Source of the DNA: Halopelagius inordinatus
GTDB lineage: Archaea > Halobacteriota > Halobacteria > Halobacteriales > Haloferacaceae
Length of the DNA: 64,000 nt
Reading direction: 5' to 3'
NCBI RefSeq assembly: GCF_900113245.1
Contig: NZ_FOOQ01000002.1
Location: 248,001 to 312,000 of the forward strand
A program made the position numbers and the translations under genes. This document shows, one piece after another, positions 1-64,000 of this stretch (position 1 is its first letter; each line of letters opens with the position of its first letter). The notes beneath the pieces were generated by a model, which searched no databases, had not been told where the DNA came from, and worked only from the letters and a program-made list of their open reading frames with translations.

Positions 1-143
1 ACTGTCGGACGTGGTCATTGCCGACCGATGGGAGTCCTGCTATAACTGTTTCATCCTTTCGCCGTCGGGTACGACGAGCGTACCAGACCCTCGCGGCGGA
101 CGCGCGACCGCAGACGGATTCGGGTCGCGTCTCGACGCCCCCG

Positions 144-1406
144 CTACAACTCGACGTTCGGAACGAACTGCCCCGTCTCCCGGCGGACGCCGCCGAGAAG
201 CAAAACAGCGGCCGCCAGCGGGAGAACCGCGCAGGCGAGATATACGGGGAAAAAGCCGACCGCGTCTATCAACGGGAGCGCGACTATCGGGCCGAATCCG
301 CCGCCGACGTCGCCGAAGACGTTGTTCGTGCCGACGGCGCGTCCCATCCGGTCATCGGAGACGAGGTCGGCCAAGAGCGCCATCAGCGGTCCGCTCGTGC
401 CGCCCTGCCCGGCACCGACGAACAGGCAGGCGACGGCCAGCGTCGCCACCGAGTCGGCGTACGCGAGAAGCACGAACCCGAGCGAGGTGGTCGCGAGAAA
501 CGCGAGGAGGGTCGGGACCCGCGACTGCCGCCGGTCGCTGACGTAGCCGCCGACGTACATGGAGACGCCCGCGGCGACGACGGTGACGGCCATGAAGATA
601 CCCGAGGAGCCCTGCGCGTCGAAGCCGAAGACGCCCAATCCGTTCTGGTCGAGAAACAGAACGAGCGTCGCGAACAACGCTCCGATGTAGACGAAAAGAA
701 CCGCGAAGTTCACCGCGCCGACGGTCAACGCGGGGAGACTCGTGTCCACGTCCCACGGTTTGACCGACTTGCCCGAACGCTCCTCGACGTGCGTCTCCGG
801 CACCGTCGCGTACGCGACGAGACTCGCGACGAACGCGAAGGCGGTGGCGACGGCGAACGCGGGGACGGTCCCCCAGAACTCGCTGACGACGCCGCCGACG
901 ACGACGCCCGCGGGGAAGCCGAACAGCACCCCGCCCCGGATGAGGCCCATGCTCGCCCCGCGCGACCGGTTCGTGCTCACGTCGGCGGCTATCGTGTACG
1001 CCGTCGCGAAGACGAGCGCGCTCCCGACGCCCCAGAGGACGCGGGCGGCCATGAACCACCCCTCGGGGAACGGAGCCACCATCGCGACGACGTAGCCGGA
1101 GGTGGCGAACCCCTGGACGAACATCCCGACGACGAACGGTTTTCGGGTTCCGATTCGGTCCACGAGCACGCCCGCGGGCGCGTTCGCGACCAGCCGAGAG
1201 AAGCGGTTGGCGCTCAAGATGAGGCCGACGAGGAACGGCGAGATACCGAGAACCGCCCCGAGGTTGGGTAAGATGGGGAAGATGACGCCGCCGCCGAATC
1301 CGATAAAAAACGTGCTGACGATGACCGCCGCGATGACGACGGAGCGTTCGCTCGCCGTCCTGCGAACCCTGCTCGAAACCCGCTCGATTGCGCTCCGTAC
1401 CGACAC
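144..1406 (-). CDS. MFS transporter
   Basis: Polytopic membrane protein of 420 residues with the usual twelve hydrophobic segments of the major facilitator superfamily. After a basic, Ser-rich amino terminus of about 24 residues the first helix starts near residue 25. The loop between helices 2 and 3 carries the family motif (GVLVDRIGTRKPF, about residues 79-91), and a second copy (GGYVSDRRQSRVP) sits in the C-terminal half, showing the six-plus-six duplication. Substrate cannot be told; drug or metabolite efflux by proton antiport is usual for the family. The start is a GTG at 1406; no in-frame ATG lies before the first helix, so the exact start is uncertain. It is transcribed away from thiE. 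Confidence 0.85.
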   Translation of the reverse strand: MSVRSAIERVSSRVRRTASERSVVIAAVIVSTFFIGFGGGVIFPILPNLGAVLGISPFLVGLILSANRFSRLVANAPAGVLVDRIGTRKPFVVGMFVQGFATSGYVVAMVAPFPEGWFMAARVLWGVGSALVFATAYTIAADVSTNRSRGASMGLIRGGVLFGFPAGVVVGGVVSEFWGTVPAFAVATAFAFVASLVAYATVPETHVEERSGKSVKPWDVDTSLPALTVGAVNFAVLFVYIGALFATLVLFLDQNGLGVFGFDAQGSSGIFMAVTVVAAGVSMYVGGYVSDRRQSRVPTLLAFLATTSLGFVLLAYADSVATLAVACLFVGAGQGGTSGPLMALLADLVSDDRMGRAVGTNNVFGDVGGGFGPIVALPLIDAVGFFPVYLACAVLPLAAAVLLLGGVRRETGQFVPNVEL

Positions 1407-1751
1407 GAGAGACGACCTCAGACGCGCCCTCCGCGGCGCGTTCGCGGTACTGCTCTCGCCGGGGTGAAGACTCCGACGGCCGGAGTCGCTCGCGGGGCAT
1501 CTGACCGGCCTCCCGACGTCGCCGAGAGTCGGACGACGGCGACGCCGTCGTGGACGTGCATCCTCGGATAGTTGGCAAATTCTTCTCTAAAGGGTTTGGA
1601 TACGTCGCCAGTCGCGCCGAGTCCGTCGGATTCGCCGACTCGGCCGGACTCTCCGAGAGTCGGGTCGCACCGTCGTGTCCCCGAACCGAACGTCCGCCGG
1701 GACGCGCGGCGCAACAGTTTTGCCCGCCCCGAGCACTCGTTATTATAACTG
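1407..1751. other. gene-free gap between divergent MFS and thiE genes
   Basis: No convincing coding region. The 139-codon frame on the minus strand (1418-1837) has no recognisable motif and runs into thiE. The stretch should hold the divergent promoters. The most AT-rich piece is TATTATAAC at 1741-1749, but it lies almost directly on the thiE start, too close to act as the TATA box for that start. Confidence 0.5.
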
Positions 1752-2393
1752 ATGAATACCGACATCGAGACGTACCTCGTCACGCAGACGGACCTCTCGG
1801 GCGGCCGGTCTACGGTCGACGTCGTCCGGGCCGCCATCGCCGGCGGCGTCGATGCCGTCCAACTCCGCGAGAAGCACGCGAGCGCCCGTGAACGCTACGA
1901 ACTCGGCCGGGAACTGCGAGAGATGACCGCCGACGCCGACGTCCTCTTTCTCGTCAACGACCGTGTGGATATCGCGGCCGCCGCCGACGCCGACGGCGTC
2001 CACCTCGGGGACGACGACCTGCCCGTCTCCGTCGCCCGCGACCAACTGGGCTCCGACGCCGTCGTCGGCCGGTCCGTCTCGACGGTCGAGGACGCGCGCG
2101 TCGCCGAGGACGCGGGCGCGGACTACCTCGGCGTCGGGTCCGTCTTCTCGACTACCTCGAAGGACGTGAGAGACGAGGAATCTGGAATCGGCGTGGAGAC
2201 GGTCGCCGAGATAGCCGCCGCGGTCGACCTCCCCGTCGTCGGCATCGGCGGAATCACGCCCTCGAACGCCGCGGACGTCGTCGCCGCGGGGGCGGACGGC
2301 GTCGCCGTCATCTCGGCTATCACCGGGTCCGACGACCCGGAGGAGGCGACGCGTCGTCTCGGAACCGCGGTCCGAAACGGGAGGGCGAGTTGA
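1752..2393 (+). CDS. thiE: Thiamine-phosphate synthase
   Basis: 213 residues, the usual length of ThiE. It joins HMP-pyrophosphate and thiazole phosphate to give thiamine monophosphate in the cytoplasm. A single TIM-barrel domain shows the family marks: VQLREK near residue 36 (pyrophosphate-binding Arg/Lys), VNDRVDIA near 65, GVHLGDDDLP near 80, the GRSVST strand, GVGSVFSTTSK near 130 and the phosphate-binding GIGGI and AVISAI segments near the end. The next gene, thiM, makes one of its substrates, and the two overlap (TGATG), so they form one operon. No archaeal thiamine riboswitch is expected and none is seen. Confidence 0.95.
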   Translation: MNTDIETYLVTQTDLSGGRSTVDVVRAAIAGGVDAVQLREKHASARERYELGRELREMTADADVLFLVNDRVDIAAAADADGVHLGDDDLPVSVARDQLGSDAVVGRSVSTVEDARVAEDAGADYLGVGSVFSTTSKDVRDEESGIGVETVAEIAAAVDLPVVGIGGITPSNAADVVAAGADGVAVISAITGSDDPEEATRRLGTAVRNGRAS

Positions 2394-3217
2394 TGACTCC
2401 CGACGTGAACCTCGGCGACGCCCTCTCGACGGTTCGGGCGGACCAACCGCTCGTCAACTGCCTCACGAACGCGGTGACGGTCAACGAAGTCGCCAACGTG
2501 ACGCTCAACTGGGGCGGACTCCCCGTCATGTCCGATGACGAACGCGAGGTGGGCGACATGGTCGCCATCGCGGACGGATGCCTGTTGAACATGGGGACGA
2601 TCAGCGAACGCGGCGAAGAGACGATGGTGACCGCGGGGCGGGCGGCGAACGAACACGGCGTCCCCGTGGTGGTCGACCCGGTGGGCGTCGGCGCGACGCC
2701 GACGCGTTCGCGCGTCGCGGACCGCCTCCTCACCGATATCGACGTCAGCGTCGTCAACGGCAACTACGGCGAGATAACGGCTCTCGCCGGCGACGACGCC
2801 GACGTTCGCGGCGTCGAGTCCGTCGGCGAGTACGCGGACATCGCCGCGAGTGCGACGGCAGTCGCAGAAGCGACCGGTGCCGTCGTCGTCGCCTCCGGCG
2901 AGGTGGACATCGTCGCCACCGAAGAGAGGGCGTACAGCGTGGACGTGGGCGACGAGATGCTCGCGACCGTCGTCGGCACCGGATGCATGCTCGGCGTCAC
3001 TCTCGCCGTGTTCGCCGCCGCGATGGACGACGACGAGGCGGCGGCACTGGCGGGGACGACGGCGTTCGGACTCGCGGGCGAGGCCGCCGCGGACGGGGCG
3101 TACGGCGAGTACGCTGGCCCGGCGAGTTTCGAGACGGCGTTCCGAGACGCCGTCGCCGATTTCGACGGCGGCGACGCCGACGCGGGCGACCGCATCAGTT
3201 CCGTCGCGACGGAGTGA
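2393..3217 (+). CDS. thiM: Hydroxyethylthiazole kinase
   Basis: 274 residues. Phosphorylates 4-methyl-5-(2-hydroxyethyl)thiazole with ATP in thiamine salvage and so feeds ThiE. Ribokinase-like fold: NCLTNAVTVNEVAN near residue 23, the substrate-pocket segment LNMGT near 64, DPVGVGATPTR near 95, NGNYGEI near 122, and the ATP-site GTGCMLG near 197 with the catalytic Cys found in this family. The ATG at 2393 overlaps the thiE stop; a TTG one codon earlier is possible but unlikely. Translational coupling with thiE is probable. Confidence 0.94.
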   Translation: MTPDVNLGDALSTVRADQPLVNCLTNAVTVNEVANVTLNWGGLPVMSDDEREVGDMVAIADGCLLNMGTISERGEETMVTAGRAANEHGVPVVVDPVGVGATPTRSRVADRLLTDIDVSVVNGNYGEITALAGDDADVRGVESVGEYADIAASATAVAEATGAVVVASGEVDIVATEERAYSVDVGDEMLATVVGTGCMLGVTLAVFAAAMDDDEAAALAGTTAFGLAGEAAADGAYGEYAGPASFETAFRDAVADFDGGDADAGDRISSVATE

Positions 3218-3310
3218 ACGCCCCGGGAGGAGGGTCCGGCCGCGTTTCTCTCGGAATCTAGACATACCGGGCGATCGCCGGACGAGACGGGGACGAGCGT
3301 GGGACGGAGG

Positions 3311-3374
3311 TTTAGGTGACACGAAAACATGTCGGACAAGCGTAAGGTTTGAGTACTCCCGTCACCTACTAGGT
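3311..3374. promoter_or_regulatory. dpsA upstream region with degenerate iron-box-like site and a small palindrome
   Basis: TTTAGGTGACACGAAA (3311-3326) has one perfect TTTAGG half-site and, four bases on, ACGAAA where the other boxes of this window have CCTAAA (4 of 6 match). An 11-base palindrome, ACCTACTAGGT (3364-3374), lies just before the start codon. Both are plausible operators for an iron-storage or stress gene, but each alone is weak. Confidence 0.3.
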
Positions 3375-3378
3375 AGTG

Positions 3379-3909
3379 ATGAGTTCCCAAGAGACCGTCA
3401 GCCGGAAAGCAGGTAGCATCGAAGACAACCCTGTCCGACTCGAACGCGAGAAGGCAGAACAGATAATCGACGCGCTGAACACCGACCTCGCGGACGCGTA
3501 CACGCTCTATCACCAACTGCACAAGCACCACTGGAACGTCGAGGGTGCCGAACACCTCGGACTCCACCGGTTCTTCCAAGAGGCGTACGAGGAGGTCGAA
3601 CTGGCCGCGGACGAAATCGCCGAACGCCTCCAGACGCTCGGCGGCGTCCCCCACGCGAGCATGGCGACGCTCTCGGACGCCGCGACGGTCGAACCCGAGG
3701 ACGAGGACGTCTACGACGTCCGAACCTCGATGGAGAACGACCTCGAGATGTACGGCGACATCATCGAGAGCTACCGCGAGCACATCAGCCTCGCGGAGGG
3801 CCTCGGCGACCACACGACGGCCCACATGCTCCGCGAACAGCTAACCGAGTTGGAAGAACACGCCCACGTCATAGAGCACTACCTCGCAGACGACACGCTC
3901 ACCCGGTGA
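3379..3909 (+). CDS. dpsA: DNA-starvation/ferritin-like protein DpsA
   Basis: 176 residues, a Dps-family four-helix ferritin fold. Dps dodecamers oxidise and store Fe(II), using peroxide, and protect DNA from Fenton damage. The ferroxidase signature is visible: HQLHKHHWNVEG near residues 36-47, then HRFFQEAYEEVELAADEIAER near 53-73, which supplies the His, Asp and Glu ligands. The ATG at 3379 is preferred; an in-frame GTG stands directly before it. The gene converges on the DtxR-type regulator just downstream and belongs to the same iron-homeostasis locus. The upstream region has possible operators (3311-3374). Confidence 0.93.
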   Translation: MSSQETVSRKAGSIEDNPVRLEREKAEQIIDALNTDLADAYTLYHQLHKHHWNVEGAEHLGLHRFFQEAYEEVELAADEIAERLQTLGGVPHASMATLSDAATVEPEDEDVYDVRTSMENDLEMYGDIIESYREHISLAEGLGDHTTAHMLREQLTELEEHAHVIEHYLADDTLTR

Positions 3910-3944
3910 GCAGCCTGCGACGGAACTCGACGGTCCCGACCCCG

Positions 3945-4316
3945 TCACGGTGACGGCGCTTTTTCGTCGGTGAGAAGAACCTCCGCTAACCGTTCTGCGA
4001 CGTCCGCGCTGACCGTTCCGACGAGTGCCGAGGCCTCCGCCTCGTAGTCGTCGATGCAGAGGACGTCACGACAGAACCGACAGAGAATCTCGTACGTCCG
4101 AGCGAGTCGGTCCGCCCGTTCGTCCCCTTCTTCGGTGAGAACGACTCCCTCGTACGGTTCGTGTTCGACGAGTCCTCGCTCTGCCAGTCGGTCGGCCATC
4201 TCGGTCGCCGCCGCGGGAGAGCGGTCCAGTTCGGCGGCTATCGCTCCGGTGGGGACGGGCGTCGTCTCGTCCGCCCGAAGCCTACGTACCGCGAGGAGAT
4301 ACTGTGCGGGAGCCAT
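3945..4316 (-). CDS. DtxR/SirR-family transcriptional regulator, Cys-rich variant
   Basis: 123 residues: an N-terminal winged helix-turn-helix (about residues 5-65; PTGAIAAELDRSPAAATEMADR is the helix-turn-helix) followed by a short dimerisation/metal domain, without the C-terminal FeoA-like domain. The family represses iron or manganese genes when metal-loaded. Oddly, the expected ligand positions look changed: the His-x3-Glu of the ancillary site reads Y75-x3-C79, and the usual Cys-x2-Glu-His reads S96-x2-V99-G100. Three cysteines (C79, C82, C87) sit in the same helix. The gene starts 24 bases after the stop of the 55-residue protein and probably shares its iron-box promoter, so autoregulation is likely. 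Confidence 0.82.
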   Translation of the reverse strand: MAPAQYLLAVRRLRADETTPVPTGAIAAELDRSPAAATEMADRLAERGLVEHEPYEGVVLTEEGDERADRLARTYEILCRFCRDVLCIDDYEAEASALVGTVSADVAERLAEVLLTDEKAPSP

Positions 4317-4340
4317 CTGACCGGCGAACCCCTCGCCGCG

Positions 4341-4508
4341 TCACTCCCACGGTTCCACGACGGTGTCGGTCCCTATCCACCCGTCGCAGTTCCCGGACTC
4401 TATGAATACGTACTTGCCGGGAGAGCTCTCACAGACGCCGATATCCGCGCTCTTCGTCGATTCGTCCTGTCCTTTCTCCTCCGGTTCGGAGAGTGGAGGC
4501 GTCGCCAT
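4341..4508 (-). CDS. Small conserved-type haloarchaeal protein, 55 residues
   Basis: Starts with an ATG nine bases from the iron-box palindrome and is placed as a leaderless transcript. The N-terminal half is acidic and Ser/Pro-rich; the C-terminal half (GKYVFIESGNCDGWIGTDT, about residues 31-49) matches my memory of short haloarchaeal proteins ending in YVFIE-GN-DGWI-TDT (the DUF7331 type). Function is unknown. Two cysteines (26 and 41) are present. It is the first gene of a two-gene operon with the DtxR-type regulator, so a role in metal response, perhaps as a partner of the regulator, is an inference from position only. Confidence 0.75.
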   Translation of the reverse strand: MATPPLSEPEEKGQDESTKSADIGVCESSPGKYVFIESGNCDGWIGTDTVVEPWE

Positions 4509-4516
4509 CGAGTTTG

Positions 4517-4541
4517 TTTAGGCAGACCTAAAATAAAAAAC
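4517..4541 (-). promoter_or_regulatory. Iron-box type operator and TATA element of the small protein/DtxR operon
   Basis: TTTAGGCAGACCTAAA (4517-4532) is a perfect inverted repeat with 6-base arms and a 4-base spacer. It abuts an AT-rich TATA element (minus strand TTTTTTATTT, 4532-4541). The start codon lies 9 bases from the operator edge. The layout implies that a bound repressor would block TFB/TBP or RNA polymerase. The consensus resembles the TTAGGN-type half-sites of DtxR-family repressors. Confidence 0.75.
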
Positions 4542-4610
4542 GTCCGGTCTCGCGTGCGAACTACTCCCAGTTCGGAGACGTATCAGTTCGACGGTTCGCT
4601 CTCGGGTCGG

Positions 4611-5474
4611 TCACGCCGAGTTACCGACTCGGACGGACGAGAGGCCGCGGGGCCGGTCGCGGCCGCCGAGCGTCACCGTCAGCCGACACGACGAGGCGGT
4701 GCCCGCCCCCTCGGTGAGCGAGAGAGAGGCGACGCCGCCCGCCGGGCCCCCTCCGTCGGAGTCGCGGAGGAGTTCGACGACAACCGGAAGCGTCGGCACG
4801 GTTCGTCGGTCGTCGCGGAGCCTGTAGCCTTCGAGGGTGATTCGGCGCACGTCCTCGCCCGAATCGACGGGTTCGACCGCGTACCCGTCGACGACCGACT
4901 TCTCTCGGAGTCGCGCGAGAGCTGCCTCCACCGGCCGACCGGCCGTCTCGACCGAGGAGAGCGTCGCCGCCGCGGTTTCGACTACCCGCGCCTGTCGCCT
5001 CGGCGAGAGACGGTCGTCGATGTCGCGCGCCATGCACCGGAGCAGTTCGACGCAGAGTTCGTCTCTGTCCGCGACTGACTCCGCGGCGTCGAAGTACGAC
5101 TCCATGACGGCGTCTTCGACGGTTCCGTGGTCGTGTACCGAAAGCGCCTCGAAGACGGCGGCGGCGACGTCGTGGCAAAACGCCACGAACGTCGAGGCGG
5201 TAGGGTCGTCCGCCTCCGAGAGCGATGACGCCGCCATCTCGGAGACGATGGGGTCGTGGACCATCACTCGCGGGTCGTACCGTCTGAGTGCAGCGCGGTA
5301 CTCCTCGGCCAACGCCGCCGCCTCCGCCGCCGTCTCTCGGTCCTCGAACCGGGCGTCCGCGACGGGGACGACTCGCTCGCCGGTGCGAGCGCAGACGATG
5401 CCGTACGGGCCGTCGTCTCCCGAGAGGGCGTCGATGCGACCGCGAATCTCGTTGAGCGACCGACCGACCATCAT
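4611..5474 (-). CDS. Conserved haloarchaeal protein of unknown function under an iron-box promoter
   Basis: 287 residues, soluble. The N terminus (EIRGRIDALSGDDGPYGIVC, residues 9-28) followed by ARTGERVVPVADARFEDR and RYDPRVMVHDPIV resembles a haloarchaeal family that I recall as DUF7551/7552. No catalytic motif is evident; the middle is a helical Ala/Glu-rich region with Cys and His residues (FCHDVAAAVFEAL, ELLRCMARD). It is preceded by a 22-codon ORF whose stop overlaps its ATG (ATGA), and by an iron-box operator at 5548. It is the upstream neighbour of the DtxR-type operon on the same strand, 103 bases away, but has its own promoter. A role in iron response is inferred from context. Confidence 0.7.
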   Translation of the reverse strand: MMVGRSLNEIRGRIDALSGDDGPYGIVCARTGERVVPVADARFEDRETAAEAAALAEEYRAALRRYDPRVMVHDPIVSEMAASSLSEADDPTASTFVAFCHDVAAAVFEALSVHDHGTVEDAVMESYFDAAESVADRDELCVELLRCMARDIDDRLSPRRQARVVETAAATLSSVETAGRPVEAALARLREKSVVDGYAVEPVDSGEDVRRITLEGYRLRDDRRTVPTLPVVVELLRDSDGGGPAGGVASLSLTEGAGTASSCRLTVTLGGRDRPRGLSSVRVGNSA

Positions 5475-5539
5475 CGACTCTCCCGGACGCGGTTCTCGCT
5501 CGCGGCGGTCGGTCGCAGTCGCGCCTCCTCCGAGTTCAT
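5471..5539 (-). CDS. 22-codon leader ORF upstream of the iron-box gene
   Basis: A short frame of 22 codons begins with ATG at 5539, exactly the same distance (9 bases) from its iron box as the neighbouring 55-residue gene is from its own. Its TGA stop overlaps the ATG of the next gene (ATGATGG). The peptide is Glu/Arg-rich and resembles nothing known to me. Because the predicted transcript start falls at this ATG, it is probably translated, either as a tiny protein or as a leader that couples translation to the gene behind it. Confidence 0.5.
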   Translation of the reverse strand: MNSEEARLRPTAASENRVRESR

Positions 5540-5547
5540 CGCGAGGG

Positions 5548-5572
5548 TTTAGGACGGCCTAAAATAAATAAC
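5548..5572 (-). promoter_or_regulatory. Iron-box type operator and TATA element
   Basis: TTTAGGACGGCCTAAA (5548-5563) is a perfect TTTAGG-N4-CCTAAA palindrome fused to an AT-rich TATA element (minus strand AGTTATTTATTT, 5561-5572). It serves the leader ORF and the unknown-function gene. Spacing to the first ATG is the same as in the promoter at 4517. Confidence 0.75.
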
Positions 5573-5766
5573 TACGTCTCTCGGCTCGGCGAGTCGCCCC
5601 ACACCGCCCGCGGTGGGAGGCGGCGCGTTCGGAGGACGGCGCGTTCGCCTCTCTCCGGTCTCTTTGCACCTCGCTCGGTTCTCTTGGCCCTTTCTAAACC
5701 CCGTCTTCGACCGATTCGACGCGCCGACGAGAGACCGAAGACGCCTTTATCGAGCTCGAATACAAG

Positions 5767-5780
5767 TTAGGTTGTACTAA
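5767..5780. promoter_or_regulatory. Candidate iron box upstream of the nrd operon
   Basis: TTAGGTTGTACTAA fits the TTAGG-N4-CCTAA pattern of the other boxes with one mismatch, and the palindrome extends by one base each side (GTTAG...CTAAC, 5766-5781). It lies 115 bases before nrdR, downstream of the AT-rich TTTATC at 5746. A second inverted repeat, CCCAA-N5-TTGGG (5781-5795), follows at once. Confidence 0.45.
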
Positions 5781-5819
5781 CCCAACCAGATTGGGTAAGA
5801 CTTATTGCCCGGTCGTGGG

Positions 5820-5861
5820 CACGACATGTTGCGGCCGAACGATTCGGACCACGACATGTGG
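5820..5861 (+). promoter_or_regulatory. Two NrdR-box-like repeats 30 bases apart
   Basis: CACGACATGTTG (5820-5831) and CACGACATGTGG (5850-5861) are direct repeats whose starts differ by exactly 30 bases, about three helical turns. Centred on the palindrome ACATGT they match the bacterial NrdR consensus core C-W-A-N-A-T-N-T-W-G with one or two mismatches. They lie 35-76 bases before nrdR itself, as expected for autoregulation by NrdR. Confidence 0.5.
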
Positions 5862-5895
5862 ATTGAACCGTCCGGAGGGTCGAGTAGTGACAACG

Positions 5896-6441
5896 ATGGA
5901 CTGCCCAGACTGCGGTCACGAACGAACGAGCGTGGTGGACACTCGGTCCGGCGAGGACGGAGCGACCGTCCGCCGTCGGCGCGAGTGCCGACGCTGTGCC
6001 TTCCGATTCACGACGTACGAACGCCCCGAGTGGGAGACGCTACAAGTGAAAAAGCGAGGCGGGAACATCGAGTCGTTCGACGCCGCGAAACTCCGCGCAG
6101 GCATCGAACGGGCCGTCGAGAAGCGACCGGTCGCGGACGAGGAGATAGACCGATTGGTCGAGGCGGTGGAAGCCGACCTGACGGACCGAGAGACGCAGAT
6201 AGTCTCTTCGAGTCTCGTCGGCGAACTCGTCTCCGAGAGACTCCGCGAACTCGATTCGGTCGCGTACATCCGGTTCGTCTCCGTCTACAAGGCGTTCTCG
6301 AACCCCGAGGAGTTCCTCGGCGAACTCGACCGGGTGTTAGACGACGAACTCGACGACTTCGACGAACCTCGTTCGTCGAGCCGCCGAACGCAGTTCGGCG
6401 ACCCCGAACCGACGACAGACGACACACCACCTGATGGCTAG
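5896..6441 (+). CDS. nrdR: Transcriptional repressor NrdR
   Basis: 181 residues from the ATG at 5896. NrdR binds paired boxes upstream of ribonucleotide reductase genes and senses ATP/dATP. A four-Cys zinc ribbon is at residues 3-34 (C3, C6, C31, C34) and an ATP-cone follows from about residue 47 (VKKRGGNIESFDAAKL) to about 135 (YIRFVSVYKAF). The C-terminal tail is longer and more acidic than in bacterial NrdR, as is common in haloarchaea. A frame open for 35 codons upstream lacks homology and is left out. Its last bases overlap nrdA by 8, so the three nrd genes form an operon. Candidate NrdR boxes lie just upstream. Confidence 0.93.
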   Translation: MDCPDCGHERTSVVDTRSGEDGATVRRRRECRRCAFRFTTYERPEWETLQVKKRGGNIESFDAAKLRAGIERAVEKRPVADEEIDRLVEAVEADLTDRETQIVSSSLVGELVSERLRELDSVAYIRFVSVYKAFSNPEEFLGELDRVLDDELDDFDEPRSSSRRTQFGDPEPTTDDTPPDG

Positions 6442-8875
6442 CACACAGCAAACGCAGACCGATGTACAGACGATTCTCGACCGCGCCCGGTCGGGATACG
6501 AAGACGTCGTCACCGACGACGTCGCAGAGACACTCGTTCACGAGGCCGAACGCAACCTCTACGAGGGGGCCTCCCGCGACGAGGTGTACGAAGCGCTCGT
6601 CCAAGTGACGACGGCGCGCGTCGAACGCGACCCGGCGTACAAGCGGGTGGCGGCGGACCTTCACCGACGCCGGTACTTCGGGACCGTCACCGGCGAACTG
6701 GCCGGGGGCGACGACTACGAGGCGACGTACCGCGAGACGTTCGTCGAGAACCTCCGCCGCGGCGTCGAGGTGGACCGCCTCGACGAGAGACTCGTGGACG
6801 GCCGGTTCGACCTCGACGCACTCGCCGACGCTCTCGTCCTCGAACGCGACGGCGAGTTCGACTACATGGCGATGTCGACGCTCACCCAACGGTACTTCTT
6901 GAAGACCGAGGAGGGCGGCGACCCCCTCGAACTGCCGCAGGCGTTCTGGATGCGCGTCGCCATGGGACTGGCAATCGAAGAAGACGACCCGCAGGCGCGC
7001 GCCGAGGAGTTCTACGACGTCCTCTCGCGCCTCCTCTTTACCCCCTCGACGCCGACGCTGTTTCACAGCGGAACCACCCACCCGCAACTGTCGTCGTGTT
7101 ACCTGACGACGGTCGAAGACGACTTAGAGCACATCTTCGAGTCGTACAAGCACCACGCGCAACTGTCGAAGTGGAGCGGTGGACTCGGCAACGACTGGAC
7201 GAACCTCCGTTCGGAGGGCGCACTCATAGAGAGCACCGGCGTCGAATCCACGGGCACGGTGCCGTTCCTGAAGATAAGTAACGACGTCACCGCCGCCATC
7301 AACCGGTCGGGAAAGCGACGCGGCGCGGCCTGCGCCTACCTCGAAGCGTGGCATCTCGACTTCGAGGCGTTCCTCGACTTGCGCCGGAACACCGGCGACG
7401 AACGCCGCCGGACCCACGACATGAACACCGCCGCGTGGGTGCCGGACCTGTTCGTGGAACGCGTCGAGGCGGACGAGACGTGGACGCTGTTCTCGCCCGA
7501 CGAGGTTCCGGAACTCCACGAGACGTACGGCGAGGAGTTCGCCGACATCTACCGCGAGTACGAGGAGAAAGCCGAGGCGGGTGAACTCCGGCAGTACGAG
7601 ACGGTCGAGGCCGCCGACCTCTGGCGGACGATGCTCACCCGCCTCTTCGAGACGGGCCACCCGTGGATCACGTTCAAAGACCCCTGTAACGTCCGGTCGC
7701 CACAGGACCACGTCGGGACGGTTCACTCCTCGAACCTCTGTACCGAGATAACGCTGAACACGAGCGCCGACGAACACGCCGTCTGCAACCTCGGGAGCGT
7801 CAACCTCGCGCACCACGTCGAGGAGGGTGAACTGAACAGGGAGTTCCTCGCCGACACCGTCGAGACGGCGATGCGGATGCTCGACAACGTCGTGGACCTC
7901 TGTTTTTACCCGACCGACGAGGCGGAGTACTCGAACATGCGTCACCGACCCATCGGACTCGGCGTCATGGGCTTTCACGACGCCCTGATGCGGACGGACA
8001 CGTCGATGGCCTCCGAGGACGCCGTCGAGGCGGCCAACCGGTGGCAGGAGTTCGTCTCCTATCACGCCATCCTCAACAGTTCCCGCCTCGCGAAGGAACG
8101 CGGCGCGTACGAGACGTTCGAGGGGAGCAAGTGGGACCGCGGCATCCTCCCGCACGACACCGTTGACCGCCTCGAAAAAGAGCGAGGCCGAGAGATTCCG
8201 ACCGACCGCTCCGAGACGATGGACTGGGACCGCGTCCGCGACCACATCGAAGCCCACGGGATGCGCAACTCGAACACGATGGCCGTCGCGCCGACGGCGA
8301 CGGTATCGACCATCAACGGGACGACGCCCTCCATCGAACCCATCTACTCGAACCTCTACGTGAAGTCGAACATGAGCGGCGACTTCACCGTCGTCAACGA
8401 CCACCTCGTCGAGGAACTGAAAGAGGCGGGTCTGTGGGACGACGAGATGGTAGACCGGATAAAGTTCCACGACGGGTCGATACAGTCGATAGACGAGATT
8501 CCCGAGGAGACGCGCGAACTGCACCGAAGCGCGTTCGAAATCGACCCGCGGCACCAACTGCGCCTGACGGCCCACCGGGGGCAGTGGATAGACCAGTCCG
8601 TCTCGCACAACGTCTTCTTCCCGAGCACGGACGGGTCGCTTCTCGACGACGTGTACAAGACGGCGTGGCGACTCGGCGTCAAGACCACGTACTACCTGCG
8701 GACGCTCGGTGCCTCGCAGATAGAGAAATCCACGATAGACATGGACGAGTACGGCCGGACGCAACGCCGCGATACCGGCGACGACGGCGACACCGACGCC
8801 AACGGAGGCGACGGCGGAGACGACGACTCCGGCCTCGCCCGCGTGGAGGACCCGACGTGCGAGGCGTGTCAGTGA
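6434..8875 (+). CDS. nrdA: Class I ribonucleoside-diphosphate reductase, alpha (R1) subunit
   Basis: 813 residues. Reduces ribonucleoside diphosphates to deoxyribonucleotides with the radical supplied by NrdB. Visible active-site residues: C222 (SSCYLTT), N434-x-C436-x-E438 (NLCTE), the partner Cys region after it, the tyrosine pair Y753-Y754 (YYLRTLGA) for radical transfer, and a C-terminal C809-x2-C812 that re-reduces the site. The N terminus goes almost directly into the R1 helical domain (residues about 25-90); the V-K-R-D-G type ATP-cone expected before it is absent, so dATP feedback through a cone is probably lacking. The tail between residues 775 and 805 is a Gly/Asp-rich linker. Confidence 0.95.
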   Translation: MASTQQTQTDVQTILDRARSGYEDVVTDDVAETLVHEAERNLYEGASRDEVYEALVQVTTARVERDPAYKRVAADLHRRRYFGTVTGELAGGDDYEATYRETFVENLRRGVEVDRLDERLVDGRFDLDALADALVLERDGEFDYMAMSTLTQRYFLKTEEGGDPLELPQAFWMRVAMGLAIEEDDPQARAEEFYDVLSRLLFTPSTPTLFHSGTTHPQLSSCYLTTVEDDLEHIFESYKHHAQLSKWSGGLGNDWTNLRSEGALIESTGVESTGTVPFLKISNDVTAAINRSGKRRGAACAYLEAWHLDFEAFLDLRRNTGDERRRTHDMNTAAWVPDLFVERVEADETWTLFSPDEVPELHETYGEEFADIYREYEEKAEAGELRQYETVEAADLWRTMLTRLFETGHPWITFKDPCNVRSPQDHVGTVHSSNLCTEITLNTSADEHAVCNLGSVNLAHHVEEGELNREFLADTVETAMRMLDNVVDLCFYPTDEAEYSNMRHRPIGLGVMGFHDALMRTDTSMASEDAVEAANRWQEFVSYHAILNSSRLAKERGAYETFEGSKWDRGILPHDTVDRLEKERGREIPTDRSETMDWDRVRDHIEAHGMRNSNTMAVAPTATVSTINGTTPSIEPIYSNLYVKSNMSGDFTVVNDHLVEELKEAGLWDDEMVDRIKFHDGSIQSIDEIPEETRELHRSAFEIDPRHQLRLTAHRGQWIDQSVSHNVFFPSTDGSLLDDVYKTAWRLGVKTTYYLRTLGASQIEKSTIDMDEYGRTQRRDTGDDGDTDANGGDGGDDDSGLARVEDPTCEACQ

Positions 8876-8924
8876 CGCCCCGACGGACGCACCGCAAGCA
8901 GACGACCGACGACACCAAAGACAG

Positions 8925-9917
8925 ATGCCGATACTGAACCACGACGCGGAACACGACCCGAACAAGATACTCCCGATAGATTACGACTGGGCGCGCGAGT
9001 ACTACCGCGACGGCGTCGCCAACAACTGGGTCCCGGAGGAGATTCCGATGCAGGAAGACGTCTCTCAGTGGAACGGCGACGAACTCACCGACTCCGAACG
9101 GCGACTCGTCGAGTGGAACCTCGGGTTCTTCTCGACCGCGGAGTCGCTGACGGCGAACAACATCGTCCTCGCCCTCTACGAGTACGTCACCGCGCCGGAG
9201 TGCCGCCAGTATCTCCTCCGGCAGGCGTACGAGGAGGCCATCCACACGGACACGTTCATCTACTGCTGTGACTCGCTCGGTTTCGACCCCGAGTACGTGT
9301 ACGGCATGTACGACCGGGTACCCTCCATCGCGGAGAAAGACGAGTTCGTCGTGGACCTCACGCGGAACCTCGAAGACGCCGACTTCGAGGTCGAAGACAC
9401 GGAGGACGTTCGTGACCTCCTACGCGATTTAGTCGGGTTCTACGTCGTCATGGAGGGGGTGTTCTTCTACGCCGGGTTCGCGATGATGCTCGCGTTGAAG
9501 CGCCAAAACAAGATGGTCGGTATCGGCCAGCAGTTCGAGTACATCATGCGCGACGAGTCGCTTCACGTGGGGTTCGGCGTGGACCTCGTGAACCAGATTC
9601 GCACGGAGAACCCCGACGCGTGGACAGACGAGTTCGGCGAGGAGGTGCGCGGCCTGATAGAGGACGCGGTGGAACTCGAACAGATATACGCCCGCGAGGC
9701 CTGTCCCGACGACGTTCTCGGCATGAGTCCCGACCAGTTCGCCGAGTACGTCGAACACGTCGCCGACCGCAGACTCGGCCAGTTGGACCTCGACCCCAGT
9801 TACGGGACCGACAACCCGTTCCCGTGGATGAGCGAGGCGGTGGACCTGAACAAAGAGAAGAACTTCTTCGAGACGCAGGTGACCGAGTACCAAAGCGGCG
9901 GGACGCTGGACTGGTAA
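8925..9917 (+). CDS. nrdB: Class I ribonucleotide reductase, beta (R2) subunit, class Ic-like
   Basis: 330 residues, ferritin-like. Houses the dimetal cofactor that starts the radical. Metal ligands seen: E73 (STAESLTANN), E104 and H107 (EEAIHTDTF), E177 (EGVFFYAGF), E211 and H214 (RDESLHV). The position that carries the radical Tyr in class Ia/Ib is F111, and the first ligand is Glu rather than Asp. Both features, and the stretch GFFSTAES followed by RQYLLRQAYEEAIHTDTF, match the chlamydial class Ic protein that uses a Mn(IV)/Fe(III) cluster. Third gene of the nrd operon, 49 bases after nrdA. Confidence 0.95.
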   Translation: MPILNHDAEHDPNKILPIDYDWAREYYRDGVANNWVPEEIPMQEDVSQWNGDELTDSERRLVEWNLGFFSTAESLTANNIVLALYEYVTAPECRQYLLRQAYEEAIHTDTFIYCCDSLGFDPEYVYGMYDRVPSIAEKDEFVVDLTRNLEDADFEVEDTEDVRDLLRDLVGFYVVMEGVFFYAGFAMMLALKRQNKMVGIGQQFEYIMRDESLHVGFGVDLVNQIRTENPDAWTDEFGEEVRGLIEDAVELEQIYAREACPDDVLGMSPDQFAEYVEHVADRRLGQLDLDPSYGTDNPFPWMSEAVDLNKEKNFFETQVTEYQSGGTLDW

Positions 9918-9929
9918 CGCCGCCGACCG

Positions 9930-10649
9930 TCACTCCTCGGCGGCGTCCGCCTCCCAGCCCTCGGTGTAGATGTGCTCGTCCGCGACGCCCGCCGATTCGA
10001 GGAGGTCGGCCGTCTCGACGACCATCTCGGGGACGCCGCAGACGTAGAAGTCTGTGTCTTCCAGACCGACCGTCTCTTCGAGTGCTTCGGGGAGGTGGTC
10101 CTGGACGTGACCCGTGCGGCCGTCCCACGCCTCGTCGTCGGCGTCAGAGAGGACGTAGTCGGCCGAGACGTTCCCGTGTTCCGCCCGGAGTTGGTCGATG
10201 CTCTCGCGGAAGACGACGTGCGATTGGTCGCGTTCGCCGAAGACGAGGTGGGCGTCGCCGGTTCCCTCGGCGGCGTACTGCTTGAACATCGGGTAGAGTG
10301 GCGTGATTCCCGTGCCCGTCGCCACGAACGCGGCGTCGCGGTCGAAGTCGCGCACGTGGAGGTTGCCGTCGACGGGTTCTATCTCTATCTCGTCGCCCGG
10401 CGTTCGGTCGTGCATGTAGACCGAGGCGTTCCCGTCGTCGTACCGCTTTATCGCGAGGACGAGTTCGTTCGTGCCCGGGAGGGTGGCGGCCGTGTACGGC
10501 CGCGTCCCCTCCTCGTCGTCGCTCTCGAAGTGGACCGCGGTGTGTTGGCCCGGTCGGTAATCGAACGTGTGGTCGTCGGCGACGAGTCGGAACTGCTTCA
10601 CGTCCGGGGTCATCCGATGGACGTCGGCGACGGTGACGGTAATCGACAT
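9930..10649 (-). CDS. FAD-dependent ferredoxin-NAD(P)+ reductase-like oxidoreductase
   Basis: 239 residues, the FNR-type two-domain fold. The FAD domain shows RPYTAATLP near residue 50 (flavin-binding Arg-x-Tyr-Ser/Thr motif); the NAD(P) domain shows ATGTGITPLYPM near 109-120 and VCGVPEMV near 203. There is no 2Fe-2S domain, so it should shuttle electrons between NAD(P)H and a separate carrier such as ferredoxin. The start at 10649 (MSITVTVADV) is chosen because it opens the first beta strand; an upstream in-frame Met adds eight residues. It converges on nrdB, leaving only 12 bases between. Confidence 0.85.
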   Translation of the reverse strand: MSITVTVADVHRMTPDVKQFRLVADDHTFDYRPGQHTAVHFESDDEEGTRPYTAATLPGTNELVLAIKRYDDGNASVYMHDRTPGDEIEIEPVDGNLHVRDFDRDAAFVATGTGITPLYPMFKQYAAEGTGDAHLVFGERDQSHVVFRESIDQLRAEHGNVSADYVLSDADDEAWDGRTGHVQDHLPEALEETVGLEDTDFYVCGVPEMVVETADLLESAGVADEHIYTEGWEADAAEE

Positions 10650-10730
10650 ACGCGAGATTCGGACGGGGAGCAAAAATGCGTGCTGGCGGCGATTCGCGCG
10701 GCGAGCGACCGGACGCCGGAGAGTCTCGTC

Positions 10731-11537
10731 TCAGTTCTCTGATTCCTCTGCGCCGATGGCCTGCGTGATGTGCGTGAGGGTGACTAACCCGAGTCCGCCG
10801 ACGAGGTTGCCCGCGGTGACGAGGCCCGTCGTCGTCGCCAGTTCGACGAGGCCGATGGGCGCGCCGAACAGCATCCCGAAGACGACGTGCAGCATCGTGA
10901 CGATAACGTGGTCGAACGGGCCGAGGGTCAACAGGACGCCGACGATGTAGGACATCGCGATGCGGCTTCCGACGCTGTTTACGGCTTCGAGGAGAAAAGA
11001 GAGCAGGACGACGAGTGCGCCGCCGACGATGGCCGCCGCGAACTCCGTCGTCGGCGGGCGGCGGATGAACTCTTCGGCGAACGTGCGGAGGGCGTGGACG
11101 GTACCCTCCGGTAACACGCCGTTGACGGAGAAGATGTAAGCCATGAGGACGCCGCCGACGAGGTTGACCGCGAAGGTGACGCTCCACAGGCGGAGGAGCG
11201 ACCCGACCATCCACGAGTCTGCGTCCACCGCCTTCGCCACCGGGTCGTAGAAGTTCTCGTTGAACAGTTCCGCCCGCCCGACGACCAAGAACACGAGGCT
11301 CACGCCGAACGCGAGTGCGCCCGCGATGGTGGCTATCTCCCCGAACTGCGGTTTGACGAACGCGTGGACGATGCCGAGAGCGACGATTCCGAAGACGACG
11401 GTGAAGCCGGCGATGAAACTCGTCGAGACGAGTTCGAGCATCGACTGGTCGAGGCGGCGTTCCCCCTCCTCGATGGCCCGTTCGAAAATCTCTGCGGGAG
11501 TCGGCGCGACAGACACGTCCTGATAGTCGGCAGACAC
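10731..11537 (-). CDS. Formate/nitrite transporter family channel (FocA/NirC-like)
   Basis: 268 residues with six hydrophobic segments, the normal topology of FNT pentameric anion channels. The first segment (STSFIAGFTVVFGIVALG) follows an amphipathic N terminus with the family's ERAIEEGERRLDQ helix. The second helix region holds GRAELFNENFYDP, close to the family's L-F-T/N-x-N omega loop. Substrate could be formate, nitrite or another small anion. Upstream lies the old-yellow-enzyme gene on the same strand, downstream the FNR-like gene. Confidence 0.85.
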   Translation of the reverse strand: MSADYQDVSVAPTPAEIFERAIEEGERRLDQSMLELVSTSFIAGFTVVFGIVALGIVHAFVKPQFGEIATIAGALAFGVSLVFLVVGRAELFNENFYDPVAKAVDADSWMVGSLLRLWSVTFAVNLVGGVLMAYIFSVNGVLPEGTVHALRTFAEEFIRRPPTTEFAAAIVGGALVVLLSFLLEAVNSVGSRIAMSYIVGVLLTLGPFDHVIVTMLHVVFGMLFGAPIGLVELATTTGLVTAGNLVGGLGLVTLTHITQAIGAEESEN

Positions 11538-11588
11538 GATAAAAAGCGACGTGGCCGGGTTCGAGGGGTCGCCCAGCCCATCCGGGCC

Positions 11589-12689
11589 TCAGTCGTCGCT
11601 CGGAATCTCGGCGTCGCTTATCGAGACGTCCGGTTCGAATATCAGAGCCGGGTCGAGTTCGTCGAGTGCCTCGCCGCGGCGGACGCGGTTCGGCCAGTCG
11701 TGGTTCGCGAGTGCGCCGGTGCCCTGCGTCACGATATCCGCTCCGTCGGCCAGCGCTTCGCGCGCCTTCTCGGGGGTTCCGAGACCGCCGTTTGCGAACA
11801 CGACGGTGTCGCCGTACCGGACGGCCAACTCGGTGAGCGTCGGTCCCTCGCCGCCGAACGCCGGGTCCGTCGCCACGGGTTCGGTGACGTGGATGAAGTC
11901 GGCGTCCGCGTCGGTGAACGCCTCGAAGACGGCCTCCGCGGTGGCCTCTCCGTCGGGCCACGTCCGCTCTTCGTCCGTGACCGCGACCTGAGAGACGCGG
12001 ACGCCGACGACGAACTCTTCGGGCGTCGCGTCGCGAATCGCCGAGACGACTTCGGCCGGGAAGCGCGCCCGCGCCTCGGGACTGCCGCCGTACTCGTCGT
12101 CGCGTTCGTTCACGAGGGGGTCGACGAACTCGTGGAGCAGGTAGCCGTTCGCGGCGTGGACTTCGACGCCGTCGAATCCGGCCTCGACCGCCCGTTTCGC
12201 GGACGCGACGAACCCGGATTTCACCTCGGCCAGTCCGTCGCCGTCCAGCGCCTCGGCTTCGGGAAACTCCCCGGACCCGCCGTACATCTCCGCCATCTCG
12301 CCCGGCGCGCGGTACCGCGACGGAGCCACGAGGCCCTCGCCGTAGCGGTTACCCTGCCCCTGCGCGCCGGCGTGCATGAGTTGCGCGAACATCGGAGTCC
12401 CCTCCTCGTGAACCGCATCGACGACCTGCGACCACGAATCCGCCTGTTCGTCGGTCGCGAGGCCGGGTTGGTTCGGGTACCCCTGGCTGTGGGCCGTGTC
12501 CGGATGGACGCCCTCGGTGATGAGAACGGAGAATCCGCCGCGGGCGAACGAGGCGTAGTAGTCCGCCATCCGCGCTGTCGCGTGCCCCTCGTCCGTCGCG
12601 CTCGTTCGCGTCATCGGCGCGAGGCCGACGCGGTTGTCGAGCGAACGTCCCTTCCACTCGAACGGCTCGAAAAGCGGGTCGTCTGTCAC
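11589..12689 (-). CDS. NADH:flavin oxidoreductase (old yellow enzyme family)
   Basis: 366 residues forming one FMN-binding TIM barrel. Motifs in order: RVGLAPMTRT near residue 20 (FMN contact), HAGAQG near 106, HAANGYLLHEFVDP near 177 (the substrate-anion His and Asn pair), NERDDEYGGS near 193, RVSQVAV near 228, and FANGGLGTPEKAREAL near 297 that closes the phosphate site. Reduces activated alkenes with NAD(P)H. The physiological substrate cannot be told. Same strand as the formate/nitrite channel, 51 bases upstream of it. Confidence 0.88.
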   Translation of the reverse strand: MTDDPLFEPFEWKGRSLDNRVGLAPMTRTSATDEGHATARMADYYASFARGGFSVLITEGVHPDTAHSQGYPNQPGLATDEQADSWSQVVDAVHEEGTPMFAQLMHAGAQGQGNRYGEGLVAPSRYRAPGEMAEMYGGSGEFPEAEALDGDGLAEVKSGFVASAKRAVEAGFDGVEVHAANGYLLHEFVDPLVNERDDEYGGSPEARARFPAEVVSAIRDATPEEFVVGVRVSQVAVTDEERTWPDGEATAEAVFEAFTDADADFIHVTEPVATDPAFGGEGPTLTELAVRYGDTVVFANGGLGTPEKAREALADGADIVTQGTGALANHDWPNRVRRGEALDELDPALIFEPDVSISDAEIPSDD

Positions 12690-12837
12690 GACTCGACGTA
12701 ACGGCCGTCCGGACTAAAGCCGCAGGCGCGGATGCGCGGCCCGCACACGACACGTGCGGTATCGCATCCCACGGGTCGGAGTCCTGCAACGTCCGAACGA
12801 CCGTCAGATTCGCCTACGAATCCGGGCGTCGCCCGCG

Positions 12838-13445
12838 TCAGCGGGTCCGGTCCGTCTCGAATCGCTCTCGGTGGCCCTCGACGAACGTTCGCATCGCCGT
12901 CGGCTCTCGGCCGAGCACCCGCGCCACCTCGTCGGTCGTTCGAGACGAGAGACCGAAGCGAGTCACCTGATACTCCGCCAGCATGAACAGAACCATCGAC
13001 GGCCGAACCCCCCATTCGAGCATCCGGCGAGCGAACGCCAGTCGCGACGGGTTCGCGTACGTTATCCGCCGGTCGAGGACCGCGCTGAATATCTCGGCCA
13101 CCTCGGAGAAGTCCAGCGCCGTCGGCCCGGTGAGGTCGTACGCGCAATTCGCGTGTCCCGCCTCCGTGAGGGTACGCGCGGCGACGGCGCTCACGTCGCG
13201 GGAGTCGACGAATCCGAGCGCTCCGTCGCCAGCGGGAACGAAAATCTCGTCGCGAGCGGCTATCTCGGGGCGGTGTATCTTCTCTCGCGCGTCGAGTTCC
13301 GACGTGAAGTGACCGGGCGGTACCGCGCCGAACGCGGCCCCGTCGCCTCGTGCGTCCCCGTCCGTCCCGCGGACGGCGAGGGTGCCGCCGGCAGCGATGT
13401 CCGCCCGGCGCGCTCAGAGGCGGGAACTCCGAGGAACTGGACTAT
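12838..13445 (-). pseudogene. Remnant of an NmrA-type NAD(P)-binding protein, N-terminal domain lost
   Basis: An open frame of about 200 codons runs from a TAG at 13446-13448 to the TGA at 12838 with no usable ATG before residue 84 of the frame (GTG at 13194). The C-terminal part is clearly the second half of an NmrA/SDR-type protein: EIFVPAGDGALGFVDSRDVSAVAAR, then YDLTGPTALDFSEVAEIF and a helical end. The N-terminal Rossmann domain with its GATG-x2-G motif, expected to add about 90 residues, is missing, and the frame upstream of GHFTSELDAR has no resemblance. It lies tail-to-tail with nothing intact, next to AT-richer DNA at 13.45-13.6 kb. A short functional GTG-started protein of 118 residues cannot be excluded. 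Confidence 0.65.
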
Positions 13446-13624
13446 CTACCGTTTATTGCGCCGAGAGCGCAACTATCGGAAGCGATATCCGCGCGAGTAC
13501 GCAATCTCGTTCGCAATATTCTCAAAAAACGAACGTTACCGAAAATAATTTGTTAACAGGTGGCACACGAAATCCCACGGCGGGTGGACGCGGACGACGC
13601 GGCTACCGGCCGAACATCCAACTC

Positions 13625-14722
13625 ATGCGCGTCGGCATCGAAATCGAATACTGGCTCGTCGACGACGACGGCGTTCTCTCCGCGGCGGACGAGGTGATAA
13701 CGGCCTGCGACGGCGTCGACTCCGAGATGGCGACCCCGTTGTTGGAGGTGAAGACGCCTCCCTGCGACTCCGTCGAGGAACTGACCGCGGTCCTCGGGGA
13801 CCGACTCGGACGCGCCCGCGAGGCCGCGCGGTCACGCGGCACCCGTCTCGTCCCCTTGGGAACGCCGTTGAGCGACGAGCAGATTCCACGGCGAACGAGC
13901 ACGCGAATCGACGTTCAACAGGCCGTCCTCGGCGACGACTTAGCTCACGCCGGCTACTGCGCGGGGACGCACCTGCACTTCGAACAGGCGAGCGTCACCG
14001 ACCAACTCCGCGCTCTCACGGCTCTCGACCCGGCGTTCGCACTCGTCAACACCACACCGTACTACCGCAATCGCCGGGTGAGCGCCTGCGCACGGCCGTA
14101 CGTCTACCGGCGACGGTGCTACCGGTCTCTTCCGGACCACGGACAGTTGTGGAGATACCCCGACTCGGCCGACGAGTGGCGGAGACGCGTCGAGAAGCGG
14201 TTCGACGCGTTCCTCGCGGCCGCCGCAGAGTGCGGAATCGACCGTGAGACAGTCGCCTCCGCGTTCTCGCCCGAGGACGCGGTCTGGGCACCGCTCTGTC
14301 TCCGGGACGACCTGGGGACCGTGGAGTGGCGGACGCCCGACGCCGCCTCTCCGCTCGAACTCTGTCGCCTCGCCGCCGACGTGGCGGACGTCGTCGAAAC
14401 CGCAGTCGAAGACGGCACTCGAATCGGAGCGTCGCGCTCGAACGACGACGCACTGTCGCTCCCGCCGTTCGAGACGCTCCGCGACTGCGTCGATGCGGCC
14501 CTCGAACGGGGACTGGCGGCCCCGCGCGTCGGACGGCATCTCTCCCGGATGGGGTTCGACCCCGCCGAGTACCGCCCGTTCGGCGAGGAGATAGACGGCA
14601 GAGAGCGTCTCGACGCCGACGAGGCGCGGCGAATCCGACTCCGGGCCGCGGACCGCCTGGACCGCGACGTCGAACGCCTCCGCGGGGCGACGACGCCGCG
14701 ACGGGAGCTATCTCGGGGGTGA
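13625..14722 (+). CDS. Glutamate-cysteine ligase family (GCS2) protein
   Basis: 365 residues from the ATG at 13625. Member of the GCS2/carboxylate-amine ligase group, which makes gamma-glutamyl peptides with ATP; in haloarchaea such an enzyme makes gamma-glutamylcysteine, the main thiol. Motifs: VGIEIEYWLVDDDG near residue 3 (first metal-binding Glu pair), PLLEVKTPPCDS near 40, CAGTHLHFEQ near 120 (His/Glu of the active site), LGTVEWRTPDAASPLELC near 230. It may be that gamma-glutamylcysteine synthetase (GshA) or a paralogue with another amine acceptor; I cannot separate them. The longer open frame upstream has no homology. Confidence 0.75.
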   Translation: MRVGIEIEYWLVDDDGVLSAADEVITACDGVDSEMATPLLEVKTPPCDSVEELTAVLGDRLGRAREAARSRGTRLVPLGTPLSDEQIPRRTSTRIDVQQAVLGDDLAHAGYCAGTHLHFEQASVTDQLRALTALDPAFALVNTTPYYRNRRVSACARPYVYRRRCYRSLPDHGQLWRYPDSADEWRRRVEKRFDAFLAAAAECGIDRETVASAFSPEDAVWAPLCLRDDLGTVEWRTPDAASPLELCRLAADVADVVETAVEDGTRIGASRSNDDALSLPPFETLRDCVDAALERGLAAPRVGRHLSRMGFDPAEYRPFGEEIDGRERLDADEARRIRLRAADRLDRDVERLRGATTPRRELSRG

Positions 14723-14871
14723 GTCCCGCGGAGACGGCTCGCTTCGTCCCCTCGAACGTTCCCGTCGCACCGCGAACCGTCCGGCGCACCGGCCGTCGGT
14801 TCGTCGCCCCTGCGCCGAATCAAAAGTACCATGGGACCGCGATGCACAGGGGACCTTATTAGGTGGATCAC

Positions 14872-15984
14872 GTGACCGAGAAACGCGAATACAGAGACGA
14901 CTATCCGGACAAGACGCTGTACATCCCGGGTCCGACGGAGGTGCGAGAGGACGTCGTGGAGGCGATGTGCGAACCGATGTTCGGTCACCGCATGGACCGC
15001 ATGACGGACCTGTACACGACCATCGTCGAGGACACGAGGGAGTTCCTCGGAACCGACAACGACGCGATAATCCTCACGGCGTCGGGCACGGAGTTTTGGG
15101 AGGCGTCGACGCTCAACCTCGTCGACGAGAACATCTTAGTGCCGACCTGCGGGAGTTTCAGCGAACGCCACGCCAACGTGGCCGAGCGACTGGGCAAGAA
15201 CGTCGATAGACTGGAGTACGAGTGGGGGCAAGCGGTCAAACCCGAGGACGTCCGCGCGGCGATAGAGGAGAGCGAAAACGAGTACGACGTCGTCGCCTGC
15301 GTGATGAACGAGTCCTCGACGGGCGTCCGCAACCCCATCGAGGAGGTGGGCGACGTCGTCGCGGAGTACCCGGACACGTACTTCGTCGTCGACGCGGTGT
15401 CGTCTCTGGGCGGCGACTACGTCGACATCGACGAACACGAAATCGACGTCATCTTCGCCTCGACGCAGAAGGCGTTCGCGATGCCGCCCGGCCTCGCCGT
15501 CTGCATCGTCAGCGAGGACGCCTACGAACGCGAAGTGGAGAAAGACTCCGCGTCGTGGTACGGCGGGTTCCAGCGAGCGCTCGACTACTACGACCGGAAG
15601 GGTCAGACGCACTCCACCCCGGCGATTCCCGTCATGCTGGCCTACCGCGAACAGATGAAGCACATGCTCGACGAAGGCCACGCGAGGCGCGACGAACGCC
15701 ACCGGGAGATGGCCGAGTACACCCGCGAGTGGGCCCGCGACCACTTCGATATGTTCCCCGAAGCGGGCTACGAGTCTCAGACCGTGAGTTGCATTGAGAA
15801 CACGCAGGGAATCGACGTCGCGGAGACGATAGACACCGTCTCCGAGGAGTACGACATGGTGTTCTCGAACGGGTACGGCTCGGCGCTCGGCGAAGAGACG
15901 TTCCGCATCGGCCACATGGGCGAACACGACGTCGAGTCGATACAGGCGCTGACCGACGCCATCGAAGACGTCGCGGGACTGTAG
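14872..15984 (+). CDS. PLP-dependent class V aminotransferase (alanine-glyoxylate/serine-pyruvate type)
   Basis: 370 residues from the GTG at 14872 (MTEKREY); another in-frame GTG at 14863 would add three residues. Fold type I enzyme transferring an amino group between alanine or serine and glyoxylate or pyruvate. Seen: IPGPTEVREDV near 18, SGTEFWEAS near 71 (cofactor phosphate loop), NESSTGVRNP near 146, VDAVSSLGGDYVD near 173 (Asp to the pyridine nitrogen), and FASTQKAFAMPPG, where K200 is the Schiff-base lysine. Monocistronic in appearance. Confidence 0.9.
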   Translation: MTEKREYRDDYPDKTLYIPGPTEVREDVVEAMCEPMFGHRMDRMTDLYTTIVEDTREFLGTDNDAIILTASGTEFWEASTLNLVDENILVPTCGSFSERHANVAERLGKNVDRLEYEWGQAVKPEDVRAAIEESENEYDVVACVMNESSTGVRNPIEEVGDVVAEYPDTYFVVDAVSSLGGDYVDIDEHEIDVIFASTQKAFAMPPGLAVCIVSEDAYEREVEKDSASWYGGFQRALDYYDRKGQTHSTPAIPVMLAYREQMKHMLDEGHARRDERHREMAEYTREWARDHFDMFPEAGYESQTVSCIENTQGIDVAETIDTVSEEYDMVFSNGYGSALGEETFRIGHMGEHDVESIQALTDAIEDVAGL

Positions 15985-16128
15985 ACGGACGTAGCCGACG
16001 CGGAGAACGACGGCCGGACCCGGCCGGTCGGTCCGGTCGCTTCCTCGGAGACTCACCGTTTCGACCGGAAAGCCCGCTTCCCAAAGGGATACGTCGGGCC
16101 GACGAATCTGTAACCCAGTGAGTCAACT

Positions 16129-16968
16129 ATGAGAGGGTTATCCGGGAAGACGGCGCTCGTGACGGGTGCGGGGTCGGGAATCGGACGCGCGTCCGCGCGT
16201 CGCTTCGCCGAAGAGGGCGCCGACGTCGTCGTCGCCGACGTCATCGAAGAGACCGGCCGCGAAACGGTCGGGCTCATCGAGGACGCGGGCGGAAACGCCC
16301 GCTTCGTCGAGGTGGACGTCTCCGACCTCGCGTCCGTCGAGCGGATGGTCGATATCGCGGTTGAGACGTACGGAAGTCTGGATTTCGCGCACAACAACGC
16401 GGGAATCCTCACCGATTTCGTGGAGGTGACCGAACTCGAAGAGGAGCGGTGGGACAGACTGATCGATATCAACCTGAAGGGTATCTGGGCGTGTCTGAAG
16501 GCTGAACTCCCCGTCATGGTCGAACAGGGACACGGCGCTATCGTCAACACCGCGTCCGAGGCTGGCTTGGTGGGGATGGGCGGCCTCGCGAGCTATTCGG
16601 CCAGCAAACACGGCGTCGTCGGCCTCACCAAGACGGTCGCACTCGAATACGCCACTCGCGGCGTCCGGGTCAACGCGATCGCGCCCGGACCGACGAAGAC
16701 GAACATCCAGTCGGGCTTGCTGGGCGGCGCCAGCGGGTCGTCTCCGACGTCTCTACGGGAGCGTGTCGGGACGGCCATCAAACTCCTGCGGACGGCGATT
16801 CGGACGCTCCGAGCCGACTTCGATACGTCCGCGATGCGGGACGTGCCGATGGACCGCATCGCCGAACCCGAGGAGATGGCCGGCGCGGTGGCGTTTCTCT
16901 GCTCGTCCGACGCGTCGTACATCACCGGGCATACGGTCCCCATCGACGGCGGTCAGGCGGCCGACTGA
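16129..16968 (+). CDS. Short-chain dehydrogenase/reductase
   Basis: 279 residues, classical SDR. Cofactor motif TGAGSGIG at residues 12-19, NNAG near 89-92, catalytic S143, Y156 and K160 (YSASK), and the closing SDASYITGHTVPIDGG typical of glucose-1-dehydrogenase/3-oxoacyl reductase-like members. D37 in the second strand suggests preference for NAD over NADP. There is a roughly 40-residue insertion (about 195-235, basic and amphipathic) before the C-terminal motif, longer than in the canonical 250-residue enzymes. Substrate unknown. Confidence 0.87.
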   Translation: MRGLSGKTALVTGAGSGIGRASARRFAEEGADVVVADVIEETGRETVGLIEDAGGNARFVEVDVSDLASVERMVDIAVETYGSLDFAHNNAGILTDFVEVTELEEERWDRLIDINLKGIWACLKAELPVMVEQGHGAIVNTASEAGLVGMGGLASYSASKHGVVGLTKTVALEYATRGVRVNAIAPGPTKTNIQSGLLGGASGSSPTSLRERVGTAIKLLRTAIRTLRADFDTSAMRDVPMDRIAEPEEMAGAVAFLCSSDASYITGHTVPIDGGQAAD

Positions 16969-16992
16969 GTCCCCCACACCACAGTTCTCGGG

Positions 16993-17172
16993 GCGTCGGT
17001 CTCCGTGGAGTGCGTCCGCGATAGCGACGCGGGCGCGGTCGACCGTTCGGAACGTCAGGAAGCCGTGACCCACGTCGTCGTAGTTCTCGTAGCGGGTGGA
17101 CACGCCGTCGCGGACGAGTTGCTCGGCGTACGCTCTGCCGCCGTCGTGGAGCGGGGTCGTATCTGGAGCGTC
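16993..17172 (-). pseudogene. Remnant of an alpha/beta-hydrolase (C-terminal piece)
   Basis: In one minus-strand frame about 60 codons read as the last third of an esterase/dienelactone-hydrolase-like protein: APDTTPLHDGGRAYAEQLV, then a strand, then DDVGHGFLTF with the catalytic His, then RARVAIADALHGD. No nucleophile elbow (G-x-S-x-G), no start and no stop at the expected place are present: the frame runs on antisense into the SDR gene. The piece is therefore a decayed gene, not an active one. The remaining gap to 17338 shows nothing else. Confidence 0.6.
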
Positions 17173-17338
17173 CAGTTGGGATGGCGACTCGCCGCTTCTC
17201 GTAGGGTAGCGTCGCCCGCGTCGGTGCGGCGGCCACTCGCGGTCGTCGCCGGTGCTCGACGACTCCCGAGAGACGGGATCGAACGGACCCGTCGCCGTCG
17301 AACGTGAACCGTCGTCGCTCGGTGGCGACCCGCGTCAG

Positions 17339-17758
17339 TCAGTATTCGGGTCGCTGGGCGCGAATCACGTCTGCGAACTGCTGGTGTTCGTCGGCGAGCA
17401 GTTCGTTCAGATCGTCTCCCGTGATGATGCCCACGAGGGACTCGCCCTCGCAGATGGGTAGCCGTCGGATTCCGTGTTCGGCCATCAAGTCGGTGGCCTC
17501 GTAGAACCCGGTGTCACTCTCGGCCGTACAGAGGTCGGCGGTCATCACGTCTTCGGCGGTCTGTTCGCTCGGGGAGCGCTCTTCGCCGAGCACGCGAACC
17601 GCCAGGTCGCGGTCCGTGACGATACCGACCGGCGTCTCTCCGTCCGTGATCACGATACTCCCCACGTTCTCTTCGTCCATGGTCGCCGCGAGGTCGGTCA
17701 CCGGCGTGTCCGAGTCGCCGGTCACAACGTCGCTTCGGGCGAGGTCTTCGATTGGCAT
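17339..17758 (-). CDS. CBS-domain-pair protein
   Basis: 139 residues from the ATG at 17758, almost entirely a tandem CBS (Bateman) module: first CBS about residues 8-60 (VGSIVITDGETPVGIVTDRD), second about 75-125 (GIRRLPICEGESLVGIITGDD). Such modules bind adenine nucleotides such as AMP or ATP and report energy state, but no effector domain is attached. An upstream in-frame start would add eleven residues with no homology. A similar stand-alone pair lies at 45893. Confidence 0.88.
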   Translation of the reverse strand: MPIEDLARSDVVTGDSDTPVTDLAATMDEENVGSIVITDGETPVGIVTDRDLAVRVLGEERSPSEQTAEDVMTADLCTAESDTGFYEATDLMAEHGIRRLPICEGESLVGIITGDDLNELLADEHQQFADVIRAQRPEY

Positions 17759-18372
17759 TGGTGGTCCCTCGCAAATGAGTTCGACGCGCACCGTATTAGG
17801 AACCGTTATGATTACCAGAATACAGGAATCTTGTAGGCGGGTTTCCCTTTCGGCGGCGGAGAGCGAACCGCCGCCGAGAGACCGACACGAGAGGCTCGCG
17901 TTCGGTCAGTTCTTCTCTTGCGGCGGACGCGAAGTAGCGCTCTCGGCCACCCAGACGGGAGTCGTCCGGACCGGTCGTGGAGCTCTCTGGTAGTACAGTC
18001 GAAATGTCGCCCGAGACACTAACGGCCGGCATCATCCCGAGGCGGCGCGCCGCGTCAGCCGGGAAACCCTCGTGTCAGGCGGTCCGTCTTTCGGGCGCGG
18101 ACGGTCCACTCCGCCGACGACTGCCGCCGTCGGCGGAGTCGTCGCTTTACGCGACTCCGTTCGGTCGCGTCTGCACGCCTTCCCGCACTCGGCCGCGTGT
18201 GCGGTCGGATGCGGATGTGGGTGCAGACGCGACCGAAATGTCGCACACCCGGGTTCTCCGTCTCCTCATCGCTCCCGTACTGGGACTACTCGGAGCGGGG
18301 ACTAAGGTGCGCACGAGACGGTAGCGGGGCGAACCCAAAGAGCATTCCGACTGGACGGCCGCACACGGCGAT
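17759..18372. other. 614-base gene-free region with a strong hairpin
   Basis: No coding region could be supported on either strand. The left end should hold the promoter of the CBS gene. At 18108-18139 the arms ACTCCGCCGACG and CGTCGGCGGAGT form a perfect 12-base stem with an 8-base loop. It lies 234 bases downstream of the stop of the geranylgeranyl-reductase-like gene (minus strand), without a T-tract, so it is not an obvious terminator; a structured RNA or a chance GC-rich palindrome remain possible. Confidence 0.4.
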
Positions 18373-19758
18373 TCAGACCGTGTACTCGGACTCGTTCAGT
18401 TGGACGTACTTTCCCTTTCGGTACTTGAACTTCGCCTTCTTGTACGCGGTGACGAGGCGGGCGGCGTTGAGTCCGGCCCCGATTTTCGAGGTTTTGAACA
18501 GTTCCGGCCCCGAATCGACCTGCAGTTTCCGCGCCGTCGAGAACGCCCAGTCCCAGTCGTCGGGACCGTAGTCGCGGACGATGTCCGCGAAGGCGACGTT
18601 CCGGTGGACTTCCTCGCCGATGGCCTCCTTCCATCGAGCGTTGTACGGCGTCAGGTCACCCTCCGCGGCGAGTTCCCCCGCGATGGCACCGGTTCGGACG
18701 GCGACGTGGTCGCCGCCCTCGTGGAACGCGGAGGTGGCGCCCATCGCGCCGCCGACGACGGCGATTCCGGCTCTCGTCGGCGAGTCGATGGGTCGCGTCG
18801 AGGAGATGGCGTACGTCTCCGTCCCCTTCGTCTTCCCGCGGTCCTCGACGAGGGGAAAGTCCTCCTCGATATCGTACTCGTCGCCGTACTCCTGTTCGAG
18901 GAGGCGGCGGACGTACTCTTTGCCCTGCGGGATTCGCTCGTCGTCCTCGCGGAGGAGCGCGTACTTCTCTCGGTCTGTCACCTCGTCTATGTCCAACCCG
19001 ATGGGCATCGTCAGGCCGATTCGGGCGACGGTGCCGTCGTTCGGGAATATCCACGGGTAGGCGGTGTGGCCCGGCATGTACCCCCACCAGAACTTGATGG
19101 CGCCCGACACCTCGTCGTACACCTCCTCGGGGAGGCGTCTGTGCTCTTGGTAGGCGATGTGGTTGACCGTCGTCGTCGACAGTTGGTCCGTGATGTCGAA
19201 CGAGACGAACCGGTCTAAGACCTTGTTCGTCACCGTCCGCTGGGGGCCATCGGCGAGGACGACGAAGTCGGCGGCGACGTCTTCGCCGTTGGCGAGGCGG
19301 ACGACGTGGCGCGGGCCGTCGCCCCCCGCTTCCGCGTCCGTCTCAACGTCGCGGACGGACGCTTTCACGCGGTATGACGCGCCCGCCTCCTCGGCCCTGT
19401 CGCGCATCCAGTCGTCGAACTTCGCGCGGTGGAAACAGTAGCCGAACTCGTCGTACGACGACTCGATGCCCGTCTTCCGGAGGACGAGAGACTCGCTCGG
19501 ACCGACGAACTCCGCGCGGTCGAGGTGGCTGAGGACGACGTCGTCGGGCATCTCGTCGGGGTGGATGCCCATGATGTCCACCCAGTAGTCGAGGATGCCC
19601 GCCGCGTCCGTCGAGTCAGAGCCGAGTCGGTCGGGCCGGTCTGCCCGGGGGACTCCCTTCTCCAGCACCACCGCCGACGCGCCCCGCGACGCCGCGGCGT
19701 GTGCGGCGGACGACCCCGCGGGCCCACCGCCGACGATGGCTACGTCGAATCGCTCCAT
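18373..19758 (-). CDS. FAD-dependent oxidoreductase of the geranylgeranyl-reductase family
   Basis: 461 residues. N-terminal FAD-binding motif DVAIVGGGPAGSSAAHAAASR (about residues 5-24), FCFHRAKFDDWM-like segment near 107, ADFVVLADGPQRTV near 167, and the second FAD motif GIAVVGGAMGATSAFHEGGDH near 330-350. The family reduces isoprenoid chains of archaeal lipids or menaquinone side chains; members also include other flavin dehydrogenases, so the substrate is open. The Lys-rich C-terminal tail (TAYKKAKFKYRKGKYVQL) could contact membrane lipid. No transmembrane helix is seen. Confidence 0.8.
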   Translation of the reverse strand: MERFDVAIVGGGPAGSSAAHAAASRGASAVVLEKGVPRADRPDRLGSDSTDAAGILDYWVDIMGIHPDEMPDDVVLSHLDRAEFVGPSESLVLRKTGIESSYDEFGYCFHRAKFDDWMRDRAEEAGASYRVKASVRDVETDAEAGGDGPRHVVRLANGEDVAADFVVLADGPQRTVTNKVLDRFVSFDITDQLSTTTVNHIAYQEHRRLPEEVYDEVSGAIKFWWGYMPGHTAYPWIFPNDGTVARIGLTMPIGLDIDEVTDREKYALLREDDERIPQGKEYVRRLLEQEYGDEYDIEEDFPLVEDRGKTKGTETYAISSTRPIDSPTRAGIAVVGGAMGATSAFHEGGDHVAVRTGAIAGELAAEGDLTPYNARWKEAIGEEVHRNVAFADIVRDYGPDDWDWAFSTARKLQVDSGPELFKTSKIGAGLNAARLVTAYKKAKFKYRKGKYVQLNESEYTV

Positions 19759-19848
19759 ACCCCGTATCGAACCTTGCGGCGGTAATAAACCCCCTGAACC
19801 GACACGCGCACCGACGGGTTCGACCCGTCCGCCGCCGTCGAATCGGCG

Positions 19849-21639
19849 TCAGTCGTCGTCGCCGTCTCTCGCGGATTCGGTCGGGACGGCTCCGGTCGAC
19901 TCGGCGTTTCGGTTCGTGAGGACGCCGTCGAAGGCGAACGTCGCGCCGGGACCACCGCCGGGTATCGAGACGGTCCACCCGTGGGACTCGGCCATCGTCC
20001 GGACGATAGCGAGGCCGAGTCCGTTCCCCCGTCGCGAGGTGGTGTAGCCGTACTCGAACACCCGCGCCCGTTCGTCGGCGTCGATACCGGGGCCGTCGTC
20101 GCGGACGACGAACCCGCCGCCGGTCAGTTCGACTTCGATGGTCACGTCCCGACCGGCGTGGTGGATGCTGTTCGAAAAGAGGTTCTCGAACACGCTGACG
20201 AGGCGAGAGCGGTCTGCGACCAGTTCGCCGTCGCCCGCGACGAGCAGTGTCGCGTCCCCCGTCTCCACCGTCTGCCACGCCTCTCGGGCGACGGCACCGA
20301 ACGACAGACGTTCGGTCTCTTCGACGGATTTCCCTTTCCTCGCCAGCGTTTGGATGTCCTCGACTATCTCGCGCATTCGCTCGTGCGTCCGCGTCACCGT
20401 CTCGAACGCGTCGCGGAGTGCGGCCGACTCGGCGTCGGTCAGGTCGCCGTCGGCCGCCGCCTCGACGTCCGCGCTCACGAGTTCGAGGTAGCCCTGCGCG
20501 ACGTTCAGCGGGTTCCGAAGGTCGTGCGTCACCGTCCGGGCGAACTGGTCGAGTTGCTCGTTCTGTCGTTCGAGTTCCCGGCGGTACGTCGCGAGGTCGG
20601 TCACGTCGCGGAAGACGAGCGCGTGTCCGAGCGTCGCGTCCGCGGATAGCGGAGAGACGCGCACCGAGTAGTGAATCCTCTCGTCGTCCCGGGTAATCGT
20701 GACCTCCTCGGTTCGCGTGTCACCGCCCCGCGCGTCGGGGCGTCGGCCGGGCGAGACGACGGACGCGAGTTCCGGACAGGCGGTTCGGTACGGCTCTCCG
20801 ACGGCTAGTTCGCCTCCCGACCCCCGGCACAAGGTCTCTGCGGCGGCGTTGTAGTCGGCGACTCGCCCCTCGCCGTCGAGGACCACCACGGGGTCCGTGA
20901 ACTCCTCGAACAGCACGTCCCGCGCCACCGGTTCGATGGTGAGCAGACCGCTTTTGAACACCGCCGTCGCCGACCCGACGGCGAAAAACCCGATGCCGAG
21001 AGCCGTGTGGTCGAACGTCGGAACGGGGGCGAACCCGGCACCCGCGACGACCGCCGGGGCCGCAGAGCCGATTCCCGAAACCGTGAGGGCGAACACGGCG
21101 GTCGAAGGGCGGTGTCGTGACCGGAGAAAGAGCGACGCGAGGCGGACGACTCCGGCCCAGATACCGACCGCCGCGTAGACGAATCCGAGCAGACCCACCG
21201 GCGTTGTCTCGCTGGACGCGTGGACGAACGGCGCGTCGGTGACGACGGTCACCGACCCCAACAGATCGTGGAACGGCATCGTCACCGTCAACGCGGTGAG
21301 GACGACGTAGCCGACGGTCATGGCGAGCATGTCCGGCGACCGCAACGTCACCTCGCGCCCGGCGTACGTCGACGCGAAGTAGAACCAGACGACGACGGAG
21401 GACAGAGAGAGGACGGTCCGGGCGGTGGCGGCGACGGCCACGAGCGTCGGGTCGGACCAGACGACTTCGAGAAACGACGAGACTCCCCACAGCGTATCGA
21501 CCAGCATCAGACCCGTAAAGAGGGCCGCGTCGGACGCAGTCGCGTACCGGTGTGCCCAGACGCCGACGCCGAACGCCAACCCGGCGGAGACCAAGAGCGC
21601 AGAGGCGTACACCGCCGCCAGCGACAGAGTCGGCGACAT
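19849..21639 (-). CDS. Membrane sensor histidine kinase (7TM-PAS-HisKA-HATPase)
   Basis: 596 residues. Seven hydrophobic segments occupy about residues 5-230, like the HisKA_7TM input region of haloarchaea. A PAS domain follows (about 238-345, from LFEEFTDPVVVLDGEGRVADYN), then a coiled stretch and the phosphoacceptor box TVTHDLRNPLNV with H372, and the ATPase domain with N box (VFENLFSNSIHH), G1 box (RDDGPGIDADER), F and G2 boxes (GNGLGLAIV). It autophosphorylates and should signal to a response regulator; none is adjacent in operon, the nearest being the receiver at 22763. The signal is unknown. Confidence 0.92.
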   Translation of the reverse strand: MSPTLSLAAVYASALLVSAGLAFGVGVWAHRYATASDAALFTGLMLVDTLWGVSSFLEVVWSDPTLVAVAATARTVLSLSSVVVWFYFASTYAGREVTLRSPDMLAMTVGYVVLTALTVTMPFHDLLGSVTVVTDAPFVHASSETTPVGLLGFVYAAVGIWAGVVRLASLFLRSRHRPSTAVFALTVSGIGSAAPAVVAGAGFAPVPTFDHTALGIGFFAVGSATAVFKSGLLTIEPVARDVLFEEFTDPVVVLDGEGRVADYNAAAETLCRGSGGELAVGEPYRTACPELASVVSPGRRPDARGGDTRTEEVTITRDDERIHYSVRVSPLSADATLGHALVFRDVTDLATYRRELERQNEQLDQFARTVTHDLRNPLNVAQGYLELVSADVEAAADGDLTDAESAALRDAFETVTRTHERMREIVEDIQTLARKGKSVEETERLSFGAVAREAWQTVETGDATLLVAGDGELVADRSRLVSVFENLFSNSIHHAGRDVTIEVELTGGGFVVRDDGPGIDADERARVFEYGYTTSRRGNGLGLAIVRTMAESHGWTVSIPGGGPGATFAFDGVLTNRNAESTGAVPTESARDGDDD

Positions 21640-21665
21640 CGTTCACGTCTTCGGTAGTCTGTTCG

Positions 21666-21676
21666 GTAATAATTCA
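21666..21676 (-). promoter_or_regulatory. Likely TATA element of the histidine kinase gene
   Basis: Minus-strand GAATTATTACC is the only AT-rich stretch upstream of the kinase start and is centred about 32 bases before its ATG, compatible with a nearly leaderless transcript. Confidence 0.4.
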
Positions 21677-21791
21677 TTCGAACGAGAGAGAACGAAGACG
21701 GCGGACGGGGGAGGGCCGGCCTCGCGCCCGAAGAGAGCGCGGACGTCCGAACGGGTGAACATTTACCACCTTCCCGAGACGTTGGTACTCG

Positions 21792-22757
21792 ATGACCGAC
21801 GCCGACATCGTCGTCTTACGGCAGAAGATTCACGGACTGTCCGCCGAGGGGTACGCAGAGGAACTCCGCGCGCGACTTCCCGACAGAGACGTCGTCCTCG
21901 CGCGCACCCCCGCCGAGGAACGCGAACTCCTCAGAGAAGCGTCGGTGGCGACGGGACTCACCGTCGAGGAGGATATCCTCGCGGAGGCCGAGAACCTGCG
22001 TCTGTTCGCGTGCGTCTACGCCGGGACGGGGCACCTCCCGATGGACGCTCTCGAAGATCACGGCGTCGCCGTCACGAACGCCTCCGGCGTCCACGGACCC
22101 AACATCGCAGAGCAGGTGGTCGGCTCCATCCTCTCTTTCACCCGCCGGTTCCACGTCGCGTGGGAGCAAAAACGGGACCGGCAGTGGCAGTCCTACCAGA
22201 CGCGCGAACTGCAGGGGTCGACGGTCACCGTCGTGGGTCTGGGCGCACTCGGCGAGGCCACCGTGGACCGACTCGACTCCTTCGGCGTCGAAACCGTCGG
22301 CGTCCGGTACTCCCCCGAGAAGGGCGGACCGACCGACGAGGTGGTCGGACTCGAAGACGAACGGGGGTTTCACGACGCCCTCGCGCGGTCCGAGTACGTC
22401 GTCGTCGCCTGCCCTCTGACGGAGACGACGCGCGGCCTCGTCGATGCGAACGCGTTCCGGTCGATGCCGCCGGACGCCGTCCTCGTCAACGTCGGCCGCG
22501 GACCGATAGTGGAGACGGACGCCCTCGTGGACGCCCTTCGGTCGAACGCCATCCGGGGTGCGGCCCTCGACGTGACGGACCCCGAACCTCTCCCCGAGGA
22601 CCACGAACTGTGGACGTTCGACAACGTTCTCATCACCCCCCACAACGCCGGTCACACGCCGAAGTACTGGGAGCGTCTCTCCGGCATCGTCGCTCGGAAC
22701 CTCGAACGCGTCGACGAGACTGGTGCGTTCGAAGGGTTGGAGAATCAGGTGCTATAG
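21792..22757 (+). CDS. D-2-hydroxyacid dehydrogenase (NAD-binding)
   Basis: 321 residues of the D-isomer-specific 2-hydroxyacid dehydrogenase family, which interconverts 2-keto and D-2-hydroxy acids. Catalytic triad visible: R236 (NVGRG), E265 (DPEPLPED) and H284 (TPHNAGH). The nucleotide-binding loop is VVGLGALGEA at residues 147-156. The substrate domain has CVYAGTGHL near 74. Substrate not determinable. A second, more distant member is at 60245. It ends 5 bases before the convergent response-regulator gene. Confidence 0.88.
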   Translation: MTDADIVVLRQKIHGLSAEGYAEELRARLPDRDVVLARTPAEERELLREASVATGLTVEEDILAEAENLRLFACVYAGTGHLPMDALEDHGVAVTNASGVHGPNIAEQVVGSILSFTRRFHVAWEQKRDRQWQSYQTRELQGSTVTVVGLGALGEATVDRLDSFGVETVGVRYSPEKGGPTDEVVGLEDERGFHDALARSEYVVVACPLTETTRGLVDANAFRSMPPDAVLVNVGRGPIVETDALVDALRSNAIRGAALDVTDPEPLPEDHELWTFDNVLITPHNAGHTPKYWERLSGIVARNLERVDETGAFEGLENQVL

Positions 22758-22762
22758 CCGCG

Positions 22763-23221
22763 CTACGCGAGGGACGGAAGCCGCGCCTGCTCGAACCAGA
22801 ACCGTTCGACCGCTTTCACGACCGACGTGAACTCCTCTGTGTCCGTCGGTTTCCGCAGATACGCGTTGACGTGGGCGTCGTAGCAGCGTTCGATATCCTC
22901 TCGCCCCTCGGACCCCGTGAGTACGATCACCGGGAGCGCTCGGAGTTCCGGGTCGTCGCGTATCGCTTCGAGGACCGCACAGCCGTCTGTTCCGGGAAGT
23001 TTCAGATCCAGGAGGGCGATATCCGGAAGCGAGGCGGGGTCGTCTGCGGCCTGTTCTCTCAAGCGGTCGATAGCCTCGTCTCCGTCCGTGACGGAACGCA
23101 GTCTCGCTCGACTCTTCGCCGCTTTCAGCGCCTCCCGCACGAGGCGAACGTCGCCGGGGTTGTCTTCGACGAGGAGGACGTCGACCGGGTCGTCGCGGGT
23201 CTGTCGGGAGGCGGTGGTCAT
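22763..23221 (-). CDS. Stand-alone response regulator receiver protein
   Basis: 152 residues, a single receiver domain of the Rcp1-like subgroup. Phosphorylation pocket: E19 and D20 (LLVEDNPGD), phosphoacceptor D72 (ALLDLKLPGTDG), T102 (VLTGSE) and K124 (YLRKPTD). No output domain is attached, so it presumably acts by protein contact or as a phosphorelay intermediate. The kinase at 19849 is a possible partner by proximity only; haloarchaea have many orphan pairs. Confidence 0.9.
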   Translation of the reverse strand: MTTASRQTRDDPVDVLLVEDNPGDVRLVREALKAAKSRARLRSVTDGDEAIDRLREQAADDPASLPDIALLDLKLPGTDGCAVLEAIRDDPELRALPVIVLTGSEGREDIERCYDAHVNAYLRKPTDTEEFTSVVKAVERFWFEQARLPSLA

Positions 23222-23442
23222 GGTAGGTCTGGCGAGTGCGGATTCTGTGATGCGCCCGTGACCGTTACACGACTACTCCGCCGTCGATACCCCGTTCGCG
23301 GGGGAGACGCACAGTGCAAAGTTTCTCGCAACCGAGAGGAGGCGCCGAAGGCGTATCAAATCGCATCTTAACCCGGAACGTAACACAACCCCGCGGCGAC
23401 ATGGCGTGCGACCCGCGGCCGTCCGACGCTCGGTTCTCGCTG

Positions 23443-24090
23443 TTACTCCTCGTACGGTTGGACGACGACGAACCCCTCGGGCCCTTCGAACTCCATCTGG
23501 ATGGTCTCCCCGGAGGTCTGGCCGATTTCGAACGTCTTGTTCGTCCCGAGAGACGGCGAGAGGTCGGTGCTCCACGCGACGGTGGCGTCCGGGTCGGTGA
23601 CAACGGGCGGCGTCAGGACGAGCGGGTCCCCGTGCGTCGAGACGGCGACCGTCCCGGGGCCGTCGAGGTAGACGTTCGTCAGGCCGCCGGAGACGGCCTC
23701 CGAGACGCTTCCGACGGTGTCGATTTCGTAGTCGACGGCCGACTCGAACGCGAGGACGTCGTTTCCGTTGACCGAGATGGACTCCGACTCGCCGAGGTCG
23801 AGTATCTGGACCGTCTTGCCCCGGTCGGCGACGTAGACGCGGCCGCTTCCCTCCGCCTCCATGATCGGCGTCCCCTCGTTCGTCACCGCGTCCTTGACGA
23901 ACCCGGTGAGTCCGCCCTCGGCCGACGACTTCCCGGTGAACGTCACGTCGCCGGTGTATCCGACCATCGACCCGGCTTTGATGAACACCGTGCCGTCGAC
24001 CGGTACGTCCAACAGTCGCTTGTTCTGCGTCCGAAATCCGGCGTCGCCGTCGACCGGAGCGTTCGCTCGCGTGAACTCGTCTAACTCCAT
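23443..24090 (-). CDS. AIM24 family protein
   Basis: 215 residues, all-beta. The sequence shows the AIM24/TRAP-like fold repeats: FIKAGSMVGYTGDVTFTG near residues 37-54, GSGRVYVADRGKTVQILDL near 91-109, and SISVNGNDVLAFESAVDYEI near 113. The family includes mitochondrial AIM24 and bacterial relatives; its molecular role is poorly known. Monocistronic. The gap 23222-23442 upstream of the response regulator shows no gene. Confidence 0.82.
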   Translation of the reverse strand: MELDEFTRANAPVDGDAGFRTQNKRLLDVPVDGTVFIKAGSMVGYTGDVTFTGKSSAEGGLTGFVKDAVTNEGTPIMEAEGSGRVYVADRGKTVQILDLGESESISVNGNDVLAFESAVDYEIDTVGSVSEAVSGGLTNVYLDGPGTVAVSTHGDPLVLTPPVVTDPDATVAWSTDLSPSLGTNKTFEIGQTSGETIQMEFEGPEGFVVVQPYEE

Positions 24091-24209
24091 GGTGACAACC
24101 GATTGATCTGTATTCCGATTGTAACTTAGTTTCTTCGAACGGCGGCGTCACCGGTCGCACCGTGCCTCGCCCGAGAGCGAAAGAGAGTCCGCCGAGAGAC
24201 CCGCGGTCG

Positions 24210-25244
24210 TTAGATGTAGCCCTCTTCGACGAGGAGTTCGCCGTTGAGAAGCGACGCGCCCGCCGCGCCGCGAATCGTGTTGTGAGCGAGGCAGTTGTAC
24301 TTCAGACCGCCTGCGGTCTCCTGAATTCCGCCCGCCGAAATCTGCATCCCGTTCCCTCGTTCGCGGTCCAGGCGGGGTTGCGGCCGACTCGGGTCCTCGA
24401 AGACGTGGATGAGTTGCTCGGGCGAACTGTGCAGGTCCACGTTCGGGTAGTCGCGCATCGCTTCCGCGGCGTCTTCGGGCGAGACGTCCTCCGCCGTCTC
24501 GGCGAAGACGTTCTCTAAGTGGCCGTCGAGCGTCGGGATGCGGTTACAGGAGGCGGCGACGTCCATCTCGTGGAGGCTCAGTTCCGCGCCGTCGAAGTCG
24601 CCGAGCAGTTTCCGCGACTCCGTCTCCATCTTGCTCTCCTCGCCGCCGATGTGGGGGACGGCGTTGTCGATAATCTCCATCGACGTGACGCCCGAGTAGC
24701 CCGCACCGGAGACGGCCTGTAGCGTCGAGACGTGGACGTTCTCCAGTCCGAACCGGTCGAGGGCGGCCAGCGTCGGAACCATCGTGATGGTCGAACAGTT
24801 CGGGTTCTTCACGAGTGCGCCGTCCCATCCGCGTTCGTCCCGTTGCACCTCGATGAGTTCGAGGTGGCCCGGGTTCACCTCGGGGATGGTGAGGGGAACG
24901 TCCGGGGCCATCCGGTCGTTCGAGGAGTTCGAGGAGACGACGTACCCCTCGTGGAGGAATCCGGGTTCGACGTCCGCGGCGACGCCGGACGGGAGCGACG
25001 AAAAGAGGAGGTCCACGTCGTCCGGCACCGCCTCGGGTGCCGTCTCCGTGACGGTCATCTCCGCGACGTCCTCCGGAATCGGCGCGTTGACGCGCCACTT
25101 GGCCGCCTCCCCGTACGTCTTGCCCGCACTCGCTTCGCTCGCGGTCAGCGCCGCGAGTTCGAACGTCGGGTGGTTCTCCAGTAGTTGAATGAATCGCTGC
25201 CCGACCGCTCCGGTTGCGCCGAGGATTCCGACTCGTACTGCCAT
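24210..25244 (-). CDS. asd: Aspartate-semialdehyde dehydrogenase
   Basis: 344 residues from the ATG at 25244. Reduces aspartyl-4-phosphate to aspartate semialdehyde with NADPH, the branch point to threonine, methionine and lysine. The Rossmann motif GILGATGAVGQRF is at residues 6-18; SSLPSGVA and SSNSSNDRM lie around the phosphate site; the catalytic thiol is C150 in KNPNCSTI; ASCNRIPTLDGH carries the substrate-binding Arg and the general-base His near 245-255. It is of the archaeal/fungal type of the enzyme. An in-frame upstream start adds 19 residues without homology. Confidence 0.94.
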   Translation of the reverse strand: MAVRVGILGATGAVGQRFIQLLENHPTFELAALTASEASAGKTYGEAAKWRVNAPIPEDVAEMTVTETAPEAVPDDVDLLFSSLPSGVAADVEPGFLHEGYVVSSNSSNDRMAPDVPLTIPEVNPGHLELIEVQRDERGWDGALVKNPNCSTITMVPTLAALDRFGLENVHVSTLQAVSGAGYSGVTSMEIIDNAVPHIGGEESKMETESRKLLGDFDGAELSLHEMDVAASCNRIPTLDGHLENVFAETAEDVSPEDAAEAMRDYPNVDLHSSPEQLIHVFEDPSRPQPRLDRERGNGMQISAGGIQETAGGLKYNCLAHNTIRGAAGASLLNGELLVEEGYI

Positions 25245-25442
25245 TGGCGTGAGGTTCCGTACCACGGCCATAAGGCCGTTTGGATTCGAGCCGTATTTCA
25301 CGAACGTTCAGAACGGTCCCGGCGACGCGCCCGAAGTAGGACGTTCGTCCAGACGCGGGCGGTCGTCGTTTCGACGGGCGTCGAACACCGCTCCGTGCGG
25401 AACCGATAGAATGAGGTGACGCGTTCCTGAATACGTGCGTAA

Positions 25443-27242
25443 ATGTTCAGTAAGGTTCTCGTTGCCAACCGAGGAGAGATAGCCGTCCGCGTGATGCGGG
25501 CCTGCGAGGAGTTGGGCGTCCGCACCGTCGCCGTCTACAGCGACGCCGACAAACACGGCGGACACGTCCGGTACGCCGACGAGGCCTACAACGTCGGCCC
25601 CGCACGTGCCGCGGACTCCTACCTCGACCACGAGGCGGTCATCGACGCGGCGCGGAAGGCCGGTGCGGACGCCATCCACCCGGGGTACGGCTTCCTCGCC
25701 GAGAACGCCGAGTTCGCCCGCGAAGTCGAACAGACGGACATCAAGTGGATCGGTCCCTCCGCCGACGCGATGGAACGCCTCGGCGAGAAGACGAAGGCGC
25801 GCGCCCTGATGCAGGAGGCCGACGTGCCAGTCGTCCCGGGAACGACCGAACCGGTAGCGTCCGTCGAAGAGGTCAAGGACGTGGCCGAGGAGTTCGGTTA
25901 CCCCGTCGCCATCAAGGCGGAGGGCGGCGGCGGCGGCCGCGGTCTGAAGGTCGTCCGAAACGAGGAAGAGGCCGAAGAGCAGTTAGAGACCGCAAAACGC
26001 GAGGGTGAGGCGTACTTCGACAACGCCTCCGTCTACGTCGAGAAGTACCTCGAATCGCCGCGACACGTCGAGGTGCAGATTCTCGCGGACGAACACGGCA
26101 ACGTCCGCCACCTCGGCGAACGCGACTGTTCGCTTCAGCGCCGCCACCAGAAGGTCATAGAGGAGGCACCGTCGCCCGCACTCGACGACGACCTGCGCGA
26201 ACGCATCGGCGAGGCGGCGCGCCGCGGCGTCCGCGAGGCGAAATACTACAACGCCGGGACGGTGGAGTTCCTCGTCGAAGACGGGGAGTTCTACTTCATG
26301 GAGGTGAACACCAGAATTCAGGTCGAACACACGGTCACCGAACAGGTGACGGGTCTCGACGTGGTGAAGTGGCAACTGCGCGTCGCCGCGGGCGAGGAAC
26401 TCGACTTCGAACAGGACGACGTGGAGATAGAGGGCCACTCCATCGAGTTCCGCATCAACGCCGAGAAGGCGGACGAGGAGTTCGCGCCCGTGACGGGCGG
26501 TTCGCTCGAAACGTACGACCCGCCGGGCGGCATCGGCGTCCGCGTCGACGACGCTCTCCGGCAGGACGACGAACTCGTGACGGATTACGACTCGATGATA
26601 GCGAAACTCATCGTCACCGCCTCGGACCGCGAGGAGTGTCTCGCCCGGTCCGAACGCGCCCTCTCGGAGTACGACATCGAGGGCATCGAGACCATCGTCC
26701 CGTTCCACCGCCTCATGCTCACGGACGAGGCGTTCCTCGCGGGCGAACACACGACGAAGTATCTCGACGAGGAGTTAGACAGAGAACGAATCGCCCAAGC
26801 CGTCGAGAAGTGGGGTCCCGAAGAGCGAAGCGACGGCGAAGACGACGAAGAGGTGACCGAACGCGAGTTCACCGTCGAGGTCAACGGCAAGCGCTTCGAG
26901 GTGAGCCTCGAAGAACGCGGCGCGCCGGCCATCCCGACGCCGAGTGCCGCAAACGGCGGGTCGGCCACGCGTTCGCGCCCCGACGAGGCAACGAGCGACG
27001 ACGGCGGCGAAGTCGAAATCGAGGGCGACGGCGAGCAGATTACCGCGGAGATGCAAGGGACCATCCTCTCCGTGGACGTCGAGAGCGGAGACGAAGTCGC
27101 CGCGGGCGACGTCGTCTGCGTGTTGGAGGCGATGAAGATGGAAAACGACGTCGTGGCCGAACGCGGCGGCACCGTCTCGCAGGTTCTCGTCTCGGAGGGC
27201 GAGAGCGTCGATATGGGCGACCCGCTCGTCGTCCTCGAATAG
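25443..27242 (+). CDS. pccA: Acyl-CoA carboxylase alpha subunit (biotin carboxylase + BCCP)
   Basis: 599 residues. Carboxylates biotin with bicarbonate and ATP, then hands it to the carboxyltransferase PccB (36772). Domains: biotin carboxylase 1-450 ([12 protein letters not shown] at 6, [14 protein letters not shown] loop near 163, [16 protein letters not shown] near 285), a disordered acidic linker about 450-520, and a C-terminal biotinyl domain with EAMKMEN, where K565 is biotinylated. The fused architecture is that of archaeal propionyl/acetyl-CoA carboxylases. BirA, which loads the biotin, is encoded 740 bases downstream on the same strand. Confidence 0.9.
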
Positions 27243-27258
27243 GGCTCCGACCGCGCTC

Positions 27259-27816
27259 TCAGTCTAACTCTTTCACCACTTTCGCGGGGTTGCCCCGCAC
27301 GACGACGTTGTCGGGTACGTCTTCTGTTACCACCGCACCGGAGGCCACCACCGCGTCGTCGCCGACGGTCACGCCCGGATTCACCACCGCCCGCCCGCCG
27401 AACCACACTCTGTCGCCGACGGTGACCGGTTTCCCGTACTCCCGCCCGGCGGTTCGTTCCTCGGCGTCGAGCGGATGCGTCGCGGTGTAGACGTGGACGC
27501 CCGGCGCGAGCATGCAGTCGTCGCCGAACTCGACGGGACAGACGTCGAGGAAGACGCAGTCGAAGTTCGCGTAGAAGTCGTCGCCGACGGAGATATTGTC
27601 GCCGTAGTCGCACTTCAGCGTCGGTTCGACGGTGGGGTTCTCGCCCACCGCCCCGAACAGGTCTCTGAGTATCCGTTCGCGTTCGGCCCCGTCGTCGATT
27701 CCCGTCGCGTTGTAGCGTTCGGTCAGGCGGCGGGCCGCGCGCCGTTCCGCCACGAGCGTCTCGTCCGTCGGGTCGTACATCTCGCCCGCGAGCATCTTCT
27801 CTTTTTCCGAAGGCAT
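27259..27816 (-). CDS. Left-handed beta-helix sugar O-acetyltransferase (maltose acetyltransferase type)
   Basis: 185 residues. Starts with the helical maltose-acetyltransferase N-terminal domain ([19 protein letters not shown], residues 3-21), followed by hexapeptide repeats that wind into a left-handed beta helix. The catalytic His lies in [13 protein letters not shown] near 113. The close ([18 protein letters not shown]) is that of the family. Transfers acetyl from acetyl-CoA to sugars or related acceptors; the true acceptor is unknown. Tail-to-tail with pccA. Confidence 0.88.
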
Positions 27817-27980
27817 CGTCTCTCCGCAGACGACCGACGGGCAGATAGCTCTTCGGAGGGGGCTCTCGCCACCGAGAGCGGAGGCAGTCGGGCCGGAGTC
27901 GCGTCCGAATCCGCGACGGCGCGCGGAACTCTCGGCTCGGAACCCCGAGATTCATCTCGGCGCGCCGGCTCTCTCCTCGT

Positions 27981-28943
27981 ATGAACGACACGCGACGCGC
28001 TCTCCTCTCTGCGCTGTCGGACGGACCGGTCGCCGGGCCGGAACTCGCGGAGCGACTCGGCGTCTCCCGTGCGGCGGTGTGGAAACAGGTCGAATCACTC
28101 CGCGAGGACGGGTTCGGCGTCGAGAGCGGAGACGACGGCTACCGCGTGACCGACGTCCCGGAGTACGGCGAGTCGGCCGTCGCGTTCGGCCTCGACGCGC
28201 CGTTCGAGGTGGAGTACCACGACTCGCTCGGAAGCACCAACGACCGGGGGCGGGAACTCGCCGTCGCCGGCGCGTCGAACGTCGCCGTCGTCGCGAACGA
28301 ACAGACCGGCGGCCGGGGCCGCCTCGAACGCGAGTGGACCGCACCTTCGGGCGGCGTCTGGGTGAGCCTCCTCGTTCGTCCGGACCAACCGCCCGCGCAC
28401 GTCCCGGCGTTCACGCTGGCGGCGGCGGTGGCGACGACGCGCGCGGCACGCGAGGCGGGGGTTGACGCGCACATCAAGTGGCCGAACGACGTGCTCGTCG
28501 GAGACGTAGACGACGAGGACGCGGGGGAAACGGCGGGTCGCGGCGGGCGGAAACTCGCCGGGGTCCTCACCGAGATGGAGGGGGAGGCGGACCGAGTCTC
28601 CTGGGTCGTCGTCGGCATCGGCGTCAACGCGAACGTCGACGCCGCGGACCTCCCGCCGGGCGCGACGAGCATCCGTGCGGAGGCCGGCGACGTCTCTCGG
28701 CGCGCGTTCGTCCAGCGTCTGATCGAGGAGTTTCACGCGCTTTCCGAGGACACGGAGGCCGTCCTCCCGGCGTGGCGCGAGTACAGTTCGACGCTCGGAC
28801 GGCGAGTGCGCGTCGAGACGCCCGGCGGAACGGTGGAGGGTGAGGCGATAGACGTGCGGTTCCCCGGCGCGTTGGTCGTCCGGACCGACGACGGCGAGAC
28901 GGTCGTCCACGCGGGCGACTGCGAGCATCTCCGCTCGACGTAG
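27981..28943 (+). CDS. birA: Biotin-protein ligase with N-terminal HTH (BirA)
   Basis: 320 residues. N-terminal winged helix (residues 1-58, AERLGVSRAAVWKQVESLR) suggests a dual repressor/ligase as in Escherichia coli BirA. The ligase domain shows SLGSTNDRGREL near 77, the biotinyl-AMP loop EQTGGRGRLEREW near 104-116, KWPNDVLVG near 165 and GIGVNAN near 213; a small SH3-like C-terminal domain closes it (RRVRVETPGGTVEGEAID). It should biotinylate PccA. No operator was identified. Confidence 0.92.
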   Translation: MNDTRRALLSALSDGPVAGPELAERLGVSRAAVWKQVESLREDGFGVESGDDGYRVTDVPEYGESAVAFGLDAPFEVEYHDSLGSTNDRGRELAVAGASNVAVVANEQTGGRGRLEREWTAPSGGVWVSLLVRPDQPPAHVPAFTLAAAVATTRAAREAGVDAHIKWPNDVLVGDVDDEDAGETAGRGGRKLAGVLTEMEGEADRVSWVVVGIGVNANVDAADLPPGATSIRAEAGDVSRRAFVQRLIEEFHALSEDTEAVLPAWREYSSTLGRRVRVETPGGTVEGEAIDVRFPGALVVRTDDGETVVHAGDCEHLRST

Positions 28944-28970
28944 CGCGGCCCGACGTCGCTCTCGACTCCG

Positions 28971-29504
28971 TCAGTCGGCTTCGACGCCGGACCCCGATTC
29001 GCGTTCGCCCTCGACGCCCTCCTCCTCCGCGCGACTCGCCGCCCGCCCCGTCTCCTCGCCGTCGCCGACGTCCGCGCCGACTCTGACGGTGAGGACGGGG
29101 ACGTTCGAGGCGCGGATGACCTTCTCCGCGACGCTTCCGAGCAGTAGCCTGTCGAGTCCGCCGCGGCCGTGCGTCCCCATCACGACGAGGTCACAGCCCT
29201 CCCGTTCGGCGTACTCGACTATCTCGCGACTCGGAGAGCCGTCTATGATTTTCGTCTCGGCGGGGATGTCCGCGTCGGTGGCGATACGTCTCACCTCCGC
29301 GACTGCCTCCTCCGCGTCGGCGCGGAGCATCTCGTCTAACCCCTCCCACGACGACTCCATCGGAAGCCCGGCGAAACTTCCGCTGTTTACGACGTAGAGC
29401 GCGTGGACGGTCGCCCCGTGAACGTCCGCGAGACGAACCGCGTGTTCGACGACCCGTTCTGACCCCTCCGAACCGTCCGTCGGAACGAGTATCCGGTCGT
29501 ACAT
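28971..29504 (-). CDS. Universal stress protein (UspA family)
   Basis: 177 residues from the ATG at 29504 (MYDRILVPTDGSEGS); an ATG two codons earlier is equally open. One Usp domain with the ATP-binding G-x2-G-x9-G-S/T signature (GTHGRGGLDRLLLGSVAEKV, near residues 113-132) and D10 of the first strand. After residue 142 comes an unusual acidic tail of about 35 residues (Glu/Gly/Ser-rich) that is not part of the fold. Function in stress is inferred from the family; no partner is evident. Confidence 0.88.
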   Translation of the reverse strand: MYDRILVPTDGSEGSERVVEHAVRLADVHGATVHALYVVNSGSFAGLPMESSWEGLDEMLRADAEEAVAEVRRIATDADIPAETKIIDGSPSREIVEYAEREGCDLVVMGTHGRGGLDRLLLGSVAEKVIRASNVPVLTVRVGADVGDGEETGRAASRAEEEGVEGERESGSGVEAD

Positions 29505-29590
29505 CACCATTGTTAACTCGTACCAAACTCGGTCGGTCACGGTCTTAACTGTTCGTGCCGACGGGTTCGAAACGAAGTACCCGCGACCGA

Positions 29591-30604
29591 CTACAGAAGC
29601 ACGTCTTTCACGTCGTCGACGCCCGCACGGCGGACGACGGCGCGGACGACGTCCCGCGCCCCCGCGAGGTTGTCGGAGTCGCCGTCCAACACGAGGAGTT
29701 TCGCCTCCCGGCCGGGTTCGACGCATCCGTAGTCGAGTCCGGCGACGTCCGCGCCGTTTACCGTCGCCATCTGCAGGACTTCCCGCGCCGACACGTCGCC
29801 GAGTTTCGCGGCGAACTCCATCTCGCGGAACATCGACGGCGAGTTCAACATGACGTTGTCCGTCCCGAGGGCGACGGTGGTTCGGTCCGCCAACTCCCGC
29901 ATCGGCGGGACGCCCACGCCGGTGACGAGGTTCGACCGCGGGCAGACGACGACGGGCACCCCGCCGTCCTCGATGCGGTCGAGGTGGACGGGTTCCGGGT
30001 GGACCACGTGGACGAGGAAGTCCGGCGCCAAATCCAGTGCGGGGTCGATGTCGTGTGAGTCGCGTTCCCCCGCGTGGATGCCGAACAGTTTGCCCTCCTC
30101 GCGCGTCGCGTTCCGCGCCCGGTCGAAGTCGCCGTCTCGCGCGCCCGACGCGCCGAACCCGTCGGCGTCCCGCATCGCGTCGACGGTTTCGCGGCCCAAC
30201 ACGACCGGGTCGATGTCGAGTCCGGCCGTCGCCTCGCGGATGAGTTCGACGCCCTCGACGCCGCCCTCGCGGAACTCGACGCACGTCGCCGTCCCCGACG
30301 ACTCCATGAACCGAAGCGACCGGCGCATCGCCTCGATTTTCTCCTCGCGACTCGCCTCTCGCAGGAGACGGTGTTTCAGGCCGTCCGGCGGCGCGACCAG
30401 TTCGTCCAAGGAGAGTCCCGCACCGGCCTCCTTGGCTATCGAGTCGCCGATGTGCGTGTGCGCGTTGACGAACGCGGGAAGGACGATGTCGTCCGAGTCG
30501 ACGTCCGCCTCTTCGACGGCGGTTATTCGGCCGTCTTCGACGACGACGCGGCCCTCCACCGGTTCGAGCGCCCGTCCGCGGAGAACGGTCCCCTCGACTA
30601 TCAT
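29591..30604 (-). CDS. Amidohydrolase family protein
   Basis: 337 residues, metal-dependent TIM-barrel amidohydrolase. Ligand motifs: NAHTHIGDS near residue 47 (His-x-His), IHAGERDS near 175, HVVHPEPV near 195 (His), and GTDNVMLNSPSM near 245 (catalytic Asp). The N-terminal beta-sandwich strands (IVEGTVLRGRALEPVEG) and the C-terminal return strands (GREAKLLVLDG) are present. Probably a deaminase or chlorohydrolase-type enzyme; the substrate is unknown. A second, better defined member is at 50175. Confidence 0.85.
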   Translation of the reverse strand: MIVEGTVLRGRALEPVEGRVVVEDGRITAVEEADVDSDDIVLPAFVNAHTHIGDSIAKEAGAGLSLDELVAPPDGLKHRLLREASREEKIEAMRRSLRFMESSGTATCVEFREGGVEGVELIREATAGLDIDPVVLGRETVDAMRDADGFGASGARDGDFDRARNATREEGKLFGIHAGERDSHDIDPALDLAPDFLVHVVHPEPVHLDRIEDGGVPVVVCPRSNLVTGVGVPPMRELADRTTVALGTDNVMLNSPSMFREMEFAAKLGDVSAREVLQMATVNGADVAGLDYGCVEPGREAKLLVLDGDSDNLAGARDVVRAVVRRAGVDDVKDVLL

Positions 30605-30677
30605 GGCCGAGTGTCCCGCGGGAAGCGGCTTGAATCTCTCGAACCGTCCCGCCCGTCGTCGTCTCGTTTCGCCGCGG

Positions 30678-31904
30678 TCACTCCGAGAACTCGTCGAGTG
30701 TCGCGGTGACGCCGTGTCGAACGTCGGAGACGAGTGCGCCGTCCGCGTCGAGTTCGAGCACGGACGCCGCCGCCCGTCCGACGGCGTCCGTCTCCTCGCC
30801 GGGGGCGTAGACGCCGAGTCGCCACTGCTGTCGTTGGGCGGTCCGCAACGCGGAGACGAGAGGCGACTGCTTGCCGAGGCGTCGCATCTCCCCGCCCACC
30901 ATCACCCGCGTCGTCGACTCGGTCATCGACGGGCGGCCGGGAACGTCCACGATGACGGACCCCCGTTCGACGCCCGCCCGGTCCGCGATTCGGCGTTCGA
31001 GTTCGTCTACCTCCTCGTGGTCCGCGTCCACGACGTGGTCCGGGACGTCCCCCATCTCGGCCCACACCGCGCGCTTGAACAGGTCGCGGCAGTCGAGTCT
31101 GCGGGCGAACGCCTCCGTCTCGGGCGTCGTGCGGAGCGACGCGATGAGGTCCGTGTCGTCCATCCGCCGGAGTTCCGCCGCCGTCAGGTCGGGTTGGTCG
31201 AGCAGTCGTTCCGCCGCGCGGCGCAGCATCGCCTTCGAGATGCGGGCGACGTGGTGTTGGTAGACGGTCGGATTCATCAGGGCGCGCGCCAGCAAGAGGC
31301 TCTCCGCCGTCTGGACGTTTCCCTCGTCTAAGACGAGTTCGTCGTCGACGAAGGTGAGTTCCCGAATCAGTCGTTCGTGGTCGATAGTGCCGTACGGGAC
31401 GCCCGTGTGGTGGGCGTCGCGGACGAGGTAGTCCATCCGGTCGACGTCGAGTTCGCCCGAGACGAGTTGGCCGTACTTCCCGCCGCCCGCGACGAGTTCC
31501 GCGACGCGCGAGGGATCGAGGCCGTTGGCGCGGAGTACCTCCCCCACCTCGCCCGCGGCGAGGAGTTCCTCGACGTCGTCGTGGTACTTGCCGGTGTGGC
31601 GGTGCGTGACCGACTCGACGTTGTGACTGTACGGGCCGTGTCCCACGTCGTGAAGGAGGGCCGCCGCGCGGATTCGTTCGCCTCTGATACCGTCGATGCC
31701 GAGGTGGTCGAGGGCGCGAGAGGCGAGGTGGTAGACGCCCAACGAGTGCTCGAAGCGCGTGTGGTTCGCGGAGGGGTACACCAACTGCACCGTCCCCAAC
31801 TGCCTGATGTGGCGGAGTCGCTGGACCTCCTCGGTGTCCAACAGGTCCTCCGCGACGCCCACGACTTCGATGTGGTCGTGGACGCTGTCCTTGATGGTCG
31901 TCAT
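30678..31904 (-). CDS. HD-domain phosphohydrolase (dGTPase-like)
   Basis: 408 residues from the ATG at 31904. HD-superfamily metal-dependent phosphohydrolase of the dNTP triphosphohydrolase-like group. Metal ligands: H53 (FEHSLGVYHL), H85-D86 (LLHDVGHGPYSH) and D near 175 (LDVDRMDYLVRDAHHTG). The first helix shows LRHIRQLGTVQLVYPSANHTRFEHS, the usual start of this group. The C-terminal 150 residues are less conserved. Possible role in nucleotide pool control; substrate not proven. The start of cofD is 197 bases away, divergent. Confidence 0.88.
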   Translation of the reverse strand: MTTIKDSVHDHIEVVGVAEDLLDTEEVQRLRHIRQLGTVQLVYPSANHTRFEHSLGVYHLASRALDHLGIDGIRGERIRAAALLHDVGHGPYSHNVESVTHRHTGKYHDDVEELLAAGEVGEVLRANGLDPSRVAELVAGGGKYGQLVSGELDVDRMDYLVRDAHHTGVPYGTIDHERLIRELTFVDDELVLDEGNVQTAESLLLARALMNPTVYQHHVARISKAMLRRAAERLLDQPDLTAAELRRMDDTDLIASLRTTPETEAFARRLDCRDLFKRAVWAEMGDVPDHVVDADHEEVDELERRIADRAGVERGSVIVDVPGRPSMTESTTRVMVGGEMRRLGKQSPLVSALRTAQRQQWRLGVYAPGEETDAVGRAAASVLELDADGALVSDVRHGVTATLDEFSE

Positions 31905-32101
31905 ACCGGAGGTTCGACCGCCATCGGATAAAAGGCTCAGGGCGACCGGAGACATATCGGCACCGTCCGAGGCCGGACACGCCCGCGCCCAACGTCCGGA
32001 CGAATGTCAAGACGAGAGGGGTATAACGGCCCGTTTCTCCGGTCGGTCGTCGGAGGAGAGACGAGGCAACTTTCAAACCGCCGGTCGCCGTACCGCGGAG
32101 C

Positions 32102-33094
32102 ATGACTACCTTTCTCGCCGGGGGGACGGGGACGCCGAAGTTGCTCGACGGCGCACCCGGCGTCTTCGACCCCTCCGAGACGACAGTCGTCGCCAACACG
32201 GGCGACGACGTGGAACTCGGCGGGCACCTCGTCTGTCCGGACGTGGACACGGTGTTGTTCCACGGCGGCGGCGTCCTCGACACCGACCGGTGGTGGGGTA
32301 TCGACGGCGACACGACTGAAACCGACGGCGAACTGCACCGACTCGCCGCGGCCGCGGGGGTAGAGAGCGGCCCGCGATATCTCTCCGACGAGGCCCAGAC
32401 CGCCGGTCGGACCATCGCGCGGTGGCGACGGTTCTCCGGCGTCGCGGAGTTCATGGAGATAGGCGACAGGGACCGGGCCGTCCACATCACCCGAACCTCT
32501 CTGCTCGACGAGGGCCGCACACTCACCGAGGTGACGCGGACGCTGGCCGAGGCGTTCGGTCTCGAAATCGACCTCCTCCCCATGAGCGACGACCCCGTGG
32601 CGACCATCGTCCACACCGACGAGGGCGAGATGCACTTTCAGGAGTACTGGGTCCACCGCCGCGCAGACCCGGCGGTGGAAGGCGTCGAGTTCCGCGGCGC
32701 GGACGAGGCGACGGAGACGGAGGCGGTACTCGACGCGCTTTCGGACCCCGTCGTCGTCGGCCCGTCGAACCCCGTCACCAGCATCGGACCGATGCTCTCG
32801 CTTCCGGACTTCGAGGCGAAACTCCGCGAGACGCCCGTCGTCGCCGTCTCGCCGTTCGTCGAAGACGAGGTGTTCTCCGGCCCGGCGGCGGAGTTGATGC
32901 GCGGCGTCGGGTACGAGGCGTCCACGGCGGGCGTCGCGGAGGCGTACCCCTTCGCGGACGCGTTCGTCGTAGACGACGAGGACGGCACCGAACTCGACCG
33001 ACCGGTCGTTCGGACGGACACGCGAATCGACGGGGCCGAGGACGCCGCGCGCGTCTGCCGGGCCGTCCGCGAGGCGTTGGAGGTGGTGACGTAG
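32102..33094 (+). CDS. cofD: 2-phospho-L-lactate transferase
   Basis: 330 residues. Transfers the phospholactyl (or related) moiety from a guanylyl carrier to Fo in coenzyme F420 synthesis. Motifs: [12 protein letters not shown] at residue 4, [22 protein letters not shown] near 30 (Fo- and metal-binding Asp residues), [13 protein letters not shown] near 95, and [13 protein letters not shown] near 222. Haloarchaea use F420 in a few oxidoreductases. First gene of an operon of four overlapping genes: the GTG of the next gene overlaps its stop. Confidence 0.93.
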
Positions 33095-33873
33095 TGTTCG
33101 AACCGCGCGTCGCCCTCGCGAGTCTGAGCGGCGAGTCCGACGCCGAGTGGGCGCGCGCCGGTGCCGACGACGCGGGCGCGGCGTTCCTCGGCGGCATCGC
33201 CCTCGACGGGGACTCCCGCGCCGCCGCCCGGGAACTGGTCGAACGCGACAGAGCGGAGTTTCTCCCCGAAGACCCCCTCGCGTTCGTCGCCGCCGAACTC
33301 GACTCACTCGCGGACGCGCCCGTCCGACCGGCGGTGAACGTCCGAAGCACGACGCTCGCCCCCGTCAGAGAGGCGGCGCGACTCTGCGCCGACCGAGACG
33401 CGATTCTCGAAGTCAACGCCCACTGCAGGCAGGCGGAACTCTGCGCCGTCGGATGCGGCGAGAGTCTCTTGAGAGACACCGAGAGACTCGGCGAGTACGT
33501 CGCCGCCGCCGCCGAGGAGGGAGCCGACGTGAGCGTGAAAGTCCGCACGGAAGTCGAGGGCGTCGATCTCGTCGAGACGGCGCGCGCAGTCGAGTCGGCG
33601 GGTGCCGAGGCCGTCCACGTCGACGCGATGGACTCCGAACCGGTCGTTCGAGACGTGGTGGAGGCCGTCCCCGACCTATTCGTGATAGCGAACAACGAGG
33701 TGCGGGACCGAGAGAGCGTCCGGGAGTATCTCGACTACGGCGCGGACGCGGTGAGCGTCGGCCGACCGAGCGCCGACCCGCGCGTCCTGCGACGCGTCCG
33801 CGACGCCGTCGAAGAGTGGTTCGCGGAGTCCGCCGGGTCCGAGGAGTCGAACGCGGACGAGGTGTCGAGATGA
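33094..33873 (+). CDS. Dihydrouridine-synthase-like TIM-barrel flavoprotein
   Basis: 259 residues starting with a GTG that overlaps the cofD stop. The segment EVNAHCRQAELCAVGCGESLL near residue 108 has the spacing of the DUS motif with its catalytic Cys, followed by VSVKVRTEVEG near 147 and VIANNEVRD / GADAVSVGRPSADPRVL, the phosphate-binding end of the barrel. The tRNA-binding C-terminal domain of true tRNA-dihydrouridine synthases is missing, so it may act on another substrate; related proteins were listed as methanogenesis-marker or DUS-like. Second gene of the cofD operon. Confidence 0.72.
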   Translation: MFEPRVALASLSGESDAEWARAGADDAGAAFLGGIALDGDSRAAARELVERDRAEFLPEDPLAFVAAELDSLADAPVRPAVNVRSTTLAPVREAARLCADRDAILEVNAHCRQAELCAVGCGESLLRDTERLGEYVAAAAEEGADVSVKVRTEVEGVDLVETARAVESAGAEAVHVDAMDSEPVVRDVVEAVPDLFVIANNEVRDRESVREYLDYGADAVSVGRPSADPRVLRRVRDAVEEWFAESAGSEESNADEVSR

Positions 33874-34715
33874 CCGCCCCGGGCGACCGAACGCCCGCCG
33901 AGAACGCCCAACTGGCGCTTCTCCTCGACGTTGCCGGGACGCCGAAGCCCGGCAACGTGGACCGCGAACGCGATTTAGGCGACCTCAGGTTCGAGCACTT
34001 CCTCGCGGGTGCGGTGGGGTCCGGCGAGGGCCTCCGCCGGGCGGCGTCGGGCGCGCCGGTCGGTGTCGCCTTCGAACGCGCGGTGGCCGGGATGAGTCGG
34101 CAACGCGGCGGGAACACCCAGTTCGGCTGTCTCCTCCTCCTCGTTCCCCTCGTCCGCGCCGCGGCCGACGGGTCGCTCTCGCCGTCGGGCGCGACGGCGG
34201 TGGCGGAGGCGACGACAGTCGCGGACGCGGTGGACTTCTACCGCGCGTTCGAACACGTCGACGTGGCCGTCGAGGACCCCCCGGAGGACGCGACCGACCT
34301 CGACGTCCGCCGCGGCGGCGACGCGGCGCCGACGCTCAGGTCCCGGGGACTCACGCTGTTCGACGTGATGGACCTCTCGGAGGAAGACGGCAACGCCCGC
34401 GAGTGGACGGGCGGGTTCGCGCGAACGTTCGACGCCGCCGCGTCGATGCTCGACGACGACGGCCCCGCGCCCGACAGGGTGGCGCGGGCGTTCGTGGAGT
34501 TGCTGGCCGACGAGGAAGACACGCTCGTGCGGACGAACCACGGCCCCGAAGTGGCCGCGGAGGCGCGCCGCCGGGCGGCCGAGGCGCAGGGGGACCAAGA
34601 GGCGGTGGCCGAACTCGCCGCGGAGTTCGTCGCCGAGGGAATCAACCCCGGAACGACCGCAGACATCGCCTGCGCGGCGACGTTCGTCGCCCTCGAACGG
34701 GGGATGCCGGTGTGA
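33870..34715 (+). CDS. Triphosphoribosyl-dephospho-CoA synthase-like (CitG family) protein
   Basis: 281 residues, ATG overlapping the preceding stop (ATGA). The CitG family joins ATP and dephospho-CoA for citrate or malonate decarboxylase prosthetic groups. Family marks: LLLDVAGTPKPGNVDRERD near residue 15, RQRGGNTQFGCLLLLVPL near 75-92 and FVAEGINPGTTADIACAATF near the end. No citrate lyase or its carrier protein is in this window, so the classical role is doubtful. Relatives (COG1767) sit with DUF447 genes in tetrahydromethanopterin-biosynthesis clusters of methylotrophs, which suggests a cofactor-building role here. Confidence 0.8.
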   Translation: MTAPGDRTPAENAQLALLLDVAGTPKPGNVDRERDLGDLRFEHFLAGAVGSGEGLRRAASGAPVGVAFERAVAGMSRQRGGNTQFGCLLLLVPLVRAAADGSLSPSGATAVAEATTVADAVDFYRAFEHVDVAVEDPPEDATDLDVRRGGDAAPTLRSRGLTLFDVMDLSEEDGNAREWTGGFARTFDAAASMLDDDGPAPDRVARAFVELLADEEDTLVRTNHGPEVAAEARRRAAEAQGDQEAVAELAAEFVAEGINPGTTADIACAATFVALERGMPV

Positions 34716-35398
34716 GAGGCGACCGAAACGGGTCGGAGGACGACGAGAGGACTCCAGAGGGGTGGCCGGTCGAACTCCGAGGGGTCACGGAGTCCGTGGT
34801 GACGACGCTCGGACCGAACGACCTGTGGAACGCCGCGGCCCTCGGACTGCACGCGCCCGACGGCGGCGAGAACGATGGAGACGCCGAGGACGCGGTCACT
34901 GCGACGACGTGGGGGAACACTCGGACGCGCCGGAACTTCCACCGGCGGGGCGGCGGCGTCGTGCAGTTCGTCTCGGACCCGCGGACGTTCGTAGACGCCG
35001 CGATGACGATAACGGAGGCGGAGTCGCCCGTCGTGGACGGCGCTCACGCGTGGGTCGAAGTCGAGACAGAGCGCATCGACGAGGGCGAATCCGGCGGGAC
35101 GCGGTGGGAAGAGTGGGAACTCCGTCCCGTCGAGTCCGAAATCCGCTCGGAGACGGTGCCGACGATAAACCGCGGGTTCGCCGCCGTCGTGGAGGCGACG
35201 GTGGCCGCGTCGCGCCTCGACGTGCCCGCGTACGACACCGAAGAACTCCTCTCTCGACTTCGGTATCTCGCGGAGGTGGTCGAAACGTGCGGCGGCGCGC
35301 CGGAACGAGAGGCGTTCGCTACCGTCGACGAGGTGTCGGGGTGGCGCGGCCGTCTCGACGGCGTCGGAGACGGCGACCCGTGCGACGAGAACCCGTGA
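34712..35398 (+). CDS. DUF447 family protein
   Basis: 228 residues starting with a GTG that overlaps the stop of the CitG-like gene. The core (VESVVTTLGPN-like start near residue 22, NTRTRRNFHRRGGGVVQFVSDPRTFVDAAM near 72-100, EVETERI near 122, INRGFAAVVEATVAASRL near 155) matches DUF447, a flavin-reductase-like split-barrel family whose molecular function is not settled. The last gene of the cofD operon. Its recurrent partnership with CitG-like proteins in archaea and methylotrophs points to pterin or related cofactor synthesis. Confidence 0.82.
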   Translation: MRGDRNGSEDDERTPEGWPVELRGVTESVVTTLGPNDLWNAAALGLHAPDGGENDGDAEDAVTATTWGNTRTRRNFHRRGGGVVQFVSDPRTFVDAAMTITEAESPVVDGAHAWVEVETERIDEGESGGTRWEEWELRPVESEIRSETVPTINRGFAAVVEATVAASRLDVPAYDTEELLSRLRYLAEVVETCGGAPEREAFATVDEVSGWRGRLDGVGDGDPCDENP

Positions 35399-35432
35399 CA
35401 ATCGACGGCGACGGCGGGGGCGGAACGAATCG

Positions 35433-35438
35433 TTTTAG
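35433..35438 (+). promoter_or_regulatory. TATA element of rps17e
   Basis: TTTTAG centred about 28 bases before the rps17e start, inside otherwise GC-rich DNA. It implies a leaderless or nearly leaderless ribosomal protein transcript, independent of the cofD operon upstream. Confidence 0.5.
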
Positions 35439-35462
35439 TGCGCGCTGACGGAATCGTCGGAC

Positions 35463-35657
35463 ATGGCAATCAAGCCCAAGTACGTAAAGCAGCTCGGCAA
35501 CGTGCTGTTGGAGGAGTATCCGCAGGCGTTCAACACCGACTTCGAGACGAACAAAGACAGCGTCGACAAACTGACAAACGTGGACTCGAAGGGCGTCCGC
35601 AACCGAATCGCGGGCTACATCACGCGGAAGAAGGGCGCTCCGCAGCAAGCGGCGTAA
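35463..35657 (+). CDS. rps17e: 30S ribosomal protein S17e
   Basis: 64 residues, the normal archaeal length of this eukaryote-type small-subunit protein. Recognised by the N terminus MAIKPKYVKQLGNVLLEEYP and the DSKGVRNRIAGYITRKK segment near 42-58 that packs on 16S rRNA. Located in the cytoplasm as part of the 30S subunit. It has its own promoter; upstream is the cofD operon on the same strand. Confidence 0.96.
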   Translation: MAIKPKYVKQLGNVLLEEYPQAFNTDFETNKDSVDKLTNVDSKGVRNRIAGYITRKKGAPQQAA

Positions 35658-35760
35658 CTCTCTGAATCCTCTCTCTACGTACGCCTCCGCCGCCAGCCGC
35701 CGCTCTCTGCGGGCCTCGTCGCGCGCCGGTCTTTTGTCGCTTCGGCGCTCTAGCTTCGCC

Positions 35761-36453
35761 GTGAATATCATCGCGCATCGGGGATACGCCGCGCTCTATC
35801 CCGAGAACACCGTCGCCGCCGTCCGCGCGGCGTCCGCGGGTACCGCGGGCGACGGGCGGGTTCCGCCCGCCGACCTGATAGAAATCGACGTTCGGCGCTG
35901 CGCGACGGGCGAAATCGTCGTCTACCACGACGAGGGACTGGAGAAACTCACCGGCTACGAGGGGCTCGTCGCCGAGACGCCGCTCTCGACGCTCCGGACC
36001 CTGACGATACTGGACTCCGAGGAGTCGATTCCGCTCCTCGAAGAGGTGTTGGACGCCGCGGACCCCGAGACGCCGCTCGTCGTCGAACTCAAACACGCGG
36101 GGATGGCGCGGGAGGTGGCCGCCGCCTGCGAGGCGGCCGAAAACGACGCGGTTCTCTCTTCGTTCTTCGAGGGCGTGCTTCGGGAGTGCGCGTCGGTCTC
36201 TGCGCTCCCGCGCGCGCTCGTCTTCGATAGCGACTGGGACGCGTCGCTCTCGACGGCGAGAGAGTTGGGATGCAACTACGTCAACGCCGAGTACCACCTC
36301 CTTCTCGGTCACGAAGAGCGAATCAGCGCCGCGCAGGACGCCGGGTTCGAGGTGAACGCGTGGCACGTCACCGACGCCGACGCGGCGTCGCGACTCCGAC
36401 GGCACGGAATCGACGGCATCGTGGTGGACGACCCGACCGGACTCGACCTGTAG
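35761..36453 (+). CDS. Glycerophosphodiester phosphodiesterase
   Basis: 230 residues starting at a GTG that opens the first strand (NIIAHRGYAALYPENT). Hydrolyses glycerophosphodiesters to glycerol phosphate and an alcohol. The HRG motif is residues 6-8 and E15 follows; further ligands are in EIDVRRC near 43, VVYHDEGLEKLTG near 53, VVELKH near 105 and the closing VNAWHVTDADAASRL with GIDGIVVDDPTGL. No signal peptide, so it acts inside the cell. An in-frame alternative start 27 bases upstream is not supported by homology. Confidence 0.9.
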   Translation: MNIIAHRGYAALYPENTVAAVRAASAGTAGDGRVPPADLIEIDVRRCATGEIVVYHDEGLEKLTGYEGLVAETPLSTLRTLTILDSEESIPLLEEVLDAADPETPLVVELKHAGMAREVAAACEAAENDAVLSSFFEGVLRECASVSALPRALVFDSDWDASLSTARELGCNYVNAEYHLLLGHEERISAAQDAGFEVNAWHVTDADAASRLRRHGIDGIVVDDPTGLDL

Positions 36454-36454
36454 G

Positions 36455-36775
36455 TCAGAACCGGTCGGCGCGGGCGGCGGCGGCCCACGCGTTCGTCGGC
36501 GCGCCGTCTGGGACGCGCGCGGACCGGCCCGAGACGCCTTCGAGTCGCCCGGCGAACGCCCACCGCTTGCCGTCCCACGTCTCCGCGTCGTCGCCTGCGG
36601 CCGCCGCCGCGGCGAGTTCGCCGTCGCGGATGTGAGCGGCCACCGCCGCGGCGATGGCCGCCGCCTCCGCGTCGTCGGCATCGTCGGGGACGGAGAGTCC
36701 CGCCGCGACGTCCGAGACGGTCACCTCGCCGTCCGCGCCGGCGTCGGCGTCGCCGTCCGCGCTCCGACCGCTCAT
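36455..36775 (-). CDS. pccX: Small acyl-CoA carboxylase subunit (PccX/epsilon-like)
   Basis: 106 residues. Middle Ala-rich helix ([20 protein letters not shown], about 30-49) followed by [20 protein letters not shown] and a conserved end ([19 protein letters not shown]). Its ATG overlaps the pccB stop, so it is translated with the carboxyltransferase. A small third subunit, PccX, is required for propionyl-CoA carboxylase in Haloferax mediterranei, and actinobacterial enzymes carry a comparable epsilon subunit with a helix plus Trp-containing tail. The role here as an assembly or activity factor of PccAB is inferred from this synteny. Confidence 0.75.
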
Positions 36776-38322
36776 ATCGGGATGTTGCCGTGTTTCTTGT
36801 CCGGCAGGTCGGAGCGTTTCGTCTTCAGCATCTCCAGGTCAGAGACCAACCGAGAACGGGTCTCGGTCGGCGCGATGACGTCGTCGAGGTAGCCGCGGTC
36901 CGCCGCGGTGAACGGGTTCGCGAACTCCTCGCGGTACTCCGCTATGAGTTCATCGCGGCGGGCGTCGGGGTCGTCTGCCGCCTCCAGTTGGTCGCTGTAG
37001 AGGATGTTGACCGCGCCCTGCGGCCCCATGACGGCGATTTCGGCCGTCGGCCACGCGTAGTTCACGTCCGCGCCGAGATGCTTCGACGCCATCACGTCGT
37101 ACGCGCCGCCGTAGGCCTTCCGCGTGATGACCGTCAGAAGCGGCACCGTCGCCTCGGAGTAGGCGTACAGCAGTTTCGCGCCGTGACGGATGATGCCCCC
37201 GTGTTCTTGGTCCGTCCCCGGGAGAAAGCCCGGCACGTCCACGAACGTCACGATGGGGACGTTGAACGCGTCGCAAAAGCGGACGAACCGCGAACTCTTC
37301 TCGGAGGCTTCGATGTCCAGCGTTCCGGCGTTGACGCGCGGTTGGTTCGCGACGACGCCGACTGAGTGACCGTCGAGGCGAGCGAACCCCACGAGCATGT
37401 TCTTCGCGAAGTCCTCTTGGACCTCGAAGAACGACCCCTCGTCTAGGACGCCGCCGACGACGTCGCGCATGTCGTAGGGCTTTCGCGGTTGGTCGGGGAC
37501 GACGCTTTTGAGCGACTCGTCCGCGCGGTCCGGGTCGTCCCACGGTTCGACGCGCGGGGGGTCCTCGACGTTGTTCGGCGGGAGATACGAGAGGAGGCGT
37601 CGAATGTCGTCTAACGCCTCCTCCTCGGAGTCGCAGGCGAAGTGCGCCACCCCGGAGGTAGACGAATGCGTCGTCGCGCCGCCGAGTTCCTCGAACGTCA
37701 CCTCCTCGCCCGTTACGGTCTTTATCACGTCCGGTCCGGTGATGAACATGTGGCTGGTGTCTTTCACCATGAACGTGAAGTCGGTGAGGGCGGGCGAGTA
37801 GACGGCCCCACCGGCGCACGGCCCCATGATGGCCGAAATCTGCGGGACGACGCCCGACGCTTCGGTGTTGCGGCGGAATATCTCGCCGAATCCGCTGAGC
37901 GATTGGACGCCCTCTTGGATGCGCGCGCCCGCGGAGTCGTTCAGCCCGATGACGGGCGCGCCGACTTCGACGGCTTTGTCCATCACCTTACATATCTTCT
38001 CGGCCATCACCTCGCCGAGAGACCCGCCGAAGACGGTGAAGTCGTGCGCGAAGACGAACGTCTTGCGGCCGTCGACTTCGCCGTACCCCGTCACGACGCC
38101 GTCGCCGGGCAACTGCTTTTCCTCCATCCCGAACTTGTGGTTTCTGTGCGTTCGGAACTGGTCGAACTCCTCGAACGTCCCGTCGTCGAGGAAGTAGTCG
38201 ATACGCTCGCGGGCGGTCATCTTGCCCTTGTCGTGTTGGGACTCGATTCGGGCGTCGCCGCCGCCCTTCCGGGCCCGTTCGCGCTTTGCTTCGAGTTCGT
38301 CGATTCGGTCCTCCATCGTCAC
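36772..38322 (-). CDS. pccB: Acyl-CoA carboxylase carboxyltransferase (beta) subunit
   Basis: 516 residues. Transfers carboxyl from carboxybiotin on PccA to propionyl- or acetyl-CoA. Two crotonase-like halves: the N half carries [19 protein letters not shown] near 30, [17 protein letters not shown] near 122 and [17 protein letters not shown] near 165 (acyl-CoA oxyanion site); the C half carries [29 protein letters not shown] near 355-383 and [18 protein letters not shown] near 394 (second oxyanion hole). The GTG at 38322 gives [10 protein letters not shown]; an ATG two codons later is an alternative. Located about 9.5 kb from pccA, in an operon with pccX. Confidence 0.92.
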
Positions 38323-38442
38323 GTCGGACCACCTGCGTTCATTGTCACGAACGACCGCACGAAGTGCAAAAGGGTTTCCGTTATGGACAAACCGAGGTTC
38401 GACAGGCGTCGAAAACCGACGGCAGAGCGGGCCGACGACCGG

Positions 38443-39861
38443 TCAGGCCGCCTCGGGTTCGCCGCGGACGCCGGCGAAGATGACCACGGCGAGGGCCGCG
38501 GCGGTTGCGACGGTGGGCCAAAAGCCGAGGCGGGCGTCCATCCCGAACGTCGTCAGGAGCGTGAACACGAGGAAGACGGGCAGGAGAGCGCCGACGGCGA
38601 AGAGCCACGGCGTCGAGAGCGCCGTCGCCACCCCTCCCGCGCCCGAGCGGAACTCGTCGAGAGCGTCGCGGCCCATGACCCAACCGACGAAGACGAGAAA
38701 GCCGGTCAGACCGGCCGTCAGGAGAATGTCGACGAGGGTTCCCGCGACGAAGCCGAATATCGCCGGGTCGAGCGCGCAAACCGACCCGGTGACGGCGACG
38801 ACGGAACCGACGCCGGCGACTGCGGTGCGGCGTTCGACGCCGTACTCGTCGACGAGGAACGCGACGGGTATCTCCAGCATGCTGATGGAACTCGAAAGCG
38901 CGGCGAGGGTGACGACGGCGAAAAAGGCCGTCGCGATGAGGACGCCGCCGGGGAGTTGCGAGAACGCGCCCGCCAGTCCGACGAACAACGCGCCCGCGCC
39001 GGTTCCGGTTTCGCCCGGCGAGATGCCGAGCGAGAACAGAAGCGGGAAGACGACGAGTCCGGCGAGGACGCCGACTGCGGTGTTGAGGAGGGCGATGGTC
39101 GTCCCGTCGAACGCCAGCGAACGGTCCTCGTCGACGTAGGATGCGTAGGTGACCATCGTCCCCGCGCCCAAAGAGAGAGTGAAAAGCGCCTGTCCCGCCG
39201 CCGGGCCGAGGACGCCGAAGAAGTTCTCGCGAACCGTCGCGGCGTCGAAGCGGAGGTAGAACGCGTACGCGTCGGCCGCGCCCGACTGGGTTCCCGCCCA
39301 CACCGCCAGTCCGACGAGGAGGACGAGGACGGCGGGCATCATCACTTTCGTCCCGAGTTCGATGCCGCGGCGGACGCCCGCGAGGACGATTATCGCGGTG
39401 AGCGCCAAAAATAGCACGTGAAAGCCGACGGCGTCGAGTCCGGCGGAGACGCCGCCGAAGTACTGTCCCGGGTTCGCGAAGTACGTCGGTCCGGTCCCCG
39501 CGAGTGCGAGGCTACTCTCGACGAAGTACCGCAGTATCCACCCGCCGACGACGCTGTAAAACGAGATGAGCGCGATTGCGGTGACCACGTAGAACAGCCC
39601 CCACGCGCCCCAGACGTTCGACCCCGAGAGCGACCGAAGCGCGCCCGCGGGACTCCGATTCGCTCGCCGACCGATGACGAACTCGCCGAGCAGACCGGGG
39701 ACGCCGACGAGCAAGACGATGCCGAGATAAACCGCGAGGAACGCGCTACCACCGTTTTCGGCGGCGACCCACGGGAACCGCCAGATGTTCCCGAGACCGA
39801 CCGCGCTTCCCACGGCGGCGAGGATGAAGCCGATTCGTGTCGCCCACGTCTCTCGTGTCAT
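38443..39861 (-). CDS. Sodium:neurotransmitter symporter family transporter
   Basis: 472 residues with about twelve transmembrane segments, LeuT fold. The signature at the start (RETWATRIGFILAAVGSAVGLGNIWRFPWVAAENGG, residues 3-38) forms the first helix with the Na+/substrate site; the sixth-helix unwound region follows TYASYVDEDRSLAFD. Imports an amino acid or similar compound with Na+, well suited to a high-salt cell. A second copy, about 150 bases upstream on the same strand, is clearly paralogous. Confidence 0.9.
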   Translation of the reverse strand: MTRETWATRIGFILAAVGSAVGLGNIWRFPWVAAENGGSAFLAVYLGIVLLVGVPGLLGEFVIGRRANRSPAGALRSLSGSNVWGAWGLFYVVTAIALISFYSVVGGWILRYFVESSLALAGTGPTYFANPGQYFGGVSAGLDAVGFHVLFLALTAIIVLAGVRRGIELGTKVMMPAVLVLLVGLAVWAGTQSGAADAYAFYLRFDAATVRENFFGVLGPAAGQALFTLSLGAGTMVTYASYVDEDRSLAFDGTTIALLNTAVGVLAGLVVFPLLFSLGISPGETGTGAGALFVGLAGAFSQLPGGVLIATAFFAVVTLAALSSSISMLEIPVAFLVDEYGVERRTAVAGVGSVVAVTGSVCALDPAIFGFVAGTLVDILLTAGLTGFLVFVGWVMGRDALDEFRSGAGGVATALSTPWLFAVGALLPVFLVFTLLTTFGMDARLGFWPTVATAAALAVVIFAGVRGEPEAA

Positions 39862-40009
39862 TGGGTCGCACTCCCATCTTGGCGGTAAAGTGACTTTCGG
39901 ACCGAAGATTCGTCAAACCGCTATTGTAACGGTTTTTAACCGGCTAACGCGCCGCTATCGGTGTCGGACGAAACGGCCGACGACGGAGGCTGCCGACGAT
40001 TCGTAGGCG

Positions 40010-41347
40010 TCAGAGCGGCGGGACGATGGCCGGTTCGGAGCCGAGGAACAGCGTCTGGATACCGAGCGCCAGCGTTCCGAGGACGGCGAGGATGACGACG
40101 ACGCGAACCATCCAGAGCCACGTCGTTCCGAATCCGTCGCCGAGGCTCGACCCCTTCATCACTTCCGAGAGCGCTTCGCCGCCCAGTATCCATCCGACGA
40201 ACACGAGGACGAGAAGCACCGAGACGGGGAGCAGCAGTTGGTACGCGAGCGTGTCGAACCACCCGAGCCACGCGGTGTCGAACGCGGATGGGAGGCCGAG
40301 GAGGAACAGACCGACGCCGATGGCCGTCGCCGTCGGCGCGCGGCCCACGTCGTAGTTGTCGATGATGTAGGAGGTGACGACTTCCAGCAGGCTGATGGCC
40401 GAGGAGAGCGCCGCGATGAGGACGACGAGGAAGAACACGACGCCGACTGCGCGGCCGGCGGGGATGTTGGCGAACGCGCCCGCGATGCTGACGAACACCG
40501 CGCCCGGCCCCGAGGTGTTCGGGTCGATGCCCTGCGCGAACAGCAGGGGGAACACGACGAACCCGGCGAGGACGCCGACGAACGTGTTCAGCACGACGAT
40601 GGTGCTGCCGTCGGCGACGAGACTGTCCTCACCGTCGATGTAGGAGGCGTACGTTATCATCGCGCCCATCCCGAGCGACAGCGAGAAGAACGCCTGTCCC
40701 ACGGCGAACGGGACGATGTCGCCGATGTTGCTCATCAACGCGCCGAAGTCCGGCGAGAGGAAGTAGTCGTACCCCGCGCCCGCGCCGGAGAGCGTGGTTC
40801 CGTACGCCGCCAGTCCCAGCAGGATGACGACGATGGAGGGGACCATCACCTTCGTCGCCTTCTCGATGCCGTCCTCGATGCCGAGGGCGACGATGAAGAT
40901 GCAGAGGAACATGAAGACGGCGTGAAGCGCCACGGCGTCCAGACCCGCCGACACCGCGCCGAAGTAGGCCGCGGAGTCGGTGAAGTACGCGCCCGTGGCG
41001 CTTCCCCAGATGTACCGAATCACCCATCCGCCGACGACGCTGTAGTACGACAGAATCCAGAACCCGGTGAAGAGTCCCAACGCGCCGACGAAGCGCCACT
41101 GTCGGTATCCGAGATTACCGAAGGCGCTGACGGCGTTGAGTTTCGCGCGCCGTCCGATGACGAACTCCGCGAGGATGGCCGGTAGCCCGATTCCGAACAC
41201 GGCGATGAGGTAGACGACGAGGAAGGATGCGCCCCCGAACTGCGCCGTTTTGAACGGGAACTGCCAGATGTTCCCGAGGCCCACGGCGGACCCGACGGCT
41301 GCGAGGATGAACCCTGCCCGCGTCGCCCACGTCTCTCGTTCACTCAT
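40010..41347 (-). CDS. Sodium:neurotransmitter symporter family transporter, paralogue
   Basis: 445 residues from the ATG at 41347 (MSERETWATRAGFILAAV), chosen by analogy with its neighbour, whose protein begins MTRETWATR. The open frame continues 25 codons upstream without homology. Same LeuT-fold topology; the first helix reads GSAVGLGNIWQFPFKTAQFGG, with differences from the paralogue (FPWVAAENGG) at positions near the substrate site, so the two probably carry different substrates. The helix-6 region reads TYASYIDGEDSLVADG. Confidence 0.9.
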   Translation of the reverse strand: MSERETWATRAGFILAAVGSAVGLGNIWQFPFKTAQFGGASFLVVYLIAVFGIGLPAILAEFVIGRRAKLNAVSAFGNLGYRQWRFVGALGLFTGFWILSYYSVVGGWVIRYIWGSATGAYFTDSAAYFGAVSAGLDAVALHAVFMFLCIFIVALGIEDGIEKATKVMVPSIVVILLGLAAYGTTLSGAGAGYDYFLSPDFGALMSNIGDIVPFAVGQAFFSLSLGMGAMITYASYIDGEDSLVADGSTIVVLNTFVGVLAGFVVFPLLFAQGIDPNTSGPGAVFVSIAGAFANIPAGRAVGVVFFLVVLIAALSSAISLLEVVTSYIIDNYDVGRAPTATAIGVGLFLLGLPSAFDTAWLGWFDTLAYQLLLPVSVLLVLVFVGWILGGEALSEVMKGSSLGDGFGTTWLWMVRVVVILAVLGTLALGIQTLFLGSEPAIVPPL

Positions 41348-41491
41348 GTCCCTGAACGGTACCATCCGTACAATTGAAAAACGGCCCGATTTTCGCCCGA
41401 ATAATCGATAATAAATGAACACAGTAACGGCGTCTGATAAGGGCCCGTGACGAACGTCGAACGCCGGGCGGCGAGAGGCCCCAGTCGTCGC

Positions 41492-42202
41492 TCAGGCCTC
41501 GCCGTAGACGGGTACCGCCGCGCCCGAGGTGACTTCCGCGGCGTCCGAGCAGAGAACGGCGACGACGCGCGCTATCTGTGCGGGTTCGACCCACGAGTCG
41601 TGGTCGGCGTCGGGCATCATCGCGCGGTTCGCGGGCGTGTCGATGACGCTGGGCATCACCGCGTTGGCGCGAACCGTCCCGAGGTTCTCCTCGGCTATCG
41701 TCTCGGTGAGGAGGCGCACGCCCGCCTTCGACGCGCGGTAGATGCCGTCACCTTCGCCCCCCTCCAGCGACGAACGCGCGGAGACGGAGACGATAGCGCC
41801 CTCCGTCTCTCGGAGGCGCGGAATCGCGTGTTTCGACGCGAGGAACATCGTCTTGAGGTTCACGTCGAAGAGGAAGTCGAACGTCTCCACGTCCGCCTCG
41901 TCTATCTGCGTGCCGCCGCGCCATGTCCCCGCGACGTTTGCGAGATAGTCGAGTCGCCCGTGGTCGTCCACTACCTCCGCGACGACGCGGGCCACGTCGT
42001 CTTCGTCGGTGAAGTCTCCCTCGTAGAACTCGATGTCTCCCGTCGGGTCCAACGCGGAGTCCTCGTCGTCCGGCGCGACGACGTCCGCCGCGGCGACTGT
42101 CGCGCCCGCGTCCCGGAACGTGCGCGCGATTGCGCTTCCGAGAGCACCGCTCGCACCGGTCACCAACGCCACCGTCCCGTCGAAGTCGAATTCGACTGAC
42201 AT
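41492..42202 (-). CDS. Short-chain dehydrogenase/reductase
   Basis: 236 residues from the ATG at 42202. Classical SDR: TGASGALG near residues 15-22, D40 in the second strand (NAD preference), NVAG near 89, catalytic S141, Y155 and K159 (YRASK). The C-terminal part is short with VLCSDAAEVTSGAAVPVYG, the usual closing strand. Physiological substrate unknown. An upstream in-frame start adds 12 residues without homology. It precedes the quinone-reductase-like gene on the other side of a 58-base gap, both on the minus strand. Confidence 0.86.
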   Translation of the reverse strand: MSVEFDFDGTVALVTGASGALGSAIARTFRDAGATVAAADVVAPDDEDSALDPTGDIEFYEGDFTDEDDVARVVAEVVDDHGRLDYLANVAGTWRGGTQIDEADVETFDFLFDVNLKTMFLASKHAIPRLRETEGAIVSVSARSSLEGGEGDGIYRASKAGVRLLTETIAEENLGTVRANAVMPSVIDTPANRAMMPDADHDSWVEPAQIARVVAVLCSDAAEVTSGAAVPVYGEA

Positions 42203-42260
42203 ACCGCTAGATGGCTCGCGAGTGACATAAATCGGCACGACGCCTCTGGGCTGTCCGTTC

Positions 42261-43217
42261 TCAGGTCGTGAGGACGAGTTTCCCGAGGAAACTATCTTCG
42301 AGAACCGCCCGTTGGGCTTCGGCGGCGTCTTCGAGAGCGTACGTCTCGTGGACGACCGGTTCGACGTCGCCGCGTTCGAGAAGCGACGCGAGACGGGTCA
42401 AGACGGCGTCTTTCTCCGGCGTGTTGTACATCGTCATGAACTGATAGCGCAGTTCCTTCCCCTTCGTGACGCCGATGTTCGAGAAGCCGCCCTCCCCGGT
42501 ATCGTTACCGATGCCGACGATGCGTCCCCCCGTGGCGGCGACGTCGGCGTTGAACTGCAGGTAGCGGTCCATGTGCGTGTCGAGAATCACGTCCGGTGCG
42601 CCCGCGGCGGTGACGGCGTCCGCCAAGTCGTCGCGGCGGTAGTCGAACGCCTCGTCCGCGCCGAGTGCGCGCACGTCGCCGTGGAACTCCTCGGAGGCGG
42701 TGGCGAGAACCCGCGCGCCCATCGTCTCCGCGAGTTGGACCGCGACGTGGCCGACGCCGCCGCTTCCGCCGTGGACGAGAACCGTCTCTGCGGGTTCGAC
42801 GCCCGCGTGGTGGACGAACGCCTGCCACGCCGTCGTCCCGACCAAGGCGAGGGCCGCGGCGTCCTCGAAGGAGACGCCGTCGGGGACGTGGGCGAGAAAG
42901 TCCGCGGGCGCGGCGACTTCCTCGGCGTACGTGCCGGACATCCCGTTGCCGAGTCCGGTGCCGTAGACGCGGTCACCCGCCTCGAAGCGTTCGACGCCGT
43001 CGCCGACGACGACGACGGTTCCCGCGAGGTCCGACCCGGGAACGAAGGGGAGATGCGGCACCGGATACGCCCCCTCTCGGAAGTAGGTGTCCACCGGGTT
43101 GACGCCGATAGCCGCGACATCGACGAGAACCTGTCCCGGTTCGACGTCGGGCGTCTCCGCGTCGTCGACTGTCAGTACGTCCGCGCCGCCGTGTTCGTGA
43201 AATCTGACTGCGTGCAT
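42261..43217 (-). CDS. Zinc-independent NADPH:quinone reductase (MDR superfamily)
   Basis: 318 residues from the ATG at 43217. Medium-chain dehydrogenase fold without the zinc ligands of alcohol dehydrogenase: N-terminal GroES-like domain (GVNPVDTYFREGAYP near 37, GSDLAGTVV near 59) and a Rossmann domain with VHGGSGGVGHVAVQLAE near 140-156. Reduces quinones or enals with NADPH. The frame stays open for another 280 codons upstream, but that part is antisense to sucC and is not coding. Confidence 0.9.
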   Translation of the reverse strand: MHAVRFHEHGGADVLTVDDAETPDVEPGQVLVDVAAIGVNPVDTYFREGAYPVPHLPFVPGSDLAGTVVVVGDGVERFEAGDRVYGTGLGNGMSGTYAEEVAAPADFLAHVPDGVSFEDAAALALVGTTAWQAFVHHAGVEPAETVLVHGGSGGVGHVAVQLAETMGARVLATASEEFHGDVRALGADEAFDYRRDDLADAVTAAGAPDVILDTHMDRYLQFNADVAATGGRIVGIGNDTGEGGFSNIGVTKGKELRYQFMTMYNTPEKDAVLTRLASLLERGDVEPVVHETYALEDAAEAQRAVLEDSFLGKLVLTT

Positions 43218-43406
43218 CGTCGTTCGTTGTATCGGTTGGGAACCGTGATAAATACGGAGGCGACGGCGGCGTTCGGAGACGGAGAACGCGTCGGAATCCC
43301 GTGAGAGATTGGCCGCCCGCCCTCGGAGTCGGAGCAAGCTACGGGGGGTACTTTCGGACGCAGATGAACGGGATTTAAGCGCGTGCCCCGCCCTGCCACG
43401 GATGGA

Positions 43407-44552
43407 ATGAAGCTTCACGAATATCAGGCGAAGGACCTCTTCGCCGAGGCCGGGATTCCGGTGCCCGAGTCCCGCCTCGCGTCGTCTGTCGACGAGGTCA
43501 TGGATGCCGTAGAGGATATCGGTTACCCCGCGGCCATCAAGGCGCAGGTTCACGTCGGCGGACGCGGCAAAGCCGGCGGAATCAAGATAGCGACGGACGA
43601 AGGCGAGGCCCGCGAGGCCGCAGAGGACATCCTCGGCATGGACCTGAAAGGGTACACCGTCGAGGAGGTTCTCGTCGAGGCCGGAGTGGACTTCGAGAAC
43701 GAACTGTACGTCGGCATCACGATGGACCGCGGCGAGGGGAAACCCGTCGCGATGGTCTCGACGGAAGGCGGCGTCAACATCGAGGAAGTCGCAGAGGAGA
43801 CGCCCGAAGCCATCGCCCGCGAACACATCGACCCCGCGTTCGGCCTGCATCCGTACCAGGCCCGCAAGGTGGTCTTCGAGGCGGGCATCCCGGACGACGT
43901 GGCGATGGACGTCGCGTCGTTCCTCTCGACGCTGTACGACCTCTACGAGGAGAACGACGCCTCGGACATCGAAATCAACCCCGTGATGATAACCTCGGAC
44001 CGCGACGTCGTCGCCGCCGACGCCGTCATGAACATCGACGACGACGCCCTGTTCCGACACCCGGACCTCGCGGAGATGGAAGAGGACGCCTACCAGAACG
44101 ACTTAGAGCGGAAAGCCGGCGAGTACGGCTTCGACTACGTCCGCCTGTCGGGTAACGTCGGCATCATCGGCAACGGTGCCGGTCTCGTGATGACGACGCT
44201 CGACCTCGTGGACCACTACGGCGGCACGCCCGCGAACTTCCTCGACATCGGCGGCGGCGCGAAGGCCGAACGCGTGACACAGGCCCTCGACATGGTGTTC
44301 TCCGACGACAACGTCGATGCGGTCGTGTTCAACATCTTCGGCGGCATCACCCGCGGCGACGAGGTGGCCAAAGGTATCAACGAGGCCCTGGAGCAGTTCG
44401 ACGAGATTCCGAAGAAAGTCGTCGTGCGACTCGCGGGCACGAACGCGGAGGAGGGCATGGAGATTCTCAACACGGACCTCGTCGAGGTGGAGAAGACGCT
44501 CGAAGACGCGGTGCAACGCGCCGTGCAGAACGCAGAGGAGGCAAGCCAATGA
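43407..44552 (+). CDS. sucC: Succinate-CoA ligase (ADP-forming), beta subunit
   Basis: 381 residues from the ATG at 43407. With SucD it converts succinyl-CoA to succinate with substrate-level phosphorylation in the citric acid cycle. ATP-grasp domain: [20 protein letters not shown] at residue 1, [18 protein letters not shown] near 45 (nucleotide loop), EINPVMIT near 191; CoA-ligase domain with [19 protein letters not shown] near 250 and [16 protein letters not shown] near 310. TATA-like ATTTAAGC lies about 32 bases upstream of the start. sucD overlaps by 4 bases. Confidence 0.96.
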
Positions 44553-45418
44553 GTATCCTAGTCGACGACGACACTCGCGTGGTTGTACAGGGCATCACCG
44601 GCGGGGAGGGCAACTTCCACACCCAGCAGATGATGGAGTACGGAACGAACGTGGTCGCCGGTGCCGTCCCCGGCAAGGGCGGCCAAGAGGTCGAAGGCGT
44701 CCCCGTCTACGACACCGTCCACGAGGCCGTCCGCGAGGAGGACGCCAACGCCTCCGTCGTGTTCGTCCCGCCGGCGTTCGCCGGCGACGCCGTCTTCGAG
44801 GCTCTCGACACGGACCTGGAGTTCGTCGTGGCCATCACCGAGGGCATCCCGACGCAGGACATGGCCAAGGTGAACAAGCGACTCTCCGAAGTTGACACCC
44901 GCTTGCTCGGCCCCAACTGCCCCGGTATCATCACGCCCGGCGAGGCCAAACTCGGCATCCTCCCCGGCAACATCTTCGAGGCCGGTAACGTCGGTCTGGT
45001 CTCTCGGTCGGGGACCCTGACGTACCAGGTCGTTTCGAACCTCACCGACCGCGGCATCGGTCAGACCACCGCCGTCGGTATCGGCGGCGACCCCATCATC
45101 GGCACCTCCTTTATCGACGCCCTCGAACTGTTCGAGGCCGACAAAGACACCGACGCCGTCGTCATGTGCGGCGAAATCGGCGGCGAGGACGAAGAACAGG
45201 CCGCGAAGTACATCGCCCAGAACATGGACACGCCCGTCGCGGGCTTCATCGCGGGCCGCACCGCGCCGCCGGGCAAGCGCATGGGCCACGCGGGCGCTAT
45301 CGTCTCCGGGTCCGGAACCGGCACCGCGGAGTCGAAGATATCGGCGCTCAACGACGCGGGCGTCCCCGTCGGCGACACGCCGAGCGAAGTCGCAGAACAC
45401 GTCGAAGACTTCCTGTAG
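44549..45418 (+). CDS. sucD: Succinate-CoA ligase (ADP-forming), alpha subunit
   Basis: 289 residues. Carries the phosphorylated His and the CoA site of the enzyme. Seen: [23 protein letters not shown]-like start near 12 (CoA-binding Rossmann), [17 protein letters not shown] near 121-137, [11 protein letters not shown] near 150, [15 protein letters not shown] near 175, [13 protein letters not shown] near 208 and the active His in [13 protein letters not shown] near 240-252. The ATG overlaps the sucC stop (ATGA), so the two subunits are made in step. Confidence 0.96.
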
Positions 45419-45436
45419 CGACGCCGCGTTCTCCGC

Positions 45437-45455
45437 TCTTCGCTTCTTTTCTCTC
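45437..45455 (+). terminator. T-rich tract after sucD
   Basis: Pyrimidine/T-rich CTTCGCTTCTTTTCTCTCC in the 41-base gap between convergent sucD and the zinc-ribbon gene. T-rich runs are the usual intrinsic stop signals of archaeal RNA polymerase. No hairpin is required or seen. Confidence 0.35.
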
Positions 45456-45459
45456 CGTC

Positions 45460-45771
45460 TCAGTCGTCCGCGTTGAGCGTCGAGAGACAGGCCCCGCAGT
45501 ACGACGCGTACCGCGGGTTCGGCGCGCCGCAGGTGTCGCACGCCACCGTCTCGGCCGCCCGTCTGCCGCCGTCGCTCACCGCGGGCGTGAACGGGGCGCG
45601 TCTCCGCGTCCCTCCCGTCTCGTCGCCGTCGTCCATCCGGTCGAGAACGCTCTCGACGAGGCGGTCGTCTCGCAGGGCTTCGAGTCCCCGGAGGAGGCCG
45701 ACGAAGAGGAGAGAGGGCGCGACGACGCAGAACGCCGCCACGAGGAGCCGAAACGCCACCTCTACGTCCAT
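45460..45771 (-). CDS. Small membrane-anchored zinc-ribbon protein
   Basis: 103 residues. One N-terminal transmembrane segment (about residues 7-29, LLVAAFCVVAPSLLFVGLLRG), a charged linker, and a C-terminal zinc ribbon with two C-x2-C knuckles (CDTCGAPNPRYASYCGACLS, about 78-97). This architecture recurs in haloarchaea without known function. It is convergent with sucD. It may be an adaptor at the membrane; no partner gene is obvious. Confidence 0.78.
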   Translation of the reverse strand: MDVEVAFRLLVAAFCVVAPSLLFVGLLRGLEALRDDRLVESVLDRMDDGDETGGTRRRAPFTPAVSDGGRRAAETVACDTCGAPNPRYASYCGACLSTLNADD

Positions 45772-45892
45772 GACCCGGGTACGGAGTCGACGACCTTACT
45801 TCTGCTGTGAGTCGGCTCCGGAGAGTGTGCGAACGTCGGATAATTCTCCGATAGCGTAGTTTTATCATCTATCTCGGATTCGGTGTCGAACG

Positions 45893-46330
45893 ATGCTCGT
45901 GAGAGACGTGATGTCGAAACCGGTCGTCACCGTCGCCGTCGACGCCGCCCTCGACGCGGCGGCAAAGCGCATGCTCGACGCGGACGTCGGGAGCGTCGTC
46001 GTCGAGTCCGACGGCGTTCCGGTCGGCATCCTCTCGGAGTCGGACGTGTTGACCGCGGGCGTCAACACCGGCCGACCCCTCTCCGGGGTGTCGGTCAGAG
46101 CGGCGATGTCGGCTCCGCTCACGCGAACGCGGCCGACGGCGACGGTTCGGTCGGCGGCCGAGACTATGCGTCGGGAGAACGCGAAGAAACTCCTCGTCGT
46201 CGACGGAACCGACCTCGTGGGCGTACTCACCCTCACGGACGTCGTCTGGAACCTCTCGGACCTCCGGCGCGAAGAACGACGGAAAGCCGACGCGCGGTTC
46301 GAGTGGCGCCACGACGAACGGTTCAAGTGA
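45893..46330 (+). CDS. CBS-domain-pair protein
   Basis: 145 residues, a tandem CBS module: first repeat about 5-55 (DVMSKPVVTV, GSVVVESDGVPVGILSESD), second about 68-122 (AMSAPLTRTRPTATV, AKKLLVVDGTDLVGVLTLTD), then a basic/aromatic tail of 20 residues. Nucleotide-sensing role expected from the family. Distinct from the pair at 17339; the two share only the fold. Upstream DNA at 45.85 kb is AT-rich (TAGTTTTATCATC) and should hold its promoter. Confidence 0.9.
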   Translation: MLVRDVMSKPVVTVAVDAALDAAAKRMLDADVGSVVVESDGVPVGILSESDVLTAGVNTGRPLSGVSVRAAMSAPLTRTRPTATVRSAAETMRRENAKKLLVVDGTDLVGVLTLTDVVWNLSDLRREERRKADARFEWRHDERFK

Positions 46331-46332
46331 CG

Positions 46333-46360
46333 ATATACGGGTAGGTCAGAAACCGTATAT
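46333..46360. repeat. Inverted repeat after the CBS gene
   Basis: ATATACGG (46333-46340) and CCGTATAT (46353-46360) form a perfect 8-base inverted repeat with a 12-base spacer, directly after the CBS stop and upstream of the HalOD1 promoter. It may be an operator for the HalOD1 gene or a structural 3' end of the CBS transcript. Confidence 0.5.
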
Positions 46361-46376
46361 TGCGGCGGTTACAGGG

Positions 46377-46384
46377 TTTATATT
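46377..46384 (+). promoter_or_regulatory. TATA element of the HalOD1 gene
   Basis: TTTATATT is centred about 27 bases before the ATG at 46408, the classical spacing for a leaderless haloarchaeal transcript. It supports the choice of that start over upstream in-frame codons. Confidence 0.6.
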
Positions 46385-46407
46385 CGGCCATCCCCTGCAG
46401 ACGTACC

Positions 46408-46677
46408 ATGCAAGAAGAACTACGCCTCCCCCCGACTCGGGGCTCTCTCGCCACCACTCTCGTCTCTCTCGTCGCCGACGTCTCCGGAACCGACGCCGTG
46501 GACCTCCCCCCCTTGGCGGCGGTGGTCGACCCCGACGCGCTCGGCGACCTGATCGACGGCCCGTCGGCGGTCGACGACCTCACCGTCTCGTTCGACTACG
46601 CGGGATTCCGCGTCCTCGTCCGCGGGAACGGACGAATCCACCTGACCGAGGCGGACGCGATTCCGCAACGGAACTGA
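46408..46677 (+). CDS. HalOD1 output-domain protein
   Basis: 89 residues, the length of a free-standing HalOD1 domain. The family pattern is visible: LVSLVADVSGTDAVDLPPLAAVVDPDALGDLI-like helix-turn segment (about 20-50) followed by VSFDYAGFRVLVRGNGRIHL (about 62-81). HalOD1 is a haloarchaeal domain found alone or at the end of response regulators; its molecular role is unknown. The transcript is predicted leaderless from the TATA at 46377; the inverted repeat at 46333 may control it. Confidence 0.8.
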   Translation: MQEELRLPPTRGSLATTLVSLVADVSGTDAVDLPPLAAVVDPDALGDLIDGPSAVDDLTVSFDYAGFRVLVRGNGRIHLTEADAIPQRN

Positions 46678-46868
46678 CGGCGACCTGTTCCGCCGGTCGC
46701 AGTCGCCACGGGCTCGAATCGGCGTCTCCCGCGCCGTCCGTCGCGAGAGACGCGACTCGTCGTCGCTTCGGTCCGCGAGTCGAACCGCACGCCGCGTTCG
46801 CAAGCGTCATCCCCGTCGGACCGCAAGAGGACGCATTGGCGTCGCTCGGCGCCGTGGATGTCGAATCA

Positions 46869-47957
46869 ATGTCACCGAATCTCTCCCGTCGCGACGTGCT
46901 CGGGGCGCTCGGAGCGGGGTCGCTCGTCGGCGCCGCGGGCTGTCTCGGAACGCTCGGCTTCGAGACGCAGTCCGCGTGGCGCGACCCGCCGTTGGTCGAG
47001 AACCGCCCTGACGCCGTCTACCGCCCCGCCCTCACCGAGGGGATGAAGACGTACGGGACGACGACTGCGGGCCCCTACGGCGTCGCGTTGACGTACTCGT
47101 ACCCGCACCGCTTTTGGACGCTCACCGGCACCGAACTGTCGAAAACCGTCGTGGGGGCGCAGGACTCGCTTCACCTCATGGTCTCGCTTTGGGACCGCGA
47201 GACGCGCACCGTTCTCCCCGTGGACTCCGGCGTCGGCATCGAGATAACGCGAGACGGCAGTCTCGTCACCGAGGAACTCGCCTACCCGATGCTGTCTCAA
47301 CAGATGGGTCTGCACTACGGGTCGAACTACGTCTTAGACGGCGAGGGCGAGTACGAGGCGACGGTGAGCGTCGGCGGCGTCTCCCTCGACCGGACGGGGT
47401 CGTTCGCCGGGCGTTTCGACTCGGCGGAGCGCGCCTCGCTTTCGTTTACGTTCGATACGGACGACCTGTCCGACGTTCCGCTGACCCGTCTCGACGACGC
47501 CGGCGAACGCGGGGCGGTCGAACCGATGGAGATGGAGTTCCCCGTCGGCGTCGCACCGGACGCCGAGAGCCTCCCGGGACGCCACCTCGGGCGGGCGACG
47601 AGCGGTGACGCCGTCTTGCACGCGTTCGCCATCGACGACGCCGACGCCGGACGGTTCGGAGACTCCGGCGGCACCTACCTCTACCTCTCGGCGCGCACGC
47701 CGTACAATCGAATCACGCTGCCGACGATGGGGGTGACCGCCGCGCTGACTCGCGACGGAGAGACGGCCTTCGAGGGGACGCTCTCTCGGACGCTCGACCC
47801 GGAACTCGGCTATCACTACGGGGCGAGCGTCGGCGAGGTTCGCGACGGCGACACGCTCGACGTGAGCGTGGACGTGCCGCCGCAGATTTCCCGCCACGAC
47901 GGCTACGAGACGGCGTTTCTCGACATGCCCCCGGTCACGTTCGACGCGGGGGAGTGA
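46869..47957 (+). CDS. Tat-type lipoprotein with two P19/Tp34-like domains
   Basis: 362 residues from the ATG at 46869. Twin-arginine signal (SRRDVLGALGAGSLVGAAGC) with a lipobox Cys, so it is exported folded and lipid-anchored on the outside. Two similar all-beta domains follow: domain 1 about residues 90-185 with PMLSQQMGLHYGSN (HYG at 149-151), domain 2 about 260-360 with RTLDPELGYHYGAS (HYG at 316-318). Both match the L-x-P-M...G-x-HYG-x-N signature of bacterial P19/Tp34, periplasmic copper/iron-binding proteins of iron uptake. I recall relatives as DUF7350. It heads an operon with a zinc-finger membrane protein and a polytopic membrane protein. Metal transport or protection is inferred. 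Confidence 0.75.
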   Translation: MSPNLSRRDVLGALGAGSLVGAAGCLGTLGFETQSAWRDPPLVENRPDAVYRPALTEGMKTYGTTTAGPYGVALTYSYPHRFWTLTGTELSKTVVGAQDSLHLMVSLWDRETRTVLPVDSGVGIEITRDGSLVTEELAYPMLSQQMGLHYGSNYVLDGEGEYEATVSVGGVSLDRTGSFAGRFDSAERASLSFTFDTDDLSDVPLTRLDDAGERGAVEPMEMEFPVGVAPDAESLPGRHLGRATSGDAVLHAFAIDDADAGRFGDSGGTYLYLSARTPYNRITLPTMGVTAALTRDGETAFEGTLSRTLDPELGYHYGASVGEVRDGDTLDVSVDVPPQISRHDGYETAFLDMPPVTFDAGE

Positions 47958-48007
47958 GAGCCGCCGACCCGACGGCCCGCCGCGGGCGACCCACGACCAC
48001 TCAAACC

Positions 48008-48289
48008 ATGACGGAGACGACGAACACGACGACGGACGCACCCGAGGAAGCGACCGGCACCGGCGAGTTCGCGTGCCGAACGTGCGGTCGGACGTTTCCG
48101 ACCGACAGACTTCACGTCCTCCACCGGGGGGTGCGCCACCCGGACGACCTGACGGCCGAAGAGCGCGAATCGTACCGCGAAGCGTACCTCGCCGAGGAAT
48201 CGGAGATTCGGTCGTTCCGAATCCGCGCGCTGGGTATGCTCGTCGTCCTCTACTTCGGCTTTCTCATCGTCTATGCTCTCGTCGCGTGA
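48008..48289 (+). CDS. Small C2H2 zinc-finger protein with C-terminal membrane anchor
   Basis: 93 residues from the ATG at 48008. A classical C-x2-C-x12-H-x4-H finger (C23, C26, H39, H44; FACRTCGRTFPTDRLHVLH), an acidic helix (HPDDLTAEERESYREAYLAEE), then a single transmembrane helix to the end (about 72-93). The finger faces the cytoplasm if the C-terminal helix inserts in the usual way. Function unknown. It sits between the P19/Tp34-like lipoprotein and a polytopic protein that overlaps it by 17 bases, so it is probably a subunit or regulator of the same membrane complex. Confidence 0.8.
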   Translation: MTETTNTTTDAPEEATGTGEFACRTCGRTFPTDRLHVLHRGVRHPDDLTAEERESYREAYLAEESEIRSFRIRALGMLVVLYFGFLIVYALVA

Positions 48290-49697
48290 CCGCCGCGTCG
48301 GCCGCGCCCTCGCGTGCTGTCTCGCCGTCGTCGGAACGCTCCTCCTCGCGGAGGGCGTCTCCGCCAGCAACGCCGCCGTCGGCCTGCAGGGGGCGTCCAG
48401 AGACGCGCTCTCGATTCCGCGGTGGCTCTACGTCGCCACCGGCGGCGCGACCGTCGGCGCGTCGGCCCTTCTGGCCAGTTTCGTCACGGACCGGCGGTTC
48501 GTCCGCGACATCCACCGGAGTCATCGCGATTTCGGCTTCGAGACGCTCTACCGCGGCGGCGTGGTCGCACTGCATCTCCTCGGACTCGCCCTGCTCGGAC
48601 TCGTCGTCTACAGCGGTCTGACCGGCCCGCAGGTTCCGACCGTCAACTTCGCCATCGTCCTCGTCTTCGCGGGCGTCCGGGCGGGACTGACGATGTTCAC
48701 CTACCTCGTCGGCGACGTCTGGTCGGCGCTGAACCCGTGGCGAACCGTCGCGACGCGCCTCCCGAACGGCTTTCTCGACTACCCGGCTCGGTTCGGACGG
48801 TGGCCCGCAGTCGCCGCGCTGCTCGGATTGGTCTGGATGGAGACGACGACGGGAATCACCAGTCGGCCGAGACTGCTCGCTCTCGTCGTCGTCGCCTACT
48901 CGGCGGTGACGCTCTCGGGCGCTCTCGCCGTCGGCGCGGAGACGTGGTTCCGAAACGTCGACCCGGTCTCGGCGTTCTTCCGGTTCTACGGCCGCGTCGC
49001 CCCGTTCTCGTGGACCGAGGGTGGCCTCCGCGCCCACCTCCCGGGGATGCGCCTCGTCGCGGGCGACGGGGAGAGTCGCGCGGAGGGGTTGGCCTCCGGA
49101 CTCGACGACGTGGCGATAGCCGTGGCCCTCGTCTGGGAACTCACCTACAGCGGATTCGTGACGACGGAGCAAGGCGCGCGGTTCGTCCGCGCCGCAGTCG
49201 GCGTCGGCCTCCCGCCTCTCGTCGTCTACGGCGGCCTGTTCGTCGTCGGATTCCTCGCGTTCTACGGGGCGTATCTGCTGGCGTCCCGCGTCGCAGTCGG
49301 CCGACTGCGGACGCACCGCACCGCCCGCGAACTCGCGGTGGGATTCGCGCCGCCGCTTCTCGCCATCGCGGCGGGCTATCACCTCGCGCACTACTTCGGC
49401 TTCTTCGTCTCTCTGTCCCCGTCGCTCGTGGCCGTCCTCGCGTCGCCGCTCTCGCCGCCGGCGAACCCGTTGGTCCTGACGCTCCCGGCGTGGTTCAGCG
49501 CGCTGGACATCGTGTTCGTCCTCGGGGGACACGTGCTCTCTATCTGGGTGGCGCACTCGGTGGCCTACCGCCTGTTCCCGAGTCGGATGCAGGCCATCCG
49601 GAGCCAACTTCCCTTCGTGTTCGTCATGGTGGGCTACACCGCGGCGAGTCTCTGGCTGATATCGCTGCCGACGACGCAGCCACCGTTCCTGCCGTGA
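48273..49697 (+). CDS. Polytopic membrane protein of unknown function
   Basis: 474 residues with about eleven hydrophobic segments. Not a transporter family I recognise. Notable intramembrane or interface residues: His-rich segment GYHLAHYFGFFVSL (about 370-383) and LGGHVLSIWVAHSVAYRLF near 425-443, plus NPWRTVATRL near 152 and WFRNVDPVSAFFRFYGRVAPF near 228-248. The paired histidines could bind heme or metal. It is translationally coupled to the zinc-finger gene and shares an operon with the P19/Tp34-like lipoprotein, occupying the place that an Ftr1-type permease has in bacterial systems. Permease or redox role is inferred, not shown. Confidence 0.7.
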   Translation: MLSSRDRRVGRALACCLAVVGTLLLAEGVSASNAAVGLQGASRDALSIPRWLYVATGGATVGASALLASFVTDRRFVRDIHRSHRDFGFETLYRGGVVALHLLGLALLGLVVYSGLTGPQVPTVNFAIVLVFAGVRAGLTMFTYLVGDVWSALNPWRTVATRLPNGFLDYPARFGRWPAVAALLGLVWMETTTGITSRPRLLALVVVAYSAVTLSGALAVGAETWFRNVDPVSAFFRFYGRVAPFSWTEGGLRAHLPGMRLVAGDGESRAEGLASGLDDVAIAVALVWELTYSGFVTTEQGARFVRAAVGVGLPPLVVYGGLFVVGFLAFYGAYLLASRVAVGRLRTHRTARELAVGFAPPLLAIAAGYHLAHYFGFFVSLSPSLVAVLASPLSPPANPLVLTLPAWFSALDIVFVLGGHVLSIWVAHSVAYRLFPSRMQAIRSQLPFVFVMVGYTAASLWLISLPTTQPPFLP

Positions 49698-49732
49698 GCC
49701 GCCGTCTCCGACGGACGCCGATTAATGGCGAT

Positions 49733-49742
49733 GTTTTTTAAT
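49733..49742 (+). promoter_or_regulatory. TATA element of the 107-residue gene
   Basis: GTTTTTTAAT is centred about 27 bases before the ATG at 49765 and indicates a leaderless transcript separate from the membrane operon upstream. Confidence 0.55.
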
Positions 49743-49764
49743 CACGGACCGCCACGTCTGGGAC

Positions 49765-50088
49765 ATGGCAACGCGTGACTCCCGAAGTGGAGGACACGAC
49801 GGCAGCACCCTTCCCGGCGCCCTTCCGTTCACGCTGCCTCGCGTGACTCGGTTGAGTTGGGAGTTGGGGTCGCGTACCGTCGAAGACGAGGAGTCGTCGC
49901 TCTACGACGAGTGGGAACGGACCGACTCCCAGTGGACGCTCTCGGTCCACAGGGTGACGAGTACGACGGTCCTGATTCGGGTCCGGACTCCGGCCGGTCG
50001 AGAGCGGTTCTACGGAGCCGCCGAGATGGACCTCGAATCGGCGCTTCCCGAACTTGCGACGTCGCCGACGTGGGAACGGACGGCGTAA
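49765..50088 (+). CDS. Hypothetical haloarchaeal protein, 107 residues
   Basis: Soluble, no signal peptide. After a Gly/Ser-rich start comes a beta-strand-rich core: LPRVTRLSWELGSRTV near 23-38, WTLSVHRVTSTTVLIRVRTP near 57-76 and ERFYGAAEMDLESAL. I do not recognise a family. The clear TATA element at -27 and haloarchaeal codon bias argue that it is real. It lies between the P19/Tp34 operon and the MTA/SAH-type deaminase gene, all on the plus strand. Confidence 0.65.
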   Translation: MATRDSRSGGHDGSTLPGALPFTLPRVTRLSWELGSRTVEDEESSLYDEWERTDSQWTLSVHRVTSTTVLIRVRTPAGRERFYGAAEMDLESALPELATSPTWERTA

Positions 50089-50174
50089 CGCCGGCCCCCC
50101 GACGAGAGACGTTTTCGCGTCCGAGCGAGAGTCGGAACCGATATCAACCAGACTCCCGACCGTGGTGAGGGAAG

Positions 50175-51485
50175 ATGCTACTCGCCGGAACCGTCATCGC
50201 CAACTCCACGACCGTGTACGACGACGGCGCAGTCGTCGTCGAGGACGACCGCATCGTCGCCGTCGGCGACCGACGGGCGGTCGAAGACGCCCACCCCGAC
50301 CGCGAGGTTCGGGAGTTCGACCTGTTGCTCCCGGGCCTCGTCGGAGGACACGTCCACTCCGTCCAGAGTCTCGGACGGGGCATCGCCGACGACACCTCGC
50401 TTTTGGATTGGCTCTTCGACCACGTCCTCCCGATGGAGGCGTCGTTGGACGCCGCGGGGATGCGGACGGCGGCCGAACTCGGCTATCTCGAACTGCTCGA
50501 AAGCGGGACGACGACGGTCGTAGATCACCTCTCCGTGGCCCACGCCGACGAGGCGTTCGAGGCGGCGGCCGAACTCGGCATCCGCGGCCGCCTCGGGAAG
50601 GTGATGATGGACAAGCGCGCGCCCGACGGACTCGCAGAGGACACAGACGCCGCACTCGCAGAGACCGAACGACTCGTCCGCGGGTACCACGGCGCGTGCG
50701 ACGGGCGGATTCGCTACGCCGTCACGCCGCGGTTCGCCGTCAGTTGCACCGAGGAGTGCCTCCGCGGCGCGCGCGACATCGCTGACCGCTACGACGGCGT
50801 GACTATCCACACCCACGCGAGCGAGAACCGCGACGAAGTCGAAACCGTCGCCGAGGACACCGGCATGCGCAACGTCGAGTGGCTTCACGAAGTCGGTCTG
50901 ACCGGCGAGGACGTGGTGTTGGCCCACTGCGTCTGGACCGAAGAGGAGGAACGCGAACTGCTGGCGGAGACTGGGACGAACGTCACCTACTGCCCCTCCT
51001 CGAACATGAAACTCGCCTCCGGCGTCGCGCCCATCGTCGACTACCTCGACCGAGATATCAACGTCGCTCTCGGCAACGACGGCCCGCCGTGCAACAACAC
51101 GCTCGACCCGTTCACCGAGATGCGACAGGCGAGTCTCCTCCAGAAGGTCGAACATCTCGACTCGCAGGCGACGCCCGCGCGAGTCATCTTCGAGATGGCG
51201 ACGATAAACGGCGCGAAGGCGGCCGGATTCGACCGCGTCGGCGAACTGCGCGAGGGGTGGAAAGCCGACATCGTCGCCCTCGATACGGACGTGACGCGCG
51301 CGACGCCGCTTCACGACGCCCTGTCGCATCTCGTCTTCGGCGCGCACGGCGACGACGTGGAGTTGACGATGGTCGACGGAGAGGTGGTGTACGACGAGGC
51401 GTTCGGCGGCCTCCAGACGGGCGACGCAGACGAGATACGGCGGCGCGCCCGGGCCGTCGAGTTCGACGGGAAAGCCGGACACTAA
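50175..51485 (+). CDS. Amidohydrolase of the 5'-methylthioadenosine/S-adenosylhomocysteine deaminase type
   Basis: 436 residues. Metal TIM-barrel of the MtaD/SsnA/chlorohydrolase group that deaminates purine nucleosides or related compounds. Ligands: GGHVHSVQS near residue 57 (His-x-His), HTHASENRDE near 214 (His), LAHCVWTEEE near 253 (His) and GNDGPPCNNTLDPF near 302 (catalytic Asp). SSNMKLASG near 277 is typical for the group. Substrate specificity within the group cannot be settled from sequence. The methylase gene downstream is convergent, 9 bases away. Confidence 0.87.
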   Translation: MLLAGTVIANSTTVYDDGAVVVEDDRIVAVGDRRAVEDAHPDREVREFDLLLPGLVGGHVHSVQSLGRGIADDTSLLDWLFDHVLPMEASLDAAGMRTAAELGYLELLESGTTTVVDHLSVAHADEAFEAAAELGIRGRLGKVMMDKRAPDGLAEDTDAALAETERLVRGYHGACDGRIRYAVTPRFAVSCTEECLRGARDIADRYDGVTIHTHASENRDEVETVAEDTGMRNVEWLHEVGLTGEDVVLAHCVWTEEEERELLAETGTNVTYCPSSNMKLASGVAPIVDYLDRDINVALGNDGPPCNNTLDPFTEMRQASLLQKVEHLDSQATPARVIFEMATINGAKAAGFDRVGELREGWKADIVALDTDVTRATPLHDALSHLVFGAHGDDVELTMVDGEVVYDEAFGGLQTGDADEIRRRARAVEFDGKAGH

Positions 51486-51494
51486 GCTTCGACC

Positions 51495-52643
51495 CTACGA
51501 CGTCTCTTCGGACTCGGCCGGCGTCTCCGCGACCGGTTCGTGACGGACGCGGTACCCCTCTTCGGTCTCCGTCACGTCGCCCACGACGTACAGCGACAGC
51601 GACCGCTCCTGTTTCGTCGTCACGGGGAAGTCGTACCGTTCCGAGTCGTAGTCGAACGTCTCGCCCTCCTCGCGGCGTCGTTCGACGAACGCCCGGTGGT
51701 CGTCGAGTCGGCGTCCGACCACGTCCCGCGAGAGTTCCGGCGCGTCCGCCGCGCGACGGTCGAACGCGTCCACGAAGGCGCGTTCGAGTTCGACGCCGAC
51801 GGAGTTCCGCCCGGCGACCATCGCCGCGAGCGACGTGGTTCCCGTCCCCCAAAACGGGTCGAGGACGGTGTCGCCGTAGACGGAGTACATGTTTATCAGG
51901 CGGTACGGCACCGTGAAGGGGTAGGCGGCGCTTCGCTCTCTGACGTCGCCGACGGTTTCTGCGCCCTCGGCGACGGTGCCGTTTGCTCTCTCCGCGCCGG
52001 ACGAACCGACGGATTTGCCGTCGCTTCGGTCGCTCTCGACGCTCTGGGAGGTTCCGGTCACGTCGGTCCAGACGTCCGAGAACCAGCGGTTTCGCTCCTC
52101 CCAGAAGTACGCCGACTCGTAGCGCGCCGGGTCACCGGGTTCGAAGTCGCGCGACCGAGAGCCGTTTCGGAAGACGAGGACGTACTCGTGTTCGAGGGTG
52201 ACGTACGCGTTCGGAGGAATCATCCCGCTTCCCATGAACTTCGCGGAACTGTTCGTCGGCTTCCGCCAGAGGACGTCCGGGAGGGGTTCGAAACCGAGGT
52301 CGGCGAACGCCTCGATGACGCGGGCGTGGTTCTGGTAGACGCGGAAACTGTCGTCTACCTTCCGCGTCGCGTCGCCGACGTTGACGCAGGCGATGCCGCC
52401 GGGGACGAGGACGCGTTTCACCTCGCGCCACACCTCCGCTAACACCTCGTGCATCGCGTCGAACGCGGCATCGCCGTCGTCGCCGTCGAGGGCCTCGGCC
52501 GCGTCCGCGGAGAGGGCGGCGAACTGGTCGTCCCACATCTCTATCATCGGGTACGGGGGCGACGTGACGACGAGTTCGACGGCGTCGTCTTCGACGTCCA
52601 TCTCGCGGGCGTCGCCGACGACTACGCGGTGGCGAGACTCCAT
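51495..52643 (-). CDS. zim: DNA methyltransferase, probably the haloarchaeal CTAG methylase
   Basis: 382 residues. Amino-methyltransferase of the beta order: the catalytic motif TSPPY at residues 27-31 comes first and the S-adenosylmethionine motif DPFWGTGTT (262-270) near the end, as in many N4-cytosine enzymes. No restriction endonuclease lies nearby, so it is an orphan. Length and order fit the Zim protein that haloarchaea use to methylate CTAG. CTAG is strikingly rare throughout this window, which agrees. Between 195 and 240 there is a Ser/Gly-rich low-complexity insertion. Specificity is inferred. Confidence 0.7.
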   Translation of the reverse strand: MESRHRVVVGDAREMDVEDDAVELVVTSPPYPMIEMWDDQFAALSADAAEALDGDDGDAAFDAMHEVLAEVWREVKRVLVPGGIACVNVGDATRKVDDSFRVYQNHARVIEAFADLGFEPLPDVLWRKPTNSSAKFMGSGMIPPNAYVTLEHEYVLVFRNGSRSRDFEPGDPARYESAYFWEERNRWFSDVWTDVTGTSQSVESDRSDGKSVGSSGAERANGTVAEGAETVGDVRERSAAYPFTVPYRLINMYSVYGDTVLDPFWGTGTTSLAAMVAGRNSVGVELERAFVDAFDRRAADAPELSRDVVGRRLDDHRAFVERRREEGETFDYDSERYDFPVTTKQERSLSLYVVGDVTETEEGYRVRHEPVAETPAESEETS

Positions 52644-52694
52644 TGTCCACGGTACAATTCGAATTTTAATATGTCTGTTCCCCGTTCGGGTTCG

Positions 52695-53903
52695 CTACCC
52701 CAACAGGTCGACTGCGGCGTGGGCGACGATGTCGGCCACCTCCACCACGTCGTCGAGGACGACGAACTCGCCCGCGCCGTGGATGTTCTCGCCGTCCGGA
52801 CCGAGGATGACAGTCGGGAGGCCCGCCCTGTCGCCGAGGTAGTTGAAGTCGCCGACGCTCGAAAAGTAGCCGTACGCGGGGTCGGTCCCCGTCACGTTCC
52901 GAGTCGCACCGGTCAACGACTCGACGAGCGGATGGTTCTCCTCGGTGACGTACGGGCCGTAGCGGATGTCGTCGTCGGGTGCCTCCCTGAAGCCGACGTC
53001 CACCTCGCTCTCGATGTCGAGTTCGGAGACGACGCGTTCGGCGTCGGCCAGAACTTCCGCTTCCGTCTCGCCGACGACGACGTGGCGGTCGACCATCAGT
53101 CGGGCGCGTTCGGGCACCGAGAGCGTCTGACTGCCGCCCTCGATTTTCAGCGGACAGACCGACCCGTCGCCGAGTTTCGGATGCGACCCCGTCTCTAACT
53201 CGTCGAGTTCGGCGGCCAGTTTTCCGGCGTCGACGACGGCGTTGACGCCCGTGTGGGGTTTCGACCCGTGGGCGGCCCTCCCGCGAACCTCGATGTCGTA
53301 GAGGAACCGGCCGCGCGCGCCGAGGAGAAGCGCCGGGTTCTCGATATCCTCTTGGGCGAGTATCGGTCCGGGTTCCGTGACGACGGCCATGTCGCAGTCG
53401 TCGGTGTAGCCGTCGCGAATCAGACGGTCGGTTCCGAGTCCGTACGGTCCCTCTTCGTCCACCACGGCGGTGAGAAGCACGTCGCCGCGGAGTTCCGCGT
53501 CCGACTCGGCGAGAGCCTCGAACGCCTTCATGACGGCGGCGAGGCCGCCCTTCATGTCGCACGCTCCCTGGCCGTACAGTTTGCCGTCCTCGATTCGCCC
53601 CGAGGTGGGGTCCTCCTCCCAGTCGTCGACGAGGAGGACGGTGTCCATGTGGGCGTTTAACAGAAGCGTCGGCGCGTCGGGGTCGGAGCCTTCCAACCGC
53701 GCGACGACGTTGTCGCCCTCGTACTCGGTGATGTCCGGTTCGCTCACGTGGTGGTACTCTGGGTCGAGTCCGCGTTCGTCCAACCAGTCGTAGACGAACT
53801 CGCTTATCTCCGCCTCCTCGAAGTAGGGACTCGGAATCCGGACGAGTTCCTGCAGGAGCGACACCGTCTCGTCGTACTCGACGGTGGGTGCGCTCTCAGT
53901 CAT
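52695..53903 (-). CDS. M20 family metallopeptidase/deacylase (ArgE/DapE type)
   Basis: 402 residues, two-zinc amidohydrolase. Ligands: NAHMDTV near residue 83 (His, Asp), GQGACDMKGG near 110 (bridging Asp), DEEGPYG near 147 (catalytic Glu and metal Glu), and NIHGAGE near the end (His). The dimerisation insert holds GRAAHGSKPHTGVNAV near 210. Cleaves an N-acyl group or dipeptide; exact substrate open. Its ATG lies within the end of the APC permease gene (8-base overlap), so uptake and hydrolysis are coupled. Confidence 0.88.
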   Translation of the reverse strand: MTESAPTVEYDETVSLLQELVRIPSPYFEEAEISEFVYDWLDERGLDPEYHHVSEPDITEYEGDNVVARLEGSDPDAPTLLLNAHMDTVLLVDDWEEDPTSGRIEDGKLYGQGACDMKGGLAAVMKAFEALAESDAELRGDVLLTAVVDEEGPYGLGTDRLIRDGYTDDCDMAVVTEPGPILAQEDIENPALLLGARGRFLYDIEVRGRAAHGSKPHTGVNAVVDAGKLAAELDELETGSHPKLGDGSVCPLKIEGGSQTLSVPERARLMVDRHVVVGETEAEVLADAERVVSELDIESEVDVGFREAPDDDIRYGPYVTEENHPLVESLTGATRNVTGTDPAYGYFSSVGDFNYLGDRAGLPTVILGPDGENIHGAGEFVVLDDVVEVADIVAHAAVDLLG

Positions 53904-55305
53904 CGTCGACCACCCCCTTCGTGCGCACCTGCGGGTCGTACTCGTCGGAGGGGACGCCCGGAAGCGTCGCCAAGATGGCCTCCACGTCCACGTCCTTCTG
54001 CCGTCCGCGGTACCAGAAGACGGAGAAGACGACGAGTCCGACGGCCACCCACGGCACGTAGATGGAGAGCGACCCCTGATACGCCTGCGTGAGGATGCCG
54101 ACGGAACCGAGTGCGCCGACGACGCCGGTGACAGAGAGCAGTGTCGGGCGGGTGAACCCGGCGCTCTCTGCGAGTCGGGACTCCGTCCAGAGGATGTAAA
54201 GGACGGTGATGGAGACTGCGGCGTAGGCGATGAGGTAACTGAACGTCGCGATGGCGATGGCCTGACTCAGGCCCGTGCTCCAGAACGTGAGCGCCGAGGC
54301 GACGACGTAGAGAGTGAGAAGCGACCAGTGCGGCGTGCCGAACCGGTCGGAGACGGAGGAGAACCACTTGGGGAACACTTCGTCCCACGCCCACGAGTAC
54401 GGCATCTTGATGCCCGCCGCCATCACCGCGTGAACGCTCGACGCCGTCGCGAGCAACCCGCCGAACGCGACGACGGCCGTCGCGCTATCGCCGAGGAACG
54501 TCTCCGCCGCCGTCGCCAACGGTCTGGCCGAGTTCGCGAGCACCGTGTAGTCGCCGACGACGCCGTAGATGACCGCCGCCGTCCACATGTACAGGAAGAT
54601 GAGGATGGCGGTGCCCCCCGCCATCGCAAGCGGGAGGTTCCGCGAGGGGTTCTTCACCTCCGCGCCCATCTGCCCCGCGACGGCGATGCCGATGTACGCG
54701 TAGAACAGGGGCACCGCCGCGCCGAGGAAGCCGTCGAACCCGCCGGTGAAGAACGGTTGGTAGTTCGCGGGGTCGATGCTGAACGAGCCCGGAATCACCA
54801 ACACGAGGATAGAGAGGATGAGGACGCCGAAGATGGCGTTCTGCGAGACGCTGTACCCCTTCGTCCCGACGAGATTGACGAGAAAGAGCACCGTCAACAG
54901 GCCGAAGCCCGCGAGTGCGGGGTCCACGGCGGGGTAGAACACCTGCAAGTACGACCCGAATCCGATAGCGAGGGCGGCGTCGGCGGCCATGTAGCCGAGC
55001 CACTTCGACCACGTCACGATAAAGCCCGGAAGCCGGTTCTCGAACGTCCGAGACACGTACGCGTACGACCCGGCGGCACCGGGGAAGATTGTGGCGACCC
55101 ACCCGTAGTTGAGCGCGATGCTCATTGCGACGATACCCGAGAGGGCGACGACGAGTATGACGCTCGGCCCCGTCGTCGCACTCGCCGTCCCCAACGTGAC
55201 GAACAACCCCGCCCCGAGGGTGCCCGCCACGACGGTGCTGAGGGCCCCGAACAACCCCATACTCCGCTTGAGACTCCGCCCGTCGTTCACGTCAACTGAT
55301 GACAT
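53896..55305 (-). CDS. APC superfamily amino acid permease
   Basis: 469 residues from the ATG at 55305, about twelve transmembrane helices. The first helix contains the family's GTLGAGLFVTLG (about 30-41), and GAAGSYAYVSRTF near 76 is the loop that lines the substrate site. Imports amino acids or a related compound. It forms an operon with the M20 hydrolase, and the divergent-type regulator and DUF1611 gene follow upstream, suggesting uptake and breakdown of one amino-acid derivative. Confidence 0.88.
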   Translation of the reverse strand: MSSVDVNDGRSLKRSMGLFGALSTVVAGTLGAGLFVTLGTASATTGPSVILVVALSGIVAMSIALNYGWVATIFPGAAGSYAYVSRTFENRLPGFIVTWSKWLGYMAADAALAIGFGSYLQVFYPAVDPALAGFGLLTVLFLVNLVGTKGYSVSQNAIFGVLILSILVLVIPGSFSIDPANYQPFFTGGFDGFLGAAVPLFYAYIGIAVAGQMGAEVKNPSRNLPLAMAGGTAILIFLYMWTAAVIYGVVGDYTVLANSARPLATAAETFLGDSATAVVAFGGLLATASSVHAVMAAGIKMPYSWAWDEVFPKWFSSVSDRFGTPHWSLLTLYVVASALTFWSTGLSQAIAIATFSYLIAYAAVSITVLYILWTESRLAESAGFTRPTLLSVTGVVGALGSVGILTQAYQGSLSIYVPWVAVGLVVFSVFWYRGRQKDVDVEAILATLPGVPSDEYDPQVRTKGVVDDD

Positions 55306-55387
55306 GCTATTTGGTCTCAATTTACTCGCGCATAGCGACCCTCCCTAGTATGAGAGGGGGGGCGGGGAGGCGACCGTCGTCGCGCGG

Positions 55388-56110
55388 TTACGCCTCGTCT
55401 CCCAACAGTTTCGACTCCGCCTTCCGGAGATGTTCGAGAAGCGTCGCCTTCGAGACGCCCGCCTCGGCGGCGAGTTCGCCCGCCGACACCTCCCGCGGCC
55501 ACGTGTAGTAGTCCCGCCTGCGGGCGAGTCGGTACACCTCGCGTTGCCGTTCGGAGAGGGCGTCGGTCCGGAACATCCCCGACCCGTCTTCGGGCGCGGT
55601 GATGAGTTCGACGCGCACGTCGGCGTCCATCTCCTCGCGAACCTCTTCGAGTCTGTCGTGGACGGTTCGTCGCGTCTCTTGGACGAGGACGGTCCAGTGT
55701 TCGCGGCCGTCCTGCATCCGGACCGGTTCGTCCGGGATGAACCCCCGCGAGACGAGGGCGTCGTTGATGCTGTTCGAGAGGTCGTATCTGACCACGAGGC
55801 CGCGGGTTGCGCTCCCCGCAATCGGCGTCTCCCTGCCCGCGTCGTCGTCCGTCTCCCACACCGACTCGGTCAGGTCCGAGGCGCGTATCGCGTCGACCAA
55901 CGCGTCGAGTTCGTCGCCCGAGTCGGCGTAGGCGGTAAAGCGCCCCGTCGCCGTCCCGTCGATGCTGTGGACCCCGTGACCCAACAGTCCGGCGTCCGTC
56001 TCTGCCGTCACCTCCAAGGTCCAACAGTCCGGGTGCCAGATGTCGAGCGTGACGCGGACCCCCCGTTCGGCACGCCCCCCGCCCTCCGCGTCCTCTCCCT
56101 GCGTTGCCAT
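55388..56110 (-). CDS. HTH-10 family (bacterio-opsin activator-like) transcriptional regulator
   Basis: 240 residues from the ATG at 56110. The C-terminal HTH-10 domain is clear (LSERQREVYRLARRRDYYTW, about 188-207, followed by VSAGELAAEAGVSKATLLEHLRKAESKLL). The N-terminal 180 residues form the alpha/beta sensor region common to these haloarchaeal regulators, opening with VRVTLDIWHPDCWTLEVT. It lies divergent from the DUF1611 gene across 130 bases and next to the permease-hydrolase operon; either may be its target. Confidence 0.88.
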   Translation of the reverse strand: MATQGEDAEGGGRAERGVRVTLDIWHPDCWTLEVTAETDAGLLGHGVHSIDGTATGRFTAYADSGDELDALVDAIRASDLTESVWETDDDAGRETPIAGSATRGLVVRYDLSNSINDALVSRGFIPDEPVRMQDGREHWTVLVQETRRTVHDRLEEVREEMDADVRVELITAPEDGSGMFRTDALSERQREVYRLARRRDYYTWPREVSAGELAAEAGVSKATLLEHLRKAESKLLGDEA

Positions 56111-56240
56111 CTCGTCTACCCACGAGTGCCAGGAGAGAAAACGTTTGCTCCGGTTCGCGGTCGATTTCGGACCGACTGCGGCGCGTCGGCCGTCTATGTG
56201 AGGGAGTACATCTTTCGACGGCGTCGTCCGTGACTCTCCT

Positions 56241-57287
56241 ATGGACCTCCGAGCGCAGTTCGACTCGCCCGCACCGGCCATCGTCCTCGCCGAGGGGGCG
56301 TTCGGCGCACCGCAGGGGAAGACGGCGAACGGCGTCGTCGCCCACGGCGAACTGTTCGACGTCCGAGCGGTCGTCGACTCCGAGAACGCGGGCGACACCG
56401 CCGCGGACGTCCTCGAACGGGACGACGACGGACTCGCCCGAACGCCCGTCGTCGCATCCGTCGAGGAGGCACTCGCGGCGGTGCCGGACGCCGAGGCTCT
56501 CGTCATCGGCGTCGCGCCCGCGGGCGGGAAACTTCCCGAGGAGTGGGCCGCCGCGATTCGGACGGCGATGCGCGCCGGGTGCGACGTCGTCTCCGGACTC
56601 CACACGTTCCTCTCGGAAGACGACGAGTGGGCGGCCCTCGCAGACGACTGCGGCGTCGAACTGCACGACGTGCGAAAGCCGCCCGCAGCGGACGACCTGC
56701 GGGTCGCGGACGGACGCGTCGACGACGCGGACGCCGACGTAGTGCTCACCTGCGGGACGGACTGCGCCGTCGGAAAGCGAACCACGACGTTCGAACTCTA
56801 CCGCGCCGCCCGGCGCGCGGGTATCGACGTCGGCTGGGTCGCCACCGGCCAGACCGGGGTGATGGTCGGCGCCGACCGCGGCGTCGTCGTGGACCGCGTC
56901 CCGGCGGACTTCGCTGCGGGCGTCGTAGAGGAGATGGTCTGTGCCGTCGCCGCGGAACGCGAACTCGTGTTGGTCGAAGGCCAAGGCGCGCTTTCGCACC
57001 GGGCGTACGGCGGGGTCTCTCTGGCGCTTCTGCAGGGCGCGTGGCCCGACGCCGTCGTGATGGTGGACGACCCCTCGCGCGAGACGCGCGACGATTTCGA
57101 ACGGTTCACCGTCCCCGACGCGGAGTCCGAAGCCGAACTCGTCGCGTCGCTCTCGGACGCCGATATCGCCGCAGTCTCCACGTGGGCCGACCCCGAGACG
57201 GCGGACTACCCCTACCCGACGGCGAACGTCTACCGCGACGGCGGCCCGGACAGACTTCTCGACGCCCTCGACGACGCGTTGGACTGA
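56241..57287 (+). CDS. DUF1611 family protein (DgcN-type)
   Basis: 348 residues. N-terminal Rossmann-like domain (about 1-140; VLAEGAFGAPQGKTANGVV at 16-34) and a C-terminal P-loop domain with GTDCAVGKRTTTFEL (about 172-186), where the Walker-like loop should bind a nucleotide. Family members were shown in marine bacteria to act as D-glutamate N-acetyltransferase (DgcN) with an enolase-family partner DgcA; no such partner is in this window. Head-to-head with the HTH-10 regulator and near an M20 deacylase and permease. Confidence 0.82.
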   Translation: MDLRAQFDSPAPAIVLAEGAFGAPQGKTANGVVAHGELFDVRAVVDSENAGDTAADVLERDDDGLARTPVVASVEEALAAVPDAEALVIGVAPAGGKLPEEWAAAIRTAMRAGCDVVSGLHTFLSEDDEWAALADDCGVELHDVRKPPAADDLRVADGRVDDADADVVLTCGTDCAVGKRTTTFELYRAARRAGIDVGWVATGQTGVMVGADRGVVVDRVPADFAAGVVEEMVCAVAAERELVLVEGQGALSHRAYGGVSLALLQGAWPDAVVMVDDPSRETRDDFERFTVPDAESEAELVASLSDADIAAVSTWADPETADYPYPTANVYRDGGPDRLLDALDDALD

Positions 57288-57354
57288 AAAACGAGAGACC
57301 GGCCGCCGGGGAAACCGCACCGTACTTCTCGCTTCGAATCGGAGGTACTCGAAG

Positions 57355-58071
57355 ATGCCAGGACGGTTCGCCATCGACATCGAGACGGTGAGTCCCTCGC
57401 TCGACCACTACGAGACGCCTCCGGACTTCCGGGACCCCCGGTACTTCGAACTTCTCGCCGTCGCACTCGGCTACGAGTCAGAGACGGGAACACGAGAGAC
57501 CGAGATGCTCTTTCGGCGGGACGACTCTCCGGCGGACGAACTCTCTCTCGGCGAACGCGTCCTCGATTGGCTGGCGGCGCGGGAGGGCGACCGCTACCTG
57601 ACGTACGGCGGCGAGTCGTTCGACCGGCCGCAGTTGATCGGCCGCCTCGAACGGGCGGCCGAGGCGTGTTCGGACGGCGGAGAGACCGTCTCGAGACTCG
57701 CCCGACTGCTCGACGAGGAACTGGAGCACGACGACCTGCAACCGCCCGCGTGGGACGCGTTCGGCGAGTACACTCGGCTCGAAGAGACCTGCCGCAACGT
57801 CGGAATCGAACCCGAGGACACGCTCTGGGCCGACTACGAACACGGCCTCGACATCGCGGAGATGCGGCCGTCGAAGATACGCGGCTTCGAGAAGGTGCTC
57901 AACAAGGACATCCCCGTCTTCGGCGAACGGTACATCGCTCTCGCCGCCGCCGGTGCGACCGAGACGCTGACGTTTCGCGCCCTCTCGGAGCTGTTGGACC
58001 ACTACGGTCGAGAAGACATCGTTCACCTGTTCGATGTCGCCGACGCCCGCCCGTTCGGGAACGGCCGGTAA
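57355..58071 (+). CDS. Predicted 3'-5' exonuclease of the RNase H-like/PolB type
   Basis: 238 residues. Exo I motif FAIDIETVSPS at residues 5-15 (Asp-x-Glu), Exo II region YLTYGGESFDRPQL near 80-93 (Asp), and a C-terminal acidic region (HLFDVADARPF) that may give Exo III. No polymerase domain is attached. DNA or RNA 3'-end trimming is the likely chemistry. Placed 67 bases after the DUF1611 gene on the same strand, without obvious functional link. Confidence 0.8.
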   Translation: MPGRFAIDIETVSPSLDHYETPPDFRDPRYFELLAVALGYESETGTRETEMLFRRDDSPADELSLGERVLDWLAAREGDRYLTYGGESFDRPQLIGRLERAAEACSDGGETVSRLARLLDEELEHDDLQPPAWDAFGEYTRLEETCRNVGIEPEDTLWADYEHGLDIAEMRPSKIRGFEKVLNKDIPVFGERYIALAAAGATETLTFRALSELLDHYGREDIVHLFDVADARPFGNGR

Positions 58072-58196
58072 TCGAATCGAGTCACCGACGAGACGCTCCG
58101 AGGCGCGGCGGCGAGAGCGGAGGAGGTCAGGTGGTCCGCGTTAGTGCCGTCCGAACAGTCGCTCGCTACGCTCACGGTTGCGGTGCCGACGGGAAC

Positions 58197-58215
58197 GGGT
58201 TGGGGGGATTCGGAT
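58197..58215. repeat. Imperfect copy of the tRNA-Val 3' end
   Basis: GGGTTGGGGGGATTCGGAT matches the 3' part of the tRNA-Val gene as read on the plus strand (GGGTTGGGGCGGATTCGAAC, 58309-58328) with one missing base and one or two mismatches. It lies about 110 bases beyond the tRNA 3' end. Such copies are left when elements integrate at or leave tRNA genes. The stretch 58072-58307 holds no gene. Confidence 0.4.
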
Positions 58216-58307
58216 TTTGGTCGCTTCGTTCCCCAGCACGAATCCCCGGTTAGCACACACTCTGGCATCCGCTCCTCACTTCGCTCGTCGGTAGTGTCGA
58301 AGAGAAG

Positions 58308-58382
58308 TGGGTTGGGGCGGATTCGAACCGCCGACCTGCTCCGTGTGAAGGAGCCGTCATAACCGGACTAGACCACCAACCC
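58308..58382 (-). tRNA. tRNA-Val (anticodon CAC)
   Basis: 75 bases without CCA. Acceptor arms GGGTTGG / CCAACCC pair fully, with discriminator A; D-arm region GTGGTCTAGTCCGG; anticodon stem GCTCC / GGAGC enclosing the loop TTCACAC, so the anticodon is CAC and reads GUG; T arm with GGTTCGAATCC. No intron is seen. Confidence 0.95.
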
Positions 58383-58439
58383 GCGCACAAAATCGTATCC
58401 CGGGGCGAGACTTAAACGTTCTTCTTCGATTCGGTTCGA

Positions 58440-58709
58440 CTACTCCGCCGACCCGCCGCGATACCGGCGGATTCCGGTCTGAGCGCGGCGAACGGCTTTC
58501 TTCCCACCGACTTCGACGCGTCGGGGCGTCCGGCGGAGTTCGGCTTCGAGTCGTTTTCGCCCGGACTCGGGGGCGTCGGGTTCCTGTTCGCGCCCGAGCA
58601 GTTTTCGAACGCGGCGTTCGACCGGTGCGGCTTCCTCGCGGACGCCCACCGAGAGATGTTCGCCCGCGCGTCGGAGGTAGTACCACGCGTCGTGGAAGTG
58701 CTTGTTCAT
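58440..58709 (-). CDS. Small basic haloarchaeal protein of unknown function
   Basis: 89 residues from the ATG at 58709 (MNKHFHDAWYYLRRAGEHL). One N-terminal helix, an Arg/Lys-rich middle (RRVRKLLGREQEP, RKRLEAELRRTPRRVEVG) and a basic tail. It resembles short haloarchaeal proteins that I recall as DUF7553, with the conserved HF-DA-YYL-RAGEH start. High net positive charge is unusual in a haloarchaeal proteome and suggests nucleic acid or membrane binding. Function unknown. The frame extends 17 codons upstream without homology. Confidence 0.72.
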   Translation of the reverse strand: MNKHFHDAWYYLRRAGEHLSVGVREEAAPVERRVRKLLGREQEPDAPESGRKRLEAELRRTPRRVEVGGKKAVRRAQTGIRRYRGGSAE

Positions 58710-58820
58710 ATCTGTCCGTACGCAAGCAACGAATATAAGGATTGTGCGGATCGGTACCACGTTCTCTCGGGTCCGGACACCGAAAACGGGAGACGGGTGA
58801 GAGAACGGACGGAATCGAAC

Positions 58821-59354
58821 TCAGTACGTCGGGGCGTCCTCGCGGACGCCGTCGCGTTTGTTCACGAGGCGCGCGAGAGTGAACAGAGCGTCCGAGAGGC
58901 GGTTGAGATACGCGACGACCTGTTCGTTCACCCGTTCCTCCGAGGCGAGTTCGACGGTTCGACGCTCGGCCCGTCGGGTCACCGCCCGCGCGTGGTGGAG
59001 TTTCGACCCGGCATCGCTCCCACTCGGCAGGATGAAAGAGGTCAGTTGGTCCAGTTCCTCGTCGGCCTCGTCGATGAACGCCTCCAGTTCGTCGACGTGG
59101 TCCGCCGAGACGACCGGGTCGTCCTCGTCGGGGTCCGGGTTCGCGAGGTCCGCCTGCACGACGTGGAGGTGGTTTTGGACGCGTTCGAGCGTCTCGTCCA
59201 CGTCGTCGTATCCGGTCGGTCGGACGGTTCCGACGAGGGCGTTCGCCTCGTCCACCGTGCCGTAGGCTTCGATGCGCGCGTTCGTCTTCGACACGCGGGA
59301 CATGTCCCGGAGGTCGGTCATCCCCTCGTCGCCGCGGCCGGTGTATATCTTCAT
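58821..59354 (-). CDS. pduO: Cob(I)yrinic acid a,c-diamide adenosyltransferase, PduO type
   Basis: 177 residues. Adenosylates Co(I) corrinoids with ATP to give the adenosylcobalamin form. Family marks: IYTGRGDEGMTDL at residue 3 (ATP-binding T-G/K-G-D), RIEAYGTVDEANALVG near 27, FILPSGSDAGSKLHHARAVTRRAER near 107-131 (with the catalytic Arg/His pair), and YLNRLSDALFTLARLVN near 147. Its ATG overlaps the stop of the glutaredoxin-like gene, so the two are co-translated. Confidence 0.94.
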   Translation of the reverse strand: MKIYTGRGDEGMTDLRDMSRVSKTNARIEAYGTVDEANALVGTVRPTGYDDVDETLERVQNHLHVVQADLANPDPDEDDPVVSADHVDELEAFIDEADEELDQLTSFILPSGSDAGSKLHHARAVTRRAERRTVELASEERVNEQVVAYLNRLSDALFTLARLVNKRDGVREDAPTY

Positions 59355-59596
59355 GCGGCGGTCAACGTCCCTTCGACGTACCGGAGGATGTTGTCGCTCT
59401 CGTTCATCGTCACGCCGCGGTCCTCGTCTATGAGGACCGGAACCGAGCGCTGACCGCTCACGCGCTTTACCTCGTTCCGTTCGGAGTGGAGCGCTTCGAC
59501 CCACTCCGTCTCGTACTCGACGCCTGCCTCCTCTAAGGCGTCGTGGACCTTCTCGCAGTACGGACAGCCGTCGAGTGCATACAGCGTGATACCCAT
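59351..59596 (-). CDS. Glutaredoxin-like protein
   Basis: 81 residues, thioredoxin fold. Redox motif CPYC (C11, C14) after the first strand ITLYALDG, cis-Pro loop SVPVLIDE near 50 and a final helix. Glutaredoxin/GST-N type. Haloarchaea use gamma-glutamylcysteine rather than glutathione, so the reductant may differ. Overlap (ATGA) with pduO suggests that it serves the reduction of cobalamin or of the enzyme. The start at 59596 is chosen since upstream residues are not conserved. Confidence 0.88.
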   Translation of the reverse strand: MGITLYALDGCPYCEKVHDALEEAGVEYETEWVEALHSERNEVKRVSGQRSVPVLIDEDRGVTMNESDNILRYVEGTLTAA

Positions 59597-59727
59597 ACCC
59601 GGTCTTCGAGTCGCGGAGGCAAAGAGATTTGGCCGGCGGCGACTCGGACCGCAGAACGTCACGAACGACCGACCGCGATACGTCGGCGTGACAGAAGCGT
59701 TATTCGGGGCGTCTCGGTACCGGGAGT

Positions 59728-60183
59728 ATGGTCGATTTAGAAGAGACGTACATCGAGAATCGGGTCCTCGTCCAACCGGACGACACGAACAACTACGACA
59801 TGGCCCACGGCGGCAACGTGATGAAGTGGATGGACGAGGTGGGAGCGATGTCGGCGATGCGCTTTGCCGGCGAGACGTGCGTCACCGCCCGGATGGAGAG
59901 CGTCAACTTCCACCAGCCTATCCCCCGCGGGGACGCCGCACTCATCGAGGCGTACGTCTACGACGCCGGACGGACGAGCGTCGAAGTCAGACTCCGCGTC
60001 TTCCGCGAGAACCCCCTCACCGGCGAGACGGAACTGACGACGGAGTCGTACTTCGTCTACGTCGCCGTCGACGAGGACGGCGACCCGACTGAGGTGCCGG
60101 AACTGAACGTCTCTACGGACCGGTCCCGAGCACTCCTCGACGAGGCGCGCTCGGACGAGAAGACGGACGCAAAGACGGCGTAG
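59728..60183 (+). CDS. Acyl-CoA thioesterase (hotdog fold, YciA/BACH-like)
   Basis: 151 residues. Hydrolyses acyl-CoA to free acid and CoA. The hotdog signature is clear: DTNNYDMAHGGNVMKWMDEVGAM-like segment (about 19-41) with the catalytic Asp/Asn helix, followed by TARMESVNFHQPIPRGD near 53 and VEVRLRVFREN near 87. Length is normal for a single hotdog domain. The last 25 residues are an acidic tail. Start ATG at 59728. Acyl chain preference unknown. Confidence 0.9.
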   Translation: MVDLEETYIENRVLVQPDDTNNYDMAHGGNVMKWMDEVGAMSAMRFAGETCVTARMESVNFHQPIPRGDAALIEAYVYDAGRTSVEVRLRVFRENPLTGETELTTESYFVYVAVDEDGDPTEVPELNVSTDRSRALLDEARSDEKTDAKTA

Positions 60184-60244
60184 GGAGGCCCTGTTCTCGG
60201 CCGCGTCGCGAATCGTTTTTGTCCGCTCGGTGGGACCGTCGCCC

Positions 60245-61159
60245 ATGCCCACGCGAGTCGCCATCCACTCGTCGGTCGGTCGCATCTTCCCCCCGGAGAG
60301 ACTGCAGTCGCTCCTCTCCGCGTTCGACGTCGACGTGACCGACGACGTCGACGGCTACGACGGCGTCGTCTCGTTCGGTCACGAACCCGAATTTCTGGAG
60401 GCCGGAGTCGAGTGGATACACGTCGTCCGCGCCGGGTACGACGAGTTCCCCCTCGACGCCCTGCGCGAACGCGGGATACGCCTGACGAACAGCAACGGCA
60501 TCCACGGCGACTCGGTCGGTGAGACGGCACTCGGCTTCATGCTCCAGTTCGCGCGCCGCCTCCACCGCTATCGGAGCAATCAAACCGAGGGTATCTGGGA
60601 CCCCCCGGCGTGGGACGAGACGTTCACCCTCGACGGCGAGTCCGTCTGCGTCGTCGGACTCGGAACGCTCGGACTCGGCATCGCCCGCCGCGCGGACGCT
60701 CTCGGGATGGACGTCACCGGCGTCCGCCGAACCCCGACGCCCGTCGAACACGTCGCGGAGGTGTACACCTCCGACAGACTCCGCGCGGCCATCTCCGACG
60801 CTCGGTTCGTCGCCCTCACCGTCCCGTTGACCGACGCGACGGCGGGGTTGGTCGGCGCGGAGGAACTCGACGCGATGCGCGAGGACGCCTACCTCGTCAA
60901 CGTCGCCCGCGGCGGCGTCGTGGACCAGTCGGCCCTCGTGGACGCACTCGACTCTGGGTCTATCGCCGGTGCGGGCCTCGACGTGTTCGAGGAGGAACCC
61001 CTGCCTTCGGACTCCCCGTTGTGGGAGATGGAGAACGTCGTCGTCACCCCGCACGCCGCCGCCGCCACCGTCGATTACGCCGACCGAATCGCGGCACTCG
61101 TCGAAGAGAACATCCGCCGCCGCGAGGCGGGCGAGTCGCTGACCAACCTCGTCGTCTGA
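60245..61159 (+). CDS. D-2-hydroxyacid dehydrogenase family protein
   Basis: 304 residues from the ATG at 60245. NAD-binding VVGLGTLGLGIA at 137-148; catalytic R222 (NVARGG), E251 (FEEEPLP) and H270 (TPHAAA). The substrate domain has WIHVVRAGYDEF near 57. It differs from the protein at 21792 in the loop around the substrate (SNGIHGDSVGETALGF) and is only a distant paralogue. Substrate open (a 2-ketoacid). Alone on its strand, 62 bases after the thioesterase gene. Confidence 0.88.
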   Translation: MPTRVAIHSSVGRIFPPERLQSLLSAFDVDVTDDVDGYDGVVSFGHEPEFLEAGVEWIHVVRAGYDEFPLDALRERGIRLTNSNGIHGDSVGETALGFMLQFARRLHRYRSNQTEGIWDPPAWDETFTLDGESVCVVGLGTLGLGIARRADALGMDVTGVRRTPTPVEHVAEVYTSDRLRAAISDARFVALTVPLTDATAGLVGAEELDAMREDAYLVNVARGGVVDQSALVDALDSGSIAGAGLDVFEEEPLPSDSPLWEMENVVVTPHAAAATVDYADRIAALVEENIRRREAGESLTNLVV

Positions 61160-61249
61160 GGCGACGGTCGGTCCCGCACGCCCCGACAGCGGACGACCAC
61201 CATGGCGGCGCTGTCTCTGTCTATCGGCCGTGATAATTGTGATGTAACG

Positions 61250-61266
61250 TTTACCTGTTAGGTAAA
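61250..61266. promoter_or_regulatory. Perfect palindrome upstream of the DICT gene
   Basis: TTTACCTGTTAGGTAAA has 7-base arms around a 3-base centre and ends 20 bases before the start codon at 61287, within the core promoter; an AT-rich GATAATTGTGATGTAA lies just upstream (61232-61247). It differs from the iron boxes in arm sequence and spacing, so another regulator is likely. Confidence 0.6.
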
Positions 61267-61286
61267 ATAACACTCGCCAAGAGAAG

Positions 61287-62099
61287 ATGACGATCGAATC
61301 ACTGACCGCCGTCATAGACGGTGCGGAGAGCGCATCGCAGACGTTGTCCATCTACAACTACGAGGGGCCGACGAAGGCCAAAGACCGGGTCGTCTCCTAC
61401 TTCGACCCTCTGAGCGTCACCGTTCGAGACGGCGAGACGATAGAGGGGCTTCCGAAGAATTTCGCGCTGTTGCGCGAGGGAGACGAGTTCGTCGCCGCCG
61501 CGGGAGTGAGTGAACTGTACGACCATATCACCGGCAATCGGTGGCTCGACGCGGACGAGTTCGAGAGACTGGATCGACCGGAGATTCTGGACAGTCTGGA
61601 CGAACGGACGTTCACGAGCTACGACCGTCAGCGGATGACGCTGGCTTCTCGCGAGATAGAACACCGCGCGTGGCGGGAGGGACGCGGCGAACTACACGCC
61701 GGGTTCCAACGGCTCTCGCTGTTCCGAACGCAGCAGTCGGTGTACGACCGCCTCGGTGACACCGGCGTCGACGTCCACGTCTACGGCGAACCGGACGCCG
61801 AGACTCCCTCGGGACTCGCCGAACACGCCTATTCCGACGAGGAAGTCGCGCAGTCGTGGTTCGTCGTCTACGAGGCGGGCGAGTCTCCGACGGACGGCCG
61901 GGCGCAGTCCGGCGAGAGCTCCGAGGCTCACCCGTGTGCGATGGTCGCAAGAGAGCAGGAAGACGGGACGTTCACCGGTTGTTGGACCTACGACCCCGAG
62001 GTAGTCGAGTCGACGGTCGCGTATCTTCGAGACACCTATCCGCCCACGACGAGCGCTGAACGCGACGAGAGCGCACCGGAGTCGGCCGGTTCGCGGTAG
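61287..62099 (+). CDS. DICT sensory-domain protein
   Basis: 270 residues. The fold and motif of the DICT domain (SLTAVIDGAESASQTLSIYN at 5-24; a GFQRLS and FRTQQSVYDRL helix near 138-155; VHVYGEPDAE near 161) mark a sensor usually joined to diguanylate cyclases or HTH domains. Here the sensor stands alone, with an acidic tail. Signal and partner are unknown. A 17-base palindrome sits in its promoter, so its own expression is tightly controlled. Confidence 0.82.
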   Translation: MTIESLTAVIDGAESASQTLSIYNYEGPTKAKDRVVSYFDPLSVTVRDGETIEGLPKNFALLREGDEFVAAAGVSELYDHITGNRWLDADEFERLDRPEILDSLDERTFTSYDRQRMTLASREIEHRAWREGRGELHAGFQRLSLFRTQQSVYDRLGDTGVDVHVYGEPDAETPSGLAEHAYSDEEVAQSWFVVYEAGESPTDGRAQSGESSEAHPCAMVAREQEDGTFTGCWTYDPEVVESTVAYLRDTYPPTTSAERDESAPESAGSR

Positions 62100-62161
62100 C
62101 CTCTACTCGGGACCGTCACACGTCCGCACCCGAGACGTGACGAGCGAACGTAACGCTCTTG

Positions 62162-62177
62162 TTTAGGTTGGCCTAAT
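62162..62177 (+). promoter_or_regulatory. Iron-box type operator before the Tat/GMC oxidoreductase operon
   Basis: TTTAGGTTGGCCTAAT matches TTTAGG-N4-CCTAAA at 15 of the 16 positions (arms TTTAGG and CCTAAT). It lies 14 bases before the start at 62192. Same consensus and same proximity to the start as the boxes at 4517 and 5548. Confidence 0.7.
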
Positions 62178-62191
62178 CCACTCACTGACGG

Positions 62192-62743
62192 ATGGAACTG
62201 ACACGTCGCGACGTCGTCGCCGCACTCGCCGCGTCCGGTATCGGATCCGTCGCCGGGTGTTCGCAGTCATCGAACGGCGGGGGTGGCGGGGACGGCGAGG
62301 ACCCGGCCGACGAGACGCCGATATCGAGTCACGACGTCGCCACACTCGTCGCAGTCGCCGACGTCGTCTACCCTTCCGACGCGGAGAACGTTCGAGAGTT
62401 CGTCGAGAACTACTCGGGACGGCGCGTTCGGGCCGACGACGAGTACGCCCGCGGCGTCGCCGACGCAGTGAGAACGCTCGACGACTACGTCGGCAACTGG
62501 CACGACGAGTCGTTCTCGGCGCTGTCGGCGGCGGACCGGTCTAACGCGCTCGACCGGATGTCCGTCGACGTGGCCGACCCCGACCCCGACGGTGTGCCGA
62601 GAGAACGGGTCCGGTACTACCTCGTGAACGAACTCCTCTTTGCCTTCTACTCGACGCCGACGGGCGCGGGTCTCGCGGGGTTGGAGAACCCGCCGGGTCA
62701 CCCCGGCGGGAGGCGGTCGTACAGGCGGGGGCCGGAGCGGTGA
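62192..62743 (+). CDS. Gluconate 2-dehydrogenase subunit 3-like Tat protein
   Basis: 183 residues. Twin-arginine signal (MELTRRDVVAALAASGIGSV) ending in a lipobox AGC with C23, then a Gly/Ser linker and a helical domain (VADVVYPSDAENVREFVENY near 53-72). The small subunit of periplasmic gluconate/glucose dehydrogenases has this plan and is thought to carry the flavoprotein through the Tat pathway. The large subunit begins in the overlapping GTG. An iron box lies in the promoter. Function as an accessory subunit is inferred from synteny and layout. Confidence 0.82.
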   Translation: MELTRRDVVAALAASGIGSVAGCSQSSNGGGGGDGEDPADETPISSHDVATLVAVADVVYPSDAENVREFVENYSGRRVRADDEYARGVADAVRTLDDYVGNWHDESFSALSAADRSNALDRMSVDVADPDPDGVPRERVRYYLVNELLFAFYSTPTGAGLAGLENPPGHPGGRRSYRRGPER

Positions 62744-64000
62744 CCGCCCCCGAACCCGACCGGACGCCCTCCGAGCGAACGGACGTCTGCGTCGTCGGTG
62801 CGGGACCGGCCGGAGCCATCGTCGCCGCGGAGGCGGCGCGGGCTGGCCACGACGTGGTCGTCATCGAAGCGGGGCCGCGGTTCGACCCCGAGGACCGCGT
62901 CCGGCGGATGGAGCGTCACCTCCGCCCCGGCGACGGCGCGCCGGTGTGGGACGGCGACGCCGCCCGAGACGCCTACAGTTCATCCGGCGGGCGTCACTAC
63001 CCGCTGAACGCCGCCCGCGTGAAGGGCGTCGGCGGAACGACGCTCCACTGGCAGGGGATGGTGATGCGCCTGCACGAGCAGGATTTCGAACTCGACTCCG
63101 AACTCGGCGTCGCCGCCGATTGGCCCCTCTCGTACGCCGACTTGCGACCGTACTACGCCGACGCCGAGGCGGAACTCTCCGTCGCGGGCGCGTCGGACAA
63201 CCCCTTCGAACCGCCGCGGGAGAACCCCCATCCGCTCCCGGCGTTCCCGCCCTCGTACAGCGATTCGCTGTTCGCCGAGGCCTGCGAGTCGCTCGGAATC
63301 GCCACCCACTCCGTGCCGAACGCGCGCAACTCCGAACCGACGGACGAGGCCGGTGCGTGCGTCGGATACGGCACCTGCAAGCCGGTCTGTCCGTCGGGCG
63401 CGAAGTACGACGCGACGCGCCACATCGACGCCGCGGAGGCGAACGGCGCCCGCGTGATAGACCGCGTTCCCGTCCAGCGGTTCGAACACGACGACGGCGG
63501 CGAACGCGTCACCGCGGCGGTGTACGCGACGCCCGACGGCGACGAACACAGACAGGAGGCCCGCGAGTTCGTCCTCGCGGCGGGGGGCGTCGAGACGCCG
63601 CGCTTGCTCTTTCTCTCCGCGACCGAGACGTACCCCGACGGCCTCGCGAACTCCTCGGGACTGGTCGGTCGGTACTTCATGGACCACGTCTTCGCGGGCG
63701 TCGGCGGCCGCCTCGACGAACCGACCCGCCAGAAACACGTGGGCTTCAACACGACGGAGAGCCACCAGTTCTACGACCGGCCCGACGACTCGCGGTCGGC
63801 GATCAAGATGGAGTTTCTCAACTACGCCGGCCCCGCGCCGACGGACGTGGCGGCGGAGGCGGACGTCTTCGGCGACGAGTTGCTGGCGGAGATACGCGAC
63901 GCCTACGGGACGCACGTCGCGATGGGCGCACTGGTCGAACAGTATCCGCGCCGAGAGAACCGCGTCCGACTCGACCCCTCCCGGACCGACGACCACGGCA
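62740..64000 (+). CDS. GMC-family flavoprotein oxidoreductase, partial (runs off the right edge)
   Basis: At least 420 residues visible. GMC oxidoreductase: FAD motif VVGAGPAGAIVAAEAARAG (G20-x-G22-x2-G25), KGVGGTTLHWQGMV near 93 (FAD-binding, substrate loop), GGVETPRLLFLS near 284 and GRYFMDHVFAG near 308. C207-x5-C213-x3-C217 (CVGYGTCKPVCPSGA) matches the Cys motif that binds a 3Fe-4S cluster in bacterial FAD-glucose dehydrogenases. It has no signal of its own and should be exported with the Tat partner. Sugar, gluconate or alcohol oxidation on the cell surface is the likely role. Confidence 0.88.
   Translation, partial: MTAPEPDRTPSERTDVCVVGAGPAGAIVAAEAARAGHDVVVIEAGPRFDPEDRVRRMERHLRPGDGAPVWDGDAARDAYSSSGGRHYPLNAARVKGVGGTTLHWQGMVMRLHEQDFELDSELGVAADWPLSYADLRPYYADAEAELSVAGASDNPFEPPRENPHPLPAFPPSYSDSLFAEACESLGIATHSVPNARNSEPTDEAGACVGYGTCKPVCPSGAKYDATRHIDAAEANGARVIDRVPVQRFEHDDGGERVTAAVYATPDGDEHRQEAREFVLAAGGVETPRLLFLSATETYPDGLANSSGLVGRYFMDHVFAGVGGRLDEPTRQKHVGFNTTESHQFYDRPDDSRSAIKMEFLNYAGPAPTDVAAEADVFGDELLAEIRDAYGTHVAMGALVEQYPRRENRVRLDPSRTDDHG

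Follow-up and report, generated by a model that had tools for sequence, protein, structure and literature searches.

A P19-like lipoprotein and an FtrD-like membrane protein as a candidate copper-handling pair in haloarchaea

A P19-like lipoprotein encoded beside a polytopic membrane protein, with no FTR1 permease next to them, raises the question of which metal such a pair handles and how. The case considered here is a cluster from Halopelagius inordinatus, located in a stretch of 64,000 nucleotides that was analysed as a whole (hereafter the window). Three co-directional ORFs on the + strand encode the lipoprotein (46869–47957), a small zinc finger protein (48008–48289), and the polytopic protein (48273–49697); a gap of 50 bp separates the first two genes, and the last two overlap by 17 bp. 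The original prediction, which had described three overlapping or closely spaced genes, was correct in this respect, since the coordinates were the same and the motifs it quoted (GYHLAHYF and GGHVLSIWVAH) were present; its observation was confirmed as a whole, and its interpretation was partly supported. The ORFs are far from being chance ones, as the polytopic gene is kept in 167 and the lipoprotein gene in 208 of 242 genomes of the class. Genes for a CBS-domain protein (45893–46330) and a HalOD1 protein (46360–46677) lie just upstream in the window and are mostly not conserved with the cluster.

The lipoprotein comprises 362 aa with a Tat/lipobox signature (SRRDVLG...GAAGC) and is a clear member of the Pfam family DUF7350 (PF24041, E 2.9e-56, 189.4 bits against a cut-off of 27, in two stretches). 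Its Pfam match to Iron_transport, the P19 family (PF10634, E 0.0022), scored 18.6 bits and fell below the gathering score of 21. DUF7350 is named but uncharacterised, and a literature search found no paper on it and no described function or structure. The AlphaFold2 model (pLDDT 86.6) contains two domains at residues 57–202 and 246–362, which form one family by hhalign (E 1.2e-7) and hold one HYG motif each (149–151 and 316–318). Judged from its model, domain 1 adopts the P19/FtrA/Tp34 fold. HftA, FetP, Tp34, FtrA, and P19 structures matched it with Z 12.5–14 and rmsd 2.2–3.0 Å, the P19 family topping the list with a best match of Z 14.0 (2.4 Å over 136 residues), and the next folds scored lower, the nearest being the copper resistance protein CrdA of Helicobacter (Z 11). 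In addition, a lipoprotein profile built from 30 relatives found FtrA at E 3.4e-7. Of the two tandem P19/Tp34-type domains that had been predicted, the first was therefore borne out by the structure comparison, whereas the second is linked to P19 not directly but only as a diverged repeat of domain 1.

The metal ligands of P19 were mapped onto the lipoprotein with FtrA from a complete FtrABCD operon as the reference, using a P19 numbering taken partly from PDB entry titles (E44Q, M88I) and, for the histidines, from the positions that we take to be His42, His95, and His132. His42 corresponds to H102, Glu44 to M104, Met88 to M141, and His95 to H149, and His132 falls on a residue other than His in domain 1. 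Three of the five ligands are thus kept, H102, M141, and H149 being invariant in 30 sequences, and Glu44 and His132 are not. The change from Glu44 to Met would suit copper(I) better than iron. Most of the ligands are gone from domain 2, where a motif conserved without exception, RHDGYETAF, contains a His (H343) that is perhaps a stand-in for His132.

The polytopic protein (474 aa) was modelled by AlphaFold2 with pLDDT 86.1 and pTM 0.84 and shows eleven long helices, the number given at the outset. It had also been placed outside described families, and no Pfam, NCBIfam, or PDB entry matched it. Its family has no name in Pfam or NCBIfam, and those public records that were viewed label it only 'hypothetical protein'. 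A PDB fold search with the model gave no persuasive match (best E 0.013, with every Z below 5), and the fold may yet be a known one. No internal repeat was seen. Relatives occur in haloarchaea, actinobacteria, and proteobacteria, and an alignment of the archaeal profile with the bacterial one reached E 6.9e-52. In a set of 18 diverse members, every sequence has H373, H420, M452, and T456, and 16 have H428.

A likeness to FtrD surfaced when the neighbours of P19 systems were screened and was strengthened with profiles. The bacterial members matched FtrD with P 8.7e-5, and the combined family reached E 3.1e-7 against haloarchaeal Fer4_5 proteins and a hhalign probability of 96.7 against FtrD-like profiles (E 3–5e-10 over 337–343 columns); reversed-profile controls gave P 0.24–0.77 and seven unrelated membrane families gave P of at least 0.05. 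The first half carries the strongest signal; taken by itself, the C-terminal half is weak (P 5e-4), and archaeal sequences alone give a weak signal (probability 33–38%). Where FtrD has its two CX3CP cluster motifs, the alignment places the dipeptides NP (154–155) and DP (230–231) of the polytopic protein, and the only cysteines of the window protein are C15 and C16. By these profile comparisons, the family appears to be a distant, full-length relative of the FtrD-type membrane ferredoxins in which the CX3CP cluster motifs were lost. The earlier suggestion of a redox partner was accordingly a good guess, because the protein is related to FtrD.

Other candidate relatives of the polytopic protein, namely CopD, CtaG, CbtA, COX15, pmoC, DsbB, FTR1, and an unassigned membrane neighbour, showed no similarity to it. 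For the actinobacterial family, 'fenitrothion hydrolase' was considered as a name and dropped, as a literature search found no paper on it. Haloarchaea also carry stand-alone FtrD-like 4Fe-4S membrane proteins (L206–L211), which were rejected as partners of the lipoprotein, as no lipoprotein gene lies nearby in the six loci.

The association of the two proteins was followed across the class. Among the 242 genomes, all 167 with the polytopic gene also hold the lipoprotein, a count made by genome and uncorrected for kinship; the lipoprotein occurs by itself in 41 genomes, and both genes are missing from 34. Eighteen genomes with a close polytopic protein (at least 64%) all contain the matching lipoprotein type (at least 63%), the two genes being unlinked in four. 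In 52 dereplicated loci, the lipoprotein gene adjoins the polytopic gene in 24 (13 upstream and co-directional, 11 downstream and convergent), and the zinc finger gene adjoins it in 42 (26 upstream, 16 downstream). The proposed three-gene unit hence holds as an association of lipoprotein and polytopic protein, with adjacency in two arrangements, but not as one fixed unit, and the stable core across haloarchaea is the zinc-finger/polytopic pair.

The zinc finger protein (93 aa) combines a C-x2-C-x12-H-x5-H motif with a C-terminal hydrophobic segment, in agreement with the predicted C2H2 finger and C-terminal anchor, and resembles DUF7410 (PF24166, E 3.8e-6) at 27.1 bits, just below the cut-off of 27.5. 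Anchored in the membrane, it is likely to serve as an accessory or regulatory subunit.

The polytopic gene also occurs in other surroundings. In the same genome, a paralogous unit on contig C1 (locus L003, 10578–13761) consists of a DUF7350 lipoprotein and POLY-B without a zinc finger, with a NikR gene upstream (PF08753, E 6.5e-21). The Tat-exported DUF7405 adjoins the POLY-B branch (L145, L148, L150–L153, L156, L157) in an arrangement resembling EfeUOB; it matches Dyp_perox_C near the threshold (E 8.7e-4) and is present in 6 of the 52 loci, not by the window copy. In actinobacteria, a cupredoxin-like exported lipoprotein with an H-x-H motif and weak Pfam support is encoded directly upstream of the polytopic relative in each of the nine cases examined. 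The proteobacterial relatives are mostly found in catabolic clusters for nicotinate, tannase/feruloyl esterase, and tricarboxylate transport (L109, L111, L112, L113, L117, L175), which do not clearly fit any of copper, zinc/nickel, or iron.

As to the metal, neighbours of the copper type were found beside polytopic genes, including cytochrome oxidase, CopC, PCu(A)C, and copper hydrocarbon monooxygenase (CuMMO). One bacterial setting places CopC, oxidase subunit III, an oxidase assembly protein, and metal regulators beside a polytopic relative, and Mycobacterium CuMMO clusters (PMC8784404) contain another. The original prediction had cited iron uptake as the bacterial role of P19/Tp34 proteins; the genomic context favours copper rather than iron, and the chances of copper being the metal handled are put at about even. 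The portions searched of a copper-gene survey of Haloferax mediterranei (PMC9240420) do not name the cluster, and no link to it was found in those of a Halobacterium Cu/Ni proteome paper.

The best surviving alternative, though an unlikely one, is iron uptake, in which the lipoprotein would act as P19/FtrA for Fe2+, the polytopic protein would take the place of both FTR1 and FtrD, serving as a permease or accepting electrons, and the role of EfeB would fall to DUF7405. P19 proteins do serve iron uptake (PMC6083913, PMC11966278), and the homology to FtrD, the DyP-like DUF7405 beside POLY-B, and the label 'iron transporter' given to DUF7350 in public records agree with such a role; the Met in place of P19 Glu44, the copper genes in bacterial contexts, and the absence of iron-uptake neighbours from the clusters mapped argue against it. 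Moreover, the locus was rightly said to lack FTR1 (PF03239), and a gene hidden elsewhere was not found either: in a search with E. coli and B. subtilis as positive controls, FTR1 was undetected in the organism's own genome and had no match above the cut-off in the genomes of 40 relatives.

A P1B ATPase is encoded within 5.5 kb in 10 of the 52 dereplicated loci, in Haloferax directly downstream. The haloarchaeal P1B ATPases linked to polytopic genes are nearly all of the ZntA type (MDC[PA]SC, CPCAFVISTP, K...DxG; e.g., L014 11440–14061), the second ATPase in L030 being the sole exception, and these motifs point to Zn/Cd rather than Cu, against the copper reading. Together with CDF genes on plasmid versions and NikR at the paralogous unit, they favour Zn/Cd/Ni resistance or homeostasis, the pair moving zinc-group metals with a ZntA-type ATPase and a CDF transporter. 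However, such genes are absent by the oxidase-linked copies and in the bacterial relatives viewed, several of which have copper genes, and this alternative is considered rather improbable.

The oxidase-linked copies form a setting of their own. COX1 lies near the zinc-finger/polytopic pair in 16 of the 52 loci, with CtaA nearby in four, and, among the matches listed, the polytopic gene stands no more than 6.5 kb from a fused aa3-type COX1 in 28 of 53 genomes, none of these 28 copies adjoining a listed lipoprotein gene. The polytopic gene therefore has two main settings, one linked to the lipoprotein and one to COX1. A role of the polytopic and zinc finger proteins in heme-copper oxidase assembly, as a scaffold without metal transfer and with the lipoprotein as a passenger, would explain the nearness to COX1/COX2 and CtaA and the lack of the polytopic gene in four genomes without detectable COX1, but is very improbable, since the window copy and the 24 lipoprotein-linked loci sit mostly away from oxidase genes and the polytopic gene depends strictly on the lipoprotein at the genome level.

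The preferred reading, held at even odds, is that the lipoprotein and the polytopic protein form a two-partner system for handling metal outside the cytoplasm; the metal is most likely copper, which the pair probably handles at the cell membrane. The Tat-exported lipoprotein would capture it on the outer side of the membrane, in a site of the P19 type whose ligands have moved towards Met/His (H102, M104, M141, H149, and perhaps H343) and would hand it to, or take it from, the polytopic protein by physical contact, transfer from lipoprotein to membrane being the simplest scheme for direction and partners. As a presumed descendant of FtrD/CcoG-type membrane ferredoxins that lost its iron-sulfur clusters, the polytopic protein could not carry electrons in the same way, and its conserved His/Met set suggests that it binds metal itself; H373, H420, H428, and M452, located in its last three helices, may form a site that binds the metal or passes it on. 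Downstream, the system probably serves heme-copper oxidases and other cuproenzymes, either by supplying them with copper or by protecting them.

More tentatively, the polytopic protein may belong to an undescribed family, shared by archaea and bacteria, of redox relays or metal transporters in the membrane that are built on a cluster-less FtrD/CcoG scaffold and through which P19- or cupredoxin-type lipoproteins work without FTR1 to bring copper to heme-copper oxidases and CuMMOs. Copper delivery to the membrane's outer face for oxidases is poorly known in haloarchaea and several bacteria, and the polytopic family, found in about 70% of the sampled haloarchaeal genomes, thereby gains a likely origin, a partner lipoprotein, and a putative metal site. 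As far as could be searched, neither its FtrD origin nor its pairing with P19-like or cupredoxin-like lipoproteins has been described, and the pairing suggests that P19 proteins can use a membrane partner other than FTR1.

Compared with known systems, the cluster shares with CopC/CopD copper uptake the logic of an exported copper-binding protein and a polytopic partner, but the polytopic protein has no sequence similarity to CopD (PF05425, hhalign probability 0.3% with a rough profile of 15 haloarchaeal CopD proteins). Its full-length profile similarity to FtrD-like members relates it to the CcoG/NosR/NapH-type membrane ferredoxins (Fer4_5), a family to which CcoG presumably belongs; unlike them, it lacks both CX3CP motifs and the loop ferredoxin cysteines, and its final three helices contain conserved His and Met residues. 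CcoG itself acts as a cupric reductase in the assembly of oxidases (PMC8267372). The closest parallel is FtrABCD, in whose operons the 4Fe-4S protein FtrD is found with P19 (FtrA), a cupredoxin (FtrB), and FTR1 (FtrC). Bordetella needs all four components for Fe2+ use, and FtrA or FtrB loaded with Cu can oxidise Fe2+ (PMC11966278). Here, too, a P19-type exported protein is paired with an FtrD-related membrane protein, and the cupredoxin-like lipoprotein of the actinobacterial version recalls FtrB; in contrast to FtrABCD, FTR1 and the cluster cysteines of the FtrD-like partner are missing, and the lipoprotein differs from FtrA in its two-domain Tat type and in Met for Glu44. The cluster thus looks like FtrA joined to a cysteine-less FtrD without FTR1.
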